This document shows positions 1 to 64,000 of a stretch of 64,000 nt of DNA, in pieces. The notes beneath the pieces are model-generated. The model was not told where the DNA came from. It worked only from the letters and a program-made list of their open reading frames with translations, and did no database searches. This DNA comes from Brevibacterium sanguinis. Lineage in GTDB: Bacteria > Actinomycetota > Actinomycetes > Actinomycetales > Brevibacteriaceae. Location of the stretch: assembly GCF_003315415.1 (NCBI RefSeq), contig NZ_QNSB01000005.1, positions 186,001 to 250,000 of the forward strand, in the 5' to 3' direction. The translations under genes were made by a program, and so were the position numbers. Position 1 is the stretch's first letter. Each line of letters begins with the position of its first letter.

Positions 1-1
1 C

Positions 2-658
2 CTGCGCCCCGAGGGCAAGAACGGCCCGCTGGTCCGCAGCCTCTCGTCCTATCAGGCCTACTATGCCAAGTGGTCGCAGCCGTGGGAGGCCCAGGCCCTG
101 CTGCGGGCCCGTCCGGTCGCCGGTGACGAGGCGCTCATCGCCGATTTCACGGCTCTCGTCGATCCGCTGCGCTATCCCGCTCAGATGTCGTCGAAGGCGC
201 TGACCCAGGTCCGGACGCTGAAGGCGAGGATGGAGGAGGAGAGGCTGCCGCGCAACGCGGACAAGCGCCGCCATCTCAAGCTCGGCCGCGGATCCCTCTC
301 CGACGTCGAGTGGACGGTGCAGCTGCTCCAGCTCCAGCACGCGCATCGGGTCGCGGGACTGCGGACGACCTCGACGCTGCCGGCGCTGCGGGCCGCCGCT
401 GCCGAGGACCTCATCCCGTCCGCGGACGCCGAGGAGCTCGCGGCGGCCTGGCAGCTCGCGACGAACGTCCGTTCGGCGGTCATGCTCTACAAGGGCCGGA
501 CGACGCATTCGCTGCCGACGGAGTACTCGGAGCTCGAGGCGACCGCACGCCTCCTCGGCTACCCCGCCGGGGGCGGGCACGACCTCGAGGACGACTACCT
601 GCGCGCGACGCGGCATGCCCGCACCGTCATGGAGCATCGGTTCTACGGGTTCGACTGA
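2..658 (+). CDS. glnE: glutamine synthetase adenylyltransferase GlnE, C-terminal part
   Basis: This is the last 218 codons of GlnE, which attaches and removes AMP on the regulatory tyrosine of glutamine synthetase. The frame is open from base 2 and begins in the second nucleotidyltransferase domain with LRPEGKNGPLV, followed by YYAKWSQPWEAQALL, both typical of GlnE. The rest is the helical C-terminal region, ending LRATRHARTVMEHRFYGFD. The N-terminal removase half and the start lie outside the window. Its substrate glnA is the next gene but one, on the other strand, with mycothione reductase between. GlnE and glnA are also neighbours in mycobacteria. Identification is firm; the protein is incomplete only because the window cuts it. 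Confidence 0.93.
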   Translation: MRPEGKNGPLVRSLSSYQAYYAKWSQPWEAQALLRARPVAGDEALIADFTALVDPLRYPAQMSSKALTQVRTLKARMEEERLPRNADKRRHLKLGRGSLSDVEWTVQLLQLQHAHRVAGLRTTSTLPALRAAAAEDLIPSADAEELAAAWQLATNVRSAVMLYKGRTTHSLPTEYSELEATARLLGYPAGGGHDLEDDYLRATRHARTVMEHRFYGFD

Positions 659-670
659 GCCCGGGGACCG

Positions 671-2137
671 TCAGTCGTCGAAGTCGAGTCCGAGCAGAGC
701 GTTCTCCACGACCTCGGGCAGCGCCGGGTGGATCCAGTACTGTCCGCGGGCGACGACGTCGGCGGCCTGGCCGAACGCCATCGCCTGGATGAGGGGCTGG
801 ATGATCATCGACGCCTCGTGGCCGACGATGTGGGCGCCGAGGATGAGCCGGCTGTGCCGATCGGCGATGATCTTCGCGATCCCGGGATCGTCGGCCATCG
901 CCCAGCCGTAGGCGACGTCCTTGTACTGCTGGACCTTGATCGTCACATCGTGCCCGGCCGCCCGGGCTTCCTCCTCGGTCACGCCGACGAAGGCCGCCTC
1001 GGGGGAGGAGAACACCGCTCCGGGAACCGCGTGGTGGACGGCGGTGGCGAGCTCCGCCTCGGCGGCGGCCCCCGGGGCCCCGGCGGCGATGTCGACGGCG
1101 AGGTTCGCCGCGACGATCTTCGCCTCGTGGTTGGCGACGTGCTTGAGCTGGTGGGGCGAGCAGATGTCACCGAGGGCGTAGACGCCGGGCACCGGTCGTC
1201 CGGCCGAGAGCACCCGCTGGTGCCCGTCGACGGCGAGCCTGCCGTCGTCATGGACGTCGTAGCCGGCGTCGCGCACCGCAAGTCCGGTGGTGTTCGGGGT
1301 CCGCCCGGTGGCGATGAGAACGGCGTCGGCGCGCAGCTCGGAGGGATGGTCGACCTCGCCGAGGCGACCGCTGGACTCCAGCCCCACCGTCACCTCGGCG
1401 TCGGCGACCGTGATCGCGGCAGGCTGGACGCCGGTGAGCACGGTGTGCCGCTGACGGAAGATCTCCGTGAACGTCGCCGAGGCGTCGGCGTCGAGGGCGC
1501 CGAGCATCGAGTCCCCGCGCACGACGACCGTGACCTCGGTGCCCAGGGCCGCGAAGATGTGCGCGAACTCCGCGGCGATGACGCCGGAGCCGACGATGAC
1601 GAGGCGTCGGGGGAGCTCGGAGACGCGCATGATCGTGTTCGAGGTGTGCACCGGGTATCCCGGGGTGTCGACGCGGTCGACGTCGAGGCCCGCCACCTCG
1701 GGGATGTGCGGCGAGGCGCCGGCGGCGATGACGACCCGATCGGCCGAGACCTCCTCGCCGGAGGCGGTGCGCACGGTCTTCGGCCCGGTGAAGTGCACAT
1801 GCTCGGGGTAGACGGTGACATCGGGCTGGCGCTGCCGGCTTCGGAAGGCGCGCCCGCCGGCCTCGATGGCGTCGATGCGGTCGAAGATCCGCTTCTGCAG
1901 GGCGGGCCAGTCGACCCCGCCGTACTCCGCCGTGACGTCGTAGCGGGCGGCACGGGCGGCGTGCTCGGCGATCGTGGCCGGATAGACGAACATCTTCGTC
2001 GGGATGCAGCCGACATTGAGGCAGGTGCCGCCGAAGTGCCATTCCTCGGCGATCGCCACACTGAGACCGGCGAACCGCTCGTCGAGGATCGTGTTGCCCG
2101 AGCCGGTGCCGATCACCAGCAGATCGTAATGCGTCAT
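671..2137 (-). CDS. mtr: mycothione reductase
   Basis: A 488-residue flavoprotein disulfide reductase that would use NADPH to reduce oxidised mycothiol in the cytoplasm. The N-terminus has the FAD fold (VIGTGSGNTILDER) and the redox pair in GGTCLNVGCIPTK at about residues 36-48. A central nucleotide-binding fold reads VIVGSGVIAAEF. The C-terminal dimer domain ends ARGQYWIHPALPEVVENAL, with the His-Glu pair of the family. These segments match mycobacterial Mtr much better than lipoamide or glutathione reductases. The ATG at 2137 was chosen because translation then begins directly at the FAD fold; the longer open frame adds an unlikely arginine-rich leader. It converges on glnE with 12 bases between the stops. 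Confidence 0.92.
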   Translation of the reverse strand: MTHYDLLVIGTGSGNTILDERFAGLSVAIAEEWHFGGTCLNVGCIPTKMFVYPATIAEHAARAARYDVTAEYGGVDWPALQKRIFDRIDAIEAGGRAFRSRQRQPDVTVYPEHVHFTGPKTVRTASGEEVSADRVVIAAGASPHIPEVAGLDVDRVDTPGYPVHTSNTIMRVSELPRRLVIVGSGVIAAEFAHIFAALGTEVTVVVRGDSMLGALDADASATFTEIFRQRHTVLTGVQPAAITVADAEVTVGLESSGRLGEVDHPSELRADAVLIATGRTPNTTGLAVRDAGYDVHDDGRLAVDGHQRVLSAGRPVPGVYALGDICSPHQLKHVANHEAKIVAANLAVDIAAGAPGAAAEAELATAVHHAVPGAVFSSPEAAFVGVTEEEARAAGHDVTIKVQQYKDVAYGWAMADDPGIAKIIADRHSRLILGAHIVGHEASMIIQPLIQAMAFGQAADVVARGQYWIHPALPEVVENALLGLDFDD

Positions 2138-2187
2138 TGTCCGTCCATGGTCGAGTCCGCGCCGGCGGGGATCACCGGCACAGGGGA

Positions 2188-2224
2188 GTGGGGGTGTCGC
2201 GGGAAGAACCCGCGACACCCCCAC
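2188..2224 (-). terminator. intrinsic terminator hairpin after glnA
   Basis: A perfect 16-bp inverted repeat (arms 2188-2203 and 2209-2224, loop AAGAA) starts 22 bases past the glnA stop. There is no T-run, which is usual for high-GC actinobacteria. It should stop glnA transcription before mtr. Confidence 0.8.
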
Positions 2225-2245
2225 TGTATTCCCTGACGAGGTTCC

Positions 2246-3670
2246 TCAGAGTGCGTAGTAGAGCTCGAACTCCGTCGGGGTCGGGCGCAGCCTGGCGACC
2301 TCGATCTCGTTCTCGCGCTTGATCCGGATCCAGGTCTCGATGAGGTCGGGAGTGAACACGTCTCCAGCAGTGAGGAAGTCGTGGTCCTTCTCGAGCTCGA
2401 GGAGCGCCTCGTCGAGCGACCCGGGGACGAGCTTGATGTCCTTGGCCTCCTCCGGGGGCAGCTCGTAGAGGTCCTTGTCGATCGGCTCCGGCGGTTCGAT
2501 CCGGTTGCGGATCCCGTCGAGCCCGGCCATCAGCTGCGCGGAGAACGCGAGGTACGGGTTGGTCGAGGGATCGGGCACGCGGAATTCGAGCCGCTTGGCC
2601 TTCGGCGAGGAGCCGGTGACCGGGATGCGGATCGCGGCCGAACGGTTCCGGGCGGAGTAGACGAGGTTGACCGGCGCCTCATAGCCGGGGACCAGCCGGC
2701 GGTAGGAGTTGATCGTGGGGTTGGTGAAGGCGAGCACGGCACCGGCGTGCTCGATCAGCCCGCCGATGTACCACCGGGCGATGTCCGAGAGCCCGGCATA
2801 GCCGTTCTCGTCGTACATGAGGGGCTCGCCGTTCTTCCACAGCGACTGGTGGCAGTGCATACCCGATCCGTTGTCGTCGAAGAGCGGCTTCGGCATGAAG
2901 GTCGCGGACTTGCCGAACTCGAAGGCCGTGTTCTTGATCACGTACTTGAAGTCGAGCAGCTGGTCGGCGGCGTGCTGGAGGGTGTTGAACTTGTAGTTGA
3001 TCTCCTGCTGACCGGCGGTGCCGACCTCGTGGTGGGCGCGCTCCATCTCGAAGCCGATCTGCTCGAGCGTCAGCGACATCTGATCGCGGATGTCGGAGAA
3101 GTGGTCCTGCGGGGAGACCGGGAAGTATCCGCCCTTGAACGGGGTCTTGTAGCCGAGGTTGCCGCCGAGCTCCTCGGCGCCGGAGTTCCAGGCCGCCTCC
3201 TCGGAGTCGATGTGGTAGAAGCTGTTGCCCGGGGTGTTGCTGTAGCGGATGGAGTCGAAGAGGTAGAATTCCGCCTCGGCGCCGAAGAACACGGTGTCGG
3301 CGATGCCGGTGGACTTGAGGTAGGCCTCGGCCTTCGCGGCGACCTGCCGGGGATCGCGGGAGTACGGCTCATCGGTGAAGGGGTCGACGATCGAGTGGGT
3401 GACGACCAGCGTCTTCGCCTCGCGGTAGGGATCGACGAACGCTGTCTCGACGTCGGCGAGCAGCTTCATGTCGGATTCGTGGATGCCCTGGAAGCCGGTG
3501 ATGGACGATCCGTCGAAGAGGAGGCCTTCGGTGATCTCCTCCACGCCGTACGCGGAGGCGGGAAGGTTGAAGTGCTGGACGACACCGGGGAGGTCGCAGA
3601 AGCGGACATCGACGAACTTGACGTCGTTCTCCTCGATGTACTTGACGAGTTCTTCAGCAGACGAGAACAC
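2246..3670 (-). CDS. glnA: type I glutamine synthetase
   Basis: Makes glutamine from glutamate, ammonia and ATP; the main nitrogen-assimilating enzyme, a cytoplasmic dodecamer. At 474 residues it has the usual GSI length. Signatures are [10 protein letters not shown] (about residue 55), AEAEFYLF, the ATP-binding [12 protein letters not shown] (about 270) and the glutamate-site NRSAAIRIP. The adenylylation site is present: Tyr402 in DLYELPPEE, so this is the GSI-beta form controlled by GlnE encoded nearby. The start is GTG at 3668-3670, preceded by AGGAGACCTAA, a good ribosome binding site. A TAAGAT hexamer at 3721-3726 (minus strand) is a possible -10 element. Confidence 0.96.
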
Positions 3671-3802
3671 TTAGGTCTCCTAGATAGATTCTTGTGGTCT
3701 TTTCGGCGTGACCACGGTCCATCTTAATTGCCCGGGCGTGAAGCGGTGATGACGCCCATGTTTCGGGCATGTTTCCTGGGTTCCTCTCAGCCGGGACTTC
3801 GC

Positions 3803-3808
3803 TAGGCT
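3803..3808 (+). promoter_or_regulatory. -10 element of a probable leaderless promoter (RDD gene)
   Basis: TAGGCT ends six bases before the GTG at 3815. With no ribosome binding site in between, this spacing predicts an mRNA starting at the start codon. Confidence 0.5.
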
Positions 3809-3814
3809 GGGTCC

Positions 3815-4255
3815 GTGATCAATCGAGACGACATCGGATCGTGGCTGTCCGGACCTCAAACCGAGCGCGAGGAGGGGGACTGGCCGGGAAGGCGCCTCGG
3901 CCTCCCGCAGACCGGAGCCCACTCGCTCGCGCCGGCGTGGCGCAGATTCCTCGCCCTCCTCATCGACTGGTTCATGTGCCTGCTCATCGCCAACCTCATC
4001 GGCTCGGACAACCCGCTCCTCGCCCCGGCGATCTTCGCCGTGGAGAACATCCTCCTCGTCGCCACTCTCGGGTACACCGTGGGGCATCGGATCCTCGGCA
4101 TCGAGGTGCGCCGGCTCGACGGGCATGTGCCCGGCTTCGCGAAGGCGACCATCCGGGCACTGCTCGTCGTCCTCGTCATCCCCGCGGTGATCTTCGACCG
4201 CGACCACCGGGGAATCCACGATCTGGCGGCGGGAACCGTCATCCTCAGGCGCTGA
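3815..4255 (+). CDS. RDD-family membrane protein
   Basis: A 146-residue protein with an RDD domain from about residue 40: AWRRFLALLIDWF opens the first membrane segment and carries the conserved Arg and Asp. A second hydrophobic pair follows around 70-85 (AIFAVENILLVATLG) and 110-125, and the protein ends with the typical DRDHRGIHDLAAGTVI. A small RDD gene beside glnA is also found in mycobacteria (Rv2219A region). Its role is unknown; RDD proteins have been proposed as small transporters. It begins with GTG at 3815, divergent from glnA, with a leaderless-type promoter. Confidence 0.85.
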   Translation: MINRDDIGSWLSGPQTEREEGDWPGRRLGLPQTGAHSLAPAWRRFLALLIDWFMCLLIANLIGSDNPLLAPAIFAVENILLVATLGYTVGHRILGIEVRRLDGHVPGFAKATIRALLVVLVIPAVIFDRDHRGIHDLAAGTVILRR

Positions 4256-4314
4256 CCGGCGCGCACGGGATGCTCCCCAGGGGAGCCGACCACAGACCTG
4301 AAACCCAGAGACCA

Positions 4315-4349
4315 GAAGGGGGACCACCGGAAATCGGCAGTCCCCCTTC
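4315..4349. terminator. bidirectional terminator between RDD gene and DUF4191 gene
   Basis: Arms GAAGGGGGA (4315-4323) and TCCCCCTTC (4341-4349) pair perfectly, with a small CCG/CGG stem inside the 17-base loop. The two flanking genes converge here. Confidence 0.7.
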
Positions 4350-4367
4350 AGTGTGGGTCGGTGCGGG

Positions 4368-5099
4368 TCAGCGGCCGCGCATGGCCCGATGGTTCGGCCG
4401 GGCCTTGTTCGGGTCGATGCCCTTGGGGATCGGAGGCCTGCTGGCCTGGGTGCCGAGTGCAGCGAGGCGGTTGCGCACCGCGAGCACCTCGGCGCGGTTG
4501 AGCTTGCGCGGTAGCTTGTGCACGGTGGGCACGATCTGCTTCATCGTCAGCTGTCCCTCTTCATTCCCGCCCTGGAGGGTGTGAACCGGCACGTTGGGCA
4601 GGATCCGCTCGTGGCGCTTCTTCTCCTTGGCGAGCAGCTTGGCGCTGCGCGCCTTGGGCCCCTCGCTGAGGAGGACGACGCCGGAGCGGCCGGTCGAACG
4701 GAACACGAGGTCGCGGCTCTTGGGATCGACGGCGATCGGCTGCTCATCCATGAGGTAGCCGCGGCGAGCGGTGTTGAGCACCGCGCCGAAGGCACCCGGC
4801 TGACCCTCCATCTGGGCGAATGCCGCTGTCTCGGCGAAGCGTCCGAGCATGAACATGGCGAGCAGGAGGCCGACCATGAAGCCGAGGATCGTGGTGAAGA
4901 CGGCACCCGAGAACACGAGACCGACGCCGAGGCCGAGGATCGTGCAGCCGAGGATCGCCGCGGCAAGCAGCCAGGGGGTGGCCTTGTTGTGCTTGGCGGC
5001 GAGTTCGTACACCTGGCGCATCTGCGCCAGTCGCCCCGGCTTCCGGTTGGGATCCTTCGGCTTGCGGCGGAAAAGTCCTTTGCGCGGTTCTTCGCTCAT
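4368..5099 (-). CDS. DUF4191 membrane protein
   Basis: A 243-residue protein of the actinobacterial DUF4191 family, function unknown. The first 40 residues are basic and rich in KPGRLAQMRQVYEL-type sequence. Two adjacent membrane helices lie at about residues 43-62 (PWLLAAAILGCTILGLGVGL) and 66-85. The remaining 155 residues are soluble, include RGYLMDEQPIAVDP and SGVVLLSEGP, and end in a basic tail. The same family sits next to lipA in mycobacteria (Rv2219 beside Rv2218), so the placement upstream of lipA here is ancestral. ATG start at 5099. A functional link to lipoylation is only suggested by position. Confidence 0.88.
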   Translation of the reverse strand: MSEEPRKGLFRRKPKDPNRKPGRLAQMRQVYELAAKHNKATPWLLAAAILGCTILGLGVGLVFSGAVFTTILGFMVGLLLAMFMLGRFAETAAFAQMEGQPGAFGAVLNTARRGYLMDEQPIAVDPKSRDLVFRSTGRSGVVLLSEGPKARSAKLLAKEKKRHERILPNVPVHTLQGGNEEGQLTMKQIVPTVHKLPRKLNRAEVLAVRNRLAALGTQASRPPIPKGIDPNKARPNHRAMRGR

Positions 5100-5178
5100 T
5101 CTCTCACTTGCTCTTTGCGGGCGGCATCGGCCTCGAGGTCATCGACGAAGGAGGTCATCGAAGGGGCCCGGAGCCGAT

Positions 5179-6231
5179 TCATTGCTCAGCAGACAAGTCT
5201 ACCTCTTCGCCCGCGCCGAATGTGTCGACGACGGCCTGCGCCTCCTGCCGCGCCGGGGTGTGCTTGTCGAGGTGCGCGAGGTGCTCGGGGATCGTCTCCC
5301 CGCGCCGGCGCATCGCCGTCGCCCACAGGCGTCCGGCGCGGTACGACGAGCGCACGAGCGGTCCGGACATGACGCCGAGGAAGCCGATCTCCTCGGCGGC
5401 GTCGCGCAGCATGACGAAGTCACCGGGCTTGACCCAGCGGGTGACGGGGTGGTGGCGGGGGGAGGGGCGCAGGTACTGCGTGATCGTGATGAGGTCGCAG
5501 CCGGCGTCGTGGAGATCCTGGAGGGCGTCGATGATCTCCTCATTGGTCTCGCCCATGCCGAGGATGAGGTTCGATTTGGTGATCAGCCCGGCCTCCCGGG
5601 CCTGCGTGATGACCGACAGGGAGCGCTCGTAGCGGAAGGCGGGGCGGATGCGCTTGAAGATCCGCGGCACCGTCTCGACGTTGTGGGCGAGCACCTCGGG
5701 GCGCGAGGAGAACACCTCGGCGAGCTGGTCGGGATCCGCGTTGAAGTCGGGGATGAGGAGTTCGACACCGGTGCCGCGGCCGTCGACGTAGTCGAGGTCG
5801 TGGATCCGGCGCACGGTCTCGGCGTAGAGCCAGGCGCCGCCGTCGGGGAGGTCGTCACGCGCGACTCCGGTGATCGTCGAGTAGCGCAGACCCATCTCCG
5901 CCACCGAGGCGGCGACCCGGCGGGGCTCGTCGGCGTCGAAGTCGGCGGGCCGGCCGGTGTCGATCTGGCAGAAGTCGCAGCGCCGGGTGCACTGCTCACC
6001 GCCGATGAGGAACGTCGCCTCCCGATCCTCCCAGCATTCGAAGATGTTGGGGCAGCCGGCCTCCTCGCACACCGTGTGGAGATCCTGCTTGCGCACGAGG
6101 GACTTCAGGGAAGTGTATTCGGGGCCGATGTGGGCCTTGGCCTTGATCCAGGCCGGCTTCGCCTCGATCGGGGTCTGCGAGTTCCTGGCCTCGACTCGCA
6201 GCATGCGGCGGCCTTCGGGCGCAATGGTCAC
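5179..6231 (-). CDS. lipA: lipoyl synthase
   Basis: A radical SAM enzyme that inserts two sulfurs into protein-bound octanoyl groups to complete the lipoyl cofactor. The radical SAM cluster motif CTRRCDFC is at about residues 80-87; the auxiliary cluster cysteines appear upstream in [12 protein letters not shown] (about 54-65), and the C-terminal ligand serine in VRSSYRAG (about 293). The predicted length of 350 residues is slightly longer than E. coli LipA. The start is GTG at 6231, with AGGAGATCAGAC in front. It lies 10 bases behind lipB, so the two form an operon. Its targets, the lipoyl domains of SucB, are encoded at 8.8-10.7 kb. Confidence 0.96.
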
Positions 6232-6241
6232 GTCTGATCTC

Positions 6242-6880
6242 CTAGGCTGTGATGGTCTCGTGCAGAATCTCGTCGAGTCTGTTCGCGACATCCGCGGGCG
6301 TCACGACCCGACCGAGCTCGGCGCTGATGGAAGTGGTGTCCGCGTCGGTGATGCCGCAGGGGATGATCGACGAGAACGCCCCCAGCTCGTTGCTGCAGTT
6401 GAGGGCGAGCCCGTGCATCGTCACCCCTTCGTGGATCCTGATGCCGATGGCCCCGACCTTCCGATCGCGGCGCAGGCCGTCACCGAGGATCCAGACGCCG
6501 GCCCGGCCCTCGACCGTCGTCGCGTCGATCCCGTACTCGGAGAGCAGCCGGATCATCGAGTCCTCGAGCTGCGAGACGAAGAGCCGGACCTCTTTGGGGT
6601 CGTTGAGCCGGTAGATGAAATAGGCGACGAGCTGGCCCGGTCCGTGCCAGGTGATCTTGCCGCCGCGGTCGACGTCGACGACCTCGGTGCCGTCGACGGG
6701 GCGCTCATGATCCTCCGTCCGCTTCCCGGCGGTGTAGACCGGAGCATGTTCGAGCAGAAGGATCGTCGAGTCGCGTGTCCCGGCGATCACTTCGTCGTGA
6801 TATCTCTTCTGCAAGTCCCAGGTTCGGCGGTAGTCCGAGAAGTTCGGCGCGAAACCCAGCGTTTCCGTGGCCAGAGGCAT
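6242..6880 (-). CDS. lipB: lipoyl(octanoyl) transferase
   Basis: Transfers octanoate from acyl carrier protein to lipoyl domains, the step before LipA. The 212-residue protein shows the family core [18 protein letters not shown], the active-site lysine in [10 protein letters not shown] (about residue 141) and the catalytic cysteine in IPCGITD (about residue 174). It is translated from ATG at 6880 and is the first gene of the lipB-lipA operon. Confidence 0.96.
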
Positions 6881-6954
6881 GACTCAACACTAGGACTCTT
6901 GGTGCGGGTGTTCAATTTGTCGGAGCATGATCCAGAACACTTTCGACCTCGCTC

Positions 6955-6983
6955 TTGACGTATCAAACTGCATCAAACATCAT
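6955..6983 (+). promoter_or_regulatory. candidate promoter upstream of the 7031 gene
   Basis: TTGACG (6955-6960) and CATCAT (6978-6983) are separated by 17 bases in an unusually AT-rich stretch. A second -10-like hexamer, TAACAT, lies at 6988-6993. Confidence 0.35.
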
Positions 6984-7030
6984 TGAATAACATGATAAGG
7001 CGTTGTGGGCATCGATGGGGATGACGAACT

Positions 7031-8695
7031 ATGACTTGGCGACATCTGGCGATCCTGTCGGACCACATCCATCGCCTCGAATCCTCCACCGGCGAGATCG
7101 CATGGGGGATCGACCATCACGGTCGGGACGAGGACGATCCGCGGGCGGCGGGCACGGCCGAGGTCGCCCTGCCCGCGGGCACGAGGTCTCTGCTCCTCGT
7201 CGATCCTCTCCCGGGCGGCCTCGTCCTCGACATCGTCCGCTCGTATCGCGGACTCACCTCCTCCGAGCTGGGCACGCTGTTCCTCGGCTTCTTCGCCGAG
7301 CTGCGTGAGCGTCCCGAGGCCACCCGGCTCACCCTCGAGGCGATCGGGCTCGACGCCGAGGGTCGTCCGCGGATCATCCCGGGCATCGCCTCTCCTCGGC
7401 GCACCTCCGTCCGCCGGGGTCTGGGGGAGATGCTCTATGAGGCGGCGTTCGGCTCCTCGTGGGTCGCCTGCCTCCTGCCCGTCGCCAGCGCACTGCAGGA
7501 GCATCCGGAGCCGCTCAGGGAGCTCGTCGGCGACCTCCTCAACGACACCTCCGAAGCGCCCGGGACCGGCGACGCACCCGGGACGGACGACGCGGTGACG
7601 TCGCTGCGCCGAGATCTCCTCCGTCGCGATGAGGTCCGAGGCCGCAAGCGCGGGACGGCGGAGGATCTCGCGGCGGCGATCGCCGAGGTGAGCGCGTGCC
7701 TGAGGGCGTCGACGACGCCCGGCCCGCTCCCGCTGCTGCCTGCCGAGCGCGATCTCGATCCCGGTCAGGCGCTGACGGCACGGCTGCGCGCAGGGACTAT
7801 TCGCGACGGCCTGCGCGGGAGCGAGGGCCCGGCCCGTTCGGGGGGCTCCGCGCCTCCGGCATCCGGGGCCGCCCGGACGGGCGACCGGGCCCAGGCGGCG
7901 CCCGCGGCTCGGTCCCGATCCCATGGCAGCGCTCGTACCACCGCGAGAGCGGGCACGTCGGGAGCTCGAGCGGCGTCTGCGCGGACTGATGGGTCCGGAG
8001 GCGGAGCCGACTCGCCGCGAGCGGGTGGGTCCGGCGACGGTGGCCTTGCGGACCCGGCACGTCGGCTGCGCCGGGCGAGCCGTCAACGATCCGGATGGCG
8101 CCACCGTCTGAGCGCCCTGCCGTCGCTGCTGACCATGCGCCCGCCCTCGAGTCGGCTGACGATCCTGCTCGCCGTCGCCGCCTGCCTCGTCGTCGTCGGG
8201 ACCGCCGTCCTCATCCAGTCCTGGCCGTCGGCGCATGAGCCTGACGAGACGGCCGCAGCACGGGACACCTCCGACGCTGGGGACGATCGGCCCGGACAGG
8301 ACGGCGCGGCTGAGGATGGCGCAGGGGCGGGAGGGGACATGAGCGATGACGAGGTCACCGATGTCCTCGGGGAGCTCTGCGAGCGCCGCGCCGAGGCGCT
8401 CGAGGCCGGCGACGCCGAGGCGCTCGAGGACCTCACGGCTCCGGGATCGACGGCGGCCGCGGCCGACGAGCTCATCGACCTCGCGGCCTTCGCGGGCGCC
8501 GAGCACACGATCGACCTCGCTGAGATCCACGTGACGGACCGGTTGCCGGACGAACTCGTCGTCACGGCGCGTATGTCGACGACCTCGACGATCGACGACG
8601 AGGTCGTCGACTTCGACGCCCGCACCGTCGAATTCCGTCTCACCCGGATCGAGGGGGAGTGGAAGGTCGCCGAGGTGATCGACACCGGCTCCTGA
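7031..8695 (+). CDS. unknown protein with one membrane segment
   Basis: I do not recognise this 554-residue protein. Residues 1-240 form a globular, mildly acidic domain (for example DHIHRLESSTGEIAWGID and GLTSSELGTLFLGFFAELR). Residues 240-365 are low-complexity Ala/Gly/Ser/Arg and probably disordered. One membrane helix is at about 375-395 (LTILLAVAACLVVVGTAVL). An acidic linker follows, then a C-terminal domain of about 110 residues ending VEFRLTRIEGEWKVAEV, which resembles small NTF2-like folds. Topology would be cytoplasmic N-terminus and external C-terminus. The ATG at 7031 is the first in frame, with GGGGATG 11 bases upstream. The layout recalls membrane-anchored regulatory or lipoprotein-like proteins, but no function is assigned. 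Confidence 0.7.
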   Translation: MTWRHLAILSDHIHRLESSTGEIAWGIDHHGRDEDDPRAAGTAEVALPAGTRSLLLVDPLPGGLVLDIVRSYRGLTSSELGTLFLGFFAELRERPEATRLTLEAIGLDAEGRPRIIPGIASPRRTSVRRGLGEMLYEAAFGSSWVACLLPVASALQEHPEPLRELVGDLLNDTSEAPGTGDAPGTDDAVTSLRRDLLRRDEVRGRKRGTAEDLAAAIAEVSACLRASTTPGPLPLLPAERDLDPGQALTARLRAGTIRDGLRGSEGPARSGGSAPPASGAARTGDRAQAAPAARSRSHGSARTTARAGTSGARAASARTDGSGGGADSPRAGGSGDGGLADPARRLRRASRQRSGWRHRLSALPSLLTMRPPSSRLTILLAVAACLVVVGTAVLIQSWPSAHEPDETAAARDTSDAGDDRPGQDGAAEDGAGAGGDMSDDEVTDVLGELCERRAEALEAGDAEALEDLTAPGSTAAAADELIDLAAFAGAEHTIDLAEIHVTDRLPDELVVTARMSTTSTIDDEVVDFDARTVEFRLTRIEGEWKVAEVIDTGS

Positions 8696-8782
8696 GACGG
8701 CGCGAAGCCCGGCCGACGTCCCCGTCGGCGCGGCCGCCGAGTTCACCGTCGGCCGGCACCAGGGCGGCGCGGGCGGGAACGG

Positions 8783-8817
8783 CGAAGGGCCGGTCGCGTT
8801 GGGCGACCGGCCCTTCG
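8783..8817. terminator. bidirectional terminator
   Basis: A perfect 15-bp stem (8783-8797 with 8803-8817, loop GTTGG) lies between the convergent ends of the 7031 gene and sucB. Confidence 0.8.
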
Positions 8818-8829
8818 GGGCAAGGTGGA

Positions 8830-10677
8830 TCAGAGTTCGAGATCCGCCTGGAAGTTGCCGTCCTCCAGTCGAGCCTTGATCGTCTGCAGGAAGCGTCCCG
8901 CATCCGCTCCGTCGACCAGCTGGTGGTTGTACGTCAGAGGCAGGTAGACCATGTCGCGGATCGCGATGGACTCCTCCCCGTCCGCGGTCTTGACGACCAC
9001 GGGACGACGCACGATCGCGCCGGTGCCGATGATGCCCATCTGCGGCTGGTTGATGATCGGCGTGTCGAACAGCGCACCGACCGACCCGATGTTCGTCACC
9101 GTGAACGTGCCGCCGGACAGTTCGTCCGGTTGGATCTTGTTGTTCCGGGTCCGATCGGCGACATCGTCGATCGCCTTGGCGAGTTCGGCGATGCTCATGT
9201 CTCCAGCGTCCTTGACGACGGGGACCAGCAGTCCGCGCGGGGTGTCCACGGCCACGGCGAGGTGCTCGTGATCGAAGTACGTGATCTCCTGGGACTCCAG
9301 GTCGTACTGGGCGTTCACCTTCGGGTGCTGCTTGAGCGCCTCGACGATGGCCTTCGCGAAGAACGGAAGGTAGGTGAGCTTGACGCCGTGCTTCGACTGG
9401 AACGCGTCCTTGTTGGCCTTGCGCAGCTTCGCCACCCGAGTCATGTCGACCTCGATGACCTGGGTCAGCTGAGCCGAGACCTCGAGGGATTCGCTCATCC
9501 GCTTGGCGATGGTCTTGCGGATCCGCGAGGCCTTCTCCGTCGTGCCGCGCAGCTTCGCGGCCTCCTCCGGGATCTCGAGCTTGAACGGTGCCTGCTCACC
9601 GCCGGCCGGTGCCGCGGCAGGTGTCGCCGTCCGGCTCGACGCCGCTTCGAGCACGTCCTGCTTGCGGATGCGTCCGCCCACCCCGGTGCCGGTGATCGCA
9701 CCGAGATCGACGCCCTTCTCACGGGCGAGTCGACGCACGAGCGGAGTGACGTAGGCGGCGTTCTCGCCCACGGTCTCCGCGGCCTGGGAGGCTGCGGCCG
9801 TCTGAGCGGACTCCTGCTTGGGCGCGGGCTTCGTCTGGGTGGGAGCCTGCGACGGCTCCTGAGCCGCGATCGACTCGGCTTCGGCCTCGGCCGGCTCGGA
9901 AGCCGTGTCCGGCTTCTGCTCGGCCGGCTTCTCCGGCGCGGACTCGGCAGGCTTCTCCTGCGCGGGAGCCTGCTGCGCGGGAGCCTGCTGCGCGGGAGCC
10001 TCGTCCTCGGCGGGCTCCTCGGCCGGAGCCTCCTCCTCGGCGGGAGCACCGGAGCCGATGATCGCGAGCGCGGCACCGACCTCGACGGTCTCGTCCTCGG
10101 CGGCGAGGTGCTTCTGCACGACGCCGGAGACCGGGGACGGCACCTCGGTGTCGACCTTGTCGGTCGAGACCTCGAGGAGGGGCTCGTCGACCTCGACCTC
10201 TTCGCCGACCTCCTTGAGCCAGCGGGTGACGGTTCCCTCGGTCACCGATTCGCCCAGGGCGGGCATCGTGACCTCGGTCCCCTCGCCGCCGGAGGTGCCG
10301 GAGCCGTCGTCCGACGAACCGCCGGATTCAGCGGGGGCCTGTTCCGGTTCGGACGGAGCCTCGGCGGGCTCCTCCTGTGCCGGAGCCTCGTCCTCGGCCG
10401 GCGCCTCGTCGGACCCGGACTCGTCCGAACCGGCGCCGCTGCCGTCACCGATGTACGCGAGATCGCCGCCGACTTCGACGACATCGTCCTCGTCGGCAAG
10501 GATCTTCTCCAGCACGCCCGCGTAGGGGCTGGGGATCTCGGTGTCGACCTTGTCGGTCGACACCTCGAGCAATGGCTCGTCGACCTCGACCTCGTCGCCG
10601 ACCTCTTTGAGCCACCGGGTGACGGTGCCTTCGGTCACCGACTCACCGAGAGCCGGCATCTGCACGGAATTCGACAT
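8830..10677 (-). CDS. sucB: dihydrolipoamide acyltransferase (E2) with two lipoyl domains
   Basis: E2 component of a 2-oxo acid dehydrogenase complex, transferring acyl groups from lipoyl arms to CoA. Two nearly identical lipoyl domains occupy residues 1-78 and about 134-210, each with STDKVDTE carrying the lipoylated lysine (about 43 and 174). They are joined by Ala/Pro/Glu-rich linkers, one of which contains a 15-bp DNA tandem repeat (9961-10000). A peripheral subunit-binding domain follows ([12 protein letters not shown], about 314), then the catalytic domain with active-site [12 protein letters not shown] (about 585). Actinobacteria often use one such E2 for both pyruvate and 2-oxoglutarate complexes, so dlaT would be an equally fair name. 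It follows lpdA by 20 bases; GAGGAG precedes its ATG. Confidence 0.93.
9961..10000. repeat. 15-bp tandem repeat in the sucB linker
   Basis: About 2.7 copies of CGCGGGAGCCTGCTG encode a repeated Gln-Gln-Ala-Pro-Ala segment between lipoyl domains. Such linkers tolerate length change. Confidence 0.8.
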
Positions 10678-10697
10678 GTCTTTCGTCTCCTCGGATC

Positions 10698-12086
10698 TTA
10701 TGAGTGGAAGTGCAGGGGTTTTCCGGCGAGGGCCAGGTGAGCCTCGCCGAGCGCTTCATTCTGCGTCGGATGCGCATGGATGAGCTGCGCGACTTCCTCT
10801 GGGAATGCCTCCCAGTTGACGATCAGTTGGGCTTCTCCGGCCTGCTCGCTCAGTCGAGCGCCGATGCCGTGGATGCCGACAACAGGTCCTTCCTTCTCGC
10901 GGATGACCTTGATCAGACCAGTGGTGCCCAGGATCACGGACTTGCCGTTGCCGCCCAGGTTGTATTCGATGGCTTCGACCTTGTCCGCCCCGTACTGCTC
11001 CTCGGCCTGCTTGGACGTGAGTCCGACAGAGAAGATCTCGGGCTCGCAGTAGGTCACGCGGGGGATGCCGGACTCGGCGACCGGGACCGGATCGAGGCCG
11101 GCGATCTCCTCGGCCACGAAGATGCCCTGGCCGAACGCCCGGTGGGCGAGCTGCAGTCCCGGGACGATGTCGCCGCACGCGTAGATGTTGCCGACCCCGG
11201 TGTGCAGGCGCTCGTTGGCGAGCACGAAACCGCGGTCCATCGGGATGCCCTGCTCCTCGAACCCGAAGCCTGCGGTGACGGGCCCGCGTCCGACGGCGAC
11301 GAGGAGGTACTCGGCCTCGAGGACGGAGCCGTCGTCGAGGGTGACCTTGACACCGTCGGCGGTCTCCTCGACGCCCTTGAACATGACGCCGAGCTTGAAG
11401 TCGATCTTGCGCTTCTTGAAGGCGCGCTCGAGGTTCTTCGAGATCGTCTCGTCCTCATTGGCGACGAGGTGCTTGAGGCCCTCGACGATGGTCACCTTCG
11501 CTCCGAAGGAGTTCCACACGCTCGCGAACTCGACGCCGATGACGCCTCCGCCGAGGACGACGACGGAGTTCGGGACCGTCTGGAGCTGCAGCGCCTCGGT
11601 GCTCGTGATGACCCGCTCAGTGACCTCGAGACCGATGGTCTTCGAGGTGGATCCGGTCGACAGGAGGATGTTCTTGCCCTTGACGGTCTGCATTCCGTCC
11701 TCACCGCTGACCTCGACGGTGTCCTGCCCGACGAGCTTGCCGGTGCCGAAGTAGGTGTCGATGCCGCGCGCCTTGACCAGGCCCTGCAGGCCCTTGTAGT
11801 TGCGCGTGATGACGCTGTCCTTGTACTCGAGCACCTTGGCGATGTCGACGCCCTTGAACTCGGCCTCGATGCCGAACTTCGCGGACTCCTTGGCCGACTC
11901 GGCGACTTCCGCCGAGTGCAGCAGGGCCTTGGTGGGGATGCAGCCACGGTGAAGGCACGTGCCCCCAACCTTGTCGTTTTCGATCAAAGCAACCTTCATA
12001 TCGAGCTCTGCAGCGCGCAGAGCCGCGGCATAGCCACCGGTTCCGCCGCCGAGGACGACAAGGTCGTAGGTCAATGAATCACTCAC
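10698..12086 (-). CDS. lpdA: dihydrolipoyl dehydrogenase (E3)
   Basis: Reoxidises dihydrolipoyl arms with NAD+ and is the E3 partner of the adjacent E2. It has 462 residues. The FAD fold [15 protein letters not shown] is at the N-terminus, the redox cysteines are in [13 protein letters not shown] (about 39-51), the NAD fold is [15 protein letters not shown], and the proton-relay His-Glu pair is in [13 protein letters not shown] (about 437). The GTG start at 12086 is preceded by CGAGGAGTAATCC, a clear ribosome binding site. It heads the lpdA-sucB operon. Confidence 0.95.
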
Positions 12087-12206
12087 GGATTACTCCTCGT
12101 AGCTTTCGGATAAGACTGCCGCCGGCAGCTTTCCTCTTTATCTTTCCACTTTTCTCGCGGGTGGTGAAAGCACAGGCCGCCCGAATCGATCAAGGTGTGC
12201 ATCATC

Positions 12207-12222
12207 ACGTCGTTTTCGACGT
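12207..12222 (-). terminator. possible small hairpin after pepA
   Basis: ACGTCG-TTTT-CGACGT forms a 6-bp stem 17 bases past the pepA stop. It is short for a terminator, so this is a weak call. Confidence 0.35.
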
Positions 12223-12239
12223 CCGGTAGAAATTCCCTC

Positions 12240-13721
12240 TCAGTCGGATCGCTTCGCCAGCTCGACCAGGGTCCGCACCGCGGCGCCGGTTCCGGCCACC
12301 GGGGTGTAGCCGAACGCGGACCCGGTGTTGAAGCTCGGCCCGGCGATGTCGATGTGGGCCCAATCGCGGTCCTCGTCGACGAACTCGCGGAGGAACGCCG
12401 CCGCGGCGAGCATTCCGCCCTCCCTGGGCCCGGAGTTCTTGAGGTCGGCGGCATTCGAGTCGAAGCCCGCGAGCATCTCCTCGGGGATGGGCATCGCCCA
12501 CATCTGCTCGCCCACAGCCTCAGCCGCCTCGGTGACCTGAGTCCGGGCGGACTCGGTGCCCATGACACCCGAGGTCCGCTTGCCGAGGGCGACGATCTGG
12601 GCCCCCGTGAGGGTGGCGACGTCGACGAGCAGATCGGGGTTCTCGGCCCCGGCGTCGGCAAGGGCGTCGGCGAGGACGAGTCGGCCCTCCGCATCGGTGT
12701 TCGTCACCTCGACGGTCTTGCCGCTGCGCATCCGGAGGACGTCGCTGGGGCGGATGGCCGAGGAGCCGGGCATGTTCTCCGCCAGCGGCAGCCATGCGGT
12801 CGCCCGCACGGGCAGCCGGAGGTCGGCGATCGCGAACACCGCCTGGACGACGGCAGCGGCCCCGGACATGTCGGACTTCATGTCCTCCATGCTCGCCGCC
12901 GGCTTGAGCGAGAGCCCGCCCGAGTCGAAGGTGATCCCCTTGCCGACGAACGACAGGTGGCGCTTGGCTCCCCGGGGGCTGTACTCGACCTTGACGAGCC
13001 GCGGCCCTCGCGTCGATCCCTGGCCGACGCCGAGGATGCCGCCGTAGCCGCCCGCCTCGAGCTCCTTCTCGCCGAGGACTGTGACCGTGACCTTCCGGCT
13101 GCCGCTCTGCTCCTCGACGATCCGCGCGAAGGAGGCGGGGTGGAGGTCGAGCGGGGGAGTGTTGACGAGGTCGCGCGCCCGGTTGGTCGCTGCGGCGACG
13201 ATCGCACCGGATTCGTGTGCGGCGGTGAACGCCCTGCCCTTGGGTCCGAGCACCGTGATCGTCCCGGGCGCCTTGTCCTCGTCCTCGGTGACGTAGGCGA
13301 GGAACCGGTAGGCGCCGAGTTCGGCGCCGACCGTCACGGCCTCGACGGCGGCAGGGGTGCTCGCGGGAAGGGCCAGGGCGATGGCGTCCGCTCCGTCGAG
13401 CGCCCGCAGCGCGGTGCCGGCCGCCCGACGCAGAGCCTCGAGGCCGGCCGGTCCCGGGTCGGAGCCGGTGGATTCGGAACCGAGGCCCACGAGGAGGATG
13501 CTGTCCGCGGAGAAGCCCTTGGGGGCGGGGATGCGGGCGGTGGCCCCGGCCTTTCCGGTGAACCCGATGGCTCTCATGATGTCCTCGACGGCGGTGCGGG
13601 CCGATCTCACGGAGTCGAGGCCGAGGGCCGATCCGTCTGCGGCTGCCAGCACCAGAACCGATGCTCGGGTCTTCGTGGGCGCACTCGAGGCGAAGCTGCT
13701 CGAGGTGGTGGCACGAGGCAT
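12240..13721 (-). CDS. pepA: leucyl aminopeptidase (M17 family)
   Basis: A cytoplasmic two-metal aminopeptidase that removes N-terminal residues from peptides; 493 residues. The catalytic domain shows GKGITFDSGGLSLKP, with metal-binding Lys and Asp, and the family signature NTDAEGRLVLADAL (about residue 342). The N-terminal 170 residues are the usual, poorly conserved domain. The ATG at 13721 was selected because AAGGGAG lies just upstream. Upstream in-frame codons would extend the protein into the pyrD promoter region. A -10-like TAGGAT (minus strand, 13757-13762) would give a leader of about 30 bases. Mycobacteria carry the same gene (pepB) between lipA and the ctaC region. Confidence 0.93.
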   Translation of the reverse strand: MPRATTSSSFASSAPTKTRASVLVLAAADGSALGLDSVRSARTAVEDIMRAIGFTGKAGATARIPAPKGFSADSILLVGLGSESTGSDPGPAGLEALRRAAGTALRALDGADAIALALPASTPAAVEAVTVGAELGAYRFLAYVTEDEDKAPGTITVLGPKGRAFTAAHESGAIVAAATNRARDLVNTPPLDLHPASFARIVEEQSGSRKVTVTVLGEKELEAGGYGGILGVGQGSTRGPRLVKVEYSPRGAKRHLSFVGKGITFDSGGLSLKPAASMEDMKSDMSGAAAVVQAVFAIADLRLPVRATAWLPLAENMPGSSAIRPSDVLRMRSGKTVEVTNTDAEGRLVLADALADAGAENPDLLVDVATLTGAQIVALGKRTSGVMGTESARTQVTEAAEAVGEQMWAMPIPEEMLAGFDSNAADLKNSGPREGGMLAAAAFLREFVDEDRDWAHIDIAGPSFNTGSAFGYTPVAGTGAAVRTLVELAKRSD

Positions 13722-13756
13722 GTGCTCCCTTTCGTCGTCGATGGGCGTTGGGTTCG

Positions 13757-13762
13757 ATCCTA
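13757..13762 (-). promoter_or_regulatory. candidate -10 element of pepA
   Basis: TAGGAT on the minus strand, with TTGAAC 19 bases further upstream (13782-13787). It is divergent from the pyrD promoter. Confidence 0.35.
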
Positions 13763-13819
13763 ATGCCAATTGCGAATCGAAGTTCAAACCGCACGTCATC
13801 TGACCAGGTCCGCCCCTTG

Positions 13820-13825
13820 TATTCT
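13820..13825 (+). promoter_or_regulatory. -10 element of a probable leaderless promoter (pyrD)
   Basis: TATTCT ends seven bases before the GTG at 13833, which has no ribosome binding site. Confidence 0.5.
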
Positions 13826-13832
13826 GGAATGC

Positions 13833-14930
13833 GTGTACTCACTGATTTTCAGACTTCTCTTCGTCCCGATGGATGCCGAACGTGCACATCACGTGTCGTT
13901 CTCCGCATTGCGATTCCTCGATTCCCTGCCCCTGCTCAATCGCCTCCTGCGACTCGTCCTCGCGCGGGGCACGAGGGACGAGGTCGAGGTCCTCGGCCTG
14001 CCGTTCCCCAATCGGGTCGGACTGGCCGCCGGTTTCGACAAGAACGGTGAGGGGGTGCGCGCGCTGTCCGCTCTGGGATTCGGCCACATCGAGGTCGGCA
14101 CGATCACCGCCCACGCGCAGCCGGGCAATGACCGGCCCCGACTGTTCCGCCTGCGTGAGAACCTGGCCCTGCTCAATCGGATGGGGTTCAACAATCAGGG
14201 CGCCCGGCAGGCCTCGTTCAACATCGAGGCCCAGCGCAGGGCGCTGTCGGCCCTGCCCGGGCGCGCCCGTCCCATCGTCGGGATCAACATCGGCAAGACG
14301 AAGGTCGTCCCCGGCGCGGACGCCGTCGAGGACTACGCCGCCTCCGCCCGGGCACTCGCCCCGCTGGCGGACTATCTCGTCATCAATGTCAGTTCACCGA
14401 ACACCCCGGGACTGCGGGATCTGCAGTCGGTGGCGAGCCTCGAACCCATCGTGTCCGCGGTCAAGGCGACCGCCGCCGAGGTGGTCGAGAACCCGCGCTC
14501 GACGCTCGGCCATGTGCCGCTGCTCGTCAAGATCGCCCCCGACCTCAACGACGAGGACGTCATCGAGATCTGCCGGCTCGCGGTGCGCCTCGGCGTCGAC
14601 GGCCTCATCACCACGAACACGACGATCGACCGTGACGTCCTGAACGGTGAGGAGGCCGAGTTCGCCAGGTCGCAGTCCGGAGGGATCTCGGGCCGGCCGC
14701 TCGCCGCCCGCTCACTCGAGGTGCTGCGGCTGGTCAAGGCGACCGTCGGGAACGAGCTCACGGTCATCTCCGTCGGCGGGATCGCCGATGCCAGGGATGT
14801 CCGCGCCCGCCTCGCCGCCGGCGCCGACCTCGTTCAGGTCTACTCCGAGATGATCTACTCGGGCCCCTTCTGGCCCGGCCGGGTCATCCGCGGAACCAAG
14901 GCGCACGGGCTGCTCGCCGCACAGCGGTAG
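13833..14930 (+). CDS. pyrD: dihydroorotate dehydrogenase (quinone), class 2
   Basis: Oxidises dihydroorotate to orotate with electrons to the quinone pool; fourth step of pyrimidine synthesis, on the inner face of the membrane. The short amphipathic N-terminus (YSLIFRLLFVPMDAERAHH) is the membrane-attachment helix of class 2 enzymes. Signatures are LNRMGFNNQGA, GINIGKTK, the catalytic serine in NVSSPNTPGLRDL (about residue 187), GGISGRPLA and the phosphate-binding ISVGGI. The GTG at 13833 is preferred because relatives begin with this helix and a -10 hexamer lies seven bases upstream. Length 365 fits class 2. Confidence 0.94.
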   Translation: MYSLIFRLLFVPMDAERAHHVSFSALRFLDSLPLLNRLLRLVLARGTRDEVEVLGLPFPNRVGLAAGFDKNGEGVRALSALGFGHIEVGTITAHAQPGNDRPRLFRLRENLALLNRMGFNNQGARQASFNIEAQRRALSALPGRARPIVGINIGKTKVVPGADAVEDYAASARALAPLADYLVINVSSPNTPGLRDLQSVASLEPIVSAVKATAAEVVENPRSTLGHVPLLVKIAPDLNDEDVIEICRLAVRLGVDGLITTNTTIDRDVLNGEEAEFARSQSGGISGRPLAARSLEVLRLVKATVGNELTVISVGGIADARDVRARLAAGADLVQVYSEMIYSGPFWPGRVIRGTKAHGLLAAQR

Positions 14931-15029
14931 CGAGAGCAGTCGCGCATCGAGCAGCCGCGGCCCCGGTTCGCGCTGCCGGTCCGCGTCGGCGGCCCCGGTC
15001 CGCGGCGCCGGCCCCGGTCAGGGACGACG

Positions 15030-15093
15030 ACTGCCCCGGTTCGTCACGTGGGGCCCTCTCACAGAGGGGTCCTGCGTGACGAACCGGGGCAGT
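15030..15093 (+). terminator. large hairpin downstream of pyrD
   Basis: ACTGCCCCGGTTCGTCACG (15030-15048) pairs perfectly with its complement at 15075-15093. The 26-base interior also folds imperfectly (GGCCCTC against GAGGGGTC). It starts 100 bases after the pyrD stop, far for an ordinary terminator. Confidence 0.5.
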
Positions 15094-15142
15094 GGTGATC
15101 GCCCTCGGGTCCATGGCCGTCGCGACGGTGCGTGCGTCACCG

Positions 15143-15194
15143 GACGCGATTGACCGTGCCCGCGTCAGCAGACGCGACTGACCGTGCCCGCGTC
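15143..15194. repeat. 24-bp direct repeat, period 28
   Basis: Two copies of GACGCGATTGACCGTGCC plus CGCGTC (15143-15166 and 15171-15194) differ by one base. The second copy is part of the terminator stem that follows. Confidence 0.8.
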
Positions 15195-15209
15195 GGTGCG
15201 GGCACGGTC
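15180..15209 (-). terminator. terminator of the DUF3043 gene
   Basis: GACCGTGCCCGC (15180-15191) pairs with GCGGGCACGGTC (15198-15209) across a six-base loop, 30 bases past the DUF3043 stop on the minus strand. Confidence 0.75.
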
Positions 15210-15239
15210 TGTGAATGCCTCAGCCCAGGTGCCGGCGGG

Positions 15240-15845
15240 TCACTGGGGGTACTGGCGGCGCTTGACCTGCGGCTTGGGCATGCGCAGCGGTCGCAGCTGG
15301 ACGCTGCGCATCACCGCGTAGAACGTCAGTCCGCGCTCGACCTCGCCGAACTTCGCCCGCAGACGGCTCTTGAGGAGGTAGTTGAGGATGAAGCCGTCGA
15401 GGATGACGAGCGCCAGCAGTCCCCACACCGCATACGTGAAGTACTGCTGGACGGTCACCGGCTGAGTGAACGCGATGACGAGGATGAGGATCGCCGCCGG
15501 GATGAACAGCTCGCCGATGGAGAACCGCGCGTCGACGTAGTCGCGGACATAGCGACGCTGCGGGCCGCGGTCGCGCCGGGTCAGGTACTTCTCCTCGCCA
15601 TTCATCATGCCGATCCTGGCGCGGTCGCGCTCCTTCCGGATCTGCTCCTTGGCCTTCTGATTCGCGACCTTGCGATCCTTCGACACCAGCGGCTGCCTGC
15701 GCACCGACTCCTGTTCGCGGCGCTTGGGGGTGGGCCGCCCCTTCTTCTGCTCCGCGGCACGGCGCGCCGCAGCGGCCTCGGCTGAGTGGTCGACGGGCTG
15801 GCTGGAGGATTCCGCATCCTCGGGGGTCTTTTTGCTTCCGAACAC
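15240..15845 (-). CDS. DUF3043 membrane protein
   Basis: A 201-residue protein of the actinobacterial DUF3043 family, function unknown. The first 100 residues are highly charged (EAAAARRAAEQKKGRPTPKR and a Lys/Arg-rich stretch). RDYVDARFSIGELFIPAAI then leads into two membrane helices at about 110-128 and 135-152, followed by a basic tail. The GTG at 15845 is the start because it opens directly at VFGSKKT and lies seven bases after a TAGTAT hexamer. Upstream it is divergent from the dipeptidase gene with only 23 bases between start codons. Confidence 0.85.
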   Translation of the reverse strand: MFGSKKTPEDAESSSQPVDHSAEAAAARRAAEQKKGRPTPKRREQESVRRQPLVSKDRKVANQKAKEQIRKERDRARIGMMNGEEKYLTRRDRGPQRRYVRDYVDARFSIGELFIPAAILILVIAFTQPVTVQQYFTYAVWGLLALVILDGFILNYLLKSRLRAKFGEVERGLTFYAVMRSVQLRPLRMPKPQVKRRQYPQ

Positions 15846-15852
15846 CCAATGA

Positions 15853-15858
15853 ATACTA
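15853..15858 (-). promoter_or_regulatory. -10 element of a probable leaderless promoter (DUF3043)
   Basis: TAGTAT on the minus strand ends seven bases before the GTG at 15845. It overlaps the opposing -10 hexamer by two bases. Confidence 0.5.
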
Positions 15859-15862
15859 CCGT
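15857..15862 (+). promoter_or_regulatory. -10 element of a probable leaderless promoter (dipeptidase)
   Basis: TACCGT ends six bases before the ATG at 15869. GGAGG directly abuts the ATG, too close to act as a normal ribosome binding site. Confidence 0.5.
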
Positions 15863-15868
15863 TGGAGG

Positions 15869-17257
15869 ATGAGCGAATCGACATCAGCACTCGGGAGTGC
15901 GCAGCTGGCCGCGGAACTGGATGAGATCTTCGACGAGGTGGTGGCACAGCTGAGCGAGCTCGTGTCCATCCCCTCCGTGGCCTGGGAGAGCTTCGATCCC
16001 GGTCAGGTCAGGGCCAGCGCCGAGGCGGTCGCCCGGCTCGCGGCCGACCTCGGCCTGGAGACGGAGATCCTCACCGCCCGGACCCCGGACGGGTCGGAGG
16101 GCTATCCGGCGGTCGTCGCGAGCCTTCCCGCTCCCGACGGCGCCCCGACCGTCCTCCTCTACGCCCATCATGACGTCCAGCCTCCCGGCAGGGCCGAGCT
16201 GTGGAACACCGAGCCGTTCACCGCGACGCAGGTCGGGGACCGGCTCTACGGTCGCGGAGCCGCCGACGACAAGGCGGGCATCATGGTCCACCTCACGGCG
16301 CTGCGGCTGCTGCGCGAGCGCCTCGGCGTGGGAGTCACCCTCTTCATCGAGGGGGAGGAGGAGGCGGGCAGCCCGAGCTTCCGCAGCTTCCTCGACACCT
16401 ATGAGTCGAAGCTCGCCGCGGACGTCATCGTCGTCGCGGACTCCGGGAACTGGGCGGCGGGCGTCCCGGCGCTGACGACGAGCCTGCGCGGAATGTGCGC
16501 CCTCGAGTTCGAGATCGCCACCCTCGACCATGCGGTGCACTCGGGGATGTACGGAGGTGTCGTGCCCGATGCGATGCTCGCGATGACCCGCGTCCTCGCG
16601 AGCCTCCACGATGAGGACGGGTCGGTGGCCGTGCCCGGACTCGTCGCTGACACGGACTCCGCGATCGACTACGACGAGGAGACGATCCGCACCGACTCCG
16701 GCGTGCTCGACTCGACCTCCCTCATCGGCCGGGGCACCCTGGCCTCACGACTGTGGTCGCAGCCGTCGATCACCGTCATCGGACTCGACATCCCCGACGT
16801 CGCGATGTCCTCGAACACCCTGCAGTCGAGTCTGCGGGCGAAGCTCTCCATCCGCCTGGCGCCGGGGGACACCCCGGAGAACGCGGTCCGGGCCGTGTCG
16901 GACCACCTGCGCGCGCACCTGCCCTTCGGCGCCTCCCTGACGATCGGCGCCACCGAGGGCGGCAGCCCGTGGCAGGCGAACCTCGACGACCCCGTGGTGC
17001 GCACGGCGCGGGACGCGCTGACCGACGCCTGGGGAGTCGACTCGGTGACGATGGGCATCGGCGGATCGATCCCGTTCATCGCCGACCTCCTCGAGGTGTT
17101 CCCCGAGGCCTCGATCCTCGTCACCGGGGTCGAGGACCCGGACGCGCGGGCCCACAGCGCCAACGAATCGCTCTACCTGCCCGACTTCAGAGCCGCGATC
17201 GTCGCCGAGGCGCTCCTGCTCTCACGCCTGTCGACGGGGCACTCCCGGAACCCCTGA
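15869..17257 (+). CDS. M20-family dipeptidase
   Basis: A metallo-dipeptidase of the M20 (ArgE/DapE/carnosinase-like) family; 462 residues. It shows the metal-binding and catalytic blocks in order: LLYAHHDVQP (about residue 95), GRGAADDKAG (about 131), EGEEEAGSP (about 158, with the general-base Glu) and a late His in RAHSANESL (about 430). The lid and dimerisation domain lies between. The natural substrate is unknown; small peptides are likely. The start at 15869 fits a leaderless transcript. There is a 107-base gap to the erpA-like gene, so the two are probably separate units. Confidence 0.88.
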   Translation: MSESTSALGSAQLAAELDEIFDEVVAQLSELVSIPSVAWESFDPGQVRASAEAVARLAADLGLETEILTARTPDGSEGYPAVVASLPAPDGAPTVLLYAHHDVQPPGRAELWNTEPFTATQVGDRLYGRGAADDKAGIMVHLTALRLLRERLGVGVTLFIEGEEEAGSPSFRSFLDTYESKLAADVIVVADSGNWAAGVPALTTSLRGMCALEFEIATLDHAVHSGMYGGVVPDAMLAMTRVLASLHDEDGSVAVPGLVADTDSAIDYDEETIRTDSGVLDSTSLIGRGTLASRLWSQPSITVIGLDIPDVAMSSNTLQSSLRAKLSIRLAPGDTPENAVRAVSDHLRAHLPFGASLTIGATEGGSPWQANLDDPVVRTARDALTDAWGVDSVTMGIGGSIPFIADLLEVFPEASILVTGVEDPDARAHSANESLYLPDFRAAIVAEALLLSRLSTGHSRNP

Positions 17258-17364
17258 CGGGAGGGGAATGCCTGACGGGAATGCCGACCGCTCGGGAATA
17301 GGGCGGGACCCTGTCGGCGTTGAGGGGCATGTAGGCTTGAGGTAGGAGCATAGAAGGAGAAACG

Positions 17365-17718
17365 ATGACTGCGACCAACGAAGAGATCGCCACCCACGAG
17401 GTCGATCTGTCCCCTGCCGCGGCCGACAAGGTGCGCAGCCTTCTCCAGCAGGAGGGGCGCGACGATCTGCGGCTGCGAGTCGCCGTGCAGCCCGGCGGCT
17501 GCTCCGGCCTGATCTACCAGCTCTACTTCGACGAGCGCTACCTCGACGGTGATGCCGTGCGCGACTTCGGCGGCGTCGAGGTCATCGTCGACAGGATGAG
17601 CGTTCCGTACCTCAACGGTTCGACCATCGACTTCTCGGACACGATCGAGAAGCAGGGCTTCACGATCGACAACCCGAACGCGGGCGGCTCCTGCGCATGC
17701 GGCGACTCGTTCCACTGA
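17365..17718 (+). CDS. erpA: A-type iron-sulfur carrier (ErpA/HesB family)
   Basis: A 117-residue Fe-S insertion protein. The three conserved cysteines are present: one in PGGCSGL (about residue 45) and the pair in SCACGDSF near the C-terminus (109 and 111). Such proteins deliver clusters to apo-enzymes such as LipA, which needs two. The ATG has an excellent ribosome binding site, GAAGGAGAAACG. A TAGGCT hexamer at 17332-17337 may be the -10 element. The mycobacterial counterpart (Rv2204c) also sits close to ctaC. The symbol follows family usage and is not proven. Confidence 0.92.
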   Translation: MTATNEEIATHEVDLSPAAADKVRSLLQQEGRDDLRLRVAVQPGGCSGLIYQLYFDERYLDGDAVRDFGGVEVIVDRMSVPYLNGSTIDFSDTIEKQGFTIDNPNAGGSCACGDSFH

Positions 17719-17746
17719 CCCGCCGCTCACGACAGACTCACCGCTG

Positions 17747-18415
17747 ATGGACCTGGAGGATCTGCGTGCCGTGTCACCCACGGCCACGCAGCCCCAGGCC
17801 CTTTCCGCGTACCGGGCCGGTCTGTTCCCGATGGGGATCGGGGAGGGCGGCACCGGGCGCATCGGCTGGTGGGCGCCGCGTCGCCGAGGCGTGCTGCTGC
17901 CCGGCCGCCTCAGAGTGAGCAAGAGCCTGAGGAAGTCGGCGCGGCGGTTCGAGTTCAGCGTCGACCGGGCCTTCGAAGAGGTCATCCGTGCCTGTGCCGA
18001 TCCCTCCCGACCGGGGCGTTGGATCACCGCCGACATCATCCGCCTCTACACGCAGCTCCATCGCGAGGGGTGGGCGCATTCGGTCGAGGTGTGGTCCTCG
18101 GGGCGGCTCGTCGGCGGTCTCTACGGGGTCGCGATCGGCTCGCTCTTCGCAGGCGAGTCGATGTTCCACACCGAGACGGACGCCTCGAAGGCCGCCCTCG
18201 CCCACCTCGTCGGAATCTTCGACGACGCACCCTCTCACAGCCCCTCCACCTCGGAGGATGCCGCCGATGGGGATGCGAGCTGGATCATCGACACCCAGTG
18301 GCAGACACCACATCTGGCCACCCTCGGCGTGTCGGAGATCAGCGGCCTCGAGTACGCCGCGCGGCTAGATTCCGCACTCCGAGGCAACCACTGTCAGGCT
18401 ATTCTCAACAAATGA
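17747..18415 (+). CDS. aat: leucyl/phenylalanyl-tRNA-protein transferase
   Basis: Adds Leu or Phe from charged tRNA to proteins with N-terminal Arg or Lys, marking them for ClpS/ClpAP-type degradation. The 222-residue protein carries the family blocks AYRAGLFPMGI, IGWWAPRRRGVL, ITADIIRLYTQLHREGWAHSVE, the glycine-rich LVGGLYGVAIGSLFAGESMF and IIDTQWQTPHLATLGV. The ATG at 17747 is 28 bases after the erpA stop; the two may be co-transcribed. Confidence 0.92.
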   Translation: MDLEDLRAVSPTATQPQALSAYRAGLFPMGIGEGGTGRIGWWAPRRRGVLLPGRLRVSKSLRKSARRFEFSVDRAFEEVIRACADPSRPGRWITADIIRLYTQLHREGWAHSVEVWSSGRLVGGLYGVAIGSLFAGESMFHTETDASKAALAHLVGIFDDAPSHSPSTSEDAADGDASWIIDTQWQTPHLATLGVSEISGLEYAARLDSALRGNHCQAILNK

Positions 18416-18433
18416 TCATCTGCATGTGAATTT

Positions 18434-18455
18434 CTACCGCCTGTAGCGGTAGTCT
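18434..18455 (+). promoter_or_regulatory. inverted repeat overlapping the candidate ctaC promoter
   Basis: CTACCGC-CTGTA-GCGGTAG (18434-18452) partly overlaps TAGTCT (18450-18455), a plausible -10 element of the ctaC-ctaD-ctaF operon. The palindrome could be an operator or the end of the aat transcript. Confidence 0.4.
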
Positions 18456-18523
18456 GGTAGATGACAAAGTAAGGATTCGCCTGGCACCTCGTGCGAGGCG
18501 AAGAAGGTTGTGAAAGGCTGCAC

Positions 18524-19396
18524 GTGGATTCTCCGAATCAGCCGGGACCGAAGAGGTCCTGGGCGAAGCGGCTCGGCATTCTGGGCGCCGTGACTGTACC
18601 GGCGCTGCTATCGGGTTGCACGAAAGAGCAGATTGCAACAGGATTCTTCCCCGTCGAATCGAAGGGTGCGACGAACCACACCGAGGCCTACACGGCGCTG
18701 TGGAACGGAGCCTGGATCGCCCTGCTGGTGCTGGGCGTCGTCGTCTGGGCCCTCATCCTGTGGGCGATGATCGCCTATCGACGGCGCAAGAACGATCGCG
18801 GACTGCCGGTCCAGCTGCGCTACAGCATGCCGATCGAGATCCTGTTCACGGTGACGCCGATCATCGTGATCCTCGGGTTCTTCTTCCAGTCCGTCCAGGT
18901 CATGGAGAAGACCACCGATGACCGGACTCCGGGTGAGCAGGTCATCGAGGTCGCCGGCAAGCAGTGGGCGTGGGACTTCAACTACGTCACCGAGAACGTC
19001 CACTACGCGGGCACCCAGGTTCCGCTCGACGGCACCGAGGCTCCGGGGGAGAACGCCCCGACGCTCTACCTTCCCGTTGACACCGACCTCGAGATCCGCC
19101 TGCGGTCCCGTGACGTCATCCACTCCTTCTGGATCCCGGCCTTCCTCGAGAAGCGCGACATGATCCCCGGGCACGACCAGAGTCTGCATGTGCGTGCCGA
19201 GAAGGAAGGCGAGTACGTCGGCAAGTGCGCCGAGCTCTGCGGTGAGTACCACTCCGAGATGCTCTTCAACGTGCGCGTCGTCTCCCAGGAGGAGTTCGCC
19301 GAATACACGCAGTCGTTGGCCGATCAGGGCAACACCGGCATCCTCGGACCGGAATACGACCGCAACTGGTACCCGAAAGAAGGTGCGCAGCCATGA
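18524..19396 (+). CDS. ctaC: cytochrome c oxidase subunit II (lipoprotein)
   Basis: Subunit II of the aa3 oxidase; its external CuA centre takes electrons from QcrC. The N-terminus is a lipoprotein signal with lipobox LLSGC (Cys32), followed by two membrane helices (about 60-85 and 105-130). The outer cupredoxin domain has WAWDFNY and the CuA ligands in [12 protein letters not shown] (about 235-246). The GTG at 18524, after GAAAGGCTGCAC, gives a short basic n-region; an ATG at 18491 would add 11 residues. Its stop overlaps ctaD (ATGA). Length 290. Confidence 0.94.
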
Positions 19397-21087
19397 CGGC
19401 TACCATGAATCAGCCGGCTCTTGACGCTCCGCTGACTCCGCGGAGCAAGGGCAGGATCATCGTCGACTGGATCACGTCGACGGACCACAAGACGATCGGG
19501 TACATGTACCTGATCGGGTCGTTCTTCTTCTTCTGCGTCGGCGGTGTGATGGCGCTCATCATCCGCCTCGAGCTCTTCGAGCCCGGAATGCAGATCATCG
19601 AGACCAAGGAACAGTACAACCAGCTGTTCACGATGCACGGCACACTCATGCTGCTGATGTTCGCGACCCCTCTGTTCGCGGGCTTCGCCAATGTCATCAT
19701 GCCTCTGCAGATCGGCGCTCCCGATGTGGCGTTCCCGCGCCTCAATGCGTTCGCCTTCTGGATGTACCTCTTCGGCAGCCTCATCGCGATCTCCGGCTTC
19801 CTCACCCCGCAGGGTGCGGCGGCCTTCGGATGGACCGCCTACGCGCCGCTGAGCAACACGACATTCACACCGGGGGCCGGCGGCAACCTGTGGGTGTTCG
19901 GGCTCGCTCTGCAGGGATTCGGCACCATCCTCGGTTCGGTCAACTTCATCACGACCGTCATCACGATGCGTGCCCCCGGCATGACCATGTTCCGCATGCC
20001 GATCTTCTCCTGGAACGTCCTCATCACCGGCATCCTCGTGCTCATGGCCTTCCAGCCCCTGGCGGCGGCTCTGCTGGTGCTCGGCACCGACCGCGTGCTC
20101 GGATCCCATGTGTTCAGTCCCGGGAACGGAGGTCCGGTGCTCTGGCAGCACCTGTTCTGGTTCTTCGGACACCCAGAGGTCTACGTCATCGCTCTGCCGT
20201 TCTTCGGCATCATCACCGAGATCATCCCCGTGTTCAGCCGCAAGCCGATCTTCGGCTACAAGAGCCTCGTCTTCGCGACGATCGCGATCGCCGCACTGTC
20301 CGTGACCGTGTGGGCTCACCACATGTACGTCACCGGCGTGGTCGCCCTGCCGTTCTTCGCCTTCATGACGATGCTCATCGCGGTGCCGACAGGGGTGAAG
20401 TTCCTCGCCTGGATCGGCACGATGTGGCGAGGGTCGATCACCTTCGAGACTCCGATGGTGTGGGCGATCGGCTTCCTCGTGACCTTCCTCTTCGGCGGAC
20501 TCACCGGCATCATCCTGGCCAGCCCCGCGCTCGACCAGTCGGTCTCGGACTCGTACTTCGTCGTCGCCCACTTCCACTACGTGGTGTTCGGCACCGTCGT
20601 GTTCGCGATGTTCGCCGGATTCTACTTCTGGTGGCCGAAGTGGACGGGCAGGATGCTCAACGAGAAGCTCGGGCACATCCACTTCTGGATGCTGTTCCTC
20701 GGCTTCCACGGCACCTTCCTCGTCCAGCACTGGCTCGGCGTCGACGGCATGCCGCGTCGCTACGCAGACTACCTGCCGCAGGACGGGTTCACCTGGATGA
20801 ACCAGGTCTCCACCGTCGGTGCGCTGCTCCTGGGTCTGTCGATGGTTCCGTTCTTCTGGAACGTGTGGGTCACCGCCCGCAATGCTCCGAAGGTCACGGT
20901 CGACGATCCGTGGGGCTACGGCGGTTCCCTGGAGTGGGCGACCTCGTGCCCGCCCCCGCGCCACAACTTCACCTCGCTGCCGCGCATCCGCTCGGAGCGC
21001 CCGGCATTCGATGTGAACCACCCGGAACTGCTCGAATACGCCCACGGCCAGTCCGAGCCCCAACTCGTCGGAGGTAGCTCCAAGTGA
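19393..21087 (+). CDS. ctaD: cytochrome c oxidase subunit I
   Basis: Catalytic subunit of the aa3 oxidase, 564 residues, about 12 membrane helices. Ligands to heme a, heme a3 and CuB are visible: TMHGTLM (about 80), [10 protein letters not shown] (about 256, with the His-Tyr crosslink pair), WAHHMYV (about 306) and FHYVVFG (about 393). The GHPEVYV motif indicates a proton-pumping A-type oxidase. It overlaps ctaC by four bases and ctaF by four. In mycobacteria ctaD sits elsewhere; here it is inside the ctaC-ctaF operon. Confidence 0.97.
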
Positions 21088-21485
21088 AGTCGTCGATCTA
21101 TGTCTTCAACCTGTGCGGCGTGTTCTTCATCCTCGTCGGCATCTACTACGGCTGGCACACCGACTACTCGGAGCTCGTCGGCTTCCCGGCACTGCTGCTC
21201 GTCGGGGTGATGGCGATCATGATCGGTGTGTACCTGTGGCTGACCGACCGTCGTGTCGGCGTCCAGCCTCAGGACAACGACCACGCCGAGATCTCCGACG
21301 CCGACGCCGACTACGGGTTCTTCAGCCCGTGGAGCTGGTGGCCGATCGTGTGCGCCGCCGGCGCGGCGGTCGCCTTCTACGGCATCGCGATGGGCTGGTG
21401 GATCTTCCCCTTCGGCGTCGTCATCGGCCTCGTCGCCCTCGTCGGTCTGACCTACGAGCACGACCGCGGAGATCACGCGCACTGA
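21084..21485 (+). CDS. ctaF: cytochrome c oxidase subunit IV (actinobacterial)
   Basis: Small fourth subunit of the actinobacterial aa3 oxidase within the bcc:aa3 supercomplex; 133 residues with four predicted membrane helices (starts [20 protein letters not shown]; later [21 protein letters not shown]). The short cytoplasmic loop [15 protein letters not shown] is typical of the family. The GTG start overlaps the ctaD stop, indicating translational coupling. Confidence 0.92.
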
Positions 21486-21532
21486 CCCGTCGGTTTTCCC
21501 CGCCAGGGATTGTCCTACGGCTGAAGCACTGA

Positions 21533-21572
21533 CACCGGTGGCCCGGACTCACTCGAGTCCGGGCCGCCGGTG
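21533..21572 (+). terminator. terminator of the ctaC-ctaD-ctaF operon
   Basis: An 18-bp stem (21533-21550 with 21555-21572, one G-T wobble, four-base loop) lies 48 bases after the ctaF stop. Confidence 0.85.
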
Positions 21573-21651
21573 CATTCACCCGCAGACGTCCGATCGTCGG
21601 TCAAGCGCGCAGGGGCAAGGCCGTCTGGCTTGCTGCACGCCTTCGGTGCGC

Positions 21652-21700
21652 GACCGGACCGTCTGGGCGGGACCGGACCGTCTGGGCGGGACCGGACCGT
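21652..21700. repeat. 19-bp tandem repeat, 2.6 copies
   Basis: GACCGGACCGTCTGGGCGG occurs at 21652-21670 and 21671-21689, followed by a partial third copy. It lies in the non-coding interval between ctaF and qcrB. Confidence 0.9.
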
Positions 21701-22537
21701 CAGGAGGTGCGCGGAGGCTCAGGATCGGCGTCAACTGAGGGCCGGCGTAGGCCCGCGTCACCCGGACATGCGTTGGCGGCCATGGAAGCGCGCGGACCCA
21801 CGGGAACCGGCACGTCCAACTGGGACGGCGAAGAAGGGCAGACCCAGCGCCTCCGGGACCACGTGGAAGCACCGGAGCGCGAACGGCACGTCCTCACTGC
21901 GGTGTCTCTGGGCAGGTGCCGCCACATTCGCAGAGAACTGGGCAGCGCCTCGGCAGAGAAGTGACATGGGTGTCGGGTGAGAAACCTCGGGGAATGCGGC
22001 ATATCGCGACCACCGGGTGACAGCCGAAGAGCCTTGGGCGGCTGGAGGTCATTGAAACCATGCAATAGGCCAACTCCGGATCGAAATGCCGCCGTTGATC
22101 GAGCCGAAGTCAGTACAGTGCGCGGTTCCAACGACTTCCTCGGCGCCGGGCGAGGGCCACAGGCGCCCGTGAGTACTGCATCGCCTGGTGTCCTGTGACC
22201 GTTGATGGGCAATTCCTACTGGCCGTTGACAATCGCGTCGGACGACCGCTTGCCCGGGCTGCTGCGACCGTCCAGCTGGAGGTGCGACAGATTCATCGTC
22301 GACAGCGAGAGTCCAGCAGGTGCCGAGGGGGACTGAAGGACGATGTCACCGACGCCGTGGGAGGATCGCTTCCGGTTGCGTGCCACGGTCATCTCGCGGG
22401 GGAGCAGGCAAGGGCAGACTATGGCGAACAGGGCCGGGAGCGGGGCCGGTTCGCCACAGTCCGCCGTTGCAGCCTGCACCTCAGTCTGTGCGAGGGCGAC
22501 CGGCCACATCACCGATCCGTGCGTCCGGGCACGACGA

Positions 22538-22568
22538 AAGAGGGGCCAGCACGATGCTGGCCCCTCTT
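22538..22568 (-). terminator. terminator of the ctaE-qcrCAB cluster
   Basis: AAGAGGGGCCAGCA (22538-22551) pairs perfectly with 22555-22568 across a three-base loop, 34 bases past the qcrB stop on the minus strand. Confidence 0.85.
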
Positions 22569-22602
22569 CGCTGATCCGGTCTCAACCGGCGACGTTCATC
22601 GG

Positions 22603-24228
22603 TCAGTGACCGATCTGCGCCTTGTCGCCGGCTCCGACTTCATGGTGACCGTGATGGGACTCGTCGAGCTCCTGCTTGGTCACGGGTGCGACACGGTCCT
22701 CGAAGAAGAACTTCGACAGCGATCCGCGGATCTTCTCCCCACGGGTGATCTTGCCGTCGGCGTTCGGCTCCGCCGGCACGTACTCCGGCGACTCGAACGA
22801 GGTGAGCTTCCACAGCTTGTGCGGGGGAAGGGCCTCGTGACGCTCGAGGAACTCGCCGTGGGGGAGTCGGATGATGTTGGCCGTCTCCCGCCCGTGCAGG
22901 GCGATCTCGCGATCCTTGCGCTGCAGGCCGATGCACATCCGCTTCGTGATGATGTAGCCGATGATCGGTCCGAAGAAGAACAGGAACCGGAAGATGTAGA
23001 TCATGTCGTTGAGCGACATGTGGAAGAACACGGCGATGAGGTCGCCCGAGGCCGCGGCCCACATGTTGCAGTAGAAGATGATCCCGGCCACGCCGATCGC
23101 GGTGCGCGTGGGGTTGTTGCGCGGACGATCGAGGATGTGATGCTCGCGCTTGTCCTTGAGCAGCCAGGCCTCGAAGAACGGGTAGACGAACATGACTCCG
23201 AAGACCCCGCCCATGACGATGACCGCGCTGTTGATGTTGAACGAGATCGGCCATCCGGCGATGTAGAACTCGAACCAGCCCGGAACGATGCGAAGGAAGC
23301 CGTCGGCCCATCCGATGTACCAGTCGGGCTGTGTGCCCGCCGACACTGGGGAGGGATCGTAGGGGCCGTAGTTCCAGATCGGGTTGATCGTGAACAGCGC
23401 CGAGATCGCCGAGAGCAGACCGAAGATGAGGAAGAAGAACCCTCCGCCCTTGGCCGCAAAGGTCGGCAGCACGGGTTCGCCGACGACGTTCTTCTCCGTG
23501 TGTCCGGCGCCGGGCCACTGAGTGTGCTTGTGGACGACGACGAACACGAGGTGGACGCCGATGAGCGCGATGATCAGAGCCGGCACGATCATGATGTGCA
23601 GGGTGTACAGGCGCGAGACGATGTCGATGCCGGGGAACTCCCCGCCGAAGAGGAAGAACGACACGTACGTCCCGACCAGCGGCAGTGACTTGATGATGCC
23701 GTCGATGATGCGCAGACCGTTGCCCGACAACAGGTCATCTGGCAGCGAGTAGCCGGTGAACCCGGCGGCCATGCCCATGATGAGGAGCAGGACGCCGACG
23801 ATCCAGTTGAGCTCGCGCGGCCGACGGAAGGCACCCGTGAAGAACACGCGGAGCATGTGGATGCTCAGGGCCGCGACGAACAGCAGGGCACCCCAGTGGT
23901 GCATCTGACGGATGAAGAGTCCGCCCCTGATCTCGAACGAGATCGCCAGCGTCGAGTTGTACGCCTCCGAGATCTCGACACCGCGCAGCGGGACGAAGGG
24001 ACCCTCGTAGTGGAGTTCGCCCATCGCAGGATGGAAGAAGAACGTGAGGAAGGTCCCCGAGAGGACGACGATGACGAAGCTGTAGAGAGCAACCTCACCG
24101 AGCATGAACGACCAGTGGGAAGGGAAGATCTTCCGACCGAACTCGCGAACCAGAACGGATGCCCCGACGCGGGTCTCGGTGAAGTTCGCGGCCTTCCCGA
24201 TGGCGGTGGTGGGCTGTGTTGTACTCAT
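22603..24228 (-). CDS. qcrB: cytochrome bc1 complex cytochrome b subunit
   Basis: Cytochrome b of the menaquinol:cytochrome c reductase, 541 residues, holding two b hemes and the quinol sites. Helices carry the heme histidines (RQMHHWGALLFVAALSIHMLR is broken here at its two His-bearing parts, HHWGALL and SIHMLRVFF; the second pair is in the helix with LHIMIVPALIIALIGVHLVF). The Qo-site PE-type region reads YGPYDPSPVSAGTQPDWY. A long charged C-terminal tail of about 110 residues is typical of actinobacteria. Its ATG overlaps the qcrA stop by four bases. Confidence 0.95.
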   Translation of the reverse strand: MSTTQPTTAIGKAANFTETRVGASVLVREFGRKIFPSHWSFMLGEVALYSFVIVVLSGTFLTFFFHPAMGELHYEGPFVPLRGVEISEAYNSTLAISFEIRGGLFIRQMHHWGALLFVAALSIHMLRVFFTGAFRRPRELNWIVGVLLLIMGMAAGFTGYSLPDDLLSGNGLRIIDGIIKSLPLVGTYVSFFLFGGEFPGIDIVSRLYTLHIMIVPALIIALIGVHLVFVVVHKHTQWPGAGHTEKNVVGEPVLPTFAAKGGGFFFLIFGLLSAISALFTINPIWNYGPYDPSPVSAGTQPDWYIGWADGFLRIVPGWFEFYIAGWPISFNINSAVIVMGGVFGVMFVYPFFEAWLLKDKREHHILDRPRNNPTRTAIGVAGIIFYCNMWAAASGDLIAVFFHMSLNDMIYIFRFLFFFGPIIGYIITKRMCIGLQRKDREIALHGRETANIIRLPHGEFLERHEALPPHKLWKLTSFESPEYVPAEPNADGKITRGEKIRGSLSKFFFEDRVAPVTKQELDESHHGHHEVGAGDKAQIGH

Positions 24229-25268
24229 GGGTGGTTGATCTCCCAGAACGTAGGTCCGACGGGCTCAGGGAAGTCCGACTGCGCCACGAGGTAGCCCTCG
24301 CTGTCCACGGTGATGGGCAGCTGGGGGAGCGGGCGCTTGGCCGGTCCGAAGATGACCTTGCAGTGCTCGGTGACGTCGAAGGTCGACTGATGGCACGGGC
24401 AGAGCAAGTGATGCGTCTGGTGCTCGTACAGGGCGACCGGACAGCCCACGTGGGTGCAGATCTTCGAGTACGCGACGATGCCGTCGTGCGACCAGTTCGC
24501 GCGGGCCGGATCCTCCTTGAGCTCCTTGGGATCGATGCGCATGAGCAGCACCGCGGCCTTGGCCTTCTCATTGATGGGGTGGTCGGTGTTGTCGTGGTCA
24601 CCGATGCCCGAGGGAAGGACGTGGTAGGCCGACCCGATCGTCACCTCGTCGGCGCGGATGGGACGTTCGGACTCGGGGCTGGGGATGCCGCCCGGATCGC
24701 GGATGAGACGCACGCCCTTGTCCCACAGGGTGTGGAACAGGCTGTCGCCGGGCAGCGGTCCCAGGTCGCGGAAGACGAGGACCGCGGGCAGGGGAGCGAG
24801 GGCCAGAGCGGCGATGAGGGTGTTGCGGATCAGCGGACGGCGTCCGATGCCCGACTCCTCATTGGCCTGGTGGAGGATCTCCAGGGCGATCGCCTGATCC
24901 TCCTCGCTGCCGTTGATGTCGTGGCGCTCGTCGATTCCCTCGTGATCGCTCATGAGGTTCTTCGCCCACAGGACGGCACCGGCGCCGATGCCGAACATCG
25001 CGAGGGCCGCACCGAGTCCGACGAACGTCGTGTGCAGGCGGATGCTCTGCATCGACTCCTCGAGGGGGAACAGGAAGTACGCGACGATGAACCAGATGGT
25101 TCCGATCATCGACAGGAGGAACCACAGTGCCACCTGGCGCTCGGCGACCTTCTGAGCCTTGGGGTCGCTGTCGGTGAGCCTGGGCTTGTGTTCCGGCAGC
25201 CCCGGGTTGGTGAACCCGTTCAACTCCTCGAGCTGGCTGCCGCCGCCGGAGTGCTCTTTCGAGGTCAT
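24225..25268 (-). CDS. qcrA: Rieske iron-sulfur subunit of the bc1 complex
   Basis: A 347-residue actinobacterial Rieske protein. Three membrane helices (about 47-67, 83-103 and 150-170) precede the external 2Fe-2S domain, whose ligands are in CTHVGCPV (about 271) and CPCHQSTFD (about 289). The three-helix form, against one in mitochondria, is diagnostic for actinobacteria. The gene overlaps qcrB by four bases and follows qcrC by 49 bases. Confidence 0.95.
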   Translation of the reverse strand: MTSKEHSGGGSQLEELNGFTNPGLPEHKPRLTDSDPKAQKVAERQVALWFLLSMIGTIWFIVAYFLFPLEESMQSIRLHTTFVGLGAALAMFGIGAGAVLWAKNLMSDHEGIDERHDINGSEEDQAIALEILHQANEESGIGRRPLIRNTLIAALALAPLPAVLVFRDLGPLPGDSLFHTLWDKGVRLIRDPGGIPSPESERPIRADEVTIGSAYHVLPSGIGDHDNTDHPINEKAKAAVLLMRIDPKELKEDPARANWSHDGIVAYSKICTHVGCPVALYEHQTHHLLCPCHQSTFDVTEHCKVIFGPAKRPLPQLPITVDSEGYLVAQSDFPEPVGPTFWEINHP

Positions 25269-25317
25269 TGAATTCCCCGTCTTTTCTCGTGATGGTTGGG
25301 TAACGACAATTTCGGAC

Positions 25318-26103
25318 TCACTTCGCCCTGGACGACAGCCACACGGTGAGCGCGATGACGGCGCCGAGTCCGAAGAACCAGATGAAGAGGCCCTCGGCCA
25401 CAGGTCCCAGCGAGCCGAGCTTGAAGCCGCCCGGCGACGGGTTGTCCGTGACCTCGTTGACGTAGGCGATGACGTCGCGCTTGTCCTCCGGAGTCAGGTT
25501 CGCGTCGTTGAAGATGGGCATGTTCTGCGGGCCGGTCTGCATGGCCTCGTAGAGGTGCTTGTTGCTGACCTCGGAGAGGTTCGGCGCATACTTGCCGCGG
25601 GTCAGCGCTCCGCCGGCTCCGACGACGTTGTGGCACATGGCGCAGTTGGTGCGGAAGAGTCCTCCGCCGGCGGCCGGGTCTCCCTTCGAGGCATCGAGGT
25701 ACTCGTCCTCGGGAATGGCGGGACCGGGGCCGAGAGACGCGACGTACGCGGCCAGTTGGGCGGTCTGCTCGTCATCGAACTGCGGCTCCTTGACCGGTGC
25801 CTGCGGTCCGTTGGCCTGCAGCGGCATGCGTCCCGTGCCCACCTGGAAGTCGACAGCGGCGGCGCCGACGCCGATGAGGCTCGGGCCGTTGCGGGTGCCC
25901 TCGGCGTTCATGCCGTGGCAGGTCGCACAGTTGGCGGCGAAGAGCTTCTGCCCCTCGTCGATGTCCGAGGCGCTGGCAGTCGTGGCCTTCGCGCTCGAGG
26001 TTTGGGTGAAGAGTGCGTATGCTCCACCTGTCAGCAGCAAGCCCACCAGCAGGAGCACAACCAGTGCCATGGGGTGTCTGCGGCGATCTGCTAGAAGCTT
26101 CAC
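25318..26103 (-). CDS. qcrC: diheme cytochrome c subunit of the bc1 complex
   Basis: Membrane-tethered diheme cytochrome c that replaces a soluble cytochrome c by passing electrons directly to CtaC. The N-terminal membrane helix (residues 12-33) is followed by two c-type heme sites, CATCH (about 59) and CAMCH (about 155), and a C-terminal anchor helix (about 238-257). 261 residues. The start is GTG at 26103 after AAAGGACGATCAC. It lies 57 bases behind ctaE and 49 before qcrA. Confidence 0.95.
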   Translation of the reverse strand: MKLLADRRRHPMALVVLLLVGLLLTGGAYALFTQTSSAKATTASASDIDEGQKLFAANCATCHGMNAEGTRNGPSLIGVGAAAVDFQVGTGRMPLQANGPQAPVKEPQFDDEQTAQLAAYVASLGPGPAIPEDEYLDASKGDPAAGGGLFRTNCAMCHNVVGAGGALTRGKYAPNLSEVSNKHLYEAMQTGPQNMPIFNDANLTPEDKRDVIAYVNEVTDNPSPGGFKLGSLGPVAEGLFIWFFGLGAVIALTVWLSSRAK

Positions 26104-26160
26104 GTGATCGTCCTTTGCTTGTAAATGTCGTGGGTCCGTCAGCCGTTGATCGTCGGTGCT

Positions 26161-26799
26161 CTACTGGAGGAGATAGATGACGCCGAAGAGTCCGATCCAG
26201 ACGACGTCGACGAAGTGCCAGTAGTAGGACACGCAGATGGCGAAGGTGGCTTCGTGGTGACCGAACTTCTTCGCTCCGTAGGCGCGTCCGATGACGAGCA
26301 GGAAGCAGATCAGACCGATCGTCACGTGAATGCCGTGGAAGCCCGTGGTCAGGTAGAAGACCGAGCCGTAGCCGTCGGAGTTGATGGCGATGCCCTCGTG
26401 GACCAGTTCTGCATACTCCATGACCTGTCCGGAGACGAAGATCGCACCGAGGAGGAACGTGAGGTAGAACCACTCGATCATTCCCCACTTGGAGATGTTG
26501 AGCAGCGAACCGGTGCGGCGCGGACGGAACCTCTCGGCTGCGAAGACGCCCATCTGGCAGGTGAAGGAGGACGACACCAGGACGATGGTGTTGCCGAGAG
26601 CGAACGGGACGTTCAGGATCTCGGTCTGCGTCTCCCACAGACCCGGCACGACGGATCGGATGGTGAAGTACATGGCGAAGAGCGCGGCAAAGAACATCAG
26701 GTCGCTCGCGAGGAACACGATGAAGCCCACCGTGGTCACATTCGGACGATTGACAACCGGATGTGCTGGCGCTGTCTGAGATGCAGTGGCAGTTGACAC
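26161..26799 (-). CDS. ctaE: cytochrome c oxidase subunit III
   Basis: Subunit III of the aa3 oxidase, about 212 residues in the five-helix short form. Family features are [25 protein letters not shown] (shown in part), the Glu in the helix with [10 protein letters not shown], and the C-terminal [11 protein letters not shown] and [14 protein letters not shown] at 26799 is proposed because AATAAT ends six bases upstream (26806-26811), the spacing seen for leaderless genes here, and the protein then begins STATASQ. A GTG at 26835 would add 12 residues but has AAAAGG abutting it. It heads the minus-strand ctaE-qcrC-qcrA-qcrB cluster. Confidence 0.93.
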
Positions 26800-27039
26800 A
26801 GACCCATTATTACTCGTCTTGAGGTGAGTTTTCACCTTTTACCCAGGTTTCGGTCGATATTTTTCTACACGATGTAGCGAAAACCGCGCGCTGGTGCGTC
26901 AGGCGCCCTCCGACCTCGCGTTTCGCCCGCGTGTCGGACGCTCGCGGCGGGTGTGAGGCGGACAGGATAGGATGCCGCAGGAAGGTCCACCGAGGCGGTC
27001 GCCGCCGGTGGCAGAGCCCACAGGAAAGCACTCTTCGCC

Positions 27040-28149
27040 ATGACGCACACCCCCAGCACGAATGGTCCGGCCGGGTCCGCGCCCGCAGCGCACGATGAGT
27101 CCCCCAACTGGCCGGACCTGCTCATGCGTCTCATGCACCAGCAGGACCTCGACGGCCGCACGGCCGCGTGGGCGATGGACCAGATCATGTCGGGGAAGAC
27201 TCCCGATGTGACGATGGCCGCCTTCCTCGCCGCGCACCACACGAAGGGCGAGACGGTCGAGGAGATCACCGGACTCGTCTCGGCGATGATGGACCACGCC
27301 GTGCCCCTGCCCGGCCTCGAGGACTCCGTCGACATCGTCGGCACCGGTGGGGACCGTGCGAAGACCGCGAACATCTCCTCGACGGCCGCGATGATCGTCG
27401 CGGCGACCGGGCAGTGCGTCGTCAAGCACGGCAACCGCGCGACCTCCTCGGCGTCGGGCTCGGCCGACGTCCTCGAGGCCCTGGGCGTGCGCTTCGACAT
27501 CACACCGGAGCAGACCGGTCACATCGCTCGGACGGTGGGGCTGGCGTTCTGCTTCGCCAACGTCTTCCATCCCTCGATGCAGTTCGTCGCCGCGGTGCGT
27601 CGGCAGATCGCCGTGCCCACCGCCTTCAACATCCTCGGTCCCCTGACCAATCCGGCTCACGCGAGGCACACCGCGATCGGCGTCGCCGACGCCCAGATGG
27701 CGCCCCTCGTCGTCGGCACTCTCGCCGCGCGCGGGCATCAGGCCGTCGTGTTCCGATCCCGGGACGGGCTCGACGAGCTGAGCAACACCGACATCAACGA
27801 CGTCTGGGAGGTCCGGCACGGCGAGGTGGAGCACACGACGTTCGACGCGCTCGACCTCGGCTTCGAGCGCGTGACGAAGGCCGACCTGCGCGGGGGAGGC
27901 CCGGACGAGAACGCCGCGATCATGCGCTCCGTGCTCGGCGGTCAGCGGTCGGCGGTCCGGGACATCGTCCTCATCAACGCCGCCGCGGCGCTCGTGGCGG
28001 CCGACGAATCGGCGGCCGGCAGCTTCACCGAACGGATCGCCGCGAAGGTCTCCCTCGCCGCAGACACCATCGACACCGGTCTCGGGGCGCAGAAGCTCGA
28101 TGAGCTCATCGCCGTCTCACGCTCCGTCGCCGAGGCGACCGCTCCCTGA
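27040..28149 (+). CDS. trpD: anthranilate phosphoribosyltransferase
   Basis: Joins anthranilate to PRPP in tryptophan synthesis; 369 residues, slightly long because of a 25-residue N-terminal extension. Signatures are the PRPP loop GTGGDRAKTANISST (about residues 101-115), KHGNRATSS, HPSMQFVAAVRRQ, FNILGPLTNPA and the acidic metal site in DGLDELS. It is divergent from ctaE, as in mycobacteria. The last 33 bases overlap the opposing exonuclease gene. No other trp genes are nearby. Confidence 0.94.
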   Translation: MTHTPSTNGPAGSAPAAHDESPNWPDLLMRLMHQQDLDGRTAAWAMDQIMSGKTPDVTMAAFLAAHHTKGETVEEITGLVSAMMDHAVPLPGLEDSVDIVGTGGDRAKTANISSTAAMIVAATGQCVVKHGNRATSSASGSADVLEALGVRFDITPEQTGHIARTVGLAFCFANVFHPSMQFVAAVRRQIAVPTAFNILGPLTNPAHARHTAIGVADAQMAPLVVGTLAARGHQAVVFRSRDGLDELSNTDINDVWEVRHGEVEHTTFDALDLGFERVTKADLRGGGPDENAAIMRSVLGGQRSAVRDIVLINAAAALVAADESAAGSFTERIAAKVSLAADTIDTGLGAQKLDELIAVSRSVAEATAP

Positions 28150-29868
28150 GTCCGGTCCCCGGCTCGCGGCCCCGACCCGGGGCAGCGCCCAGCCGTCCGT
28201 CATGACCACGGGTGTGGCGGCCTCGAGCCACCGGGCCAGCAGCCGCGTCTCCTCCGGCAGAGTGTCGGTGGGTGCGGGGTACCGGCCGGGCCTGGGCACC
28301 CATTCGGCGGTCGCCCGCAGCGACCGGAGCGTGCTGTCGACGAGTCCGGGGGAGCCGACATGACCCGCCCCGGCGAGCCTGCCGTGCCGGATGACCGCGA
28401 GGTCGATGCCGCGCTCCTCGCCGGGAGCCCAGGCGAGGATCTCCTCGATCCCGCGCAGTGAGGAGCTCAGCTCGGCGCGGGCGGTCGTCACCTCGAGAGA
28501 GCGCATCGCATCGCGGACCTCGGCGGCGCTCTCGTACCGCGCCTCTCCCGAGAGCCTGGCCATGCGCTCGGCGCAGAGCGCTCGGAACCCGGTGAGGTCG
28601 CCGCCGAGTGCCGTGACGAGACCGGAGATCTGCTCGAGGTAGGCCTGTCGGTCCATGACCCCGGAGCAGGGTCCGCCGCACTGCCCGACCTGGGCGCTGA
28701 CGCAGGGCCGGTGCGCCTCGAGCCGGGAGGCCCTGATCTTCGTCGTGCAGCGCCTCACCGGGTAGAGGGTGTCGAGGAGCTCCTTGACGGCCTGCGCGGA
28801 CTTCCGGGACCGGAAGGGGCCGAGCGCCGGGGCGGGCGAGCGCTCGAGGGCCGCGGGCGACCGGACGACGGACAGGCGGGGGAAGTCCTCGCCGCTGAGC
28901 GCGATCCACGAGTTGCGCTCCGGGTTCTTCGAGCGCCGATTGTAGGGCGGGGCGAGCTCCCCGATCAGCCGCACCTCGCGGACCTCGGCCTCGAGCGAGT
29001 GCGCACAGGGCAGGCAGCTGACCTCCTGGGCCGCGGTGATCATCTCCGCCATCCGGCCCCTGTTCTCCGAGGCGTTGAAATAGCCGCGGACCCGGCGGGC
29101 CATGTTGCCGGACTTGCCGATGTAGAGGACCCGGCGGGTTCCGTCGAGGAACATGTAGACGCCGGGCTCGGCCGGAACACCGGCGGCGAGGTGGGACTTC
29201 GCCTGCCGTTTGGCCCATCCGGCCTGTCGCACCGTCGCGAGGTCCTCGAGCGTCGTCACCCCGAAGCCGCCGAACCGCTCGAGGAGCCGGTGGAGGACCT
29301 CGCTCGTGGCGCGGGCATCGGAGAGGGCGCGGTGATCGGGTTCGACGGCGGTGCCGAAGTGGGCGGCGAGGGTCGCGAGCTTGTGGTTGCGGACCTCATC
29401 GCGGCCGAGCACCCGGCGGGAGAGGGTGACGGTGTCGAGGACCGTGGGCCGGGGCCAGTGGTAGTCGAGCCTCTCGCAGGCGGCTCTGAGGAACCCGATG
29501 TCGAACGGGGCGTTGTGGGCCACGAGCACGGATCCGACCGCGAACTCGAGGAAGCTCGGCAGGACCGACCGGATCGACGGCGCATCGTCGACGAGGGCAT
29601 GAGTGATCCCGGTGAGCCTGGCGACGAAGGGGCTGATGACCGATTCCTCGGGCTTGACGAGGGACTGGAACTCACCGATGACCTCGCCGCCGCGGGTCTT
29701 CACGGCTCCGATCTCGGTGATCTCCGAGCGTCCGGCCGTGGTCCCCGTCGTCTCGAGGTCGACGACGACGAACGTCACCTCGTGCAGGGGAGTGCCGAGG
29801 CTGTCGAACGACAGCTGGCCGCGGTCGACGGCCGACGGAGCGCGATCGAAGGGAGTATGACCTGACAT
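28117..29868 (-). CDS. DEDDh exonuclease with GIY-YIG (UvrC-like) domain
   Basis: A two-part DNA-processing protein of 583 residues. The N-terminal third is a DnaQ-type 3'-5' exonuclease: VVVDLETTG (about residue 35), LVAHNAPFDIGFL and HRALSDARAT give the DEDDh set. A GIY-YIG nuclease-like segment follows (PGVYMFLDG...VLYIGKSG, about 234-252), then a UvrC-like region with AVKELLDTLYPVRRCT and a Cys-containing CGGPCSG. The same arrangement occurs in Rv2191, also beside trpD, so synteny supports the call. Its role is probably repair or RNA/DNA clean-up; UvrC's C-terminal nuclease is absent. The ATG at 29868 has CACACT seven bases upstream. Confidence 0.87.
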   Translation of the reverse strand: MSGHTPFDRAPSAVDRGQLSFDSLGTPLHEVTFVVVDLETTGTTAGRSEITEIGAVKTRGGEVIGEFQSLVKPEESVISPFVARLTGITHALVDDAPSIRSVLPSFLEFAVGSVLVAHNAPFDIGFLRAACERLDYHWPRPTVLDTVTLSRRVLGRDEVRNHKLATLAAHFGTAVEPDHRALSDARATSEVLHRLLERFGGFGVTTLEDLATVRQAGWAKRQAKSHLAAGVPAEPGVYMFLDGTRRVLYIGKSGNMARRVRGYFNASENRGRMAEMITAAQEVSCLPCAHSLEAEVREVRLIGELAPPYNRRSKNPERNSWIALSGEDFPRLSVVRSPAALERSPAPALGPFRSRKSAQAVKELLDTLYPVRRCTTKIRASRLEAHRPCVSAQVGQCGGPCSGVMDRQAYLEQISGLVTALGGDLTGFRALCAERMARLSGEARYESAAEVRDAMRSLEVTTARAELSSSLRGIEEILAWAPGEERGIDLAVIRHGRLAGAGHVGSPGLVDSTLRSLRATAEWVPRPGRYPAPTDTLPEETRLLARWLEAATPVVMTDGWALPRVGAASRGPDSGSGRLGDGA

Positions 29869-29965
29869 GGATGTCAGTGTGCCATCCGGTCCTGACACGA
29901 GCGGATCCCGCCCTGGCGCGACCGGTCCCTCGGGCAGCGGCGCTCGGCCGGGACGATCGACCGGC

Positions 29966-30388
29966 TCACACCGCGGCTCCGTCGCCGTCGTCGAGCCCGC
30001 GCTGCGTGGGCAGGTGGAAGAACAGGCCGACCGCGCCGGCCAGGCCGAGGGCGATGACCACCGGCAGGTACCAGCCCGGAAGGGGGCGGAGGAAGAGGAC
30101 CCCGACGAGGAGCCCGACGACGGCCGCCAGAGCCGCGACCGCGGACAGGACCAGGGTCGGCGAGGCCGTGCGCCAGCCGACGGGAGCGGCCGGTCCCGGC
30201 TCCCACCGCTCGGCCTCCTCGAGGCGTTCGCGCACCTCGTTCACGGGGAGGTCGGCCGCGGAGGTCTCCGCCTCGCCGAGGCGGTCGACGAGTTCGGTCC
30301 AGTCCCGGTCGCTGATCCGGTCCGAGTCGCCGATCCGCTCGACGTCGGGCACCTCATCGCGCCAGTGCTCGTCGTTCTCGTCTGTCAT
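29966..30388 (-). CDS. small membrane protein of unknown function
   Basis: A 140-residue protein. The first 75 residues are acidic and hydrophilic (DRDWTELVDRLGEAE). Two membrane helices follow at about 75-97 (ASPTLVLSAVAALAAVVGLL) and 104-123 (WYLPVVIALGLAGAVGLFFH). The ATG at 30388 was chosen because AGGTGGAC lies directly upstream. It resembles the many actinobacterial tail-anchored hypothetical proteins; no function is assigned. It follows the hydrolase gene by 28 bases on the same strand. Confidence 0.72.
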   Translation of the reverse strand: MTDENDEHWRDEVPDVERIGDSDRISDRDWTELVDRLGEAETSAADLPVNEVRERLEEAERWEPGPAAPVGWRTASPTLVLSAVAALAAVVGLLVGVLFLRPLPGWYLPVVIALGLAGAVGLFFHLPTQRGLDDGDGAAV

Positions 30389-30416
30389 GTCCACCTCAGC
30401 AATCCCGACGCCCGAC

Positions 30417-31190
30417 CTATTCCCGGTCCCCGGCCGTCCCGCCGCGCGCGGACTCGAGGATCGCCTCGGCGATGAGCGGTGCGTCGTGGTCGAGGGTCGC
30501 GACGTGCCGGCTGCGCCGCAGCGACACGATGCGGGGTGTCCGGGGCAGCCGGGACCGCAGGAGAGCCAGCGACCGGGGACCGACGACGTTGTCGCTGCCC
30601 GACACGAACACGGTGATCGGCGTGTCGATCGTCCACAGGGTCTCGCGCAGTCCCTTGAGCGCCGAGGAGAAGGAGGCGACGGCGCCGACGGGCGTGCGCT
30701 CGTAGGCGTGCTCGTCGCGGTCGGGGTGGGCGATGTCGTTGCCTATCGCCGGCACGGATCTGACGAGGTGCTTGAGCACCCCCAGTCCCGGAGCCAGCGG
30801 GGAGTCGACCCGCAGGGCGGGATTGACGACGAGGATCTCCGCGGGCGGGGTGTCGAGCGTGCCCAGGGACAGCGCGAGGGCCCCGCCCATCGACAGGCCC
30901 GCGACGACCACGCGCTCGTGAGCTGATCCCAGCGCACGGTACTCGGCGACGGCGGCCTCGTTCCATTCGCGCCACCCCGTGCGGTTGAGCTCCTGCCAGG
31001 TGCTTCCGTGGCCGGGCAGCAGCGGCACGCTCACGCTCAGGCCCTCCTCGCCGATGGCTCGGGCGATGGGCGTCCACGCCGCCGGTGAGCCGGTGATCCC
31101 GTGGAGGAAGAGGACTGCCGCCGAGGCGCCGGGACGCAGACGGCGGTACGCGGCGGTGGCCGGAGTCTGTGGCGTGAAGTCGATCTCCAT
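30417..31190 (-). CDS. alpha/beta hydrolase (carboxylesterase-like)
   Basis: A 257-residue alpha/beta hydrolase. The oxyanion-hole turn is LFLHGITGSP (about residue 27), the nucleophile elbow is AGLSMGG (Ser at about 98), an acid is likely in VFVSGSDNVV, and the catalytic His is in RSRHVATLDHD (about 228). The set resembles monoacylglycerol lipases and Est30-type carboxylesterases. The substrate is unknown, perhaps a lipid given the divergent acyltransferase. A 22-bp palindrome overlaps its start codon. Confidence 0.85.
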   Translation of the reverse strand: MEIDFTPQTPATAAYRRLRPGASAAVLFLHGITGSPAAWTPIARAIGEEGLSVSVPLLPGHGSTWQELNRTGWREWNEAAVAEYRALGSAHERVVVAGLSMGGALALSLGTLDTPPAEILVVNPALRVDSPLAPGLGVLKHLVRSVPAIGNDIAHPDRDEHAYERTPVGAVASFSSALKGLRETLWTIDTPITVFVSGSDNVVGPRSLALLRSRLPRTPRIVSLRRSRHVATLDHDAPLIAEAILESARGGTAGDRE

Positions 31191-31208
31191 GCCATTAGCA
31201 TGGCATGG
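31187..31208. promoter_or_regulatory. 22-bp palindrome over the hydrolase start codon
   Basis: CCATGCCAT-TAGC-ATGGCATGG has perfect 9-bp arms and includes the ATG (31188-31190). It lies where the mRNA would begin if leaderless, so it could be an operator. Confidence 0.5.
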
Positions 31209-31276
31209 ATGGACGCCGCCGGCGCCGCGATAGGATGACCGGTGACGACAAAGCGTCGTGACATGGAAGGGTGCTC

Positions 31277-31987
31277 GTGTTCTATTGGTTTCTCAAGCGA
31301 GTCGTGGCCGGACCCATCTTGCGGATTCTCTTCCGTCCCTGGGTTCGCGGTGTCGACAATCTGCCGACAGAAGGTCCCGCCATCATCGCCGGAAACCACA
31401 TGCACTTCATGGATTCCATCTTCGTTCCGCTCCTCGCCCCCCGACCGGTCGTCTACCTCGCGAAGAAGGACTACTTCACGGGGCGCGGCATCAAGGGGAC
31501 GGTCACCCGCTGGTTCTTCAAGCTCAACAACCAGCTGCCGATGGACCGCGCCGGCGGCAGCGGGTCCCAGGCCTCCCTCGAATCGGGGCTCAAGGTGCTG
31601 CGCGAGGGCAACTCGCTCGGCATCTACCCCGAGGGGACCCGCAGCCCCGACGGGAAGCTCTACCGCGGACGCACCGGGGTCGCCCGGCTCGTCCTCGAGT
31701 CCGGAGCTCCGGTCATCCCCGTGGCGATCATCGGCACCGACCGGATCTCCCCGGCCGGGCGGCTGCTGCCGAAGTTCGCCCGGGTCGGCGTCGTCTTCGG
31801 CACGCCGATGGACTTCTCCAAGTACGAGGGCCTGCCGACCGACCGGTTCCTCCTGCGGTCGATCACCGACGAGATCATGTACGAGATCATGCGGCTGTCC
31901 GGCCAGGAGTATGTCGACAAGTACGCCTCGACGGTGAAGACCAAGCTGCTCACCTCCGCGAAGCCGAAGAGGGCCGACGAGAAGTAG
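31277..31987 (+). CDS. 1-acyl-sn-glycerol-3-phosphate acyltransferase family protein
   Basis: Membrane-associated acyltransferase of the PlsC family, 236 residues, probably making phosphatidic acid or acylating a related lipid. The HX4D catalytic block is NHMHFMD (His41, Asp46), followed by KLNNQLPMDR and the phosphate-binding YPEGTRSPDG (about 118). An N-terminal hydrophobic helix anchors it. GTG at 31277 is preferred to GTG at 31271 because GGAAGG then lies six bases upstream. The mycobacterial cluster has a counterpart (Rv2182c). Confidence 0.9.
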   Translation: MFYWFLKRVVAGPILRILFRPWVRGVDNLPTEGPAIIAGNHMHFMDSIFVPLLAPRPVVYLAKKDYFTGRGIKGTVTRWFFKLNNQLPMDRAGGSGSQASLESGLKVLREGNSLGIYPEGTRSPDGKLYRGRTGVARLVLESGAPVIPVAIIGTDRISPAGRLLPKFARVGVVFGTPMDFSKYEGLPTDRFLLRSITDEIMYEIMRLSGQEYVDKYASTVKTKLLTSAKPKRADEK

Positions 31988-32003
31988 GCTGTTCGAATAC
32001 TCC

Positions 32004-32032
32004 GGTAACGGCGACACGCGCAAATCGTTACC
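32004..32032. repeat. inverted repeat after the acyltransferase gene
   Basis: GGTAACG (32004-32010) and CGTTACC (32026-32032) are separated by 15 bases. This could be a weak terminator or a binding site; GTAACG-type words recur at 33905-34000 and 57620. Confidence 0.4.
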
Positions 32033-32113
32033 TCGAGGTGTTTGTCCCGGGCGGCGGGCCCGAATAGTTTGGAGTTGTTGAATCCCGCTGTAGGTTCGCC
32101 GAGCGAAGAGCGT

Positions 32114-32119
32114 TAGAAT
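32114..32119 (+). promoter_or_regulatory. candidate -10 element of the MerR gene
   Basis: TAGAAT 64 bases upstream of the GTG. No clear -35 element was found. Confidence 0.35.
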
Positions 32120-32182
32120 AGCACTGTTCTCTGCCCTTCCAAGCGACCTCGCTTCCCCCAGGGACTATAAGGAGGAGTCGGT

Positions 32183-32764
32183 GTGAACCGCTCAAGTCAT
32201 GAAACCTATCAGTCGGCGCCGCTGCCGTCGGCTGCTCAAGGTCTCCTGTTCGATGACGATCTGCCCGTGCTCGACGAAGAGGCAGGCTACCGTGGTCCGA
32301 CAGTGTGCAAGGTCGTCGGCATCAGCTACCGGCGACTCGACTACTGGGCACGCACCGATCTCGTCACGCCCTCGATCCGCAACGCGACCGGATCGGGCAG
32401 CCAGCGCCTCTACAGCTTCCGCGACATCCTCGTGCTCAAGATCGTCAAGCGCCTGCTCGACACCGGAGTCGGGCTGCAGTCGATCCGCACCGCCGTCGAG
32501 CACCTGCGCTCGCGCGGAGTCGAGGACCTCTCGCAGATCACCCTGATGTCCGATGGCGCGAGCGTCTTCGAGTGCACCTCGCCCGACGAGGTCGTCGACC
32601 TCCTCCAGGGCGGTCAGGGCGTCTTCGGCATCGCCGTCGGCCGGGTCTGGAACGAGGTCGAGGGCAGCCTGTCCGAGCTCCCGAGCGAGCGCCTGCCCGA
32701 GGACGACTCCACCGTCGTCGCGATGGACGAACTCGCCCAGCGCCGGGCGAAGAAGCTGGGCTGA
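32183..32764 (+). CDS. MerR-family transcriptional regulator
   Basis: A 193-residue regulator. The MerR helix-turn-helix is at about residues 40-75 (CKVVGISYRRLDYWARTDLV, GSGSQRLYSF), followed by the helical DILVLKIVKRLLDTGVGLQ segment. The C-terminal half (VFECTSPDEVVDLLQGGQG, GIAVGRVW) matches the actinobacterial group that includes mycobacterial Rv1830, near the garA region, rather than metal-sensing MerR proteins; no sensor cysteine cluster is present. The GTG start follows AAGGAGGAGTCG, the strongest ribosome binding site in the window. Confidence 0.87.
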   Translation: MNRSSHETYQSAPLPSAAQGLLFDDDLPVLDEEAGYRGPTVCKVVGISYRRLDYWARTDLVTPSIRNATGSGSQRLYSFRDILVLKIVKRLLDTGVGLQSIRTAVEHLRSRGVEDLSQITLMSDGASVFECTSPDEVVDLLQGGQGVFGIAVGRVWNEVEGSLSELPSERLPEDDSTVVAMDELAQRRAKKLG

Positions 32765-32819
32765 GCACCGCGCGACGGCGGTGAGAGCCCGCCGAGCCCG
32801 ACCGGGCAGCGAAACGGCA

Positions 32820-32873
32820 GAGACGACAGAGCTGGGGCCCGACCTTTCGGTCGGGCCCCAGCTCTGTCGTCTC
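32820..32873 (+). terminator. very long terminator hairpin after the MerR gene
   Basis: A perfect 25-bp stem (32820-32844 with 32849-32873, loop TTTC) starts 56 bases after the stop. It is the longest perfect hairpin in the window. Confidence 0.88.
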
Positions 32874-32882
32874 CTGGATGCT

Positions 32883-32999
32883 GTGTCATCGACGCTCAGT
32901 CGGATCCGTGTCATCGACGCTCAGTCGGATCCGTGTCATGGACGCTCAGTCGGATCTGTGTCGTCGTCGGATCTGTGTCGTCGGAGCTGTCGGATGCGG
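32883..32999. repeat. 25-bp tandem repeat next to the ParA gene
   Basis: Three near-identical 25-bp units (32883-32907, 32908-32932, 32933-32957; core GACGCTCAGTCGGATC) are followed by two shortened, diverged units. The array ends just beyond the parA stop. Confidence 0.9.
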
Positions 33000-33003
33000 G
33001 CGA

Positions 33004-33915
33004 CTACCGCCCCCGACGGCTCCTCTCGGGCGTCTTCGCCTCTGCGCCGCCGGTCGAGCCGCCACCGGTCGACGGGGTGCGAGTCGATGCCCCGTCCCCG
33101 TCCTTGCGGCCGGTGCTCCGCCGGGACCTGATGCTCTCGGAGCGCAGTGCGCGCTCGAGGAGAGTGTCGAACGAGGCGGCGACCTCCTCGGCGGGCTTGC
33201 CCGGCCAGGAGTGGATCGGACGAGCCGAGCCCTGGGACTGCTGCATGACGGCGCGCTCGGCGAGCGGGGGATTGAGGACGAGGGGACCGAACATCTCCCG
33301 CATCTCCTGGATCCGGTAGTCGTGCTCGGTCGATCCGGCGCGGACCCGGTTGACGACGAGTCCCAGCGGCTGGAGATCGGAGGCGCCGCGCTGCCGCAGC
33401 TCGTCGGCGGCGCGCAGGGCGCGGTCGGCGGCGGCCACCGAGAACAGGCTCGGCTCGGTGACGACGGCGACCCGGGAGCTCGCCGACCAGGCGGTGCGGG
33501 TGAGCCCGTTGAGGCTCGGCGGGCAGTCGATGAGGACGAGACGGTAGCCCTTCGCGATCCGGACCAGGGCGTCATCGAGCCGGCGCAGGTACCTCTCGGA
33601 GAGGGAGGGACGGTCGAACTCGGCGGCGCGGGGAGACCCGGAGATCACGTCGAGGTGGCCCATCTTCTCGCCGACCCACCCGGATGGCAGGATCGCCTCG
33701 GAGAGGATCTTCTGCGACTTGGGGGCGGCGAGGACATCAGCGATGTCAACGCGCGTCGACGTCGGCACGTCGAGGCCGGTCGAGGAGTCCGCCTGCGGGT
33801 CCATGTCGACGACGAGCGTCGGTATTCCCCGGTTGTAGGCGGCCGAGGCCAGGCCGAGCGTCACGGACGTCTTACCGACTCCGCCTTTGAGGCTGCTGAT
33901 ACTTAGGACAAGCAC
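33004..33915 (-). CDS. ParA-family ATPase
   Basis: A 303-residue ParA/MinD-type ATPase. The deviant Walker A is KGGVGKTS (residues 10-17), the following acidic site is VVDMDPQAD (about 37), and VLIDCPPSLNGLT is the Walker B region. The last 50 residues are a disordered basic tail (SIRSRRSTGRKDG). The GTG at 33915 opens directly into the beta strand before Walker A; TACCGT ends six bases upstream, so the mRNA is probably leaderless. No ParB gene is adjacent. Between the MerR gene and pyc, it is one of several chromosomal ParA paralogues common in Micrococcales; its cargo is unknown. Confidence 0.88.
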   Translation of the reverse strand: MLVLSISSLKGGVGKTSVTLGLASAAYNRGIPTLVVDMDPQADSSTGLDVPTSTRVDIADVLAAPKSQKILSEAILPSGWVGEKMGHLDVISGSPRAAEFDRPSLSERYLRRLDDALVRIAKGYRLVLIDCPPSLNGLTRTAWSASSRVAVVTEPSLFSVAAADRALRAADELRQRGASDLQPLGLVVNRVRAGSTEHDYRIQEMREMFGPLVLNPPLAERAVMQQSQGSARPIHSWPGKPAEEVAASFDTLLERALRSESIRSRRSTGRKDGDGASTRTPSTGGGSTGGAEAKTPERSRRGR

Positions 33916-33921
33916 TCTCCT

Positions 33922-33927
33922 ACGGTA
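33922..33927 (-). promoter_or_regulatory. -10 element of a probable leaderless promoter (ParA gene)
   Basis: TACCGT on the minus strand ends six bases before GTG 33915. The same hexamer and spacing precede the dipeptidase gene at 15869. Confidence 0.5.
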
Positions 33928-34076
33928 ACGTATCGCCGCCTCAACTCCCGTCTCGACCACGCCCGAGTCGCGGTCCGCGACCCCCTCGTCGGGGTAACGA
34001 AGGTCACTGAGTAGAGTTGGTCACGCCAGACCGTCGACCAGTCGCCATGCGGCGATCGAATACGAAGAGAGAGACT

Positions 34077-37000
34077 ATGACGTTCTCCAAAGTTCTTGTG
34101 GCAAACCGTGGGGAGATCGCCGTCCGCGCGTTCCGTGCGGCCTATGAGCTCGGTGCCTCCACGGTCGCCGTCTTCCCCTGGGAGGATCGCAATTCCGAGC
34201 ATCGGATGAAGGCCGACGAGGCCTACCAGATCGGCGAGAAGGGCCATCCCGTCCGCGCCTACCTCAGCGTTGAGGAGATCCTGCGCGTGGCCAAGGAGTC
34301 CGGCGCCGACGCGATCTACCCCGGGTACGGTTTCCTCTCCGAGAACCCCGACCTGGCGCGGGCGTGCCAGGAGAACGGGATCACCTTCATCGGGCCTTCC
34401 GCCGATGTCCTCGAACTCGCCGGCAACAAGGTCCAGGCGCTGGCCGCGGCCCGCTCGGCCGGCATCCCGGTGCTCGACTCCACTCGGCCCTCGGCCGACA
34501 TCGCACAGCTGCTCGCCGACGCCGAGTCCATGCACTTCCCGCTCTTCGTCAAGGCCGTCGCCGGCGGCGGCGGCCGCGGCATGCGCCGGGTGTCCGAACC
34601 CGCGCAGCTCGAGGAGGCGCTCAAGGCGGCGATGCGCGAGGCCGAAGGCGCCTTCGGCGATCCGACGGTCTTCATCGAGCAGGCGGTCCAGCGCCCGCGG
34701 CACATCGAGGTGCAGGTGCTCGCCGACAACGACTCGAATGCGATCCACCTCTTCGAGCGCGACTGCTCCGTGCAGCGCCGGCACCAGAAGGTCATCGAGA
34801 TCGCTCCGGCGCCCAACCTCGACCCCGCCATCGCCGAGGCGCTCCACGCCGATGCGCTGAAGTTCGCCGAGGCGCTCGGCTACCAGAACGCGGGCACCGT
34901 CGAGTTCCTCCTCGAGACGGAGGGTCCGCGCGCCGGGCAGCACGTCTTCATCGAGATGAACCCGCGCATCCAGGTCGAGCACACCGTCACCGAGGAGATC
35001 ACCGACGTCGACCTCGTCGCCTCCCAGATGCGCATCGCCGCGGGGGAGAGCCTCGTTGACCTCGGACTGCGCCAGGAGGACATGCGGATCAGGGGAGCCG
35101 CACTGCAGTGCCGCATCACCACCGAGGACCCGGCCAACTCCTTCCGCCCCGACACCGGCACCATCACCGCCTACCGGTCGGCGGGGGGGGCCGGAGTCCG
35201 CCTCGACGGCGGCACCGTCCACGCCGGCGCCTCGGTGAGCGCGCACTTCGACTCGATGCTCGTCAAGCTCTCCTGCCGCGGCCGCGACTTCCGTCAGGCG
35301 GTGTCCCGGGCCCGGCGCGCACTCGCCGAGTTCCGCATCCGCGGGGTGTCGTCGAACATCGGGTTCCTCCAGGCCGTGCTCGAGGACGAGTCCTTCGTCG
35401 CCGGCGACCTCGCGACCTCGTTCATCGAGGAGCGCCCGCACCTGCTCGACGCCCGCGTCAGCGCGGACCGGGGATCGAAGATCCTCGACTTCCTCGCCGA
35501 TGTCACCGTCAACCGCCCCCACGGCGAGCCGAGCGTGCGCATCCGCCCCGCCGACAAGCTGCCCGAGATCGACCTCGGCACCCCGGGCGCCCCCGGCAGC
35601 CGCGATCGTCTCCTCGAGCTCGGCCCCGAGGGCTTCGCCCGGGCCCTGCGCGAGCAGACCGCACTGGCCGTCACCGACACGACGTTCCGCGACGCCCACC
35701 AGTCGCTGCTCGCGACCCGCGTGCGCACTCGCGACCTGCTCGCCGTCGCCGGGCACGTCTCGCGGATGACTCCGGAGCTGTTGAGCATCGAGGCCTGGGG
35801 CGGGGCGACCTACGACGTCGCGCTGCGCTTCCTCGGCGAGGATCCGTGGGAGCGGCTGGCCCAGCTGCGCGAGGCGGTGCCGAACATCGCCCTGCAGATG
35901 CTGCTGCGCGGGCGCAACACCGTCGGCTACACCCCGTACCCGACCGCGGTCACCGACGCCTTCGTCGACGAGGCGGCCCGCACCGGCATCGACGTCTTCC
36001 GCATCTTCGACGCCCTCAACGACGTCGCACAGATGCGACCGGCGATCGAGGCCGTGCGCGGGACGAACACCACCGTCGCCGAGGTGGCCCTGTGCTACAC
36101 CTCGGACATCCTCGATCCGCGTGAGGAGCTCTACACCCTCGACTACTACCTCAGGCTCGCCGAGGAGATCGTCGAGGCCGGTGCACACGTGCTCGCGATC
36201 AAGGACATGGCCGGTCTGCTCCGCCCGGCCGCCGCCGCTCGGCTCGTCACCGCACTGCGCGAGAACTTCGACCTGCCGGTCCACGTGCACACGCACGACA
36301 CCGCCGGCGGTCAGCTCGCGACCCTGTTCGCCGCCGCAGGGGCCGGCGCGGACGCCGTCGACGGCGCCTCGGCGGCGATGGCGGGGACCACCAGTCAGCC
36401 GAGTCTCTCCGCGCTTGTGGCCGCGTTCGAGAACACCCCGCGCGACACCGGGCTCAGCCTCTCCGCCGTCAGCGATCTCGAGCCGTACTGGGAGTCCGTG
36501 CGCAAGGTCTACGCACCGTTCGAATCGGGACTGCCCGGGCCGACCGGGCGCGTCTACCGCCACGAGATCCCGGGCGGACAGCTGTCGAACCTGCGCCAGC
36601 AGGCCGTGGCACTGGGCCTGGGGGAGAAGTTCGAGCAGATCGAGCGGATGTACGAGGCCGCCGACGACATCCTCGGCCACCTCGTCAAGGTCACGCCCTC
36701 CTCGAAGGTCGTCGGAGACCTCGCGCTCCACCTCGTCGGCGTCGGCGCCGATCCGGAGGTCTTCGCCTCCAGCCCGGAGAAGTTCGACATCCCCGACTCG
36801 GTGATCGGATTCCTCAACGGGGAGCTCGGCGATCCTCCCGGCGGCTGGCCCGAGCCGTTCCGGACCAAGGCGCTGGCCGGCCGGAACCACAGGCCCGTCG
36901 CCGAGCACCTCGACCCCGCGGACGAGGCGGCGCTGAAGGCTCCCGGTGCGACCCGGCAGGCGAAGCTCAACGAGCTCCTGTTCCCCGGGCCGACGAAGGA

Positions 37001-37481
37001 GTTCGAGCGGATGCGGGCCAACTACGGAGACCTCTCCGTCGTCGAGACCTCGGAGTACCTCTACGGCCTCAGCGCCGGCCAGGAGCATGTCGTGCAGCTG
37101 GCGAAGGGCAAGAACCTGCTCATCGGCGTCCAGGCGATCGGCGAGACCGACGAGCGCGGGATGCGCTCGGTGATGTTCACCCTCAACGGACAGCTCCGCC
37201 CCCTGCAGGTCCGCGACCGGTCCGTGGAGATCGACGTCAAGACCGCGGAGAAGGCCGACCCGACGAACCCGCAGCACGTCGCCAGCCCCTTCGCCGGAGT
37301 CGTCACCCTCCAGGTCGGCGTCGGCGATGAGGTCGAGGCCGGGGCGACCGTCGCGACGATCGAGGCGATGAAGATGGAGGCCGCCATCACCACCCAGGTG
37401 TCCGGAACGGTCTCCCGCGTGGCGATCGGCAACGTCCAGCAGCTCGAGGGCGGCGACCTCGTGGTGGTCATCGATGGCTGA
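34077..37481 (+). CDS. pyc: pyruvate carboxylase
   Basis: Biotin enzyme that refills the TCA cycle by carboxylating pyruvate to oxaloacetate; 1134 residues, full length. Order of domains: biotin carboxylase (1 to about 450, with AVAGGGGRGMRRV and NPRIQVEHTVTEE), carboxyltransferase (about 530-820, with DTTFRDAHQSLLATR and the metal-site VHTHDTAG) and the biotinyl domain, whose lysine in EAMKMEA is at about 1100. ATG at 34077 follows GAAGAGAGACT. Its end overlaps def by eight bases. Confidence 0.97.
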   Translation: MTFSKVLVANRGEIAVRAFRAAYELGASTVAVFPWEDRNSEHRMKADEAYQIGEKGHPVRAYLSVEEILRVAKESGADAIYPGYGFLSENPDLARACQENGITFIGPSADVLELAGNKVQALAAARSAGIPVLDSTRPSADIAQLLADAESMHFPLFVKAVAGGGGRGMRRVSEPAQLEEALKAAMREAEGAFGDPTVFIEQAVQRPRHIEVQVLADNDSNAIHLFERDCSVQRRHQKVIEIAPAPNLDPAIAEALHADALKFAEALGYQNAGTVEFLLETEGPRAGQHVFIEMNPRIQVEHTVTEEITDVDLVASQMRIAAGESLVDLGLRQEDMRIRGAALQCRITTEDPANSFRPDTGTITAYRSAGGAGVRLDGGTVHAGASVSAHFDSMLVKLSCRGRDFRQAVSRARRALAEFRIRGVSSNIGFLQAVLEDESFVAGDLATSFIEERPHLLDARVSADRGSKILDFLADVTVNRPHGEPSVRIRPADKLPEIDLGTPGAPGSRDRLLELGPEGFARALREQTALAVTDTTFRDAHQSLLATRVRTRDLLAVAGHVSRMTPELLSIEAWGGATYDVALRFLGEDPWERLAQLREAVPNIALQMLLRGRNTVGYTPYPTAVTDAFVDEAARTGIDVFRIFDALNDVAQMRPAIEAVRGTNTTVAEVALCYTSDILDPREELYTLDYYLRLAEEIVEAGAHVLAIKDMAGLLRPAAAARLVTALRENFDLPVHVHTHDTAGGQLATLFAAAGAGADAVDGASAAMAGTTSQPSLSALVAAFENTPRDTGLSLSAVSDLEPYWESVRKVYAPFESGLPGPTGRVYRHEIPGGQLSNLRQQAVALGLGEKFEQIERMYEAADDILGHLVKVTPSSKVVGDLALHLVGVGADPEVFASSPEKFDIPDSVIGFLNGELGDPPGGWPEPFRTKALAGRNHRPVAEHLDPADEAALKAPGATRQAKLNELLFPGPTKEFERMRANYGDLSVVETSEYLYGLSAGQEHVVQLAKGKNLLIGVQAIGETDERGMRSVMFTLNGQLRPLQVRDRSVEIDVKTAEKADPTNPQHVASPFAGVVTLQVGVGDEVEAGATVATIEAMKMEAAITTQVSGTVSRVAIGNVQQLEGGDLVVVIDG

Positions 37482-37989
37482 ACGGGAGATCCGGCTCTGG
37501 GGCGACCCGGTGCTGCGCAGCCCGTGCGCGCCGGTGACCACGTTCGACGCGAGCACCGCGGCTCTGGCCGAGGACCTCGCCGACACCGCGCGGCCTGCGG
37601 GCCGCGCGGCGGTCGCGGCCCCCCAGATCGGGGTCGGCCTCCGGGCCTTCGGCTACGACCTCGACGATCGCACCGGCGTGGTCTTCAACCCGGAGATCGT
37701 CGAGGTGGGTGGCCGGCTGCGCGACATCGACGAAGGGTGCCTGTCCGTGCCCGGCCTCTTCTTCCCGACACCGCGCTGGGAGTTCGCGCGGGTGCGCGGA
37801 GTCGATGCGACGGGTGCGGCGGTGGAGGTCTCGGGCACCGAGGTCTTCGCGCAGATGCTCCAGCACGAGGTCGCCCACCTCGACGGGCAGGTCTACATCC
37901 AGACCCTGCCCACCGAACGCCGCCGCGAGGCGATGAAGGCGATCCGCGCGGCGGCGTGGTTCGCAGGTCAGACAGCGACGAAGGGATGA
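37474..37989 (+). CDS. def: peptide deformylase
   Basis: Metal-dependent removal of the formyl group from nascent proteins; 171 residues. The three motifs are AAPQIGVGLRAF (about residue 49), EGCLSVPG (about 86, metal-ligand Cys) and QHEVAHLDG (about 129, HEXXH). The second His-spacing residue is Ala rather than the common Asp (HEVAH against HEIDH), a variant seen in some actinobacterial paralogues. The gene overlaps pyc by eight bases and is followed seven bases later by a dehydrogenase gene, so the three are co-transcribed. Confidence 0.92.
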   Translation: MAEREIRLWGDPVLRSPCAPVTTFDASTAALAEDLADTARPAGRAAVAAPQIGVGLRAFGYDLDDRTGVVFNPEIVEVGGRLRDIDEGCLSVPGLFFPTPRWEFARVRGVDATGAAVEVSGTEVFAQMLQHEVAHLDGQVYIQTLPTERRREAMKAIRAAAWFAGQTATKG

Positions 37990-37996
37990 GGAAGAG

Positions 37997-38851
37997 ATGA
38001 GCATCGAGCGCAGTGCGGTCATCGGCGGAGGACTCATGGGGGCCGGCATCGCCGAGGTGCTGGCGAAGGCCGGCCAGGACGTCATCGTGTCCGAGGTCGG
38101 CGAGGAGGCGGTGGCGGCAGGCCGGGCCCGGATCGGGAAGTCACTCGACAAGGCCGTGGCCAAGGGCAAGCTGAGCGCCGAGGACAGGGACGCGGCGCTG
38201 GGGCGTCTGCGCTTCACCACCGACATCGGCGACCTGGCCGATCGGCAGCTCGTCATCGAGGCGGCGAGCGAGAACGAGGACGTCAAGAAGGCGATCTTCG
38301 CCGACCTCGACCGGGTCGTCACCGACGCGCACGCGATCCTCGCATCGAACACCTCGTCGATGCCGATCATCCGCTTCGCCCAGGCGACGTCGCGCCCGGA
38401 GCGCGTCCTCGGGGTGCACTTCTTCAACCCGGCGCCCGTGCAGCCGCTCGTCGAGATCGTGTCCTCGGTCCTCACCGACCCCGACGTGAGCCGGACGATG
38501 ACCGGATTCGTCGCCGAGGTGCTCGGCAAGACGCCGATCCAGGCCGGTGATCGTCCCGGGTTCATCGTCAACGCCCTCCTCATCCCGTACCTGTGCTCGG
38601 CGATGAGGATGCTCGAATCCGGGTTCGCGACGAAGGAGGACATCGACGCGGGGATGGTCGGCGGCTGCGCCCACCCGATGGGCCCGATCGCACTCGCCGA
38701 TCTCGTCGGACTCGACACGTGCCTGTTCGCGGCCGAGTCGATGTACGCCGAGACCGGCGACCCCGCCGTGAAGCCGCCGGTCCTGCTCTCCCGCATGGTC
38801 GACGCCGGACTGCTCGGCGTGAAGTCCGGCCGCGGGTTCTACGAGTACTGA
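37997..38851 (+). CDS. 3-hydroxyacyl-CoA (3-hydroxybutyryl-CoA) dehydrogenase
   Basis: NAD-dependent dehydrogenase, 284 residues. The N-terminal Rossmann fold reads IGGGLMGAGIAEVLA. LASNTSSMPI and GVHFFNPAPVQPLVEIV are the family signatures, the latter with the catalytic His. The C-terminal domain has RPGFIVNALLIPY and CAHPMGPIALADLVGLD. The length fits the short single-function form acting on short-chain substrates such as 3-hydroxybutyryl-CoA. ATG preceded by GAGGAAGAG. Third gene of the pyc-def unit. Confidence 0.92.
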   Translation: MSIERSAVIGGGLMGAGIAEVLAKAGQDVIVSEVGEEAVAAGRARIGKSLDKAVAKGKLSAEDRDAALGRLRFTTDIGDLADRQLVIEAASENEDVKKAIFADLDRVVTDAHAILASNTSSMPIIRFAQATSRPERVLGVHFFNPAPVQPLVEIVSSVLTDPDVSRTMTGFVAEVLGKTPIQAGDRPGFIVNALLIPYLCSAMRMLESGFATKEDIDAGMVGGCAHPMGPIALADLVGLDTCLFAAESMYAETGDPAVKPPVLLSRMVDAGLLGVKSGRGFYEY

Positions 38852-38887
38852 ACCGGGCGGCCCGGTCGCCGGCCTCGGGAGCCGTCG

Positions 38888-40147
38888 TCAGCCGGCGATG
38901 AGCTTCTCGAGGGCGGCGACCTTCACGCAGGCGACGAGTCCCGTCGACGCGAGCTCGACCTCCTCGAGGCTCGGCATCGTGGGGGCGATGCGGATGACGC
39001 TGTTGCTCGGATCGAGACCATAGGGGTGGGTGGCGCCGGCAGGAGTGAGCTTGACGCCCGCTTCGCCGGCGAGCTTGACGATGCGATCAGCAGTTCCCTC
39101 CGGCGTCGTCAGGGTGATGAAGTAGCCTCCGTCCGGCTCCGTCCACTGCGCGAGACCGGTGCCGCCCAGTCCGGACTCCAGGGTGGAGAGCACGGCGTCG
39201 AACTTCGGGGCGATGATCTCGGCATGGCGGCGCATGTGCGCCTCGACTCCCGCTGCGTCGCCGAAGAACCGCAGGTGGCGCAGCTGGTTGATCTTGTCGG
39301 GGCCGATCGCGACGGCGGACAGGTTCGCCCGGAACCAGGCGAAGGTCTCGGGTCCCGCCCCGAAGAACGACACACCGGCCCCGGCGTGGGTGATCTTCGA
39401 CGTCGACGCGAAGATCCACGGACGCTCGGGGTGACCCTCCTCGGCGCAGATGCTGAGGATGTCGAGGTTCTCGGGGTGCTCCTCCCGCAGATGGTGGAGA
39501 CCGTACGCGTTGTCCCACAGCAGGGTGAAGTCCGCGGCCGCCGCGGGCATGGCGGCGAGCTCGCGGGCCCTCGACTCGCTGATCGTGACCCCGGTCGGGT
39601 TCGAGTACATGGGGACCAGCCACATGGCCTTGACGGAGGGGTCCTCGGCCAATCGCGCCGCCTCGGCGACGACGGGGCCCTCCTCGTCCATCGGGATGCT
39701 CAGCAGTTCGAAGCCCAGGGACTCCGCGAGGGTGAAGTGCCGGTCGTACCCGGGCACCGGGCAGAGGATCTTGTGCGGGCCGGCGCCCCACGGGCGGGAG
39801 TCGAGCGGTGTGCCGTGCAGGAGCGCGAAGGTCAGTGACTGAGCCATCAGGGTCAGGGAGGCGTTGCCGCCCGCGAGCAGCTGCGCCGTCGGCACCTTGA
39901 GCAGGGGGGAGAAGAGAGCGCGGAGCTCGTCGATGCCCTCGAGACCGCCGTAGTTGCGGGTGTCGACGCCGCCGGGAGTGAAGACGTCCTCGCCGCTGAC
40001 CGCGTCGAGGAGGCCCGCGGAGAGATCGAGCTGGTCGCTTCCCGGCTTGCCCCGCGTGATGTCGAGCGCGAGGCCTCTGGCCGCGAACTCCTCATACTCG
40101 CGCGCAGCGGTGTCGAGTTGCTCCTGCAGGTCGGACGTGGGGGTCAT
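38888..40147 (-). CDS. class I aminotransferase, AspT-like
   Basis: A PLP-dependent aminotransferase of 419 residues. The N-terminal ALDITRGKPGSDQLDLS is the mark of the actinobacterial AspT subgroup (the PF12897-type family), distinct from classical AspC. The PLP lysine is in FASTSKITHAGAG (about 249), with NPTGV and DNAYGLHHL upstream. Aspartate:2-oxoglutarate transfer is the most likely reaction. The ATG at 40147 is preceded by TAGGAGCATCG; longer in-frame starts would run into the divergent methyltransferase gene. Confidence 0.9.
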   Translation of the reverse strand: MTPTSDLQEQLDTAAREYEEFAARGLALDITRGKPGSDQLDLSAGLLDAVSGEDVFTPGGVDTRNYGGLEGIDELRALFSPLLKVPTAQLLAGGNASLTLMAQSLTFALLHGTPLDSRPWGAGPHKILCPVPGYDRHFTLAESLGFELLSIPMDEEGPVVAEAARLAEDPSVKAMWLVPMYSNPTGVTISESRARELAAMPAAAADFTLLWDNAYGLHHLREEHPENLDILSICAEEGHPERPWIFASTSKITHAGAGVSFFGAGPETFAWFRANLSAVAIGPDKINQLRHLRFFGDAAGVEAHMRRHAEIIAPKFDAVLSTLESGLGGTGLAQWTEPDGGYFITLTTPEGTADRIVKLAGEAGVKLTPAGATHPYGLDPSNSVIRIAPTMPSLEEVELASTGLVACVKVAALEKLIAG

Positions 40148-40256
40148 CGATGCTCCTAGACGCTCGGTTTCGGCCGGTGTCTCCATCCTAGTCACCGGCG
40201 CGGCGGACCGTGCGGGCGGCCGATAGAGTGGACGGGTACGGATCGACGGGAATGGG

Positions 40257-40982
40257 GTGGGTGTGAGACCTCGGGCGAATGCCGCGCACGGCACGCGCTT
40301 CGGCATGCTGAGCGAACTCTACGACGCGGTCAGGCCCGGCTATCCGGAGGCCGCGCTCGACCTCGTCGGCGACTGGTCGGGTCTGCGTGTCTGCGATCTG
40401 GGGGCCGGCACCGGGATCCTCAGCCGACTCCTGCTCGAGCGCGGAGCCGACGTCGTCGCGGTCGACCCCGACGCCGCGGCCCTCGAGCGCAATCCGGTGC
40501 CGGGCCGGGTGGGCACGGCGGAGTCGACGGGCCTGCCCGATGCCTGTGTCGACGTCGTCACGGTCGCTCAGGCATGGCATTGGTTCGACGAGGCCACCGC
40601 AGGGGAGGAGATCGCCCGCATCCTCGCCCCCGGCGGTAGGCTGCTCGTCCTCATCAATCAGCTCGACGTCCGCGTCGACTGGGTGCTGCGCCTGAGCCGG
40701 ATCATGCATGCCGGCGACGTCTACCGCCCCGAGTTCCGACCCCGTCCGGGGTCGGGATTCGAACTCGTCACCCACTCGCTCGTCGAGTTCGCGACCTCCA
40801 TCACCGTCGACGGGGTCGTCGATCTCGCCCGGACCCGCTCGTACTGGCTGCGGTCGAACGAGCGGACCCGGGAGCGTGTCGAGTCCAACCTGCGCGGGTA
40901 CTTCGCCGGCGAGCACCCGATCGCCGAGGCGATGGAGCTGCCCTACATGTGCCTGGCCTACCTGCTCCGCGCGGGGGACTGA
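40257..40982 (+). CDS. SAM-dependent methyltransferase
   Basis: A 241-residue class I methyltransferase. The SAM-binding motif is CDLGAGTGILSRLLLERGADVVAVD (in part; GAGTGIL at about residue 47), preceded by the RFG..LYDAVRPGYP block common to a broad family of small-molecule methyltransferases. AQAWHWFD matches motif II. The substrate is unknown. GTG at 40257 or, equally possible, GTG at 40263 (AATGGGG just upstream). A TAGAGT hexamer at 40224-40229 may be the -10 element. Confidence 0.83.
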   Translation: MGVRPRANAAHGTRFGMLSELYDAVRPGYPEAALDLVGDWSGLRVCDLGAGTGILSRLLLERGADVVAVDPDAAALERNPVPGRVGTAESTGLPDACVDVVTVAQAWHWFDEATAGEEIARILAPGGRLLVLINQLDVRVDWVLRLSRIMHAGDVYRPEFRPRPGSGFELVTHSLVEFATSITVDGVVDLARTRSYWLRSNERTRERVESNLRGYFAGEHPIAEAMELPYMCLAYLLRAGD

Positions 40983-40989
40983 ATGCGAC

Positions 40990-41022
40990 GAGCGGGCCGC
41001 ACCACCTCGGTGCGACCCGCTC
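40990..41022. terminator. bidirectional terminator
   Basis: GAGCGGG (40990-40996) pairs with CCCGCTC (41016-41022), with an inner GCACC/GGTGC stem. It lies between the converging methyltransferase and Hsp20 genes. Confidence 0.75.
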
Positions 41023-41043
41023 GAGAGGCGATCGCCTCTGCGC

Positions 41044-41523
41044 TCAGGACTGTCCGGAGACCTGCTTCTGCTCCTCCGACGAGGACTCGACGACCTCGGG
41101 CGACGACGTCGGGCGACTCGAGCCGGCCGCGTGGGAGACCGAGATCTTGCGCGGACGGGCCTCCTCGGCGACCGGGATCGTCAGGGTCAGGACGCCGTCC
41201 TGGTAGTCGGCGCTGATCCGATCGAGGGCGACGCGGTTGCCCAGCGTCAGCTGGCGCGCGTACGTGCCCACCGTGCGCTCCCGGGTCAGCCATTTGACGT
41301 CCTTGTCCCCGACGGCCGGCTGGCGCTGGGCCCGGACCGTGAGAGTACGGTCCTCGACGTCGACATCGATGCTCGAGGGGTCGACGCCCGGCATGTCGAT
41401 GTGGGCGACGAAGACCTCTCCGTCCCGATAGAGATCCATGGGAAGCGAGGTCGACGACGGAGTCCTCGTCACCTCCGAGAAGAAGCGGTCGAGGTCACGG
41501 ATGGGATCGAAACGAGTTGCCAT
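41044..41523 (-). CDS. small heat-shock protein (Hsp20 family)
   Basis: A holding chaperone of 159 residues. The alpha-crystallin domain runs from about 28 to 125 (SLPMDLYRDGEVFVAHIDMPG ends its first strands; ERTVGTYARQLTLG and DYQDGVLTLTIPV are conserved blocks). The C-terminus is Ser/Glu-rich and ends KQVSGQS. The N-terminal RFDPIRDLDRFFSEV is typical of actinobacterial Hsp18-like proteins. A HAIR operator lies 31 bases upstream, which indicates HspR repression. Confidence 0.93.
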   Translation of the reverse strand: MATRFDPIRDLDRFFSEVTRTPSSTSLPMDLYRDGEVFVAHIDMPGVDPSSIDVDVEDRTLTVRAQRQPAVGDKDVKWLTRERTVGTYARQLTLGNRVALDRISADYQDGVLTLTIPVAEEARPRKISVSHAAGSSRPTSSPEVVESSSEEQKQVSGQS

Positions 41524-41553
41524 GGGCTTTCCTTTCTCACGCGAGGTCCTTAC

Positions 41554-41574
41554 GTTGAGTCAAACACACTCAAC
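41554..41574 (-). promoter_or_regulatory. HAIR element (HspR operator) of the Hsp20 gene
   Basis: GTTGAGT-N7-ACTCAAC is a perfect inverted repeat differing only in the outer base from the known HAIR consensus CTTGAGT-N7-ACTCAAG. It lies 31 bases upstream of the start codon. Confidence 0.85.
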
Positions 41575-41680
41575 TTTGAAATCATTCCCTTCTCAGGAAA
41601 TTCTCATTCTCCTGGAGAGATCGCGGGGGACAGGGGAGTGGGCGTCGCCCACCCCGTGCTTGGCACACCTGGAGACGACT

Positions 41681-41713
41681 GCGGCCGGGCCCTCACGAGG
41701 AGGACCCGGCCGC
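41681..41713 (-). terminator. terminator of the ferritin gene
   Basis: GCGGCCGGG (41681-41689) pairs with CCCGGCCGC (41705-41713); an inner CCTC/GAGG adds a second stem. It is 65 bases beyond the ferritin stop and upstream of the Hsp20 operator. Confidence 0.7.
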
Positions 41714-41777
41714 GTGTGCGCTCCCGTGCGGAAGCCCGCACCCGTTCCCAGGATGCGGACTCAGACGGACCGTGCGC

Positions 41778-42293
41778 TCATTCGCTGTCGGCGCTGATGT
41801 CGGGCTGACGGGAGCCGAGCTCGGCATCGATGCGGAGCAGACCGGCTCCGGACTCGCCGACCATCTCGAGTCGTCCGATGATCTCGGAGATGCTCGACTC
41901 CTCTTCGACCTGCTCGTCGATGAACCAGTGGAGCAGCGGGAGCACGTCGAGGTCGGACTCGGCCTGGGCGGTGCGGTAGAGACCGCGGATCGACTCCGAG
42001 ACCTTCTCCTCGTGGGCCAGGGCGGCCTTGAAGAAGTCGATCGGGCGCGAACCGGAGACCTTCGGCGCCGCGATGTCGCCGATCTGCGGGGCGAAGCCGC
42101 GATCGAGGCAGTGCTCGATGAACTTCGCCGCGTGCACCTGCTCCTCCTCCGACTGCGCGCGCATCCAGCGCGTCATGCCGGGGAGGTCGAGGTCGTCGAG
42201 CTGGATGGACAGCTGCAGGTAGACCATCGACGCCTCGAGTTCGAGGGTGACCTGCTCGCCGAGGACATTCTGCATTGCTGGGCTCAAGTGCAT
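41778..42293 (-). CDS. ferritin
   Basis: Iron-storage ferritin of 171 residues. The four-helix bundle carries ferroxidase ligands: Glu in EQVTLELEASMVYLQLS (about 17), the EEQVHAAKF pair with its His (about 51-56) and the later EEKVSESI/DEQVEEES glutamates. There is no heme-binding Met in the bacterioferritin position that I can see, so non-heme ferritin is preferred. ATG at 42293 follows GAAGGAGC; a longer frame upstream lacks the family's start. It is divergent from the pterin dehydratase gene. Confidence 0.88.
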   Translation of the reverse strand: MHLSPAMQNVLGEQVTLELEASMVYLQLSIQLDDLDLPGMTRWMRAQSEEEQVHAAKFIEHCLDRGFAPQIGDIAAPKVSGSRPIDFFKAALAHEEKVSESIRGLYRTAQAESDLDVLPLLHWFIDEQVEEESSISEIIGRLEMVGESGAGLLRIDAELGSRQPDISADSE

Positions 42294-42381
42294 TTCATGC
42301 TCCTTCGAAGATCCGAGACGACCGATCGGCCGCCTTCCGTACCACAAGACTGACACCTTCTCCGGAATGATTCCAGAATGG

Positions 42382-42388
42382 TTAGGCT
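42382..42388. promoter_or_regulatory. possible iron-box half-site between ferritin and pterin dehydratase genes
   Basis: TTAGGCT matches one half of the IdeR/DtxR-type box. The other half is not recognisable, so this is tentative. A short palindrome GGAATGATTCC lies at 42364-42374. Confidence 0.2.
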
Positions 42389-42443
42389 CCGCAAACAAAG
42401 CTCAGGCATAGCAAACCCGGGATCTCTGTGTCACGCTGGAGAC

Positions 42444-42731
42444 ATGACTGGCAGCGAAGAGATCACCCACTGGAATCAGACCGAGACCGCGCTGACGACC
42501 CGGTTCCTCACCGGATCCTTCGTCCGGGGAGTGGCATTCATCAATGCGATCACCGATGCCGCCGAGGCGGCCGGGCACCACCCCGACGTCGATCTGCGCT
42601 ACGACCATGTCGACATCACCCTGACCACGCACGACGCGGGAGGTCTCACCGACAAGGACACGGCGATGGCCGAGGAGATCTCGCGGATCGCGACCGACCA
42701 GGACATCTCCGCGGACCCCTCTCAGATCTGA
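42444..42731 (+). CDS. 4a-hydroxytetrahydrobiopterin dehydratase family protein
   Basis: A 95-residue pterin-4a-carbinolamine dehydratase. The active-site signature HHPDVDLRYDHVDITLTTH spans about residues 45-63, and GLTDKDTAMA closes the fold. No aromatic amino acid hydroxylase is nearby, so its role may be in pterin or molybdopterin metabolism. ATG 42444 has GGAG close upstream and CACGCT six bases upstream. Its last 10 bases overlap the amidase gene on the other strand. Confidence 0.87.
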   Translation: MTGSEEITHWNQTETALTTRFLTGSFVRGVAFINAITDAAEAAGHHPDVDLRYDHVDITLTTHDAGGLTDKDTAMAEEISRIATDQDISADPSQI

Positions 42732-44155
42732 GGGTGCCGCAGGTGGTGACTGGTGACGGCCTCGAAGGCGTGGGCCATCCGCAGCAGTCCCACGTCGTTG
42801 CCCGGCTTGGCCACCAGCTGCACGCCGACCGGCAGGCCTGAGGCGGAGAACCCCGCAGGCACCGAGATCGCCGGGCACCCCGTCGCCGAGATCAGGCACA
42901 GCGCCCGCATCCAGTCGAGGTAGGTCTCGAGCGGTGTCCCGTTGATCTCGGTCGGGTACTCGATCGAGGCGTCGAAGGGAAGCACCTGGCAGGTCGAGAG
43001 CACGAGCACGTCGTGACCGGCGAAGAACCGCTCGACCTCGCCGAAGAGGCGGGCCCGGGCGCGGGCCGCCGACGCCACCTCGGCGCCGGTGAGCCCGAGA
43101 CCCAGCTCGATGTTCCACACGACGGAGTCCTTGATCCGATCGCGGTGGGCGTCGTGGAGAGGGCCCCAGGCGGTGACGAAGTCGAGCGCCCGCTGCACCG
43201 CGAAGACCTCATCGGCGTCGGAGAGGTCGGGAATCGTGTCGGTGACCTCGGCGCCGAGGCCCGCGAGGACATCCGCGGTCCCCGCGACGACCTCCGCGAC
43301 CTCCGTCTCGAGCGGCAGCAGCCCGGCCAGGTCGGGGCTGAACCCGACGCGGACCCCGTTGAGCTCGGGCTCGAAGTCGGCGCCGAGTGCGAACTCCGGC
43401 AGGTCGAAGACGCTGCCCGGTTCGTCGATCGAGCCCGGACCACCCGGTTCCGGGCCGCTCGCCACGCTCATGAGGAGAGCGACGTCGGAGACGGTCCGGG
43501 CCATGAATCCCGATTGGGCGAGCCACGCGAAGGGGTTGCCCGGCAGGGTGTGGGGGATCCGTCCGTTCGAAGGCCGGAATCCGACGACGTTGTTGAATGA
43601 CCCGGGGGAGCGCAGCGATCCGCCCATGTCGGACCCGTCGCCCGAGGCCTGGATCCCCGCGGCCAGGGCGGCCCCCACCCCTCCGGACGACCCGGACGCC
43701 GACTTCGTCGTGTCGTAGGGATTGAGCGTGGTCCCGAACAGGTCGTTGAAGGTGTGCGACCCGGCGGCGAACTCCGGGACGTTCGTCTTCCCCGTCGTGT
43801 TCACCCCGGCGCTCCGAAGGCGGGAGATGATGAGGGAATCGGACTCGGGAACGCGGTCGGCCATCAGCGGCGAACCCCATGTCGTGCGCATGCCCGCCGT
43901 GTCGTGGGTGTCCTTGTGGGTCATCGGGACACCGTGGAGCGGCCCGATCTCCGCCCCCGCGGCCAGCGCCTCGTCGGCAGCCGCGGCCCGGGACTGGGCG
44001 GCCTCGTCGTCGCGGGTGACGACGGCGTTGATCGCGGGGTTGATCCGGTCGATGCGCTCCAGATGGTCCTCGAGGGCCTCGCGGGCCGAGATCTCCTTCG
44101 CCGCGATCCTCGCCGCCAGCTCACGGGTCGACAGCCAGCGCAGTTCGTCGCTCAT
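42722..44155 (-). CDS. amidase-signature family amidase
   Basis: A Ser-cisSer-Lys amidase of 477 residues. The catalytic lysine is in GVPMTHKDTHDTAGM (about 80); the Ser pair is in the glycine-serine block SASGSSGGVGAALAAG and GSDMGGSLRSPG (about 155-183). Substrate unknown: amides, acylated amino acids or similar. It is the last gene of a minus-strand operon after an M20 amidohydrolase (4-base overlap) and two membrane proteins, suggesting uptake and two-step hydrolysis of an amide-linked compound. Confidence 0.9.
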   Translation of the reverse strand: MSDELRWLSTRELAARIAAKEISAREALEDHLERIDRINPAINAVVTRDDEAAQSRAAAADEALAAGAEIGPLHGVPMTHKDTHDTAGMRTTWGSPLMADRVPESDSLIISRLRSAGVNTTGKTNVPEFAAGSHTFNDLFGTTLNPYDTTKSASGSSGGVGAALAAGIQASGDGSDMGGSLRSPGSFNNVVGFRPSNGRIPHTLPGNPFAWLAQSGFMARTVSDVALLMSVASGPEPGGPGSIDEPGSVFDLPEFALGADFEPELNGVRVGFSPDLAGLLPLETEVAEVVAGTADVLAGLGAEVTDTIPDLSDADEVFAVQRALDFVTAWGPLHDAHRDRIKDSVVWNIELGLGLTGAEVASAARARARLFGEVERFFAGHDVLVLSTCQVLPFDASIEYPTEINGTPLETYLDWMRALCLISATGCPAISVPAGFSASGLPVGVQLVAKPGNDVGLLRMAHAFEAVTSHHLRHPQI

Positions 44156-45396
44156 CGGTCCCCTCCGCGCCCGACCCGGCTGAGCACGGCGGTCAGGGCC
44201 GCCCTGATCCCGGTCTCCAGGGTCGTCTCGACGTCATCGGGGGCGAAGAACGGCGAATGGTTCCCCGGCGGGGTCTCCTCGGCGGCGAGCTTCTCGGGGG
44301 AGTACCCGCCGAAGAACCAGTAGACGTAGGGGACGTCGATGTCGTCGCCGAAGGCCCCGAAGTCCTCGCTGCCGGTGACCGCCTCGGAGAGGTGGACCTG
44401 GTCGGTGCCGAGCTCGGCGCCGAGGTCGGACAGCAGGGCCTCGGCGAGGTCGGGGTCGTTGTAGCAGCGGGGGAACCGGTACATCTCCTCGATCTCGGGC
44501 TCCGGCGCCCCGGAGGCCAGCGCCTCGGCGAGGATGATCCGCCGGATGCGGTCGAGGACGACCTCGCGGACCTCCTCGGAGAAGGTGCGGATGTTGAGCT
44601 TGAACTCGGCGGAGTCGGGGATGATGTTCTCCTTGAGCCCGCCGTGGAAGGTGCCGACGGTGACGACGGCCATGTCACGCCCGGAGATCTCCCGCGACAC
44701 GACGCTCTGCAGCCGGGTGATCATGTAGGCGCCGAGCACGATCGGGTCGATCGCGTTCTCCGGCTGGGATCCGTGGGCCTGCTTGCCCTTGACGGTGACC
44801 CTGAGACAGTCGGACATCGCCATCGCGGTGCCCGAGGCGGCGTAGACGTGACCGGCCTGCCCGGGCCAGACGTGCTGGCCATAGACGACATCCGGCCTGA
44901 CGACCCGGTCCCAGAGGCCGTCGTCGAGCATCGCGCGGGCGCCCTGACCGGTCTCCTCACCCGGCTGGAAGAGCATGACGACGGTTCCCGACCACTCCTC
45001 ACAGTGCTCGACGAGGTGCTTGGCCAGGGCGAGGCCGACCGTGATGTGCGTGTCGTGGCCGCAGCCGTGCATGACCTTCGTCGTGGAGCCGTCGGGCAGG
45101 GTGCCCTCGACCGTCGAGGCGTAGTCGAGCCCGGTGTCCTCGGCGATCGGCAGCCCGTCGGTGTCGGCCCGGTAGGCGACGACGGGACCGTCCCCGTTCT
45201 CGATGACGCTGACGACGCCCGTGCCGCCGAAGGTCATCGTCGTCAGCCCGAGGGCGGTGAGCCGCTCGGCGATGGCCGCCGCCGTCCGGGTCTCCTGCAT
45301 CGACAGTTCGGGGGAGCGGTGGAACTCCTTGTACGTCTCGACGGTCTGGGCGAGGTCGGCGGAGATCGCCTCCCTGAGGGCGGAGCGAAGTGGCAT
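44152..45396 (-). CDS. M20 (hippurate hydrolase-like) amidohydrolase
   Basis: A 414-residue M20D amidohydrolase that would split N-acyl amino acids or similar amides. Motifs: the metal-ligand Cys and His in MHGCGHDTH (about 110), QPGEETGQGA with the catalytic Glu (about 145), YGQHVWPGQ, KGKQAHGSQPE and a late SEDFGAF. The first 35 residues (EFHRSPELSMQE) match the IAA-amino acid hydrolase/hippuricase group. It overlaps the amidase by ATGA. Confidence 0.9.
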   Translation of the reverse strand: MPLRSALREAISADLAQTVETYKEFHRSPELSMQETRTAAAIAERLTALGLTTMTFGGTGVVSVIENGDGPVVAYRADTDGLPIAEDTGLDYASTVEGTLPDGSTTKVMHGCGHDTHITVGLALAKHLVEHCEEWSGTVVMLFQPGEETGQGARAMLDDGLWDRVVRPDVVYGQHVWPGQAGHVYAASGTAMAMSDCLRVTVKGKQAHGSQPENAIDPIVLGAYMITRLQSVVSREISGRDMAVVTVGTFHGGLKENIIPDSAEFKLNIRTFSEEVREVVLDRIRRIILAEALASGAPEPEIEEMYRFPRCYNDPDLAEALLSDLGAELGTDQVHLSEAVTGSEDFGAFGDDIDVPYVYWFFGGYSPEKLAAEETPPGNHSPFFAPDDVETTLETGIRAALTAVLSRVGRGGDR

Positions 45397-45477
45397 GGCG
45401 TCCTTTCGTTGATGTGTCCCGGGCCGGATCGGGCCCGAGTCCCTGAGTGTCCCTGTGGCCTGTCCGCGGACCTGGCC

Positions 45478-46203
45478 TCAGTTGATCCCGTGCGTCTCCT
45501 CGGCGCTCCGGTCGGTGACGGCCTTGTTCCGGGTGAACCAGGTGATGGCGATCGTGAGGATGACGACGATGGCCACATCTCCGGGTGCGAGCACAGGCAC
45601 CAGGGGAATGAGCACGAGGATGACCAGGGCCGCGATGACGAGGGCGATGATCGTCGACTTCACCTGCTTGAGCGAGGCGATGAGCTGCACGGTGACACCG
45701 CCGAGGATAGCGGGCAGGATGTAGAGCTTGGCGACGAGGGTCGCCGGCTCCGGAATGAGAGTGACGAGCCACGTGCCGAGGATGCCGACGAAGAGGACCA
45801 TCGAGGCGACATGGATGAGGGCGGCGCCGCAGATCGCCATCGTCGCGGCGTACTCGCCCTTCCGGGTGCCCGGCTTCACCCCGATGGTGGCCTGCGCGAC
45901 GATCGCCGAGGGCAGCAGCTTGTTCGAGATGTTGCCGATGAGGAACGCCTGATACATTCCGGCTGGTCCGAGGATCGGGTAGTAGGTGAGCGGTTCGACG
46001 ATGTAGAAGACGCCGTAGACGGCGAAGACGGCGAGGAACCCGGTGAAGATGTCGCCGAAGTCGATATCGGCGTCGGCGACGAAGAGCAGGTAGAAGGGCA
46101 CCGAGGTGGCGATGAGGAAGCCGATGAACAGGGTGATCGAGCCCCAGCGGGTCGTCGTCCTCTCGAAGGCTTCGTGGGAGGGAACGGCGGTGATGTTCGA
46201 CAT
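45478..46203 (-). CDS. multi-spanning membrane protein, partner of DUF5058
   Basis: A 241-residue integral membrane protein with about seven hydrophobic helices (for example WGSITLFIGFLIATSVPFY and STIIALVIAALVILVLIPLV). A conserved-looking intramembrane stretch reads YPILGPAGMYQAFLIGNIS. I do not recognise a named family, but genes like this accompany DUF5058 genes. The start is ATG 46203 after GAGGAGCACACC, 10 bases behind the DUF5058 gene. It is probably one half of a two-subunit transporter serving the downstream hydrolases; this is inference from context. Confidence 0.75.
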   Translation of the reverse strand: MSNITAVPSHEAFERTTTRWGSITLFIGFLIATSVPFYLLFVADADIDFGDIFTGFLAVFAVYGVFYIVEPLTYYPILGPAGMYQAFLIGNISNKLLPSAIVAQATIGVKPGTRKGEYAATMAICGAALIHVASMVLFVGILGTWLVTLIPEPATLVAKLYILPAILGGVTVQLIASLKQVKSTIIALVIAALVILVLIPLVPVLAPGDVAIVVILTIAITWFTRNKAVTDRSAEETHGIN

Positions 46204-46213
46204 GGTGTGCTCC

Positions 46214-46963
46214 TCAGGCTTCCGGCATGCCGAGGCCGGCATAGTGGGCGAAGTAGGACGCGACGAGTGCGACCAGCAGTGAGATGCCCAGGCCCCATTC
46301 CTTGAGCCACTGCTGATCGAACTTCTTGGCGATGAACAGGCAGATGCTCATGACGATGGCCGAGACGACGATGGCGATGATGTGGGTCGGGGACTTCGGC
46401 AGCTCGCGGAAGGTCAGGGCCGCGAAGGCCGCGAGCAGCGCCGCGCCGGGGATGATCGACATGAGAGCCGGATTGACCTTCTCGAGCTTGTGTGTGCTGC
46501 GCCGGAACACCGGGGTGAGCAGCAGGGTCGAGATCATCCAGCCGGCTCCGGAGAGGCTCATCGCCATCAGGGCGACGATGAACACGCCGCGGGTGAAGGT
46601 CTCGTCGCCGAGATTGGCTCCCATGGTGCCTGCGGCGATCGACGCCGAGGCGACCTCGGTGGCCGCCGAGCCGATGAGGCCGACGCGGACCACGACAGGA
46701 GGAGTGCCGAAGAGCGGGAGTAGGGCGATGGCGACGAGCACCACCGACAGAGAGGGACCGATCGCGGCGACTCCGCCGGCACGGAACGCCGTCCTCACCT
46801 CCCGCTGGCTCATCCCCGCTGACTCGGCGTTCTTCTTCACCGCGTTCATGTAGATGAGGGACTGGAGAGCGACGACACCCATGACCGTCATCGCGAGTAT
46901 CCAGAGGACTGGGGCATTGGCCAGGCCGATGTAGTCGGCTTGGCCACCGGCTGAGATCACCAT
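46214..46963 (-). CDS. DUF5058 membrane protein
   Basis: A 249-residue membrane protein of the DUF5058 family, function unknown. About six helices are predicted; features are ANAPVLWILAMTVMGVVAL, FRAGGVAAIGPSLSVVLVA and a glycine/alanine-rich loop GSAATEVASASIAAGTMG that may enter the membrane. First gene of the operon with its membrane partner, the M20 amidohydrolase and the amidase. ATG at 46963 follows GAGGAGCGTCAGAC. A solute carrier role is inferred only from the neighbours. Confidence 0.82.
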   Translation of the reverse strand: MVISAGGQADYIGLANAPVLWILAMTVMGVVALQSLIYMNAVKKNAESAGMSQREVRTAFRAGGVAAIGPSLSVVLVAIALLPLFGTPPVVVRVGLIGSAATEVASASIAAGTMGANLGDETFTRGVFIVALMAMSLSGAGWMISTLLLTPVFRRSTHKLEKVNPALMSIIPGAALLAAFAALTFRELPKSPTHIIAIVVSAIVMSICLFIAKKFDQQWLKEWGLGISLLVALVASYFAHYAGLGMPEA

Positions 46964-47221
46964 GTCTGACGCTCCTCACTTCGTTGTCGAGCAGATCGGG
47001 CGGCCGCCGGAACCGGGTGGGCTCCGGTCGGCCGCGAACGGGGGATCCGGTCACCGTCGACCGATGTGCCCCATGGAGTCAGGTATACCCGGCTACGGCA
47101 CGGTAGCGGAGGCTTGACCACGAAGTTCCCGACTATCAGGACAGACGTTGAAGATGGTGAACATCGAGTGAATCGATGACGCGCGGGCTCGTCCGGACTC
47201 GGCGCCCAGGGTCATCCGGGT

Positions 47222-47227
47222 TAGCCT
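47222..47227 (+). promoter_or_regulatory. -10 element of a probable leaderless promoter (chrA)
   Basis: TAGCCT ends seven bases before GTG 47235. Confidence 0.45.
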
Positions 47228-47234
47228 GAGGCTC

Positions 47235-48413
47235 GTGCGCGCTGTGTTCCTCATCTTCCTCAGGCTCGGCCTCACCTCGTTCGGCGGGCCGAGCGCCCAC
47301 CTCGCGTACTTCCGCGAGGCCTTCGTCGTCCGCAGGCGGTGGCTCGGGGAGCGGGCCTATGCCGATCTCGTCGCGCTGTGCCAGTTCCTGCCGGGTCCCG
47401 CCTCGAGCCAGGTGGGCATGGCGCTCGGACTGTCCCGGGCCGGTCTGCCGGGACTGTTCGCCGCCTGGGCCGGCTTCACCCTGCCCTCGGCGCTCCTGCT
47501 CACCGCCGCCGCGCTCGGGCTCTCACGGCTCGAGGATCCGGGGGAGAGCGGGTGGCTGCGGGGACTCATGGCCGCGGCCGTCGCGGTCGTCGCCCACGCC
47601 GTCCTCGGCATGGCCCGCTCGCTGACCCCGGATGCCAGGCGCGCGGGCATCGCGGTCCTCGTCCTCGCGATCACGATCCTGGCCCCCGGTGTGTGGACGA
47701 CGATCGCCGCGCTCGTCCTCGCCGGGCTCCTCGGGGCGCTGCTGCTCCGCAGCGAGGCCCGCGGCGTCGGCGACGACGAGGTCGAGGAGCTGCAGGTGCC
47801 GCTGTCGCGACGGGCCGGGGGAGTCAGCCTGCTCGTCTTCGGCCTCCTGCTCGTCGGCCTGCCCGTGCTCGCCGCGGTCACCGGCGATCCGGCGCTGCGC
47901 CTCACCGACATCTTCTATCGGGTCGGGTCTCTCGTCTTCGGCGGCGGCCACGTCGTCCTGCCGATGCTCGACGCCGAGGTGGTCGCCGGGGGACTCGTCG
48001 ACGACTCGACGTTCCTCGCCGGATATGGACTGGCCCAGGCGGTCCCGGGCCCGCTGTTCACGTTCTCGGCCTTCCTCGGGGCCGCCGCGGGCTCGGATCC
48101 GAACGGTCTGCTCGGGGCGGTCATCGCCCTCCTCGCGATCTTCGCGCCCGCGGGCCTGCTTGTCTGCGGGACGCTGCCGTTCTGGGCGCGCCTGCGCCGG
48201 GCCGCCGGAGCGCGAGCGGTGCTTCTCGGCGTCAACGCCGGCGTCGTCGGGCTCCTCGCGGCGGCACTCTATGATCCCGTGTTCACCGAGGGAATCTCCT
48301 CGGGGCCGGCATTCGTCGTCGCGGTCGCCGGCTTCGCCGCACTGCAGACGACCCGGGTCCCGCCCTGGGCGCTGGTCGTCGGCTCCGCAGTCGTCGGTCT
48401 GCTCGTGCTCTGA
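47235..48413 (+). CDS. chrA: chromate transporter ChrA family protein
   Basis: A membrane protein of the CHR family, 392 residues in the long two-domain form. Each half starts with the family signature: FLRLGLTSFGGPSAHLAYF (residues 8-26) and the related FYRVGSLVFGGGHVVLPML (about 225-243), and each continues with a PGP block (LPGPASSQVG; VPGPLFTFSA). Family members export chromate, but substrates of many are untested. No chrB-type regulator is adjacent. Its end faces the dif-like site. Confidence 0.9.
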   Translation: MRAVFLIFLRLGLTSFGGPSAHLAYFREAFVVRRRWLGERAYADLVALCQFLPGPASSQVGMALGLSRAGLPGLFAAWAGFTLPSALLLTAAALGLSRLEDPGESGWLRGLMAAAVAVVAHAVLGMARSLTPDARRAGIAVLVLAITILAPGVWTTIAALVLAGLLGALLLRSEARGVGDDEVEELQVPLSRRAGGVSLLVFGLLLVGLPVLAAVTGDPALRLTDIFYRVGSLVFGGGHVVLPMLDAEVVAGGLVDDSTFLAGYGLAQAVPGPLFTFSAFLGAAAGSDPNGLLGAVIALLAIFAPAGLLVCGTLPFWARLRRAAGARAVLLGVNAGVVGLLAAALYDPVFTEGISSGPAFVVAVAGFAALQTTRVPPWALVVGSAVVGLLVL

Positions 48414-48441
48414 GCTCGGCCTCCCGCGGGCGCTGCGGCCT

Positions 48442-48476
48442 CCGCGACGCGCGTCAGCTCGGCTCAGGCGTCGCGG
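48442..48476 (+). terminator. terminator-like hairpin after chrA
   Basis: CCGCGACGC (48442-48450) pairs with GCGTCGCGG (48468-48476) across 17 bases, 28 bases after the chrA stop. Confidence 0.55.
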
Positions 48477-48513
48477 GTGCCGCGAATCAGAGGGGAGGCG
48501 CCCCGATGAGTTT

Positions 48514-48541
48514 ACTTGACATAATGTATATTATCGGCGTT
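48514..48541 (-). other. dif: candidate dif site (XerC/XerD chromosome dimer resolution)
   Basis: Read on the minus strand, this 28-bp site has an 11-bp XerC arm AACGCCGATAA, a 6-bp centre TATACA and an 11-bp XerD arm TTATGTCAAGT. The inner 26 positions agree with the actinobacterial dif consensus as I remember it, and the plus strand shares CATAATGTATATTAT with E. coli dif. It is an isolated AT-rich island in very GC-rich DNA, located between the converging ends of chrA and the UvrA-like gene. It probably marks the replication terminus. A related site inside a mobile element is the alternative, but no integrase or element ends are seen. Confidence 0.88.
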
Positions 48542-48545
48542 CTGT

Positions 48546-50924
48546 TCAAGCCGGTTCCCGCGCCCCGACGTACTCGGCCAGATGCTGCGCCGTCAGCGTC
48601 TCGCCGCGGCTGACGAGGTCGCGCGGCGTGCCCTCGAAGACGATGCGTCCGCCGTCGTGTCCGGCGCCCGGCCCGAGGTCGATGATCCAGTCCGCGTGGG
48701 CCATGACCGCCTGATGGTGCTCGATGACGATGACCGAGCGTCCCGAGTCGACGAGCCCGTCGAGCAGTTCGAGCAGGTTCGCGACATCGGCCAGGTGCAG
48801 GCCCGTCGTCGGCTCGTCGAGGATGAACACCCCGGCCTGGTCGGCGCTCTTCGCCGAGAGATGAGTCGCCAACTTCAGGCGTTGTCTCTCGCCTCCGGAC
48901 AGCGTCGTCAGGGGCTGGCCGAGACTGAGATAGCCCAGCCCCACCTCGGCGAGGTGGCCGGCGATCCTCCGGGCCGCGGGGATCCGCGACTCGCCCGCGG
49001 CGAAGTACTCGAGTGCCTCGCTGACCGGCATGTCGAGGACCTCGCGGATGTTCTTCCCGCCCAGGGTGTACTCGAGCACCTCGGCCTGGAACCCGCGGCC
49101 CTCGCAGACCTCGCACGGCGACGACATCCCGGCCATGACGCCGAGGTCGGCGGTGACGACGCCGGCGCCGCTGCAGTTGGGGCAGGCCCCTTCCGAGTTG
49201 GCGCTGAACAGCGCCGGCTTGACCCCGTTGGCCTTCGCGAACGCCTTCCGCACCGGTTCGAGCATCCCGGTGTAGGTGGCCGGATTGCTGCGCCGTGACC
49301 CCTTGATCGCCCCCTGGTCGATCGTGACCACGCGCTCGCGTGAGCTCAGCGAACCGTGGATGAGGGAGCTCTTGCCCGAACCCGCGACACCGGTGACGAC
49401 GGTGAGGACGCCGAGGGGAACGTCGACGTTGACGCCCGTGAGGTTGTGGGTGTCCGCTCCCCTGATCTCGAGCGCGCCGGTGGGCGTGCGGGTCTCGGTC
49501 CGCAGCGCCGCCCTGTAGCCCAGATGCGCGCCCGTCAGCGTGTCGCTGTCCCGCAGTCCGTCGACGTCTCCGGCGTAGCAGATCTGACCGCCGAGGGCTC
49601 CGGCCCGCGGACCGAGGTCGACGACGTGATCGGCGATGAGGATGGTCTCCGGCTTGTGTTCGACGACGAGCACGGTGTTGCCCTTGTCGCGCAGCTCGAG
49701 CAGCAGGGAGTTCATCCGCGCGATGTCGTGCGGGTGGAGGCCGATCGTCGGCTCGTCGAAGACGTAGGTGACGTCCGTGAGCGAGGAGCCGAGGTGGCGG
49801 ACGAGCTTGATCCGCTGTGCCTCTCCCCCGGACAGGGATCCCGAGGACCGGTCGAGGGACAGGTAGCCCAGACCGATGTCGATGAATGCCCGGACGGTCC
49901 CGGCGAGCGAGTCGACGAGGGGCTGGACCGTGGGATCGTCGATGCGGGCGAGCCAGGCGGGGATGTCGGAGACCTCCATCGCGCACACCTCGGCGATGGA
50001 GCGACCGGCGAGCCGGGAGCCGCGGGCGGCGGCCCCGAGCCTGGTGCCGCCGCAGTCGGGACACTCGGTGTAGACGACGGCGCGGTCGACGAAGGCGCGG
50101 ATGTGCTTCTGCATCCCGTCGCGGTCCTTGGACAGGAAGGACCGGCGGATGCGCGGGAGCAGGCCGTCGAACGTGAGGTTCGTCCCGTTGATGACGATCT
50201 TCTCCCCCTCGGCGTTGAGCAGCCTGTCCCGCTCGTCCGGGGTGAACTCACCGACCGGCTTGTCGGGGTCGAAGAACCCCGATTCGGTGTAGAAGCGCAC
50301 CGACCAGCCGCCGACCTTGAAGCCCGGGATGAGGATCGCCCCCTCGGCCAGCGACTTCGAGAAGTCGACGACCTCGGCGACGTCGATGTCGGTGGCGGTC
50401 CCCATGCCCTCGCAGCGGGGGCACATGCCGCCGCTCACGCTGAAGCTACGTTTCTCGACCTGAGAGCCCTCAGCCTTCTCGACGGTCATCGACCCGGTCC
50501 CGGAGACGGTGGGGACGTTGAAGGAGTAGGCGTTCGGGGAGCCGAGCGCCGGCTCGGCCAGACGGGAGAACAGGATCCGCAGCTTCGCGTTGATGTCGGT
50601 CACCGTGCCCACCGTCGAGCGGGGGTTGGCCCCGATCCTCTCCTGGTCGACGATGATCGCGGTGGTCAGACCCTCGAGGACGTCGACGTCGGGGCGGGCC
50701 ATGGTCGGCATGAAGCCCTGGACGAATGCGGAGTAGGTCTCGTTGATCATCCGCTGGGACTCCGCGGCGATCGTCGAGAACACGAGGGAGCTCTTCCCCG
50801 ACCCCGAGACCCCGGTGAAGACGGTCAGCCGGCGCTTGGGGATGTCGATGCTCACGTCCTTGAGGTTGTTCTCGCGGGCGCCGCGCACGCGGATGAGGTC
50901 ATGGGTGTCTGCCGGATGGGTCAT
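48546..50924 (-). CDS. UvrA-like ABC ATPase (class II, short)
   Basis: A duplicated ABC ATPase related to excision-repair UvrA but only 792 residues against about 950. Both halves have Walker A (GVSGSGKSS about 38; GVAGSGKSS about 505), signature ([22 protein letters not shown]) and Walker B with FDEPTIGLH and LDEPTTGLH. Zinc cysteines are kept (CPRCEG, CPDCGG, CPNCSG, CEVCEG). The UvrB-binding insertion near the N-terminus appears shortened, which marks UvrA2/DrrC-type proteins associated with drug or DNA-damage resistance. Fifth gene of the amine oxidase operon; ATG 50924 after GGAG. Confidence 0.88.
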
Positions 50925-50979
50925 CGGGTCGGTCTCCGTGAGGTGGGTGGACGGGGTGCCGGTGGAGGGGATGCCGGTG

Positions 50980-51390
50980 TCAGTCGCGCTGCTGGATGCG
51001 GATCATGGTGCCGGCCGGGTCGCGCACGGCGCAGTCGCGCAGGCCGTAGGGCTGGTCCATGGGCTCCTGGACGATGTCCGCTCCCCTGGCCTCCACCTCG
51101 GCGAAGACCGCGTCGACGTCGTCGGTCGCGAGGATGATGGCGGCATAGCTGCCTTTGGCGATGAGGGATTCGATGACCTCGCGCTCGGTCTCACTGATCG
51201 TCGGGTCGGTGATCGCCGGGGTGAGCACGATGGAGGTGTCCTGCTGGTCGGCGGGCCCGACGGTGATCCACCGCATCTGCCCGGATCCGACGTCGAGGCG
51301 GACCTCGAATCCGAGCACGTCGCGATAGAAGGCCAAGGATTCCTCGGCATCGACATGGGGCAGGAAGCTGGCGCTGATCGAGAGGTCCAT
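50980..51390 (-). CDS. VOC (glyoxalase/bleomycin resistance-like) protein
   Basis: A 136-residue VOC-fold protein with two beta-alpha-beta modules: SASFLPHVDAEESLAFYRD opens the first, and ADIVQEPMDQPYGLRDCAVRDPAG is the typical end of the second. Metal ligands of true glyoxalases are uncertain (His near 12 and Glu near the C-terminus). Such proteins often bind or modify antibiotics. Two starts compete: ATG 51390, which has TAGGAT seven bases upstream and matches relatives, and ATG 51420, which overlaps the AraC stop (ATGA) and adds 10 residues. Both may be used. Confidence 0.85.
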   Translation of the reverse strand: MDLSISASFLPHVDAEESLAFYRDVLGFEVRLDVGSGQMRWITVGPADQQDTSIVLTPAITDPTISETEREVIESLIAKGSYAAIILATDDVDAVFAEVEARGADIVQEPMDQPYGLRDCAVRDPAGTMIRIQQRD

Positions 51391-51397
51391 GGTCCCG

Positions 51398-51403
51398 ATC
51401 CTA
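51398..51403 (-). promoter_or_regulatory. -10 element of a possible internal leaderless promoter (VOC gene)
   Basis: TAGGAT on the minus strand ends seven bases before ATG 51390, inside the operon. Confidence 0.4.
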
Positions 51404-51416
51404 GCGAGTCCGGGAC

Positions 51417-51875
51417 TCATCGGACTTCTCGATTCCTGATCGGTCTCAGGACGTTCTTGACGATGAAGGTCGGCAGTTCGTGCTCACCGTCGACCGCGGC
51501 GTCCCGATAGGCCCGCGGCGACATGCCGACGAGTTCGCTGAACCGGGTGCTGAAGGTCCCCAGGGAGGAGAAACCGACCTGGAAGCAGATGTCGGTGATG
51601 GTCTGGTCGCCACGGCGGATCAGCGCCATCGCCCGCTCGATCCGCCGCGACATCAGGTACGAGTAAGGCGACTCGCCGTAGGCGGCCCTGAACTGCCGGC
51701 TGAGATGCCCCGCCGACATGTGCTCCCCCGCGGCCAGGCCCGCGACGTCGAGCGGCCGGTCGAACTCGCGGTCGATGCGGTCGCGGACCCGGCGCAGCCG
51801 CCGCAGCTCATCGAGGCGAGGCGCACCCGCCTGCCGCCGGGGACCGGTGGAGCCCGGTGTGGCCACCGGCCTCAC
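51417..51875 (-). CDS. AraC-family regulator without sensor domain
   Basis: A 152-residue protein that is little more than an AraC DNA-binding domain: first helix-turn-helix near LDVAGLAAGEHMSAGHLSRQF (in part), second in TITDICFQVGFSSLGTFSTRF, ending FIVKNVLRPIRNREVR. There is no ligand-binding domain, so it may act constitutively or with a partner. The GTG start overlaps the permease stop (GTGA), and its own stop overlaps an ATG of the VOC gene. Regulators of this short type often sit beside VOC genes. Confidence 0.87.
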   Translation of the reverse strand: MRPVATPGSTGPRRQAGAPRLDELRRLRRVRDRIDREFDRPLDVAGLAAGEHMSAGHLSRQFRAAYGESPYSYLMSRRIERAMALIRRGDQTITDICFQVGFSSLGTFSTRFSELVGMSPRAYRDAAVDGEHELPTFIVKNVLRPIRNREVR

Positions 51876-53404
51876 TCACCGTCGTGGACGCCCTGCTTGA
51901 GGGTCTGTCCACGGAAGAATGCCGGGTGCCGGATCGACTGGACGATCATGAGCACGACGCCGAGCAGGAGGACGCCGATGCCGAGGACGAAGACGAGGCC
52001 GATGCCGAACACCGACGATCCCGAGCCGTAGGCCGGGTCCATCGAGTCGATCGCGGTGGTGACGAAGATGACGAGCAGCGTCACTCCCCCGAGCAGCGGG
52101 AACAGGAACCGGAAGAACACGTTCTTCGCGCTGGCGAACAGCGAGGTGCGGAAGTACCAGATGCAGGCCAGACCGGTGATCCCGTAGTAGAAGCAGACCA
52201 TGAGCCCGAGCGCCGTGATCGTGTCCCACAGCGCGTTCTCCGACAGCAGCCGCATGACGACGTAGAAGACGATCGCCGCTCCCGCCGAGGTGACGGTGGC
52301 GACCGACGGCGACTTGTACCGGGGTGAGACGCGCCCGTACTTCTCCGGCAGCGCCCGGTAGTGGCCCATCGCGAGGATCGTGCGCGACGGTGAGACCATC
52401 GTCGACTGCAGGGAGGCGATCGAGCTCGAGAGCACGGCGATCGAGACGAGGATGGCGAACGGTCCCATCACCGGTCCGGCGAGGGCGGCGAAGATCGACT
52501 CCTGGTTGTCGGGGTTGCCGGCGCCCAGTCCCTCGGTGCCGACGCCGGCGAAGGAGATCACGGCCAGCGTGCACGCGATGTAGATGACGACGATCGCGAT
52601 GATCGTCAGCATCGCGGCCCGCCCGGGCGTCTTCTCCGGGTTCTTCGTCTCCTCGTTCATCGTGATCACGGTGTCCCAGCCCCAGAAGAGGAAGATCGAC
52701 AGGGAGACCGCGGCGGCGATCGTCGAGAAGTCGCCCGCCTCGGCGGGGTTGAACCAGCCCAGCTCGACCGGGGTGGCGTCGAAGGCGGTGCCCTGGGACA
52801 GGTGGACGAACGCGGCGACGACGAACCAGACCAGGGCGATGACCTGGAACGCGACGAGCCACACCTGCACCTTCTTCGTGGCTTCCACGCCGCGGTAGGA
52901 CACCCACGCCGCGGCCGCGGTGAGGAGCACCGTGACCGGGATGTTGATCCACAGCACGCGGGTGAGCTCGGCGATCGCCGGGTCGGAGAACACCTGCGAG
53001 AGGAGGAGGAACAGGAAGTCGACCGCGACAGCGGCGAGATTGGACAGCACGAGCACCGTCGCGGCGATGAGTCCCCATCCGCCCATCCACCCGATCCACG
53101 GACCGAACGCGCGGGTCGCCCATGTGAACGTCGTGCCGGAGTCGGGCATCGCGGTGTTGAGTTCGCGATAGCCGAAGACGACGAGGAGCATGGGCACGAA
53201 GCCGATGAGCAGGATGGCGGGAGTGTGCACTCCCGCCTCCGCGATCGTCGGGCCCAGCCCGGAGGTCAGCGTGTAGGCGGGAGCGATGCAGGAGATGCCG
53301 ATGACGGCGCCGCCGATCGCGCCGATCTTGCCGGCGGAGAGTCCTTTGGCACTGAGACCGGAACGGGAGTCGGCGCCCGTCGGGAGGGGGGTTTGCGAGG
53401 TCAT
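51872..53404 (-). CDS. APC-superfamily amino acid/amine permease
   Basis: A 510-residue secondary transporter with about 12-14 helices. The start of the conserved core is GKIGAIGGAVIGISCIAPAY; helix 1 has the APC Gly-rich break. FFYW-type segment SLSIFLFWGWDTVITMNEETKNPEKTPGRA (in part) is typical of the amine/ethanolamine branch. Because the amine oxidase gene ends 12 bases upstream in the same operon, import of a biogenic amine is a reasonable proposal. ATG at 53404. Confidence 0.87.
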   Translation of the reverse strand: MTSQTPLPTGADSRSGLSAKGLSAGKIGAIGGAVIGISCIAPAYTLTSGLGPTIAEAGVHTPAILLIGFVPMLLVVFGYRELNTAMPDSGTTFTWATRAFGPWIGWMGGWGLIAATVLVLSNLAAVAVDFLFLLLSQVFSDPAIAELTRVLWINIPVTVLLTAAAAWVSYRGVEATKKVQVWLVAFQVIALVWFVVAAFVHLSQGTAFDATPVELGWFNPAEAGDFSTIAAAVSLSIFLFWGWDTVITMNEETKNPEKTPGRAAMLTIIAIVVIYIACTLAVISFAGVGTEGLGAGNPDNQESIFAALAGPVMGPFAILVSIAVLSSSIASLQSTMVSPSRTILAMGHYRALPEKYGRVSPRYKSPSVATVTSAGAAIVFYVVMRLLSENALWDTITALGLMVCFYYGITGLACIWYFRTSLFASAKNVFFRFLFPLLGGVTLLVIFVTTAIDSMDPAYGSGSSVFGIGLVFVLGIGVLLLGVVLMIVQSIRHPAFFRGQTLKQGVHDGE

Positions 53405-53416
53405 CGGATCATCATC

Positions 53417-54775
53417 TCAGTCTCGCCCGGATTCGCCGAGGATCTTCTCGGCTGTGTCTCGGCCGATCCTCACCGCGCCGTCGACGTGCTGGTAGCCCAG
53501 GCTCGCGATGTCGGAGCTCGCGAAGTGGATGGGCCCCACCGGGTCGTTCTGGAAGCGGCCCCAGCGGTGGAGTCCGCCGAGGTCGTAGCTCGTCGCGTAG
53601 GCGCCGCGGGTCCACTCCTCGGACCCGAAGTCGGAGAGGTAGAACACGATCGGGTCGAGGGCGCGAGGGCCGTGGAACTCCGCGATCGCCTCGAGGATGG
53701 TCCTCTTGCGCTCCTCCTCGTCGAGGGCCCACATCGCCTCGGCGTTGACGTCGGAGATGAATCCGACCAGGGTGCCCTGCTCCTCCCCGTGGTTGGTGTT
53801 GTCGTAGACCTCCTGCACGAGCCGGCCCGCGCCGAAGCCGGTGCCCGACAGCCCCTCCTCGCGCCAGAACGGCGTGGGGTAGGTCGCGTGGACCTTGATG
53901 ACGAGTCCCATCGACTGGTGCTGGTGGAAGATCTGCTGGGTGCGCGGCAGCGGCGGGTCGTAGGTGATGCGCGAGTAGAGGTTCGGCGGGACGGCGACGA
54001 TGGCGTGCCCGGCCTCGACGGTGGTCCCGTCGGCGGTGACGACGACGCCCTCGTCCGTCCAGCTGATCGACCGGACGGGGCTGTTCAGTTCGATGACGCC
54101 GTCGCCGAGGTCGGCGGCGAGCTGCTCGGACACCGACTGCATGCCGCCGACGACGCGCCGGTCGAGGATGAAATGGTCGTCGACGAGGTGGGAGAACGAT
54201 CCCGCCGAGGCGGCCATGAGGACGGCCTGGAGAGCGGAGAACGCGGTGGCGGGCTTGGTGAGCATCCCCCCGGCGATGAACATGCCGATGTTCGCACACG
54301 CGAGCTCGTCGGAGCTCTGCTGCCGCAGCCAGTGGTGGAACGAGATCGAGTCGAGCTCCGCGGCGTCCTCGGCGTCCCATGGCGCCTCCGCTCCGATCCG
54401 GGCGGCCATCTCGTCGAGCATCCCGATGAGCCGCTCCATCTCGGCCTGGGTGTCCTCGCCGACGGGGAACATCTCGCCGCGGTAGACCGTGCGGGTGCCG
54501 TCGGGGGCGATGTAGACGCTGTCGCCGTCCCGGTATCTGGGGTAGGTCTCCTTGCCCAGCTCCGCGAGCAGGTCGAGCAGCGCGGTCTGGTCGGGAGAGA
54601 CCCACTGACCGCCGATCTCGTACATCTGACCGTCGATGTGTCCGGTCCACGTGCGACCGCCCACCCGGTCCCGGGCCTCGAGGACCCTGACCGACCTCCC
54701 GGCGGCCCGCAGGGTGCGGGCGGCCATGAGCCCGGTCGGTCCGGCTCCGACGATGACGACGTCGCATGATGACAT
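53417..54775 (-). CDS. flavin monoamine oxidase family protein
   Basis: An FAD amine oxidase of 452 residues. The N-terminal nucleotide fold is VVIVGAGPTGLMAARTL, followed by RVGGRTWTG and IGGQWVSPDQTAL; the C-terminal FAD block has WTRGAYATSYDLGGLHRWG (in part) and HFASSDIASLGYQHVDGAV. Closest in feel to putrescine and tyramine oxidases. It would release an aldehyde, ammonia and hydrogen peroxide. ATG 54775 follows AAGGAGAGCACC. First gene of the five-gene operon reaching to the dif site. Confidence 0.88.
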   Translation of the reverse strand: MSSCDVVIVGAGPTGLMAARTLRAAGRSVRVLEARDRVGGRTWTGHIDGQMYEIGGQWVSPDQTALLDLLAELGKETYPRYRDGDSVYIAPDGTRTVYRGEMFPVGEDTQAEMERLIGMLDEMAARIGAEAPWDAEDAAELDSISFHHWLRQQSSDELACANIGMFIAGGMLTKPATAFSALQAVLMAASAGSFSHLVDDHFILDRRVVGGMQSVSEQLAADLGDGVIELNSPVRSISWTDEGVVVTADGTTVEAGHAIVAVPPNLYSRITYDPPLPRTQQIFHQHQSMGLVIKVHATYPTPFWREEGLSGTGFGAGRLVQEVYDNTNHGEEQGTLVGFISDVNAEAMWALDEEERKRTILEAIAEFHGPRALDPIVFYLSDFGSEEWTRGAYATSYDLGGLHRWGRFQNDPVGPIHFASSDIASLGYQHVDGAVRIGRDTAEKILGESGRD

Positions 54776-54811
54776 GGTGCTCTCCTTCGAACTGTCGCGG
54801 ACCGATCCGCC

Positions 54812-54830
54812 GCGCATGCGCTACAGGATA
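54812..54830 (-). promoter_or_regulatory. candidate promoter and palindrome of the amine oxidase operon
   Basis: TATCCT on the minus strand (54825-54830) is a plausible -10 element. The 10-bp palindrome GCGCATGCGC (54812-54821) covers the predicted start of transcription. Confidence 0.35.
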
Positions 54831-54876
54831 GCCAGGGTCGGGTGCCGACACCAAAAGTCGTCGGAGGTCCCGACGG

Positions 54877-55845
54877 TCACCGGAACGCCTCCGGATCGGC
54901 TCTCCCGTGCTTCTCCTTCGCGGCGATGTAGCCCCAGCTGTCCGGTCGTGAGCCGTCGGTGTCGGAGAACCCGTAGTGGCGTGCCAGCGCGAAGGTGCTC
55001 ACCGTCCGGGTGGTGAATCGGCCACGGTCGGGGTCGGCGGCGAGCGCCGTGACGGCGCGGCCGAGCAGGTGGGGGCTCTCGGAGATCGCGAAGTCCGCGG
55101 GAGGCAGGTCGCGGTCGGCGTCGAGGGAGTCGGCCCACCAGGTCTCCTCGGTGGTGGAGAAGGCCTCGAGCATGAGCTCCGACCGCAGCCAGCCGGGCGT
55201 GATCGCGACGGCGGTGGCCCCGGCCGCGCGCAGCTCGTGCCCGAGTCCGAATGCGAAGCGGCTCACCGCCGTCTTCGTCAGGTCGAGCCATACGCTGTCG
55301 CGGAAGTGGGTGCCGTTGTACTCCTCGGTCCCGTCGGTGATGTCGACGACGAGACCGCCCGGCCTGCGGGTGAGCAGCGGCAGCGCGGCGTGCGCGGTGA
55401 TGACGTGGGTGATGAGGCCGGTGCGAAGCTGACGCATCCCGGCCTCGAGGTCGCGCTGCCAGAACGACTCGCCCCGGCTCATGTAGGCCTCTCCCCCGAT
55501 GTCGTCGACGAGGATGTCGAGGCGGCCGTGGACGGCGTCGATCCGCTCGACGAGGGCGCGCACCTGGTCGGGGTCGAGATGATCGCAGACGTGCGCCTCG
55601 GCCCGCCCGCCGTGCTCGGCGATGAGGGCGAGGGTGCCGTCGAGGGTCTCGGGCCGCCCGTAGTCCGAGGGCCGCCCGGCGGTCGACCGTCCCGTGCACC
55701 AGACGTGGGCCCCGGCCCTCGCCAGCGACACGGCGATGGCTCGACCCGCTCCGCGAGTGGCGCCGGCGACGAGGGCGACCCGTCCGGCCAGGGCCCTCTG
55801 CTCGAAGGGAGGGAATGGATGCTCACTGATCGTGTTCGTCGTCAT
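54877..55845 (-). CDS. SDR-family protein, catalytic tyrosine missing
   Basis: A short-chain dehydrogenase-like protein of 322 residues. The NADP-binding GATRGAGRAIAVSLA (about residue 29) and CTGRST are intact. At the YxxxK position the sequence is WLDLTK, so the lysine is kept but Leu replaces Tyr (Trp is one position earlier). C-terminal AITPGWLRSELMLEAF fits a DHRS1-like bacterial group. Catalysis is therefore uncertain. ATG at 55845 has CAGACT six bases upstream. Divergent from the WYL regulator, which probably controls it. Confidence 0.83.
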   Translation of the reverse strand: MTTNTISEHPFPPFEQRALAGRVALVAGATRGAGRAIAVSLARAGAHVWCTGRSTAGRPSDYGRPETLDGTLALIAEHGGRAEAHVCDHLDPDQVRALVERIDAVHGRLDILVDDIGGEAYMSRGESFWQRDLEAGMRQLRTGLITHVITAHAALPLLTRRPGGLVVDITDGTEEYNGTHFRDSVWLDLTKTAVSRFAFGLGHELRAAGATAVAITPGWLRSELMLEAFSTTEETWWADSLDADRDLPPADFAISESPHLLGRAVTALAADPDRGRFTTRTVSTFALARHYGFSDTDGSRPDSWGYIAAKEKHGRADPEAFR

Positions 55846-55868
55846 GGGGCCAGTCTGCGCGCCCATGA

Positions 55869-55885
55869 CTGACAGCCTGTGTCAG
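55869..55885. promoter_or_regulatory. operator-like inverted repeat between SDR and WYL genes
   Basis: CTGACA-GCCTG-TGTCAG lies between the divergent starts, 24 bases from each. It is a likely binding site for the WYL regulator. Confidence 0.5.
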
Positions 55886-55895
55886 CGGTGGTGGA

Positions 55896-55901
55896 TATTC
55901 T
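55896..55901 (+). promoter_or_regulatory. -10 element of a probable leaderless promoter (WYL regulator)
   Basis: TATTCT ends seven bases before ATG 55909. Confidence 0.5.
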
Positions 55902-55908
55902 CGGGAGG

Positions 55909-56898
55909 ATGAAGGCAGCGCGGTTGGTGTCCGAGATCGTCATCCTCTCCGCCCGCTCGGCCCCGATCACCGCGGCGCAGCTGGCGCAGCGGCTCGAGGT
56001 CGACCGGCGCACGATCTACCGGGATCTCGTCGACCTCTCTCGCATGGGCGTCCCGATCATCGCCGAGTCGGGGCCCGGCGGCGGGATCTCGCTGCTCGGC
56101 ACCTGGACCTCTCCCCTGTCCGGACTCACGAGGGACGAACTCGACTCGGTGCTCATCGGCTCCCTCGCGGCGACGGAGCTCGGGCTCTCCCGGGAGCTCG
56201 CGACGGCACGGTCGAAGATCCTCGCCGAGGCGGATGCCCGGCTCGCCGGACGCATCCTCGTCGACGGGCCGGATTGGTTCATGACGAGCGAGCGTCCGCG
56301 CGCGCTGTCGACGATCGTCACCGCGCTGCGCAGCGGTCGGGGGCTGCGCCTGCGCTACCACGGTTCACGCGGCCCGCGGGAGCGCTCGCTCATCCCCCTG
56401 GGGCTGGTCGTCAAGGCGGGGCGCTGGTATCTCGTCGGCCAGCCGCCGGGAGGGCGCCCGCGCACCTACCGGGTCTCGCGCATCGAGTCGGTGGTCGAAC
56501 GGTTCGTCTCGGTGAGTCCGCCGCCGGGGCTGAGCCTCGACGAGGTGTGGCGGCGATCGCAGGTCGACTTCGAGCGCGCGATCCGCACTCGCACGGCACT
56601 CCTGCGGCTGCCGGTCACGAGCCTCGAGGACCTGCGCCGCGCGTTTCCCGGGCGGGTCACCGAGGAGGCGCTCGACGCGGCGAGGACGGGCCGGCAGACG
56701 GTCGACGTCGAGCTGCCGGTCGAGGCCGACGAGATCGCCGTCGCCGGCCTGCTCACGGTCGATGGGGTCGAAGTGCTCGCACCTCGCAGCCTCCGCGCGC
56801 TCCTGGCGCGCCGGGCCGGAGAGCTGGCGCGGCGCAATGCTCAGGTGCCGGCCGGGGAGCAGCAGGAACGGCTCAGAGGATCGTGTAGCTGCCGGTGA
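55909..56898 (+). CDS. WYL-domain transcriptional regulator
   Basis: A 329-residue regulator. An N-terminal HTH_11-type winged helix (ITAAQLAQRLEVDRRTIYRDL, residues 20-40, given in part by ITAAQLAQRLEV) is followed by the wing GPGGGISLL. The WYL domain is at about 140-210: LRLRYHG, IPLGLVVKAGRWYLVGQ and YRVSRI. A C-terminal extension is standard. WYL regulators sense nucleic acids or small ligands. It overlaps the RlpA-like gene end by 26 bases on the opposite strand. The ATG is leaderless by position. Confidence 0.9.
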   Translation: MKAARLVSEIVILSARSAPITAAQLAQRLEVDRRTIYRDLVDLSRMGVPIIAESGPGGGISLLGTWTSPLSGLTRDELDSVLIGSLAATELGLSRELATARSKILAEADARLAGRILVDGPDWFMTSERPRALSTIVTALRSGRGLRLRYHGSRGPRERSLIPLGLVVKAGRWYLVGQPPGGRPRTYRVSRIESVVERFVSVSPPPGLSLDEVWRRSQVDFERAIRTRTALLRLPVTSLEDLRRAFPGRVTEEALDAARTGRQTVDVELPVEADEIAVAGLLTVDGVEVLAPRSLRALLARRAGELARRNAQVPAGEQQERLRGSCSCR

Positions 56899-57613
56899 TC
56901 TGTCCGGCGCCGACTCCGCCGACGGCCTCCATCGCGGCCTTCGAGAGATCGAAGCAGCGGTCCCCGTGGTAGGGGCCGCGGTCGTTGATGCGCACGGTGA
57001 CGGACTTCCCATTGGCCTGGTTGGTGATCTTCACCTTCGTGCCGAAGGGCAGGGTCTTGTGGGCGGCCGTGAGCTTGTTCGTGTCGAACGTCTCGCCGTT
57101 CGCGGTCTTCCGACCGTCGAAGCCGTCTCCCCCGCCGTAGTAGGACATCGGGCACGAGCCGTCCTGCCCGGCCGCCTTGCCGGAACCGCCGGACCCGCCG
57201 GACTTCGCGTCGCCGCTCGCCTTGGCCGTCGAGGTGGTCCGCGGCTTCGGAGCCTCCGTCCGGACCTCGATCGACACCTCGGCGGGCTTCGCCTTCGCCT
57301 GCTCCTTCGCCTTCTCGAGCGTCTCGTCCGTGACCTCAGCGGCCTCGTTCTCGACGACGACGGGCGCCGCGGTCACCACCTGGGCTCCCCGGTCCGTCTG
57401 CTCGGGCATGATCGCGAGGCTCGAGGCGACCACGGCGGCGGTGGCGGCCGTCGGCACCACGAACGCGGAGAGGACGGGACGCGATCGGACGGAGGCGAGG
57501 ACGCCGCTCGCGGAGCGCTGGTCGGCCGAATGGCGGCCGGACCTCGCCCGCGGTCGCAGTGCGGCGACCAGGGAGCGCAGCGTGTTCGGCGAGGATGCAG
57601 AGTGTTTGCCCAC
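56873..57613 (-). CDS. secreted RlpA-like double-psi beta-barrel protein
   Basis: A 246-residue exported protein. A basic N-terminal stretch leads into one hydrophobic segment at about 47-70 (FVVPTAATAAVVASSLAI), then an Ala/Lys/Glu-rich coiled section and a Gly/Ser linker. The C-terminal 95 residues form the RlpA/DPBB domain: SYYGGGDGFDGRKTANGETFD, LPFGTKVKITN and RINDRGPYHGDRCFDLS with the catalytic-type Asp. It probably acts on peptidoglycan. GTG 57613 has GGAG eight bases upstream. Repeated GTAAC words upstream suggest MtrA control. Confidence 0.87.
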   Translation of the reverse strand: MGKHSASSPNTLRSLVAALRPRARSGRHSADQRSASGVLASVRSRPVLSAFVVPTAATAAVVASSLAIMPEQTDRGAQVVTAAPVVVENEAAEVTDETLEKAKEQAKAKPAEVSIEVRTEAPKPRTTSTAKASGDAKSGGSGGSGKAAGQDGSCPMSYYGGGDGFDGRKTANGETFDTNKLTAAHKTLPFGTKVKITNQANGKSVTVRINDRGPYHGDRCFDLSKAAMEAVGGVGAGQITGSYTIL

Positions 57614-57674
57614 AGTCGAGACTCCAAGTTATCGGATCGTTACCTGGAGTCAGTGTAGTTAAGAAACTGTTACA
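57614..57674 (-). promoter_or_regulatory. GTAAC-type repeats upstream of the RlpA-like gene
   Basis: On the minus strand GTAACA, GTAACG and GATAAC occur in order; the last two have their TAAC cores 11 bases apart (57629-57645 region). This resembles the direct-repeat sites of the MtrA response regulator. Confidence 0.4.
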
Positions 57675-57683
57675 TTCACAACT

Positions 57684-57711
57684 CGACCCGCACCCTCGTG
57701 GGTGCGGGTCG
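57684..57711 (-). terminator. terminator of the 57727 gene
   Basis: CGACCCGCACCC pairs perfectly with GGGTGCGGGTCG across TCGT, 16 bases past the stop. Confidence 0.8.
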
Positions 57712-57726
57712 GCGGGGTCCTCGGCC

Positions 57727-58044
57727 TCAGCGGCGCCGGAACAGCTTCCGGGCGCCCTGTGCGCCCGAGCTCACCGTGTGCTGCGCCTTCGCGAACACCC
57801 GGTCGACCTTGCCGGTGCGCACGGCGTCGTCGATCGCATGGGAGGCTCGCCCGAGCAGTTCGTTGACCTTCGTCTCGGTCGACTCGATGAGCCGCGAGCC
57901 GGAGGCGGCCCGGCGCACGCTCTGGGCGCTCGTGCTCGCCGCCGAGTAGGCGCGGTTCGCCGCGGAGCGGACTCGATCCTGCGGGGTGCGGGCGGTGGAA
58001 TCGATGACGTAATCGGGCTCGATCGGCTCTTGTCGTGGGCTCAT
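57727..58044 (-). CDS. small soluble protein of unknown function
   Basis: A 105-residue helical protein rich in Ala, Ser and Arg (DRVRSAANRAYSAASTSAQS, ESTETKVNELLGRASHAID), ending in a basic RKLFRRR tail. It has no membrane segment. I do not recognise it. The ATG at 58044 is preceded by AGAGGA without spacing, and GACGAT ends six bases upstream, so translation may be leaderless. It is divergent from the GDPD gene with 55 bases between starts and has its own terminator, which supports it being real. Confidence 0.72.
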   Translation of the reverse strand: MSPRQEPIEPDYVIDSTARTPQDRVRSAANRAYSAASTSAQSVRRAASGSRLIESTETKVNELLGRASHAIDDAVRTGKVDRVFAKAQHTVSSGAQGARKLFRRR

Positions 58045-58087
58045 TCCTCTATCGTCATCGACCTCGCCGGGCTGGTCAACAGCATCC

Positions 58088-58093
58088 TAGGAT
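58088..58093 (+). promoter_or_regulatory. -10 element of a probable leaderless promoter (GDPD gene)
   Basis: TAGGAT ends six bases before ATG 58100. Confidence 0.5.
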
Positions 58094-58099
58094 TGGACC

Positions 58100-58834
58100 A
58101 TGAATTCCCAGGCAGAGGTCATCGCCCACCGGGGCGGCCGGTGGCCGGGGATGAGCGAGAACACCGCCGAGGCGTTCGCCGCCGCGGCGTCCGCGGGCGT
58201 CGAGTGGATGGAGACCGACGTCCACGCCTCCGCCGACGGGGTGCTCTTCGCCGCCCACGACGAGGACCTCGCGCGGATCGCCGGACGACCGCAGCGCATC
58301 GGCGAACTCACCGCCGACGAGCTCGACACCATCGACCTCGTCGGCGGCGGACGCCTGCCGCGCATGGCCGAGCTCTTCTCCGCGCTGCCTGACGCGCGGT
58401 GGAACATCGACGTCAAGTCCGCCCGCAGCATCCCGGCGACCGTCCGCACGATCCGGAGAGCGGGCGCCGAGGAGCGGGTGCGCCTGGCCTCCTTCCACTC
58501 CTCGACGCTGCGCCGGCTGCGGGAGGCGCTGCCGGGCACCGCCACCTCGGCGGGGACCGGCGAGGCCGTGGCCTGCGTCGCGGCGCTCCTCTCCGGCCTC
58601 CCGGCGCACCCGCCCGCGGACCTCGACGCCCTCCAGCTGCCGCTGCGGGTGCGCGGAGTCCGGGTCATCACCCCCCGCCTCGTCGCCCGAGCCCACGCCC
58701 GAGGTCTGCTCGTCCACGTCTGGACGGTCAACGACCCCGCGGACATGCGCCGCCTCCTCGCCGTCGGGGTCGACGGGATCGTCACCGACGAGGTCGCGCT
58801 GGCGCTGTCGGTCCTGCGCGCGTCGGGGGAATAA
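58100..58834 (+). CDS. glycerophosphodiester phosphodiesterase
   Basis: A cytoplasmic GDPD of 244 residues, with no signal peptide. Catalytic residues are in AHRGGRWPGMSENT (about residue 9, His and Arg), ETDVHASADGVLFAAHD (Glu/Asp/His, about 38-54) and NIDVKS (about 102); HVWTVND near the end is the usual closing motif. It would release glycerol-3-phosphate from deacylated phospholipids. The rbpA promoter lies directly downstream. Confidence 0.92.
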   Translation: MNSQAEVIAHRGGRWPGMSENTAEAFAAAASAGVEWMETDVHASADGVLFAAHDEDLARIAGRPQRIGELTADELDTIDLVGGGRLPRMAELFSALPDARWNIDVKSARSIPATVRTIRRAGAEERVRLASFHSSTLRRLREALPGTATSAGTGEAVACVAALLSGLPAHPPADLDALQLPLRVRGVRVITPRLVARAHARGLLVHVWTVNDPADMRRLLAVGVDGIVTDEVALALSVLRASGE

Positions 58835-58844
58835 GGGGAGGCGA

Positions 58845-58850
58845 TAGACT
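58845..58850 (+). promoter_or_regulatory. candidate -10 element of rbpA
   Basis: TAGACT, which would give an mRNA leader of about 43 bases containing GAAGAAG before the ATG. Confidence 0.35.
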
Positions 58851-58900
58851 GTTCCCTCGAAGCAGAGGTCGGCAGTCCAATCGGAAGGTGACGAAGAAGT

Positions 58901-59242
58901 ATGAGTGAACGCAGTCTCCGCGGCACACAGTTGGGCTCACGCAGCCTCGAGTCGGAAGAGGGTGTCGAGCCCGCACCGCGGCAGATGGTCGAGTTCGAAT
59001 GCGAGGACGGCACCCGATTCAAGGTTCCGTTCTCCATCGAGGCCGAGGTTCCCTCGACCTGGGATTCGGGCAAGCACGGCATCGGTGTCCGCGTCGGCGT
59101 CAACGAACCCGACGGCGAACCCGAGAAGCATGTGCGCTCGCACTGGGACATGCTGCTCGAACGTCGCTCCTTCGAGGAGCTCCAGGTCCTCCTCGACGAA
59201 CGGCTGGCCATCCGCCGGGGAGAGGCGCCGGCGCAGAGCTGA
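58901..59242 (+). CDS. rbpA: RNA polymerase-binding protein RbpA
   Basis: Actinobacterial general transcription factor that binds the sigma subunit and stabilises open complexes; 113 residues. The N-terminal tail is SLRGTQLGSRSLESEEG, the core barrel starts APRQMVEFECEDG, and the sigma-interacting helix is the diagnostic HWDMLLERRSFEELQVLL (about 80-97). Only one Cys is present, so zinc binding as in some relatives is unlikely. rbpA and ppm1 are neighbours in mycobacteria too. Confidence 0.94.
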   Translation: MSERSLRGTQLGSRSLESEEGVEPAPRQMVEFECEDGTRFKVPFSIEAEVPSTWDSGKHGIGVRVGVNEPDGEPEKHVRSHWDMLLERRSFEELQVLLDERLAIRRGEAPAQS

Positions 59243-59264
59243 GACCGCCTCCCACCGGGGAGTC

Positions 59265-59301
59265 AGGGCGGGCGGGGTGCGCAGCGCACCCCGCCCGCCC
59301 T
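59265..59301. terminator. bidirectional terminator between rbpA and ppm1
   Basis: A perfect 17-bp stem (59265-59281 with 59285-59301, loop CAG). Confidence 0.85.
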
Positions 59302-59302
59302 C

Positions 59303-60103
59303 TCATTTCGCCTCGGCGCCGTGCTCCCGGGTCGTCTGGTGACCCGACCGGCGCGCGGCGACGACGCTCAGCGCCCTGCGCACCTGGCGACCGCGGCGGG
59401 ACAGTCCCCACGCGGCGACCCTCGTGAAGGCCTCGGAGATGATCGAGGAGCTCATCTTCGACTCCCCGAGTTCCCGTTCGACGAAGACGATGGGCACCTC
59501 GGCGACCCGGAAGCCGGCCTCGACCGTGCGATACGTCATGTCGATCTGGAAGCAGTAGCCCTGGGACTCGACGCCGGAGAGGTCGAGGGATTCGAGGACC
59601 TCGCGGCGGTAGGCGCGGAAGCCGGCGGTCGCGTCCCTGACCCCCAGCCCCATGACGGTGTCGACGTAGATGTTGGCGCCGCGGGAGAGGAGGAAGCGGG
59701 AGCGCGGCCAGTTGACGATCGCGCCGCCGCGCGTCCAGCGCGAGCCGATGACGAGATCGGCGTCGTCGCCGCGGGCGACCTCGAGGAGCCGGCCGAGGTC
59801 GACGGGCCGGTGGGAGCCGTCGGCGTCGAACTCGCAGATGATGTCGTAGTCGCGCTCGAGCGCCCAGGCGAACCCGGCGATGTAGGCCATGCCCAGTCCG
59901 GCCTTCTCGCTGCGATGGAGGACGTGGATCCGGGGGTCGCGGGCCGCCTGCTCGTCGACCCAGTCCCCCGTGCCGTCCGGCGAGCCGTCGTCGACGACGA
60001 GGACCTCGACCTCGGGGCGATGCTCGAACAGCGCGGACAGGGTGACGGGAAGGGCGAGACGTTCGTTGTACGTCGGGATGACCACCAGAATCTTCGGAAC
60101 CAC
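59303..60103 (-). CDS. ppm1: polyprenol monophosphomannose synthase
   Basis: A GT2-family glycosyltransferase that charges polyprenyl phosphate with mannose from GDP-mannose, supplying later mannosyltransferases. 266 residues, corresponding to the catalytic domain only: VVIPTYNERLALP (residues 6-18), VDDGSPDGTGDWVD, EFDADGSHRP (DxD, about 93), RDATAGFRAYRRE and FVERELGESKMS. The acyltransferase/membrane domain fused in mycobacteria is absent. GTG 60103 with TAGGGT seven bases upstream; longer frames extend into non-coding sequence. Confidence 0.9.
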   Translation of the reverse strand: MVPKILVVIPTYNERLALPVTLSALFEHRPEVEVLVVDDGSPDGTGDWVDEQAARDPRIHVLHRSEKAGLGMAYIAGFAWALERDYDIICEFDADGSHRPVDLGRLLEVARGDDADLVIGSRWTRGGAIVNWPRSRFLLSRGANIYVDTVMGLGVRDATAGFRAYRREVLESLDLSGVESQGYCFQIDMTYRTVEAGFRVAEVPIVFVERELGESKMSSSIISEAFTRVAAWGLSRRGRQVRRALSVVAARRSGHQTTREHGAEAK

Positions 60104-60110
60104 GGCCCCC

Positions 60111-60116
60111 ACCCTA
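60111..60116 (-). promoter_or_regulatory. -10 element of a probable leaderless promoter (ppm1)
   Basis: TAGGGT on the minus strand ends seven bases before GTG 60103. Confidence 0.5.
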
Positions 60117-60269
60117 CGCCCGCGGCGCGGAGAACAGTGAGCCGACACCCCCGCCTTCGGGCCACGTTGTGCAACGAGTTGTCTAGTGACGGGGGTGCCG
60201 GCTCCACTCCGCGTCGAGCGGAATGTCAGACTCGAATCTACTGGCTGGTTCGATCTTTGCAAAATCTCT

Positions 60270-60303
60270 CTGACCAGGGAATTCGCTCGAATCCGCTGGT
60301 CAG
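60270..60303. repeat. inverted repeat in the gap between ppm1 and the amidohydrolase-like gene
   Basis: CTGACCAG (60270-60277) and CTGGTCAG (60296-60303) flank an AT-richer stretch. It may terminate the amidohydrolase-like gene. Two CTCGAATC words lie on either side. Confidence 0.4.
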
Positions 60304-60363
60304 ACGCGCCAGGGGCCGCCACAGAGAATTCTCGGCCCTCGGCGTGTCGGCTTGAGTTTCGTC

Positions 60364-61338
60364 TCAGCCGAGTGCCACGCGCCGGGGCAGGGGCACGTCG
60401 GAGGCGAGCTCCGGCAGTCCCGGAGTGCCCGCACGGGGATCGGTGCTCCACGCCGCGACCCGCGGATCCGCGACCTGGACGACGAGGCGCTCGACCTGCC
60501 ACCGGACGATGTCGGCACGGGCGCCCGGGGCGAGGACCCCTCCCTCGGGGTCGCCCGCCGCCCGGTGGGCGAAGCGGGTGGCGGCGTTGAACGCCGCTCG
60601 CGCCGAGATCCCGTTCTCACCGATGACCGCATCGCGCACCGCGGCCCAGGGGGACGGGTGGGAGTGCGCCCAGGACACCTGCGCGCCGGCGGCGAGCAGC
60701 TGCGCGAGCGGCTGGGGACGGGCGGGGTCGATCGTGATCGCCACGCCCGCGCGGCCGAGGTCTCCGGCGAGCTCCTCGGGGACGTCGAGGTCGAGGAGGA
60801 GGCGGTAGCCGTGGCGCTGGGCCACCACGGCGTCGGCCCGCAGGCGCTCGAGCACGGCGCGCAGCTCGGACTCGGACGACACTCCCAGGTAGACGCCGAT
60901 GTCCGGGATCCGCTCGAGGCGGAGGAGCTCCTCGGCGGTCATCGACACTCCGGCCGCCGCCGCTCCCCCGAGATCCGGCGCCGCAGGCGGGGCTCCGCCG
61001 AGGTCGGCGGGCCGGGCACGGGGATACCCGACGACGGTGAGTCCCTCGGGCGCGCGAGCCGCGAACCGCGACACCGCCTCGGCGGCGCCGAGCGCGTGGA
61101 CGTGCGTGAACCCCTGGGCGGCGAGCTCCTCCGGATCCGGTGCGCCGGCGGCGAGGACGAGCCCGGCATGGACGAATCCCGGGGTCAGGAGGTCGCCGTC
61201 GAGATCCTCGGCGTCCGGGTCGAGGGCCAGGGCTGCCTCGTCGGATCCGATGAACGTCACGCGCCCCGCGGTCGTGCCCAGCGCCGTCGCGAACGGATCG
61301 GCGCTGCTGTAAACATCTCCACCACAGTACATAGTCAC
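60364..61338 (-). CDS. amidohydrolase-like protein, probably degenerate
   Basis: A 324-residue protein with the overall frame of amidohydrolases: a small N-terminal beta domain, LDGDLLTPGFVHAGLVL, a barrel region, then VSWAHSHPS and GENGISARAAFNAATRFAHRAAG and GVLAPGARADIVRW, which is the classic end of the family. The HxH metal motif expected after TPGF is replaced by FVHAGLVL, so metal binding is doubtful. GTG 61338 is proposed because TACTGT ends seven bases upstream; ATG 61332 is next. Function unknown. Confidence 0.75.
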   Translation of the reverse strand: MTMYCGGDVYSSADPFATALGTTAGRVTFIGSDEAALALDPDAEDLDGDLLTPGFVHAGLVLAAGAPDPEELAAQGFTHVHALGAAEAVSRFAARAPEGLTVVGYPRARPADLGGAPPAAPDLGGAAAAGVSMTAEELLRLERIPDIGVYLGVSSESELRAVLERLRADAVVAQRHGYRLLLDLDVPEELAGDLGRAGVAITIDPARPQPLAQLLAAGAQVSWAHSHPSPWAAVRDAVIGENGISARAAFNAATRFAHRAAGDPEGGVLAPGARADIVRWQVERLVVQVADPRVAAWSTDPRAGTPGLPELASDVPLPRRVALG

Positions 61339-61345
61339 AGCGGAC

Positions 61346-61351
61346 ACAGTA
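61346..61351 (-). promoter_or_regulatory. -10 element of a probable leaderless promoter (amidohydrolase-like gene)
   Basis: TACTGT on the minus strand ends seven bases before GTG 61338. Confidence 0.45.
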
Positions 61352-61396
61352 CACGGACGCCTGCGGCGCTCCAGCAGTCGCGTCAGGTGCGTCCGG

Positions 61397-61402
61397 TATC
61401 GT
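61397..61402 (+). promoter_or_regulatory. -10 element of a probable leaderless promoter (exonuclease fusion)
   Basis: TATCGT ends seven bases before GTG 61410. Confidence 0.5.
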
Positions 61403-61409
61403 CTCGGGT

Positions 61410-63089
61410 GTGAAGCCATTGGTTCTGATCGACACTCCGGCCCTGTACTACCGTGCGTTCTACTCGGTGCCCGACTCGATCGTCAACGACGACAAGATGC
61501 CGGTCAACGCCGTCCGCGGCGTCCTCGACGCGATCGCCGCGATGATCCGCCGCCTCGACTCCGACCGGGTCGTGGCGACGATGGACGCCGATTGGCGTCC
61601 GGAGTTCCGCACCGCGATCATGCCCGAGTACAAGGCGGCGCGGGTCCGCGACGAGGCGGCGGGGACGGAGATCCCCGAGCTGCTCGCCGCCCAGCTGCCG
61701 CTGCTGCGGCGCGTGCTCGCCGCGGCGGGCATCCCCATCGCCGAGGTGGCCGGGACGGAGGCCGACGACGTCATCGCGACGATGGCCGCCGAGTCCCGGA
61801 CCCCGGTGGTCATCGTCTCTCCCGATCGCGATCTGCTCGCCCTCCTCGACGCCGAGCGCGACGTGCGCGTGCTGCGACCCCGCAAGGGCGGCGAATGGGA
61901 GGAGATCACCGCTGCGGATCTGCCCGCGCTGTACGGGGTGCCCGACGGCACCCGCTACCGGGAGCTCGCGGCGCTGCGCGGGGATCCCTCGGACGGACTG
62001 CCGGGCGCCCCGGGGATCGGGGAGAAGACCGCGGCGACCCTGCTGGAGAGCTTCGGCTCCCTCGACTCCGTGCTGCGCGCCGCGAAGGCCGGGGTGAAGA
62101 CGGGCGGACTGAGCCCGAAGCGCGCGCAGACCCTCATCGAGCACGAGGACGCCCTCGTCAGCACCGTGCGCGTGATGACCTGCCTGACCGACGTCGACCA
62201 CGGCATCGACCTCGGGACGGTCCCCTCCTCCCCCGACCGCCGGGCCGTCGAGGAGGCCGCCGTGGGCCAGAACATCGCCCGCTCCGTGCGATCCCTCCTC
62301 GACGCCCTCTCCGAGCAGCGTCCCGCGGCGCCCTCGGCCCTCGCCGCGCCCGCCGTGCCCTCGGTGTCGGCTCCCCTGCCCTGGTCGCAGTGCCGCCTCG
62401 TCGGCTTCGACCTGGAGACGACGGGAGTCGACCCCGCGACGGCGCGGATCGTCACCGCCGCGATCGTCGAATCCGCCGCCGAGGTCCGCACCTGGCTCGC
62501 CGACCCCGGCATCGAGATCCCCGAATCCGCGCGCGCCGTCCACGGCATCACCACCGAGTACGCGGCGGCCAACGGGCGCCCCGCGGCCGAGGTCGTCGCC
62601 GACCTGTGCTCCGTCCTCGCGGGGCTCCGCGCCGAGGGCGGGGTCCTCGTCGGGCACAACATCGTCTACGACCTCAGCGTGCTCGCCGCCGAGGTGCGCA
62701 GGCACCACCCGCACGTCGACCTCGCCGCGCTCCTGCCCGCCGTCGTCGACACCTACGTCCTCGACCGCCAGGTCGAACCCCGCCGGCGCGGCAAGCGCAC
62801 GCTGACCCAGACGGCGCTGCGCTGGAACGTCGAGCTGCTCGACGCCCACGACGCCGCCGCCGATGCACTCGCCGCCCTGGAGATCGCCCGTGCCCTGGCC
62901 CTGAGCTCTCTCGACATCGCCGCGCTGACCTGCGCCGAGATCATGACCGCTCAGGGCGGTTGGAAGCGGGCGCAGGCGGAGGACCTGCAGTCCTGGCTGC
63001 GCCGCAATCGCGACCCGCTGGCGGTCGTCGACGCGTCCTGGCCGATGGCGACGGACGTTAGAATCGGTTCCGATCACGACAACCTCTAG
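61410..63089 (+). CDS. fused 5'-3' exonuclease and DEDDh 3'-5' exonuclease
   Basis: A 559-residue protein joining two nucleases. Residues 1 to about 300 are a PolA-N/FEN-type 5'-3' exonuclease: LIDTPALYYRAFYS, AGTEADDVIATMA, VSPDRDLLALLD and the helix-hairpin-helix DGLPGAPGIGEKTAATLL. An Ala/Pro linker (about 305-322) leads to a DnaQ-like domain: VGFDLETTGVD (about 331), HGITTEYA, VGHNIVYDLSVL and AHDAAADALAAL supply the DEDDh residues. The frame is uninterrupted. No polymerase domain is present. It is followed after 10 bases by secA2. Probable role: primer or flap removal with end trimming. Confidence 0.9.
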   Translation: MKPLVLIDTPALYYRAFYSVPDSIVNDDKMPVNAVRGVLDAIAAMIRRLDSDRVVATMDADWRPEFRTAIMPEYKAARVRDEAAGTEIPELLAAQLPLLRRVLAAAGIPIAEVAGTEADDVIATMAAESRTPVVIVSPDRDLLALLDAERDVRVLRPRKGGEWEEITAADLPALYGVPDGTRYRELAALRGDPSDGLPGAPGIGEKTAATLLESFGSLDSVLRAAKAGVKTGGLSPKRAQTLIEHEDALVSTVRVMTCLTDVDHGIDLGTVPSSPDRRAVEEAAVGQNIARSVRSLLDALSEQRPAAPSALAAPAVPSVSAPLPWSQCRLVGFDLETTGVDPATARIVTAAIVESAAEVRTWLADPGIEIPESARAVHGITTEYAAANGRPAAEVVADLCSVLAGLRAEGGVLVGHNIVYDLSVLAAEVRRHHPHVDLAALLPAVVDTYVLDRQVEPRRRGKRTLTQTALRWNVELLDAHDAAADALAALEIARALALSSLDIAALTCAEIMTAQGGWKRAQAEDLQSWLRRNRDPLAVVDASWPMATDVRIGSDHDNL

Positions 63090-63099
63090 AAGGACGACA

Positions 63100-64000
63100 A
63101 TGGGATTCCTCGCTCGACTGCTCAACCGCCCCGGTGCCCAGGCCGAGAGGACGACCGGCTGGTTCGACCGCGCCGCGGACGAGATCGAGACGGCGGCGCG
63201 GGAGTTCGCGGACCTCGACGACGCGCGGCTGCGCGAGGAGGCCGGAGACGTCTTCGCCTCGGGGACGGCCAAGGAGAACCTCGTCCGGTTCTGCGCGCTG
63301 GCCCGGGAGGTCTCCGCCCGCGCTCTCGACGAGCGGGCCTACGACACCCAGCTCAAGGGCCTCGTCGGCCTCCTCACGGCCAATGTCGTCCAGATGGCCA
63401 CCGGTGAGGGCAAGACCCTGGTCGGAGCGTTGGCCGCCGCCGGCTACGCCCTGCAGGGACGTCGGGTCCACGTCGTCAGCGTCAACGACTACCTCGCCGT
63501 GCGCGACCGCACGTGGATGAAGCCGGTCTTCGACCTCATGGGGGTGACATCGGCCGCGATCTCGGGTTCACTGAGCGAGGAGGACCGCCGTGAGGCCTAC
63601 CGCGCCGAGGTCGTCTACGCCTCGGTCACCGAGGTCGGCTTCGACGTGCTGCGCGACCGCTTCGTCACCGACGACGCCGAGATCCGCGTGCCCGAACGCG
63701 ACGTCGTCATCGTCGACGAGGCGGACTCGGTGCTCATCGACGAAGCGCGCGTGCCCCTCGTCCTCGCCGGTTCGGCGAGCATCGAGGACGCGGACGAGCG
63801 GATCGCGGCTCTCGTCGAGGCCCTCACACCGGGGGTCGACTACGAGATCAGCCCCGACCACCGGGCCGTGTCCCTCACCGACGCGGGCACTTCGGCGGTC
63901 GAGGCCGAACTCGGCGTCGACCTCTACGGCGAGGACTCGAGCACCCTGGCCGCGGTCAACCTCGCCCTCTACGCGAAGACGCTCGTGCACCGCGACGTCG
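63100..64000 (+). CDS. secA2: SecA ATPase, probably SecA2 (N-terminal part)
   Basis: The first 300 residues of a preprotein translocase ATPase, cut by the window end. Walker A is QMATGEGKTLVGALAAAGYA (about residue 98-117), followed by VVSVNDYLAVRD and the DEAD-type VIVDEADSVLIDEARVPLVL (about 203-222, in which DEAD is explicit). The short N-terminus (LARLLNRPGAQAERTTGWF) and EVGFDVLRDRF fit accessory SecA2 of actinobacteria better than SecA1. ATG 63100 follows AGAAGGACGACA and is close to the exonuclease stop. Confidence 0.85.
   Translation, partial: MGFLARLLNRPGAQAERTTGWFDRAADEIETAAREFADLDDARLREEAGDVFASGTAKENLVRFCALAREVSARALDERAYDTQLKGLVGLLTANVVQMATGEGKTLVGALAAAGYALQGRRVHVVSVNDYLAVRDRTWMKPVFDLMGVTSAAISGSLSEEDRREAYRAEVVYASVTEVGFDVLRDRFVTDDAEIRVPERDVVIVDEADSVLIDEARVPLVLAGSASIEDADERIAALVEALTPGVDYEISPDHRAVSLTDAGTSAVEAELGVDLYGEDSSTLAAVNLALYAKTLVHRDV

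Follow-up and report, generated by a model that had tools for sequence, protein, structure and literature searches.

Is a 28-bp sequence between two converging genes the site at which XerC and XerD would resolve the chromosome dimers of a Brevibacterium? The original prediction placed a candidate chromosomal dif site at positions 48514-48541 of the 64,000-base stretch of DNA analysed here (the window), which corresponds to bases 186001-250000 of contig C5 (361 kb) in a draft genome of 3.77 Mb and 23 contigs. A literature search for Brevibacterium together with dif site returned no paper on a Brevibacterium dif, judged by titles. From the sequence we argue that the chromosomal dif of this genome very probably consists of these 28 bases. 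The prediction is sustained by the identity of the site, its single copy, its conservation throughout the genus, its place opposite dnaA in relatives and the motif GGGGGAG, which switches strand there.

The site and its likeness to known dif sequences

The plus strand of the window reads ACTTGACATAATGTATATTATCGGCGTT from 48514 to 48541, 28 bp that divide into ACTTGACATAA-TGTATA-TTATCGGCGTT. Read from XerC to XerD on the minus strand, the same bases are AACGCCGATAA-TATACA-TTATGTCAAGT, an 11-6-11 layout. The features of the locus are these:

48514-48541, minus strand: dif site (very probable), 28 bp, consisting of XerC arm, 6-bp centre and XerD arm
48531-48541, minus strand: XerC-type arm AACGCCGATAA, assigned by alignment to published dif sequences
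48525-48530, minus strand: central region TATACA
48514-48524, minus strand: XerD-type arm TTATGTCAAGT, assigned by alignment, its letters identical to those of the Frankia alni arm
48492-48499, plus strand: purine-rich, KOPS-like element GGGGAGGC, directed toward dif from beyond the XerD arm (-22 to -15)
48491-48497, plus strand: closest polar RGGGGAG on the left (AGGGGAG), pointing toward dif and overlapping the KOPS-like element
47817-47823, plus strand: closest GGGGGAG on the left, pointing toward dif; the window has 21 copies left of dif, every one on the plus strand
49823-49829, minus strand: closest GGGGGAG on the right, pointing toward dif; the window has 8 copies right of dif, every one on the minus strand
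47235-48413, plus strand: flanking gene of the chromate efflux transporter family (TIGR00937, above the cut-off)
48546-50924, minus strand: flanking UvrA-like gene, 792 aa (TIGR00630, 681.5 bits, below the cut-off of 729.8)

The site lies within the 132 bases that separate the converging chromate-transporter and UvrA-like genes. Its distance of four bases from the UvrA-like stop and the convergence of its neighbours, both claimed beforehand, agree with the coordinates of the open reading frames. The UvrA-like gene is directly beside dif in the window species and at one further locus (L051); in many relatives it lies about 800-940 bases away, not 35. At another locus a gene for a small secreted protein (L042:3810-4307), which we take by resemblance to be transglycosylase-like, separates the two.

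How close is the site to dif sequences described elsewhere? The excerpted account of Kono et al. 2011 gives a predicted dif in 66 of 66 single-chromosome actinobacteria (PMC3025954). The reference sequences of F. alni, E. coli and B. subtilis were taken from the same source, that of F. alni serving as the search seed. Aligned arm to arm, the 28 bases differ from the F. alni site at 3 positions, from B. subtilis at 8 and from E. coli at 9; in the opposite orientation the mismatches number 15, 11 and 11, respectively. Elsewhere on contig C5 the best-matching places have 10 mismatches to the F. alni sequence. The predicted dif of F. alni has the same length, the same 11-6-11 layout and an identical XerD arm; of the three differences, two are central and the third is at the XerC arm's outer end. 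Those of E. coli and B. subtilis are alike in layout and in the inner parts of the arms. With a XerC-type and a XerD-type arm about a 6-bp centre, the site is near the dif of its phylum.

The original prediction also held that the site has the 15-mer CATAATGTATATTAT in common with E. coli dif. The letters do match, but in E. coli they stand in the opposite XerC/XerD orientation; such a match arises because the site is near-palindromic.

Copy number, conservation and chromosomal position

The whole 3.77-Mb genome was scanned, as had been proposed, for other matches to the 28-mer. At three mismatches or fewer it occurs in a single place, and likewise the 19-base core and an actinobacterial-type pattern composed for this analysis each match one place in the genome. 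Within the window the only match at this threshold is dif itself; 100 dinucleotide shuffles of the window gave none. Since no other place in the genome matches at up to three mismatches, there is no element bounded by two such copies, an arrangement that would have spoken against the prediction, and a dif-integrated element in the window was rejected at the same threshold.

A 25-base pattern, allowed up to two mismatches, was matched in 44 of the 59 genomes searched: all 37 Brevibacterium genomes, the present one included, and 7 of the 22 others of the order. Among the 36 further genomes of the genus, dif is found once in 35 and twice in one, a metagenome assembly (G023). The two matches in G023 are at near-identical contig ends, and since both ends have the same flanks with scattered differences, we set aside a true duplication and read them as two versions of one locus. 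Across 38 sites whose flanks are distinct, 22 of the 28 positions are invariant, a figure that leans on the search itself because the finding pattern fixes most of those positions. The plus-strand XerD arm has a G here where most other Brevibacterium sites have an A.

The 25-base form is present in 33 named stretches, 28 from Brevibacterium and 5 from elsewhere: two Gordonia, Millisia brevis, an Acidimicrobiales assembly and a Symbiobacterium assembly. In the last two (L034 and L044) the polar motif described below has the expected orientation on the one visible side; the Symbiobacterium contig is possibly mis-binned.

In the seven single-contig relatives (G003, G012, G019, G025, G026, G027 and G032) the shorter arc from dnaA to dif is 0.461-0.497 of the circle, so that dif is opposite the origin in 7 of 7. 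The claim rests on these relatives because the present draft has dnaA on contig C2 and dif on C5. GC skew behaves differently. A shift of the skew usually accompanies dif without being part of its definition, and here none is seen: in the window and on contig C5 alike, weakly positive skew flanks the site to left and right. The original prediction had named the lack of a skew change near 48.5 kb as an outcome that would count against it. We do not take this lack as refuting, because in G012 the skew is also weak and irregular though dif lies opposite dnaA. There the cumulative skew has its turning point about 100 kb left of dif, and on the right flank the skew is mostly positive, strongly so past 100 kb. 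GC skew was rejected as a marker of dif at this site, and we give more weight to the polar motif and to the dnaA distance in relatives.

A polar motif and an element beside the XerD arm

Which sequences change strand at dif? Among 5- to 8-mers with at least 20 occurrences, GGGGGAG is the best 7-mer in a strand-switch screen of C5 and G012, together and apart. When the boundary is moved along C5 in 13 steps, the score of the top 7-mer peaks at dif. Left of dif on C5 there are 77 copies of GGGGGAG on the plus strand and 0 on the minus strand; right of it there are 0 and 44, and all 121 point toward dif. The switch falls between -697 and +1309 of the site. In G012, 114 of 115 copies point toward dif and the switch falls between -1397 and +1143. 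Because the motif was first picked for switching at the site, only other genomes and sampled G012 stretches are independent: 76 of 78 copies point toward dif in 20 stretches sampled across the remaining G012 chromosome, 150 of 152 in six further closed relatives and 148 of 150 in seven genomes of other genera. The interval of the switch holds dif in 13 of 13 further genomes, or 14 of 14 (seven of this genus, seven of other genera) when G012 is counted.

The first base may be G or A. RGGGGAG (R = G or A) points toward dif in 158 of 160 cases on C5, 184 of 190 in the six closed relatives, 179 of 184 in the seven genomes of other genera and all 251 in the 33 named stretches. A wider count of 63 stretches, from which L003 was left out, found zero wrong-way motifs in 62, many of these being the same DNA as the named stretches. 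The polar motifs thus converge on dif, as those of the FtsK type do, and the earlier claim that the replication terminus lies in the window is supported in the sense of a segregation terminus, the point at which the polar motifs converge.

The guide sequence of E. coli FtsK, KOPS, is GGGNAGGG. RGGGGAG resembles it in being G-rich and oriented toward dif, and GGGGAG gives its first six letters where N is G. As the polar motif of this chromosome GGGNAGGG itself was rejected: on C5 it is not polar, with 38 copies on the plus and 28 on the minus strand to the left of dif and 19 and 17 to the right. GGGGGAG has the marks of a KOPS in being over-represented, oriented toward dif on both arms and switching there.

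The motif is not new, since GGGGGAG is the core of an AIMS octamer plotted for Corynebacterium genomes. In the excerpted text of two reports the AIMS octamers are G(A/T/C)GGGGGA and (T/C)GGGGGAG, are biased to the leading strand and were used to place dif in Corynebacterium; those excerpts give them without a named FtsK role (PMC3219685, PMC3022926). Unlike these octamers, the motif described here is polar with A in the first position too, and not with C.

A second conserved element lies close to the site. Beyond the XerD arm the genus conserves the bases from -22 to -11 at a fixed spacing, unlike bases farther out. For the count we used 33 sites with flank identity of at most 55%, omitting short-flank sites, near-identical flanks and five sites from other genera. 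G is found at -20 in 30 of the 33 (1.48 bits of information), and five purines occupy -22 to -18 in 23 of the 33, whereas other five-base windows in these flanks average 1.2. The sites are related by descent, so that the counts are not independent. Flank columns outside -25 to +27 carry at most 0.72 bits. In the window the element is GGGGAGGC, which matches the E. coli KOPS in 7 of 8 letters; a purine-rich KOPS-like element is seen beside dif in other Brevibacterium loci as well (L005-L064). By eye, no constant XerD-side element was found in 13 flanks from other genera, two of which are the same DNA. CATCNGATGCAATA stands at the XerD-side position in two other-genus flanks and one Brevibacterium flank. 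Tentatively, we suggest that dif in Brevibacterium is composite, with roughly GGGRRNGG (R = purine) at 15-22 bases outside the XerD arm as a putative last docking or loading site for FtsK.

Alternative readings and a proposed mechanism

Two other readings deserve attention. Mobile elements that exploit Xer recombination, whether phages or IMEX, carry dif-like sites, and the 28-mer could be the attachment site of such an element in the window in place of a chromosomal dif. The same contig does carry a gene for a phage-type tyrosine integrase, about 83 kb left of the site (L108, C5 151479-152306, outside the window) and adjoining an open reading frame that resembles an XRE-type regulator. But the genome has no second copy at up to three mismatches, the flanking genes encode a chromate transporter and a UvrA-like protein, the site is found throughout the genus, and in relatives, too, it is where the polar motif changes strand. 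Viral contigs carrying dif were rejected on a 23-base pattern, to which 0 of them match; a looser 15-base pattern matches at least 120 viral-contig stretches and is the basis of no reading. We regard an attachment site as highly improbable. The other reading grants that dif is genuine and denies that RGGGGAG guides FtsK: its skew would come from leading-strand mutation or codon bias, or from another leading-strand process. In its favour, the polarity of the motif extends along the entire G012 chromosome and not just the vicinity of dif, and on C5 the density of the motif is 3 to 10 per 20 kb with no clear trend toward the site. In G012, by contrast, the 20-kb stretches flanking dif hold 9 and 12 copies and others 2 to 9. 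The polarity is almost absolute although GC skew is weak, and it depends sharply on single bases: among the 21 one-base variants of GGGGGAG (121:0 on C5) only AGGGGAG is equally polar (37:2 on C5, 33:3 in G012), whereas CGGGGAG is not polar (69:66 and 43:37). GGGGGAG also exceeds second-order Markov expectation: C5 has 121 copies where 68 are expected, and G012 has 115 where 35 are expected. On balance a guide-free origin of the skew seems unlikely to us, though far less so than an attachment site.

Some neighbours of dif in other genomes may bear on elements that target it. Beside dif in Millisia brevis (L048:3342-6516) are a tyrosine integrase of 369 aa (PF00589), an HTH_26 protein and a protein of 502 aa that matches no Pfam family. 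The dif-side end of this region and one Brevibacterium genome (G016, L012) have GTGATTCATCTGATGCAATA-Y-GCAG in common at the same spacing, and a genome of another genus (G041, L152) has CATCGGATGCAATA at the same place. The common sequence may be the end of a dif-targeting element, or another XerD-side element. It has 3 letter matches in viral contigs, none with dif alongside, no match in phage records and one match in the 59 genomes, which is G016 itself; relatives of the Millisia integrase occur in 2 of the 59, G016 not among them. An element with both ends at this sequence could not be demonstrated in the viral contigs, the phage records or the 59 genomes.

We return to the single chromosomal dif. 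Does the genome encode the proteins to act on it? A XerD gene on contig C16 (340 bits) and an FtsK gamma domain on contig C1 (86.8 bits) both score over their cut-offs. The XerC candidate (L106, contig C1, about 423989-425053) reaches 298.5 bits against a XerC cut-off of 335.15, and XerC is the better of the XerC and XerD families for it. A low-complexity insert of about 56 residues separates its N-terminal and catalytic parts; among the matches in relatives this region is longer or shorter, its length varying by species. The open reading frame that precedes the candidate is presumably DprA, judged by a motif in its letters. All three components are thus encoded, XerC as a candidate below the cut-off with an insert.

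By analogy with the E. coli system, XerC would bind at 48531-48541 and XerD at 48514-48524, each on its own arm. FtsK would load at septation on the polar RGGGGAG motifs, which point at dif from both arms of the chromosome, and would pump DNA until it met XerCD on dif, where its gamma domain would activate XerD. One crossover at the 6-bp centre would then convert a chromosome dimer into two monomers. We infer binding, guidance, activation and recombination at dif from that comparison. As an explanation of the whole, we are strongly confident that the 28-mer is the single chromosomal dif, at which XerCD recombination driven by FtsK would resolve dimers with the help of polar RGGGGAG.

These findings fix the segregation terminus for the genus Brevibacterium. 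From the strand switch of the polar motif, dif can be located to about 2 kb, also when the genome is a draft or when GC skew fails. RGGGGAG and the extra element on the XerD side are candidate FtsK signals for testing in actinobacteria.
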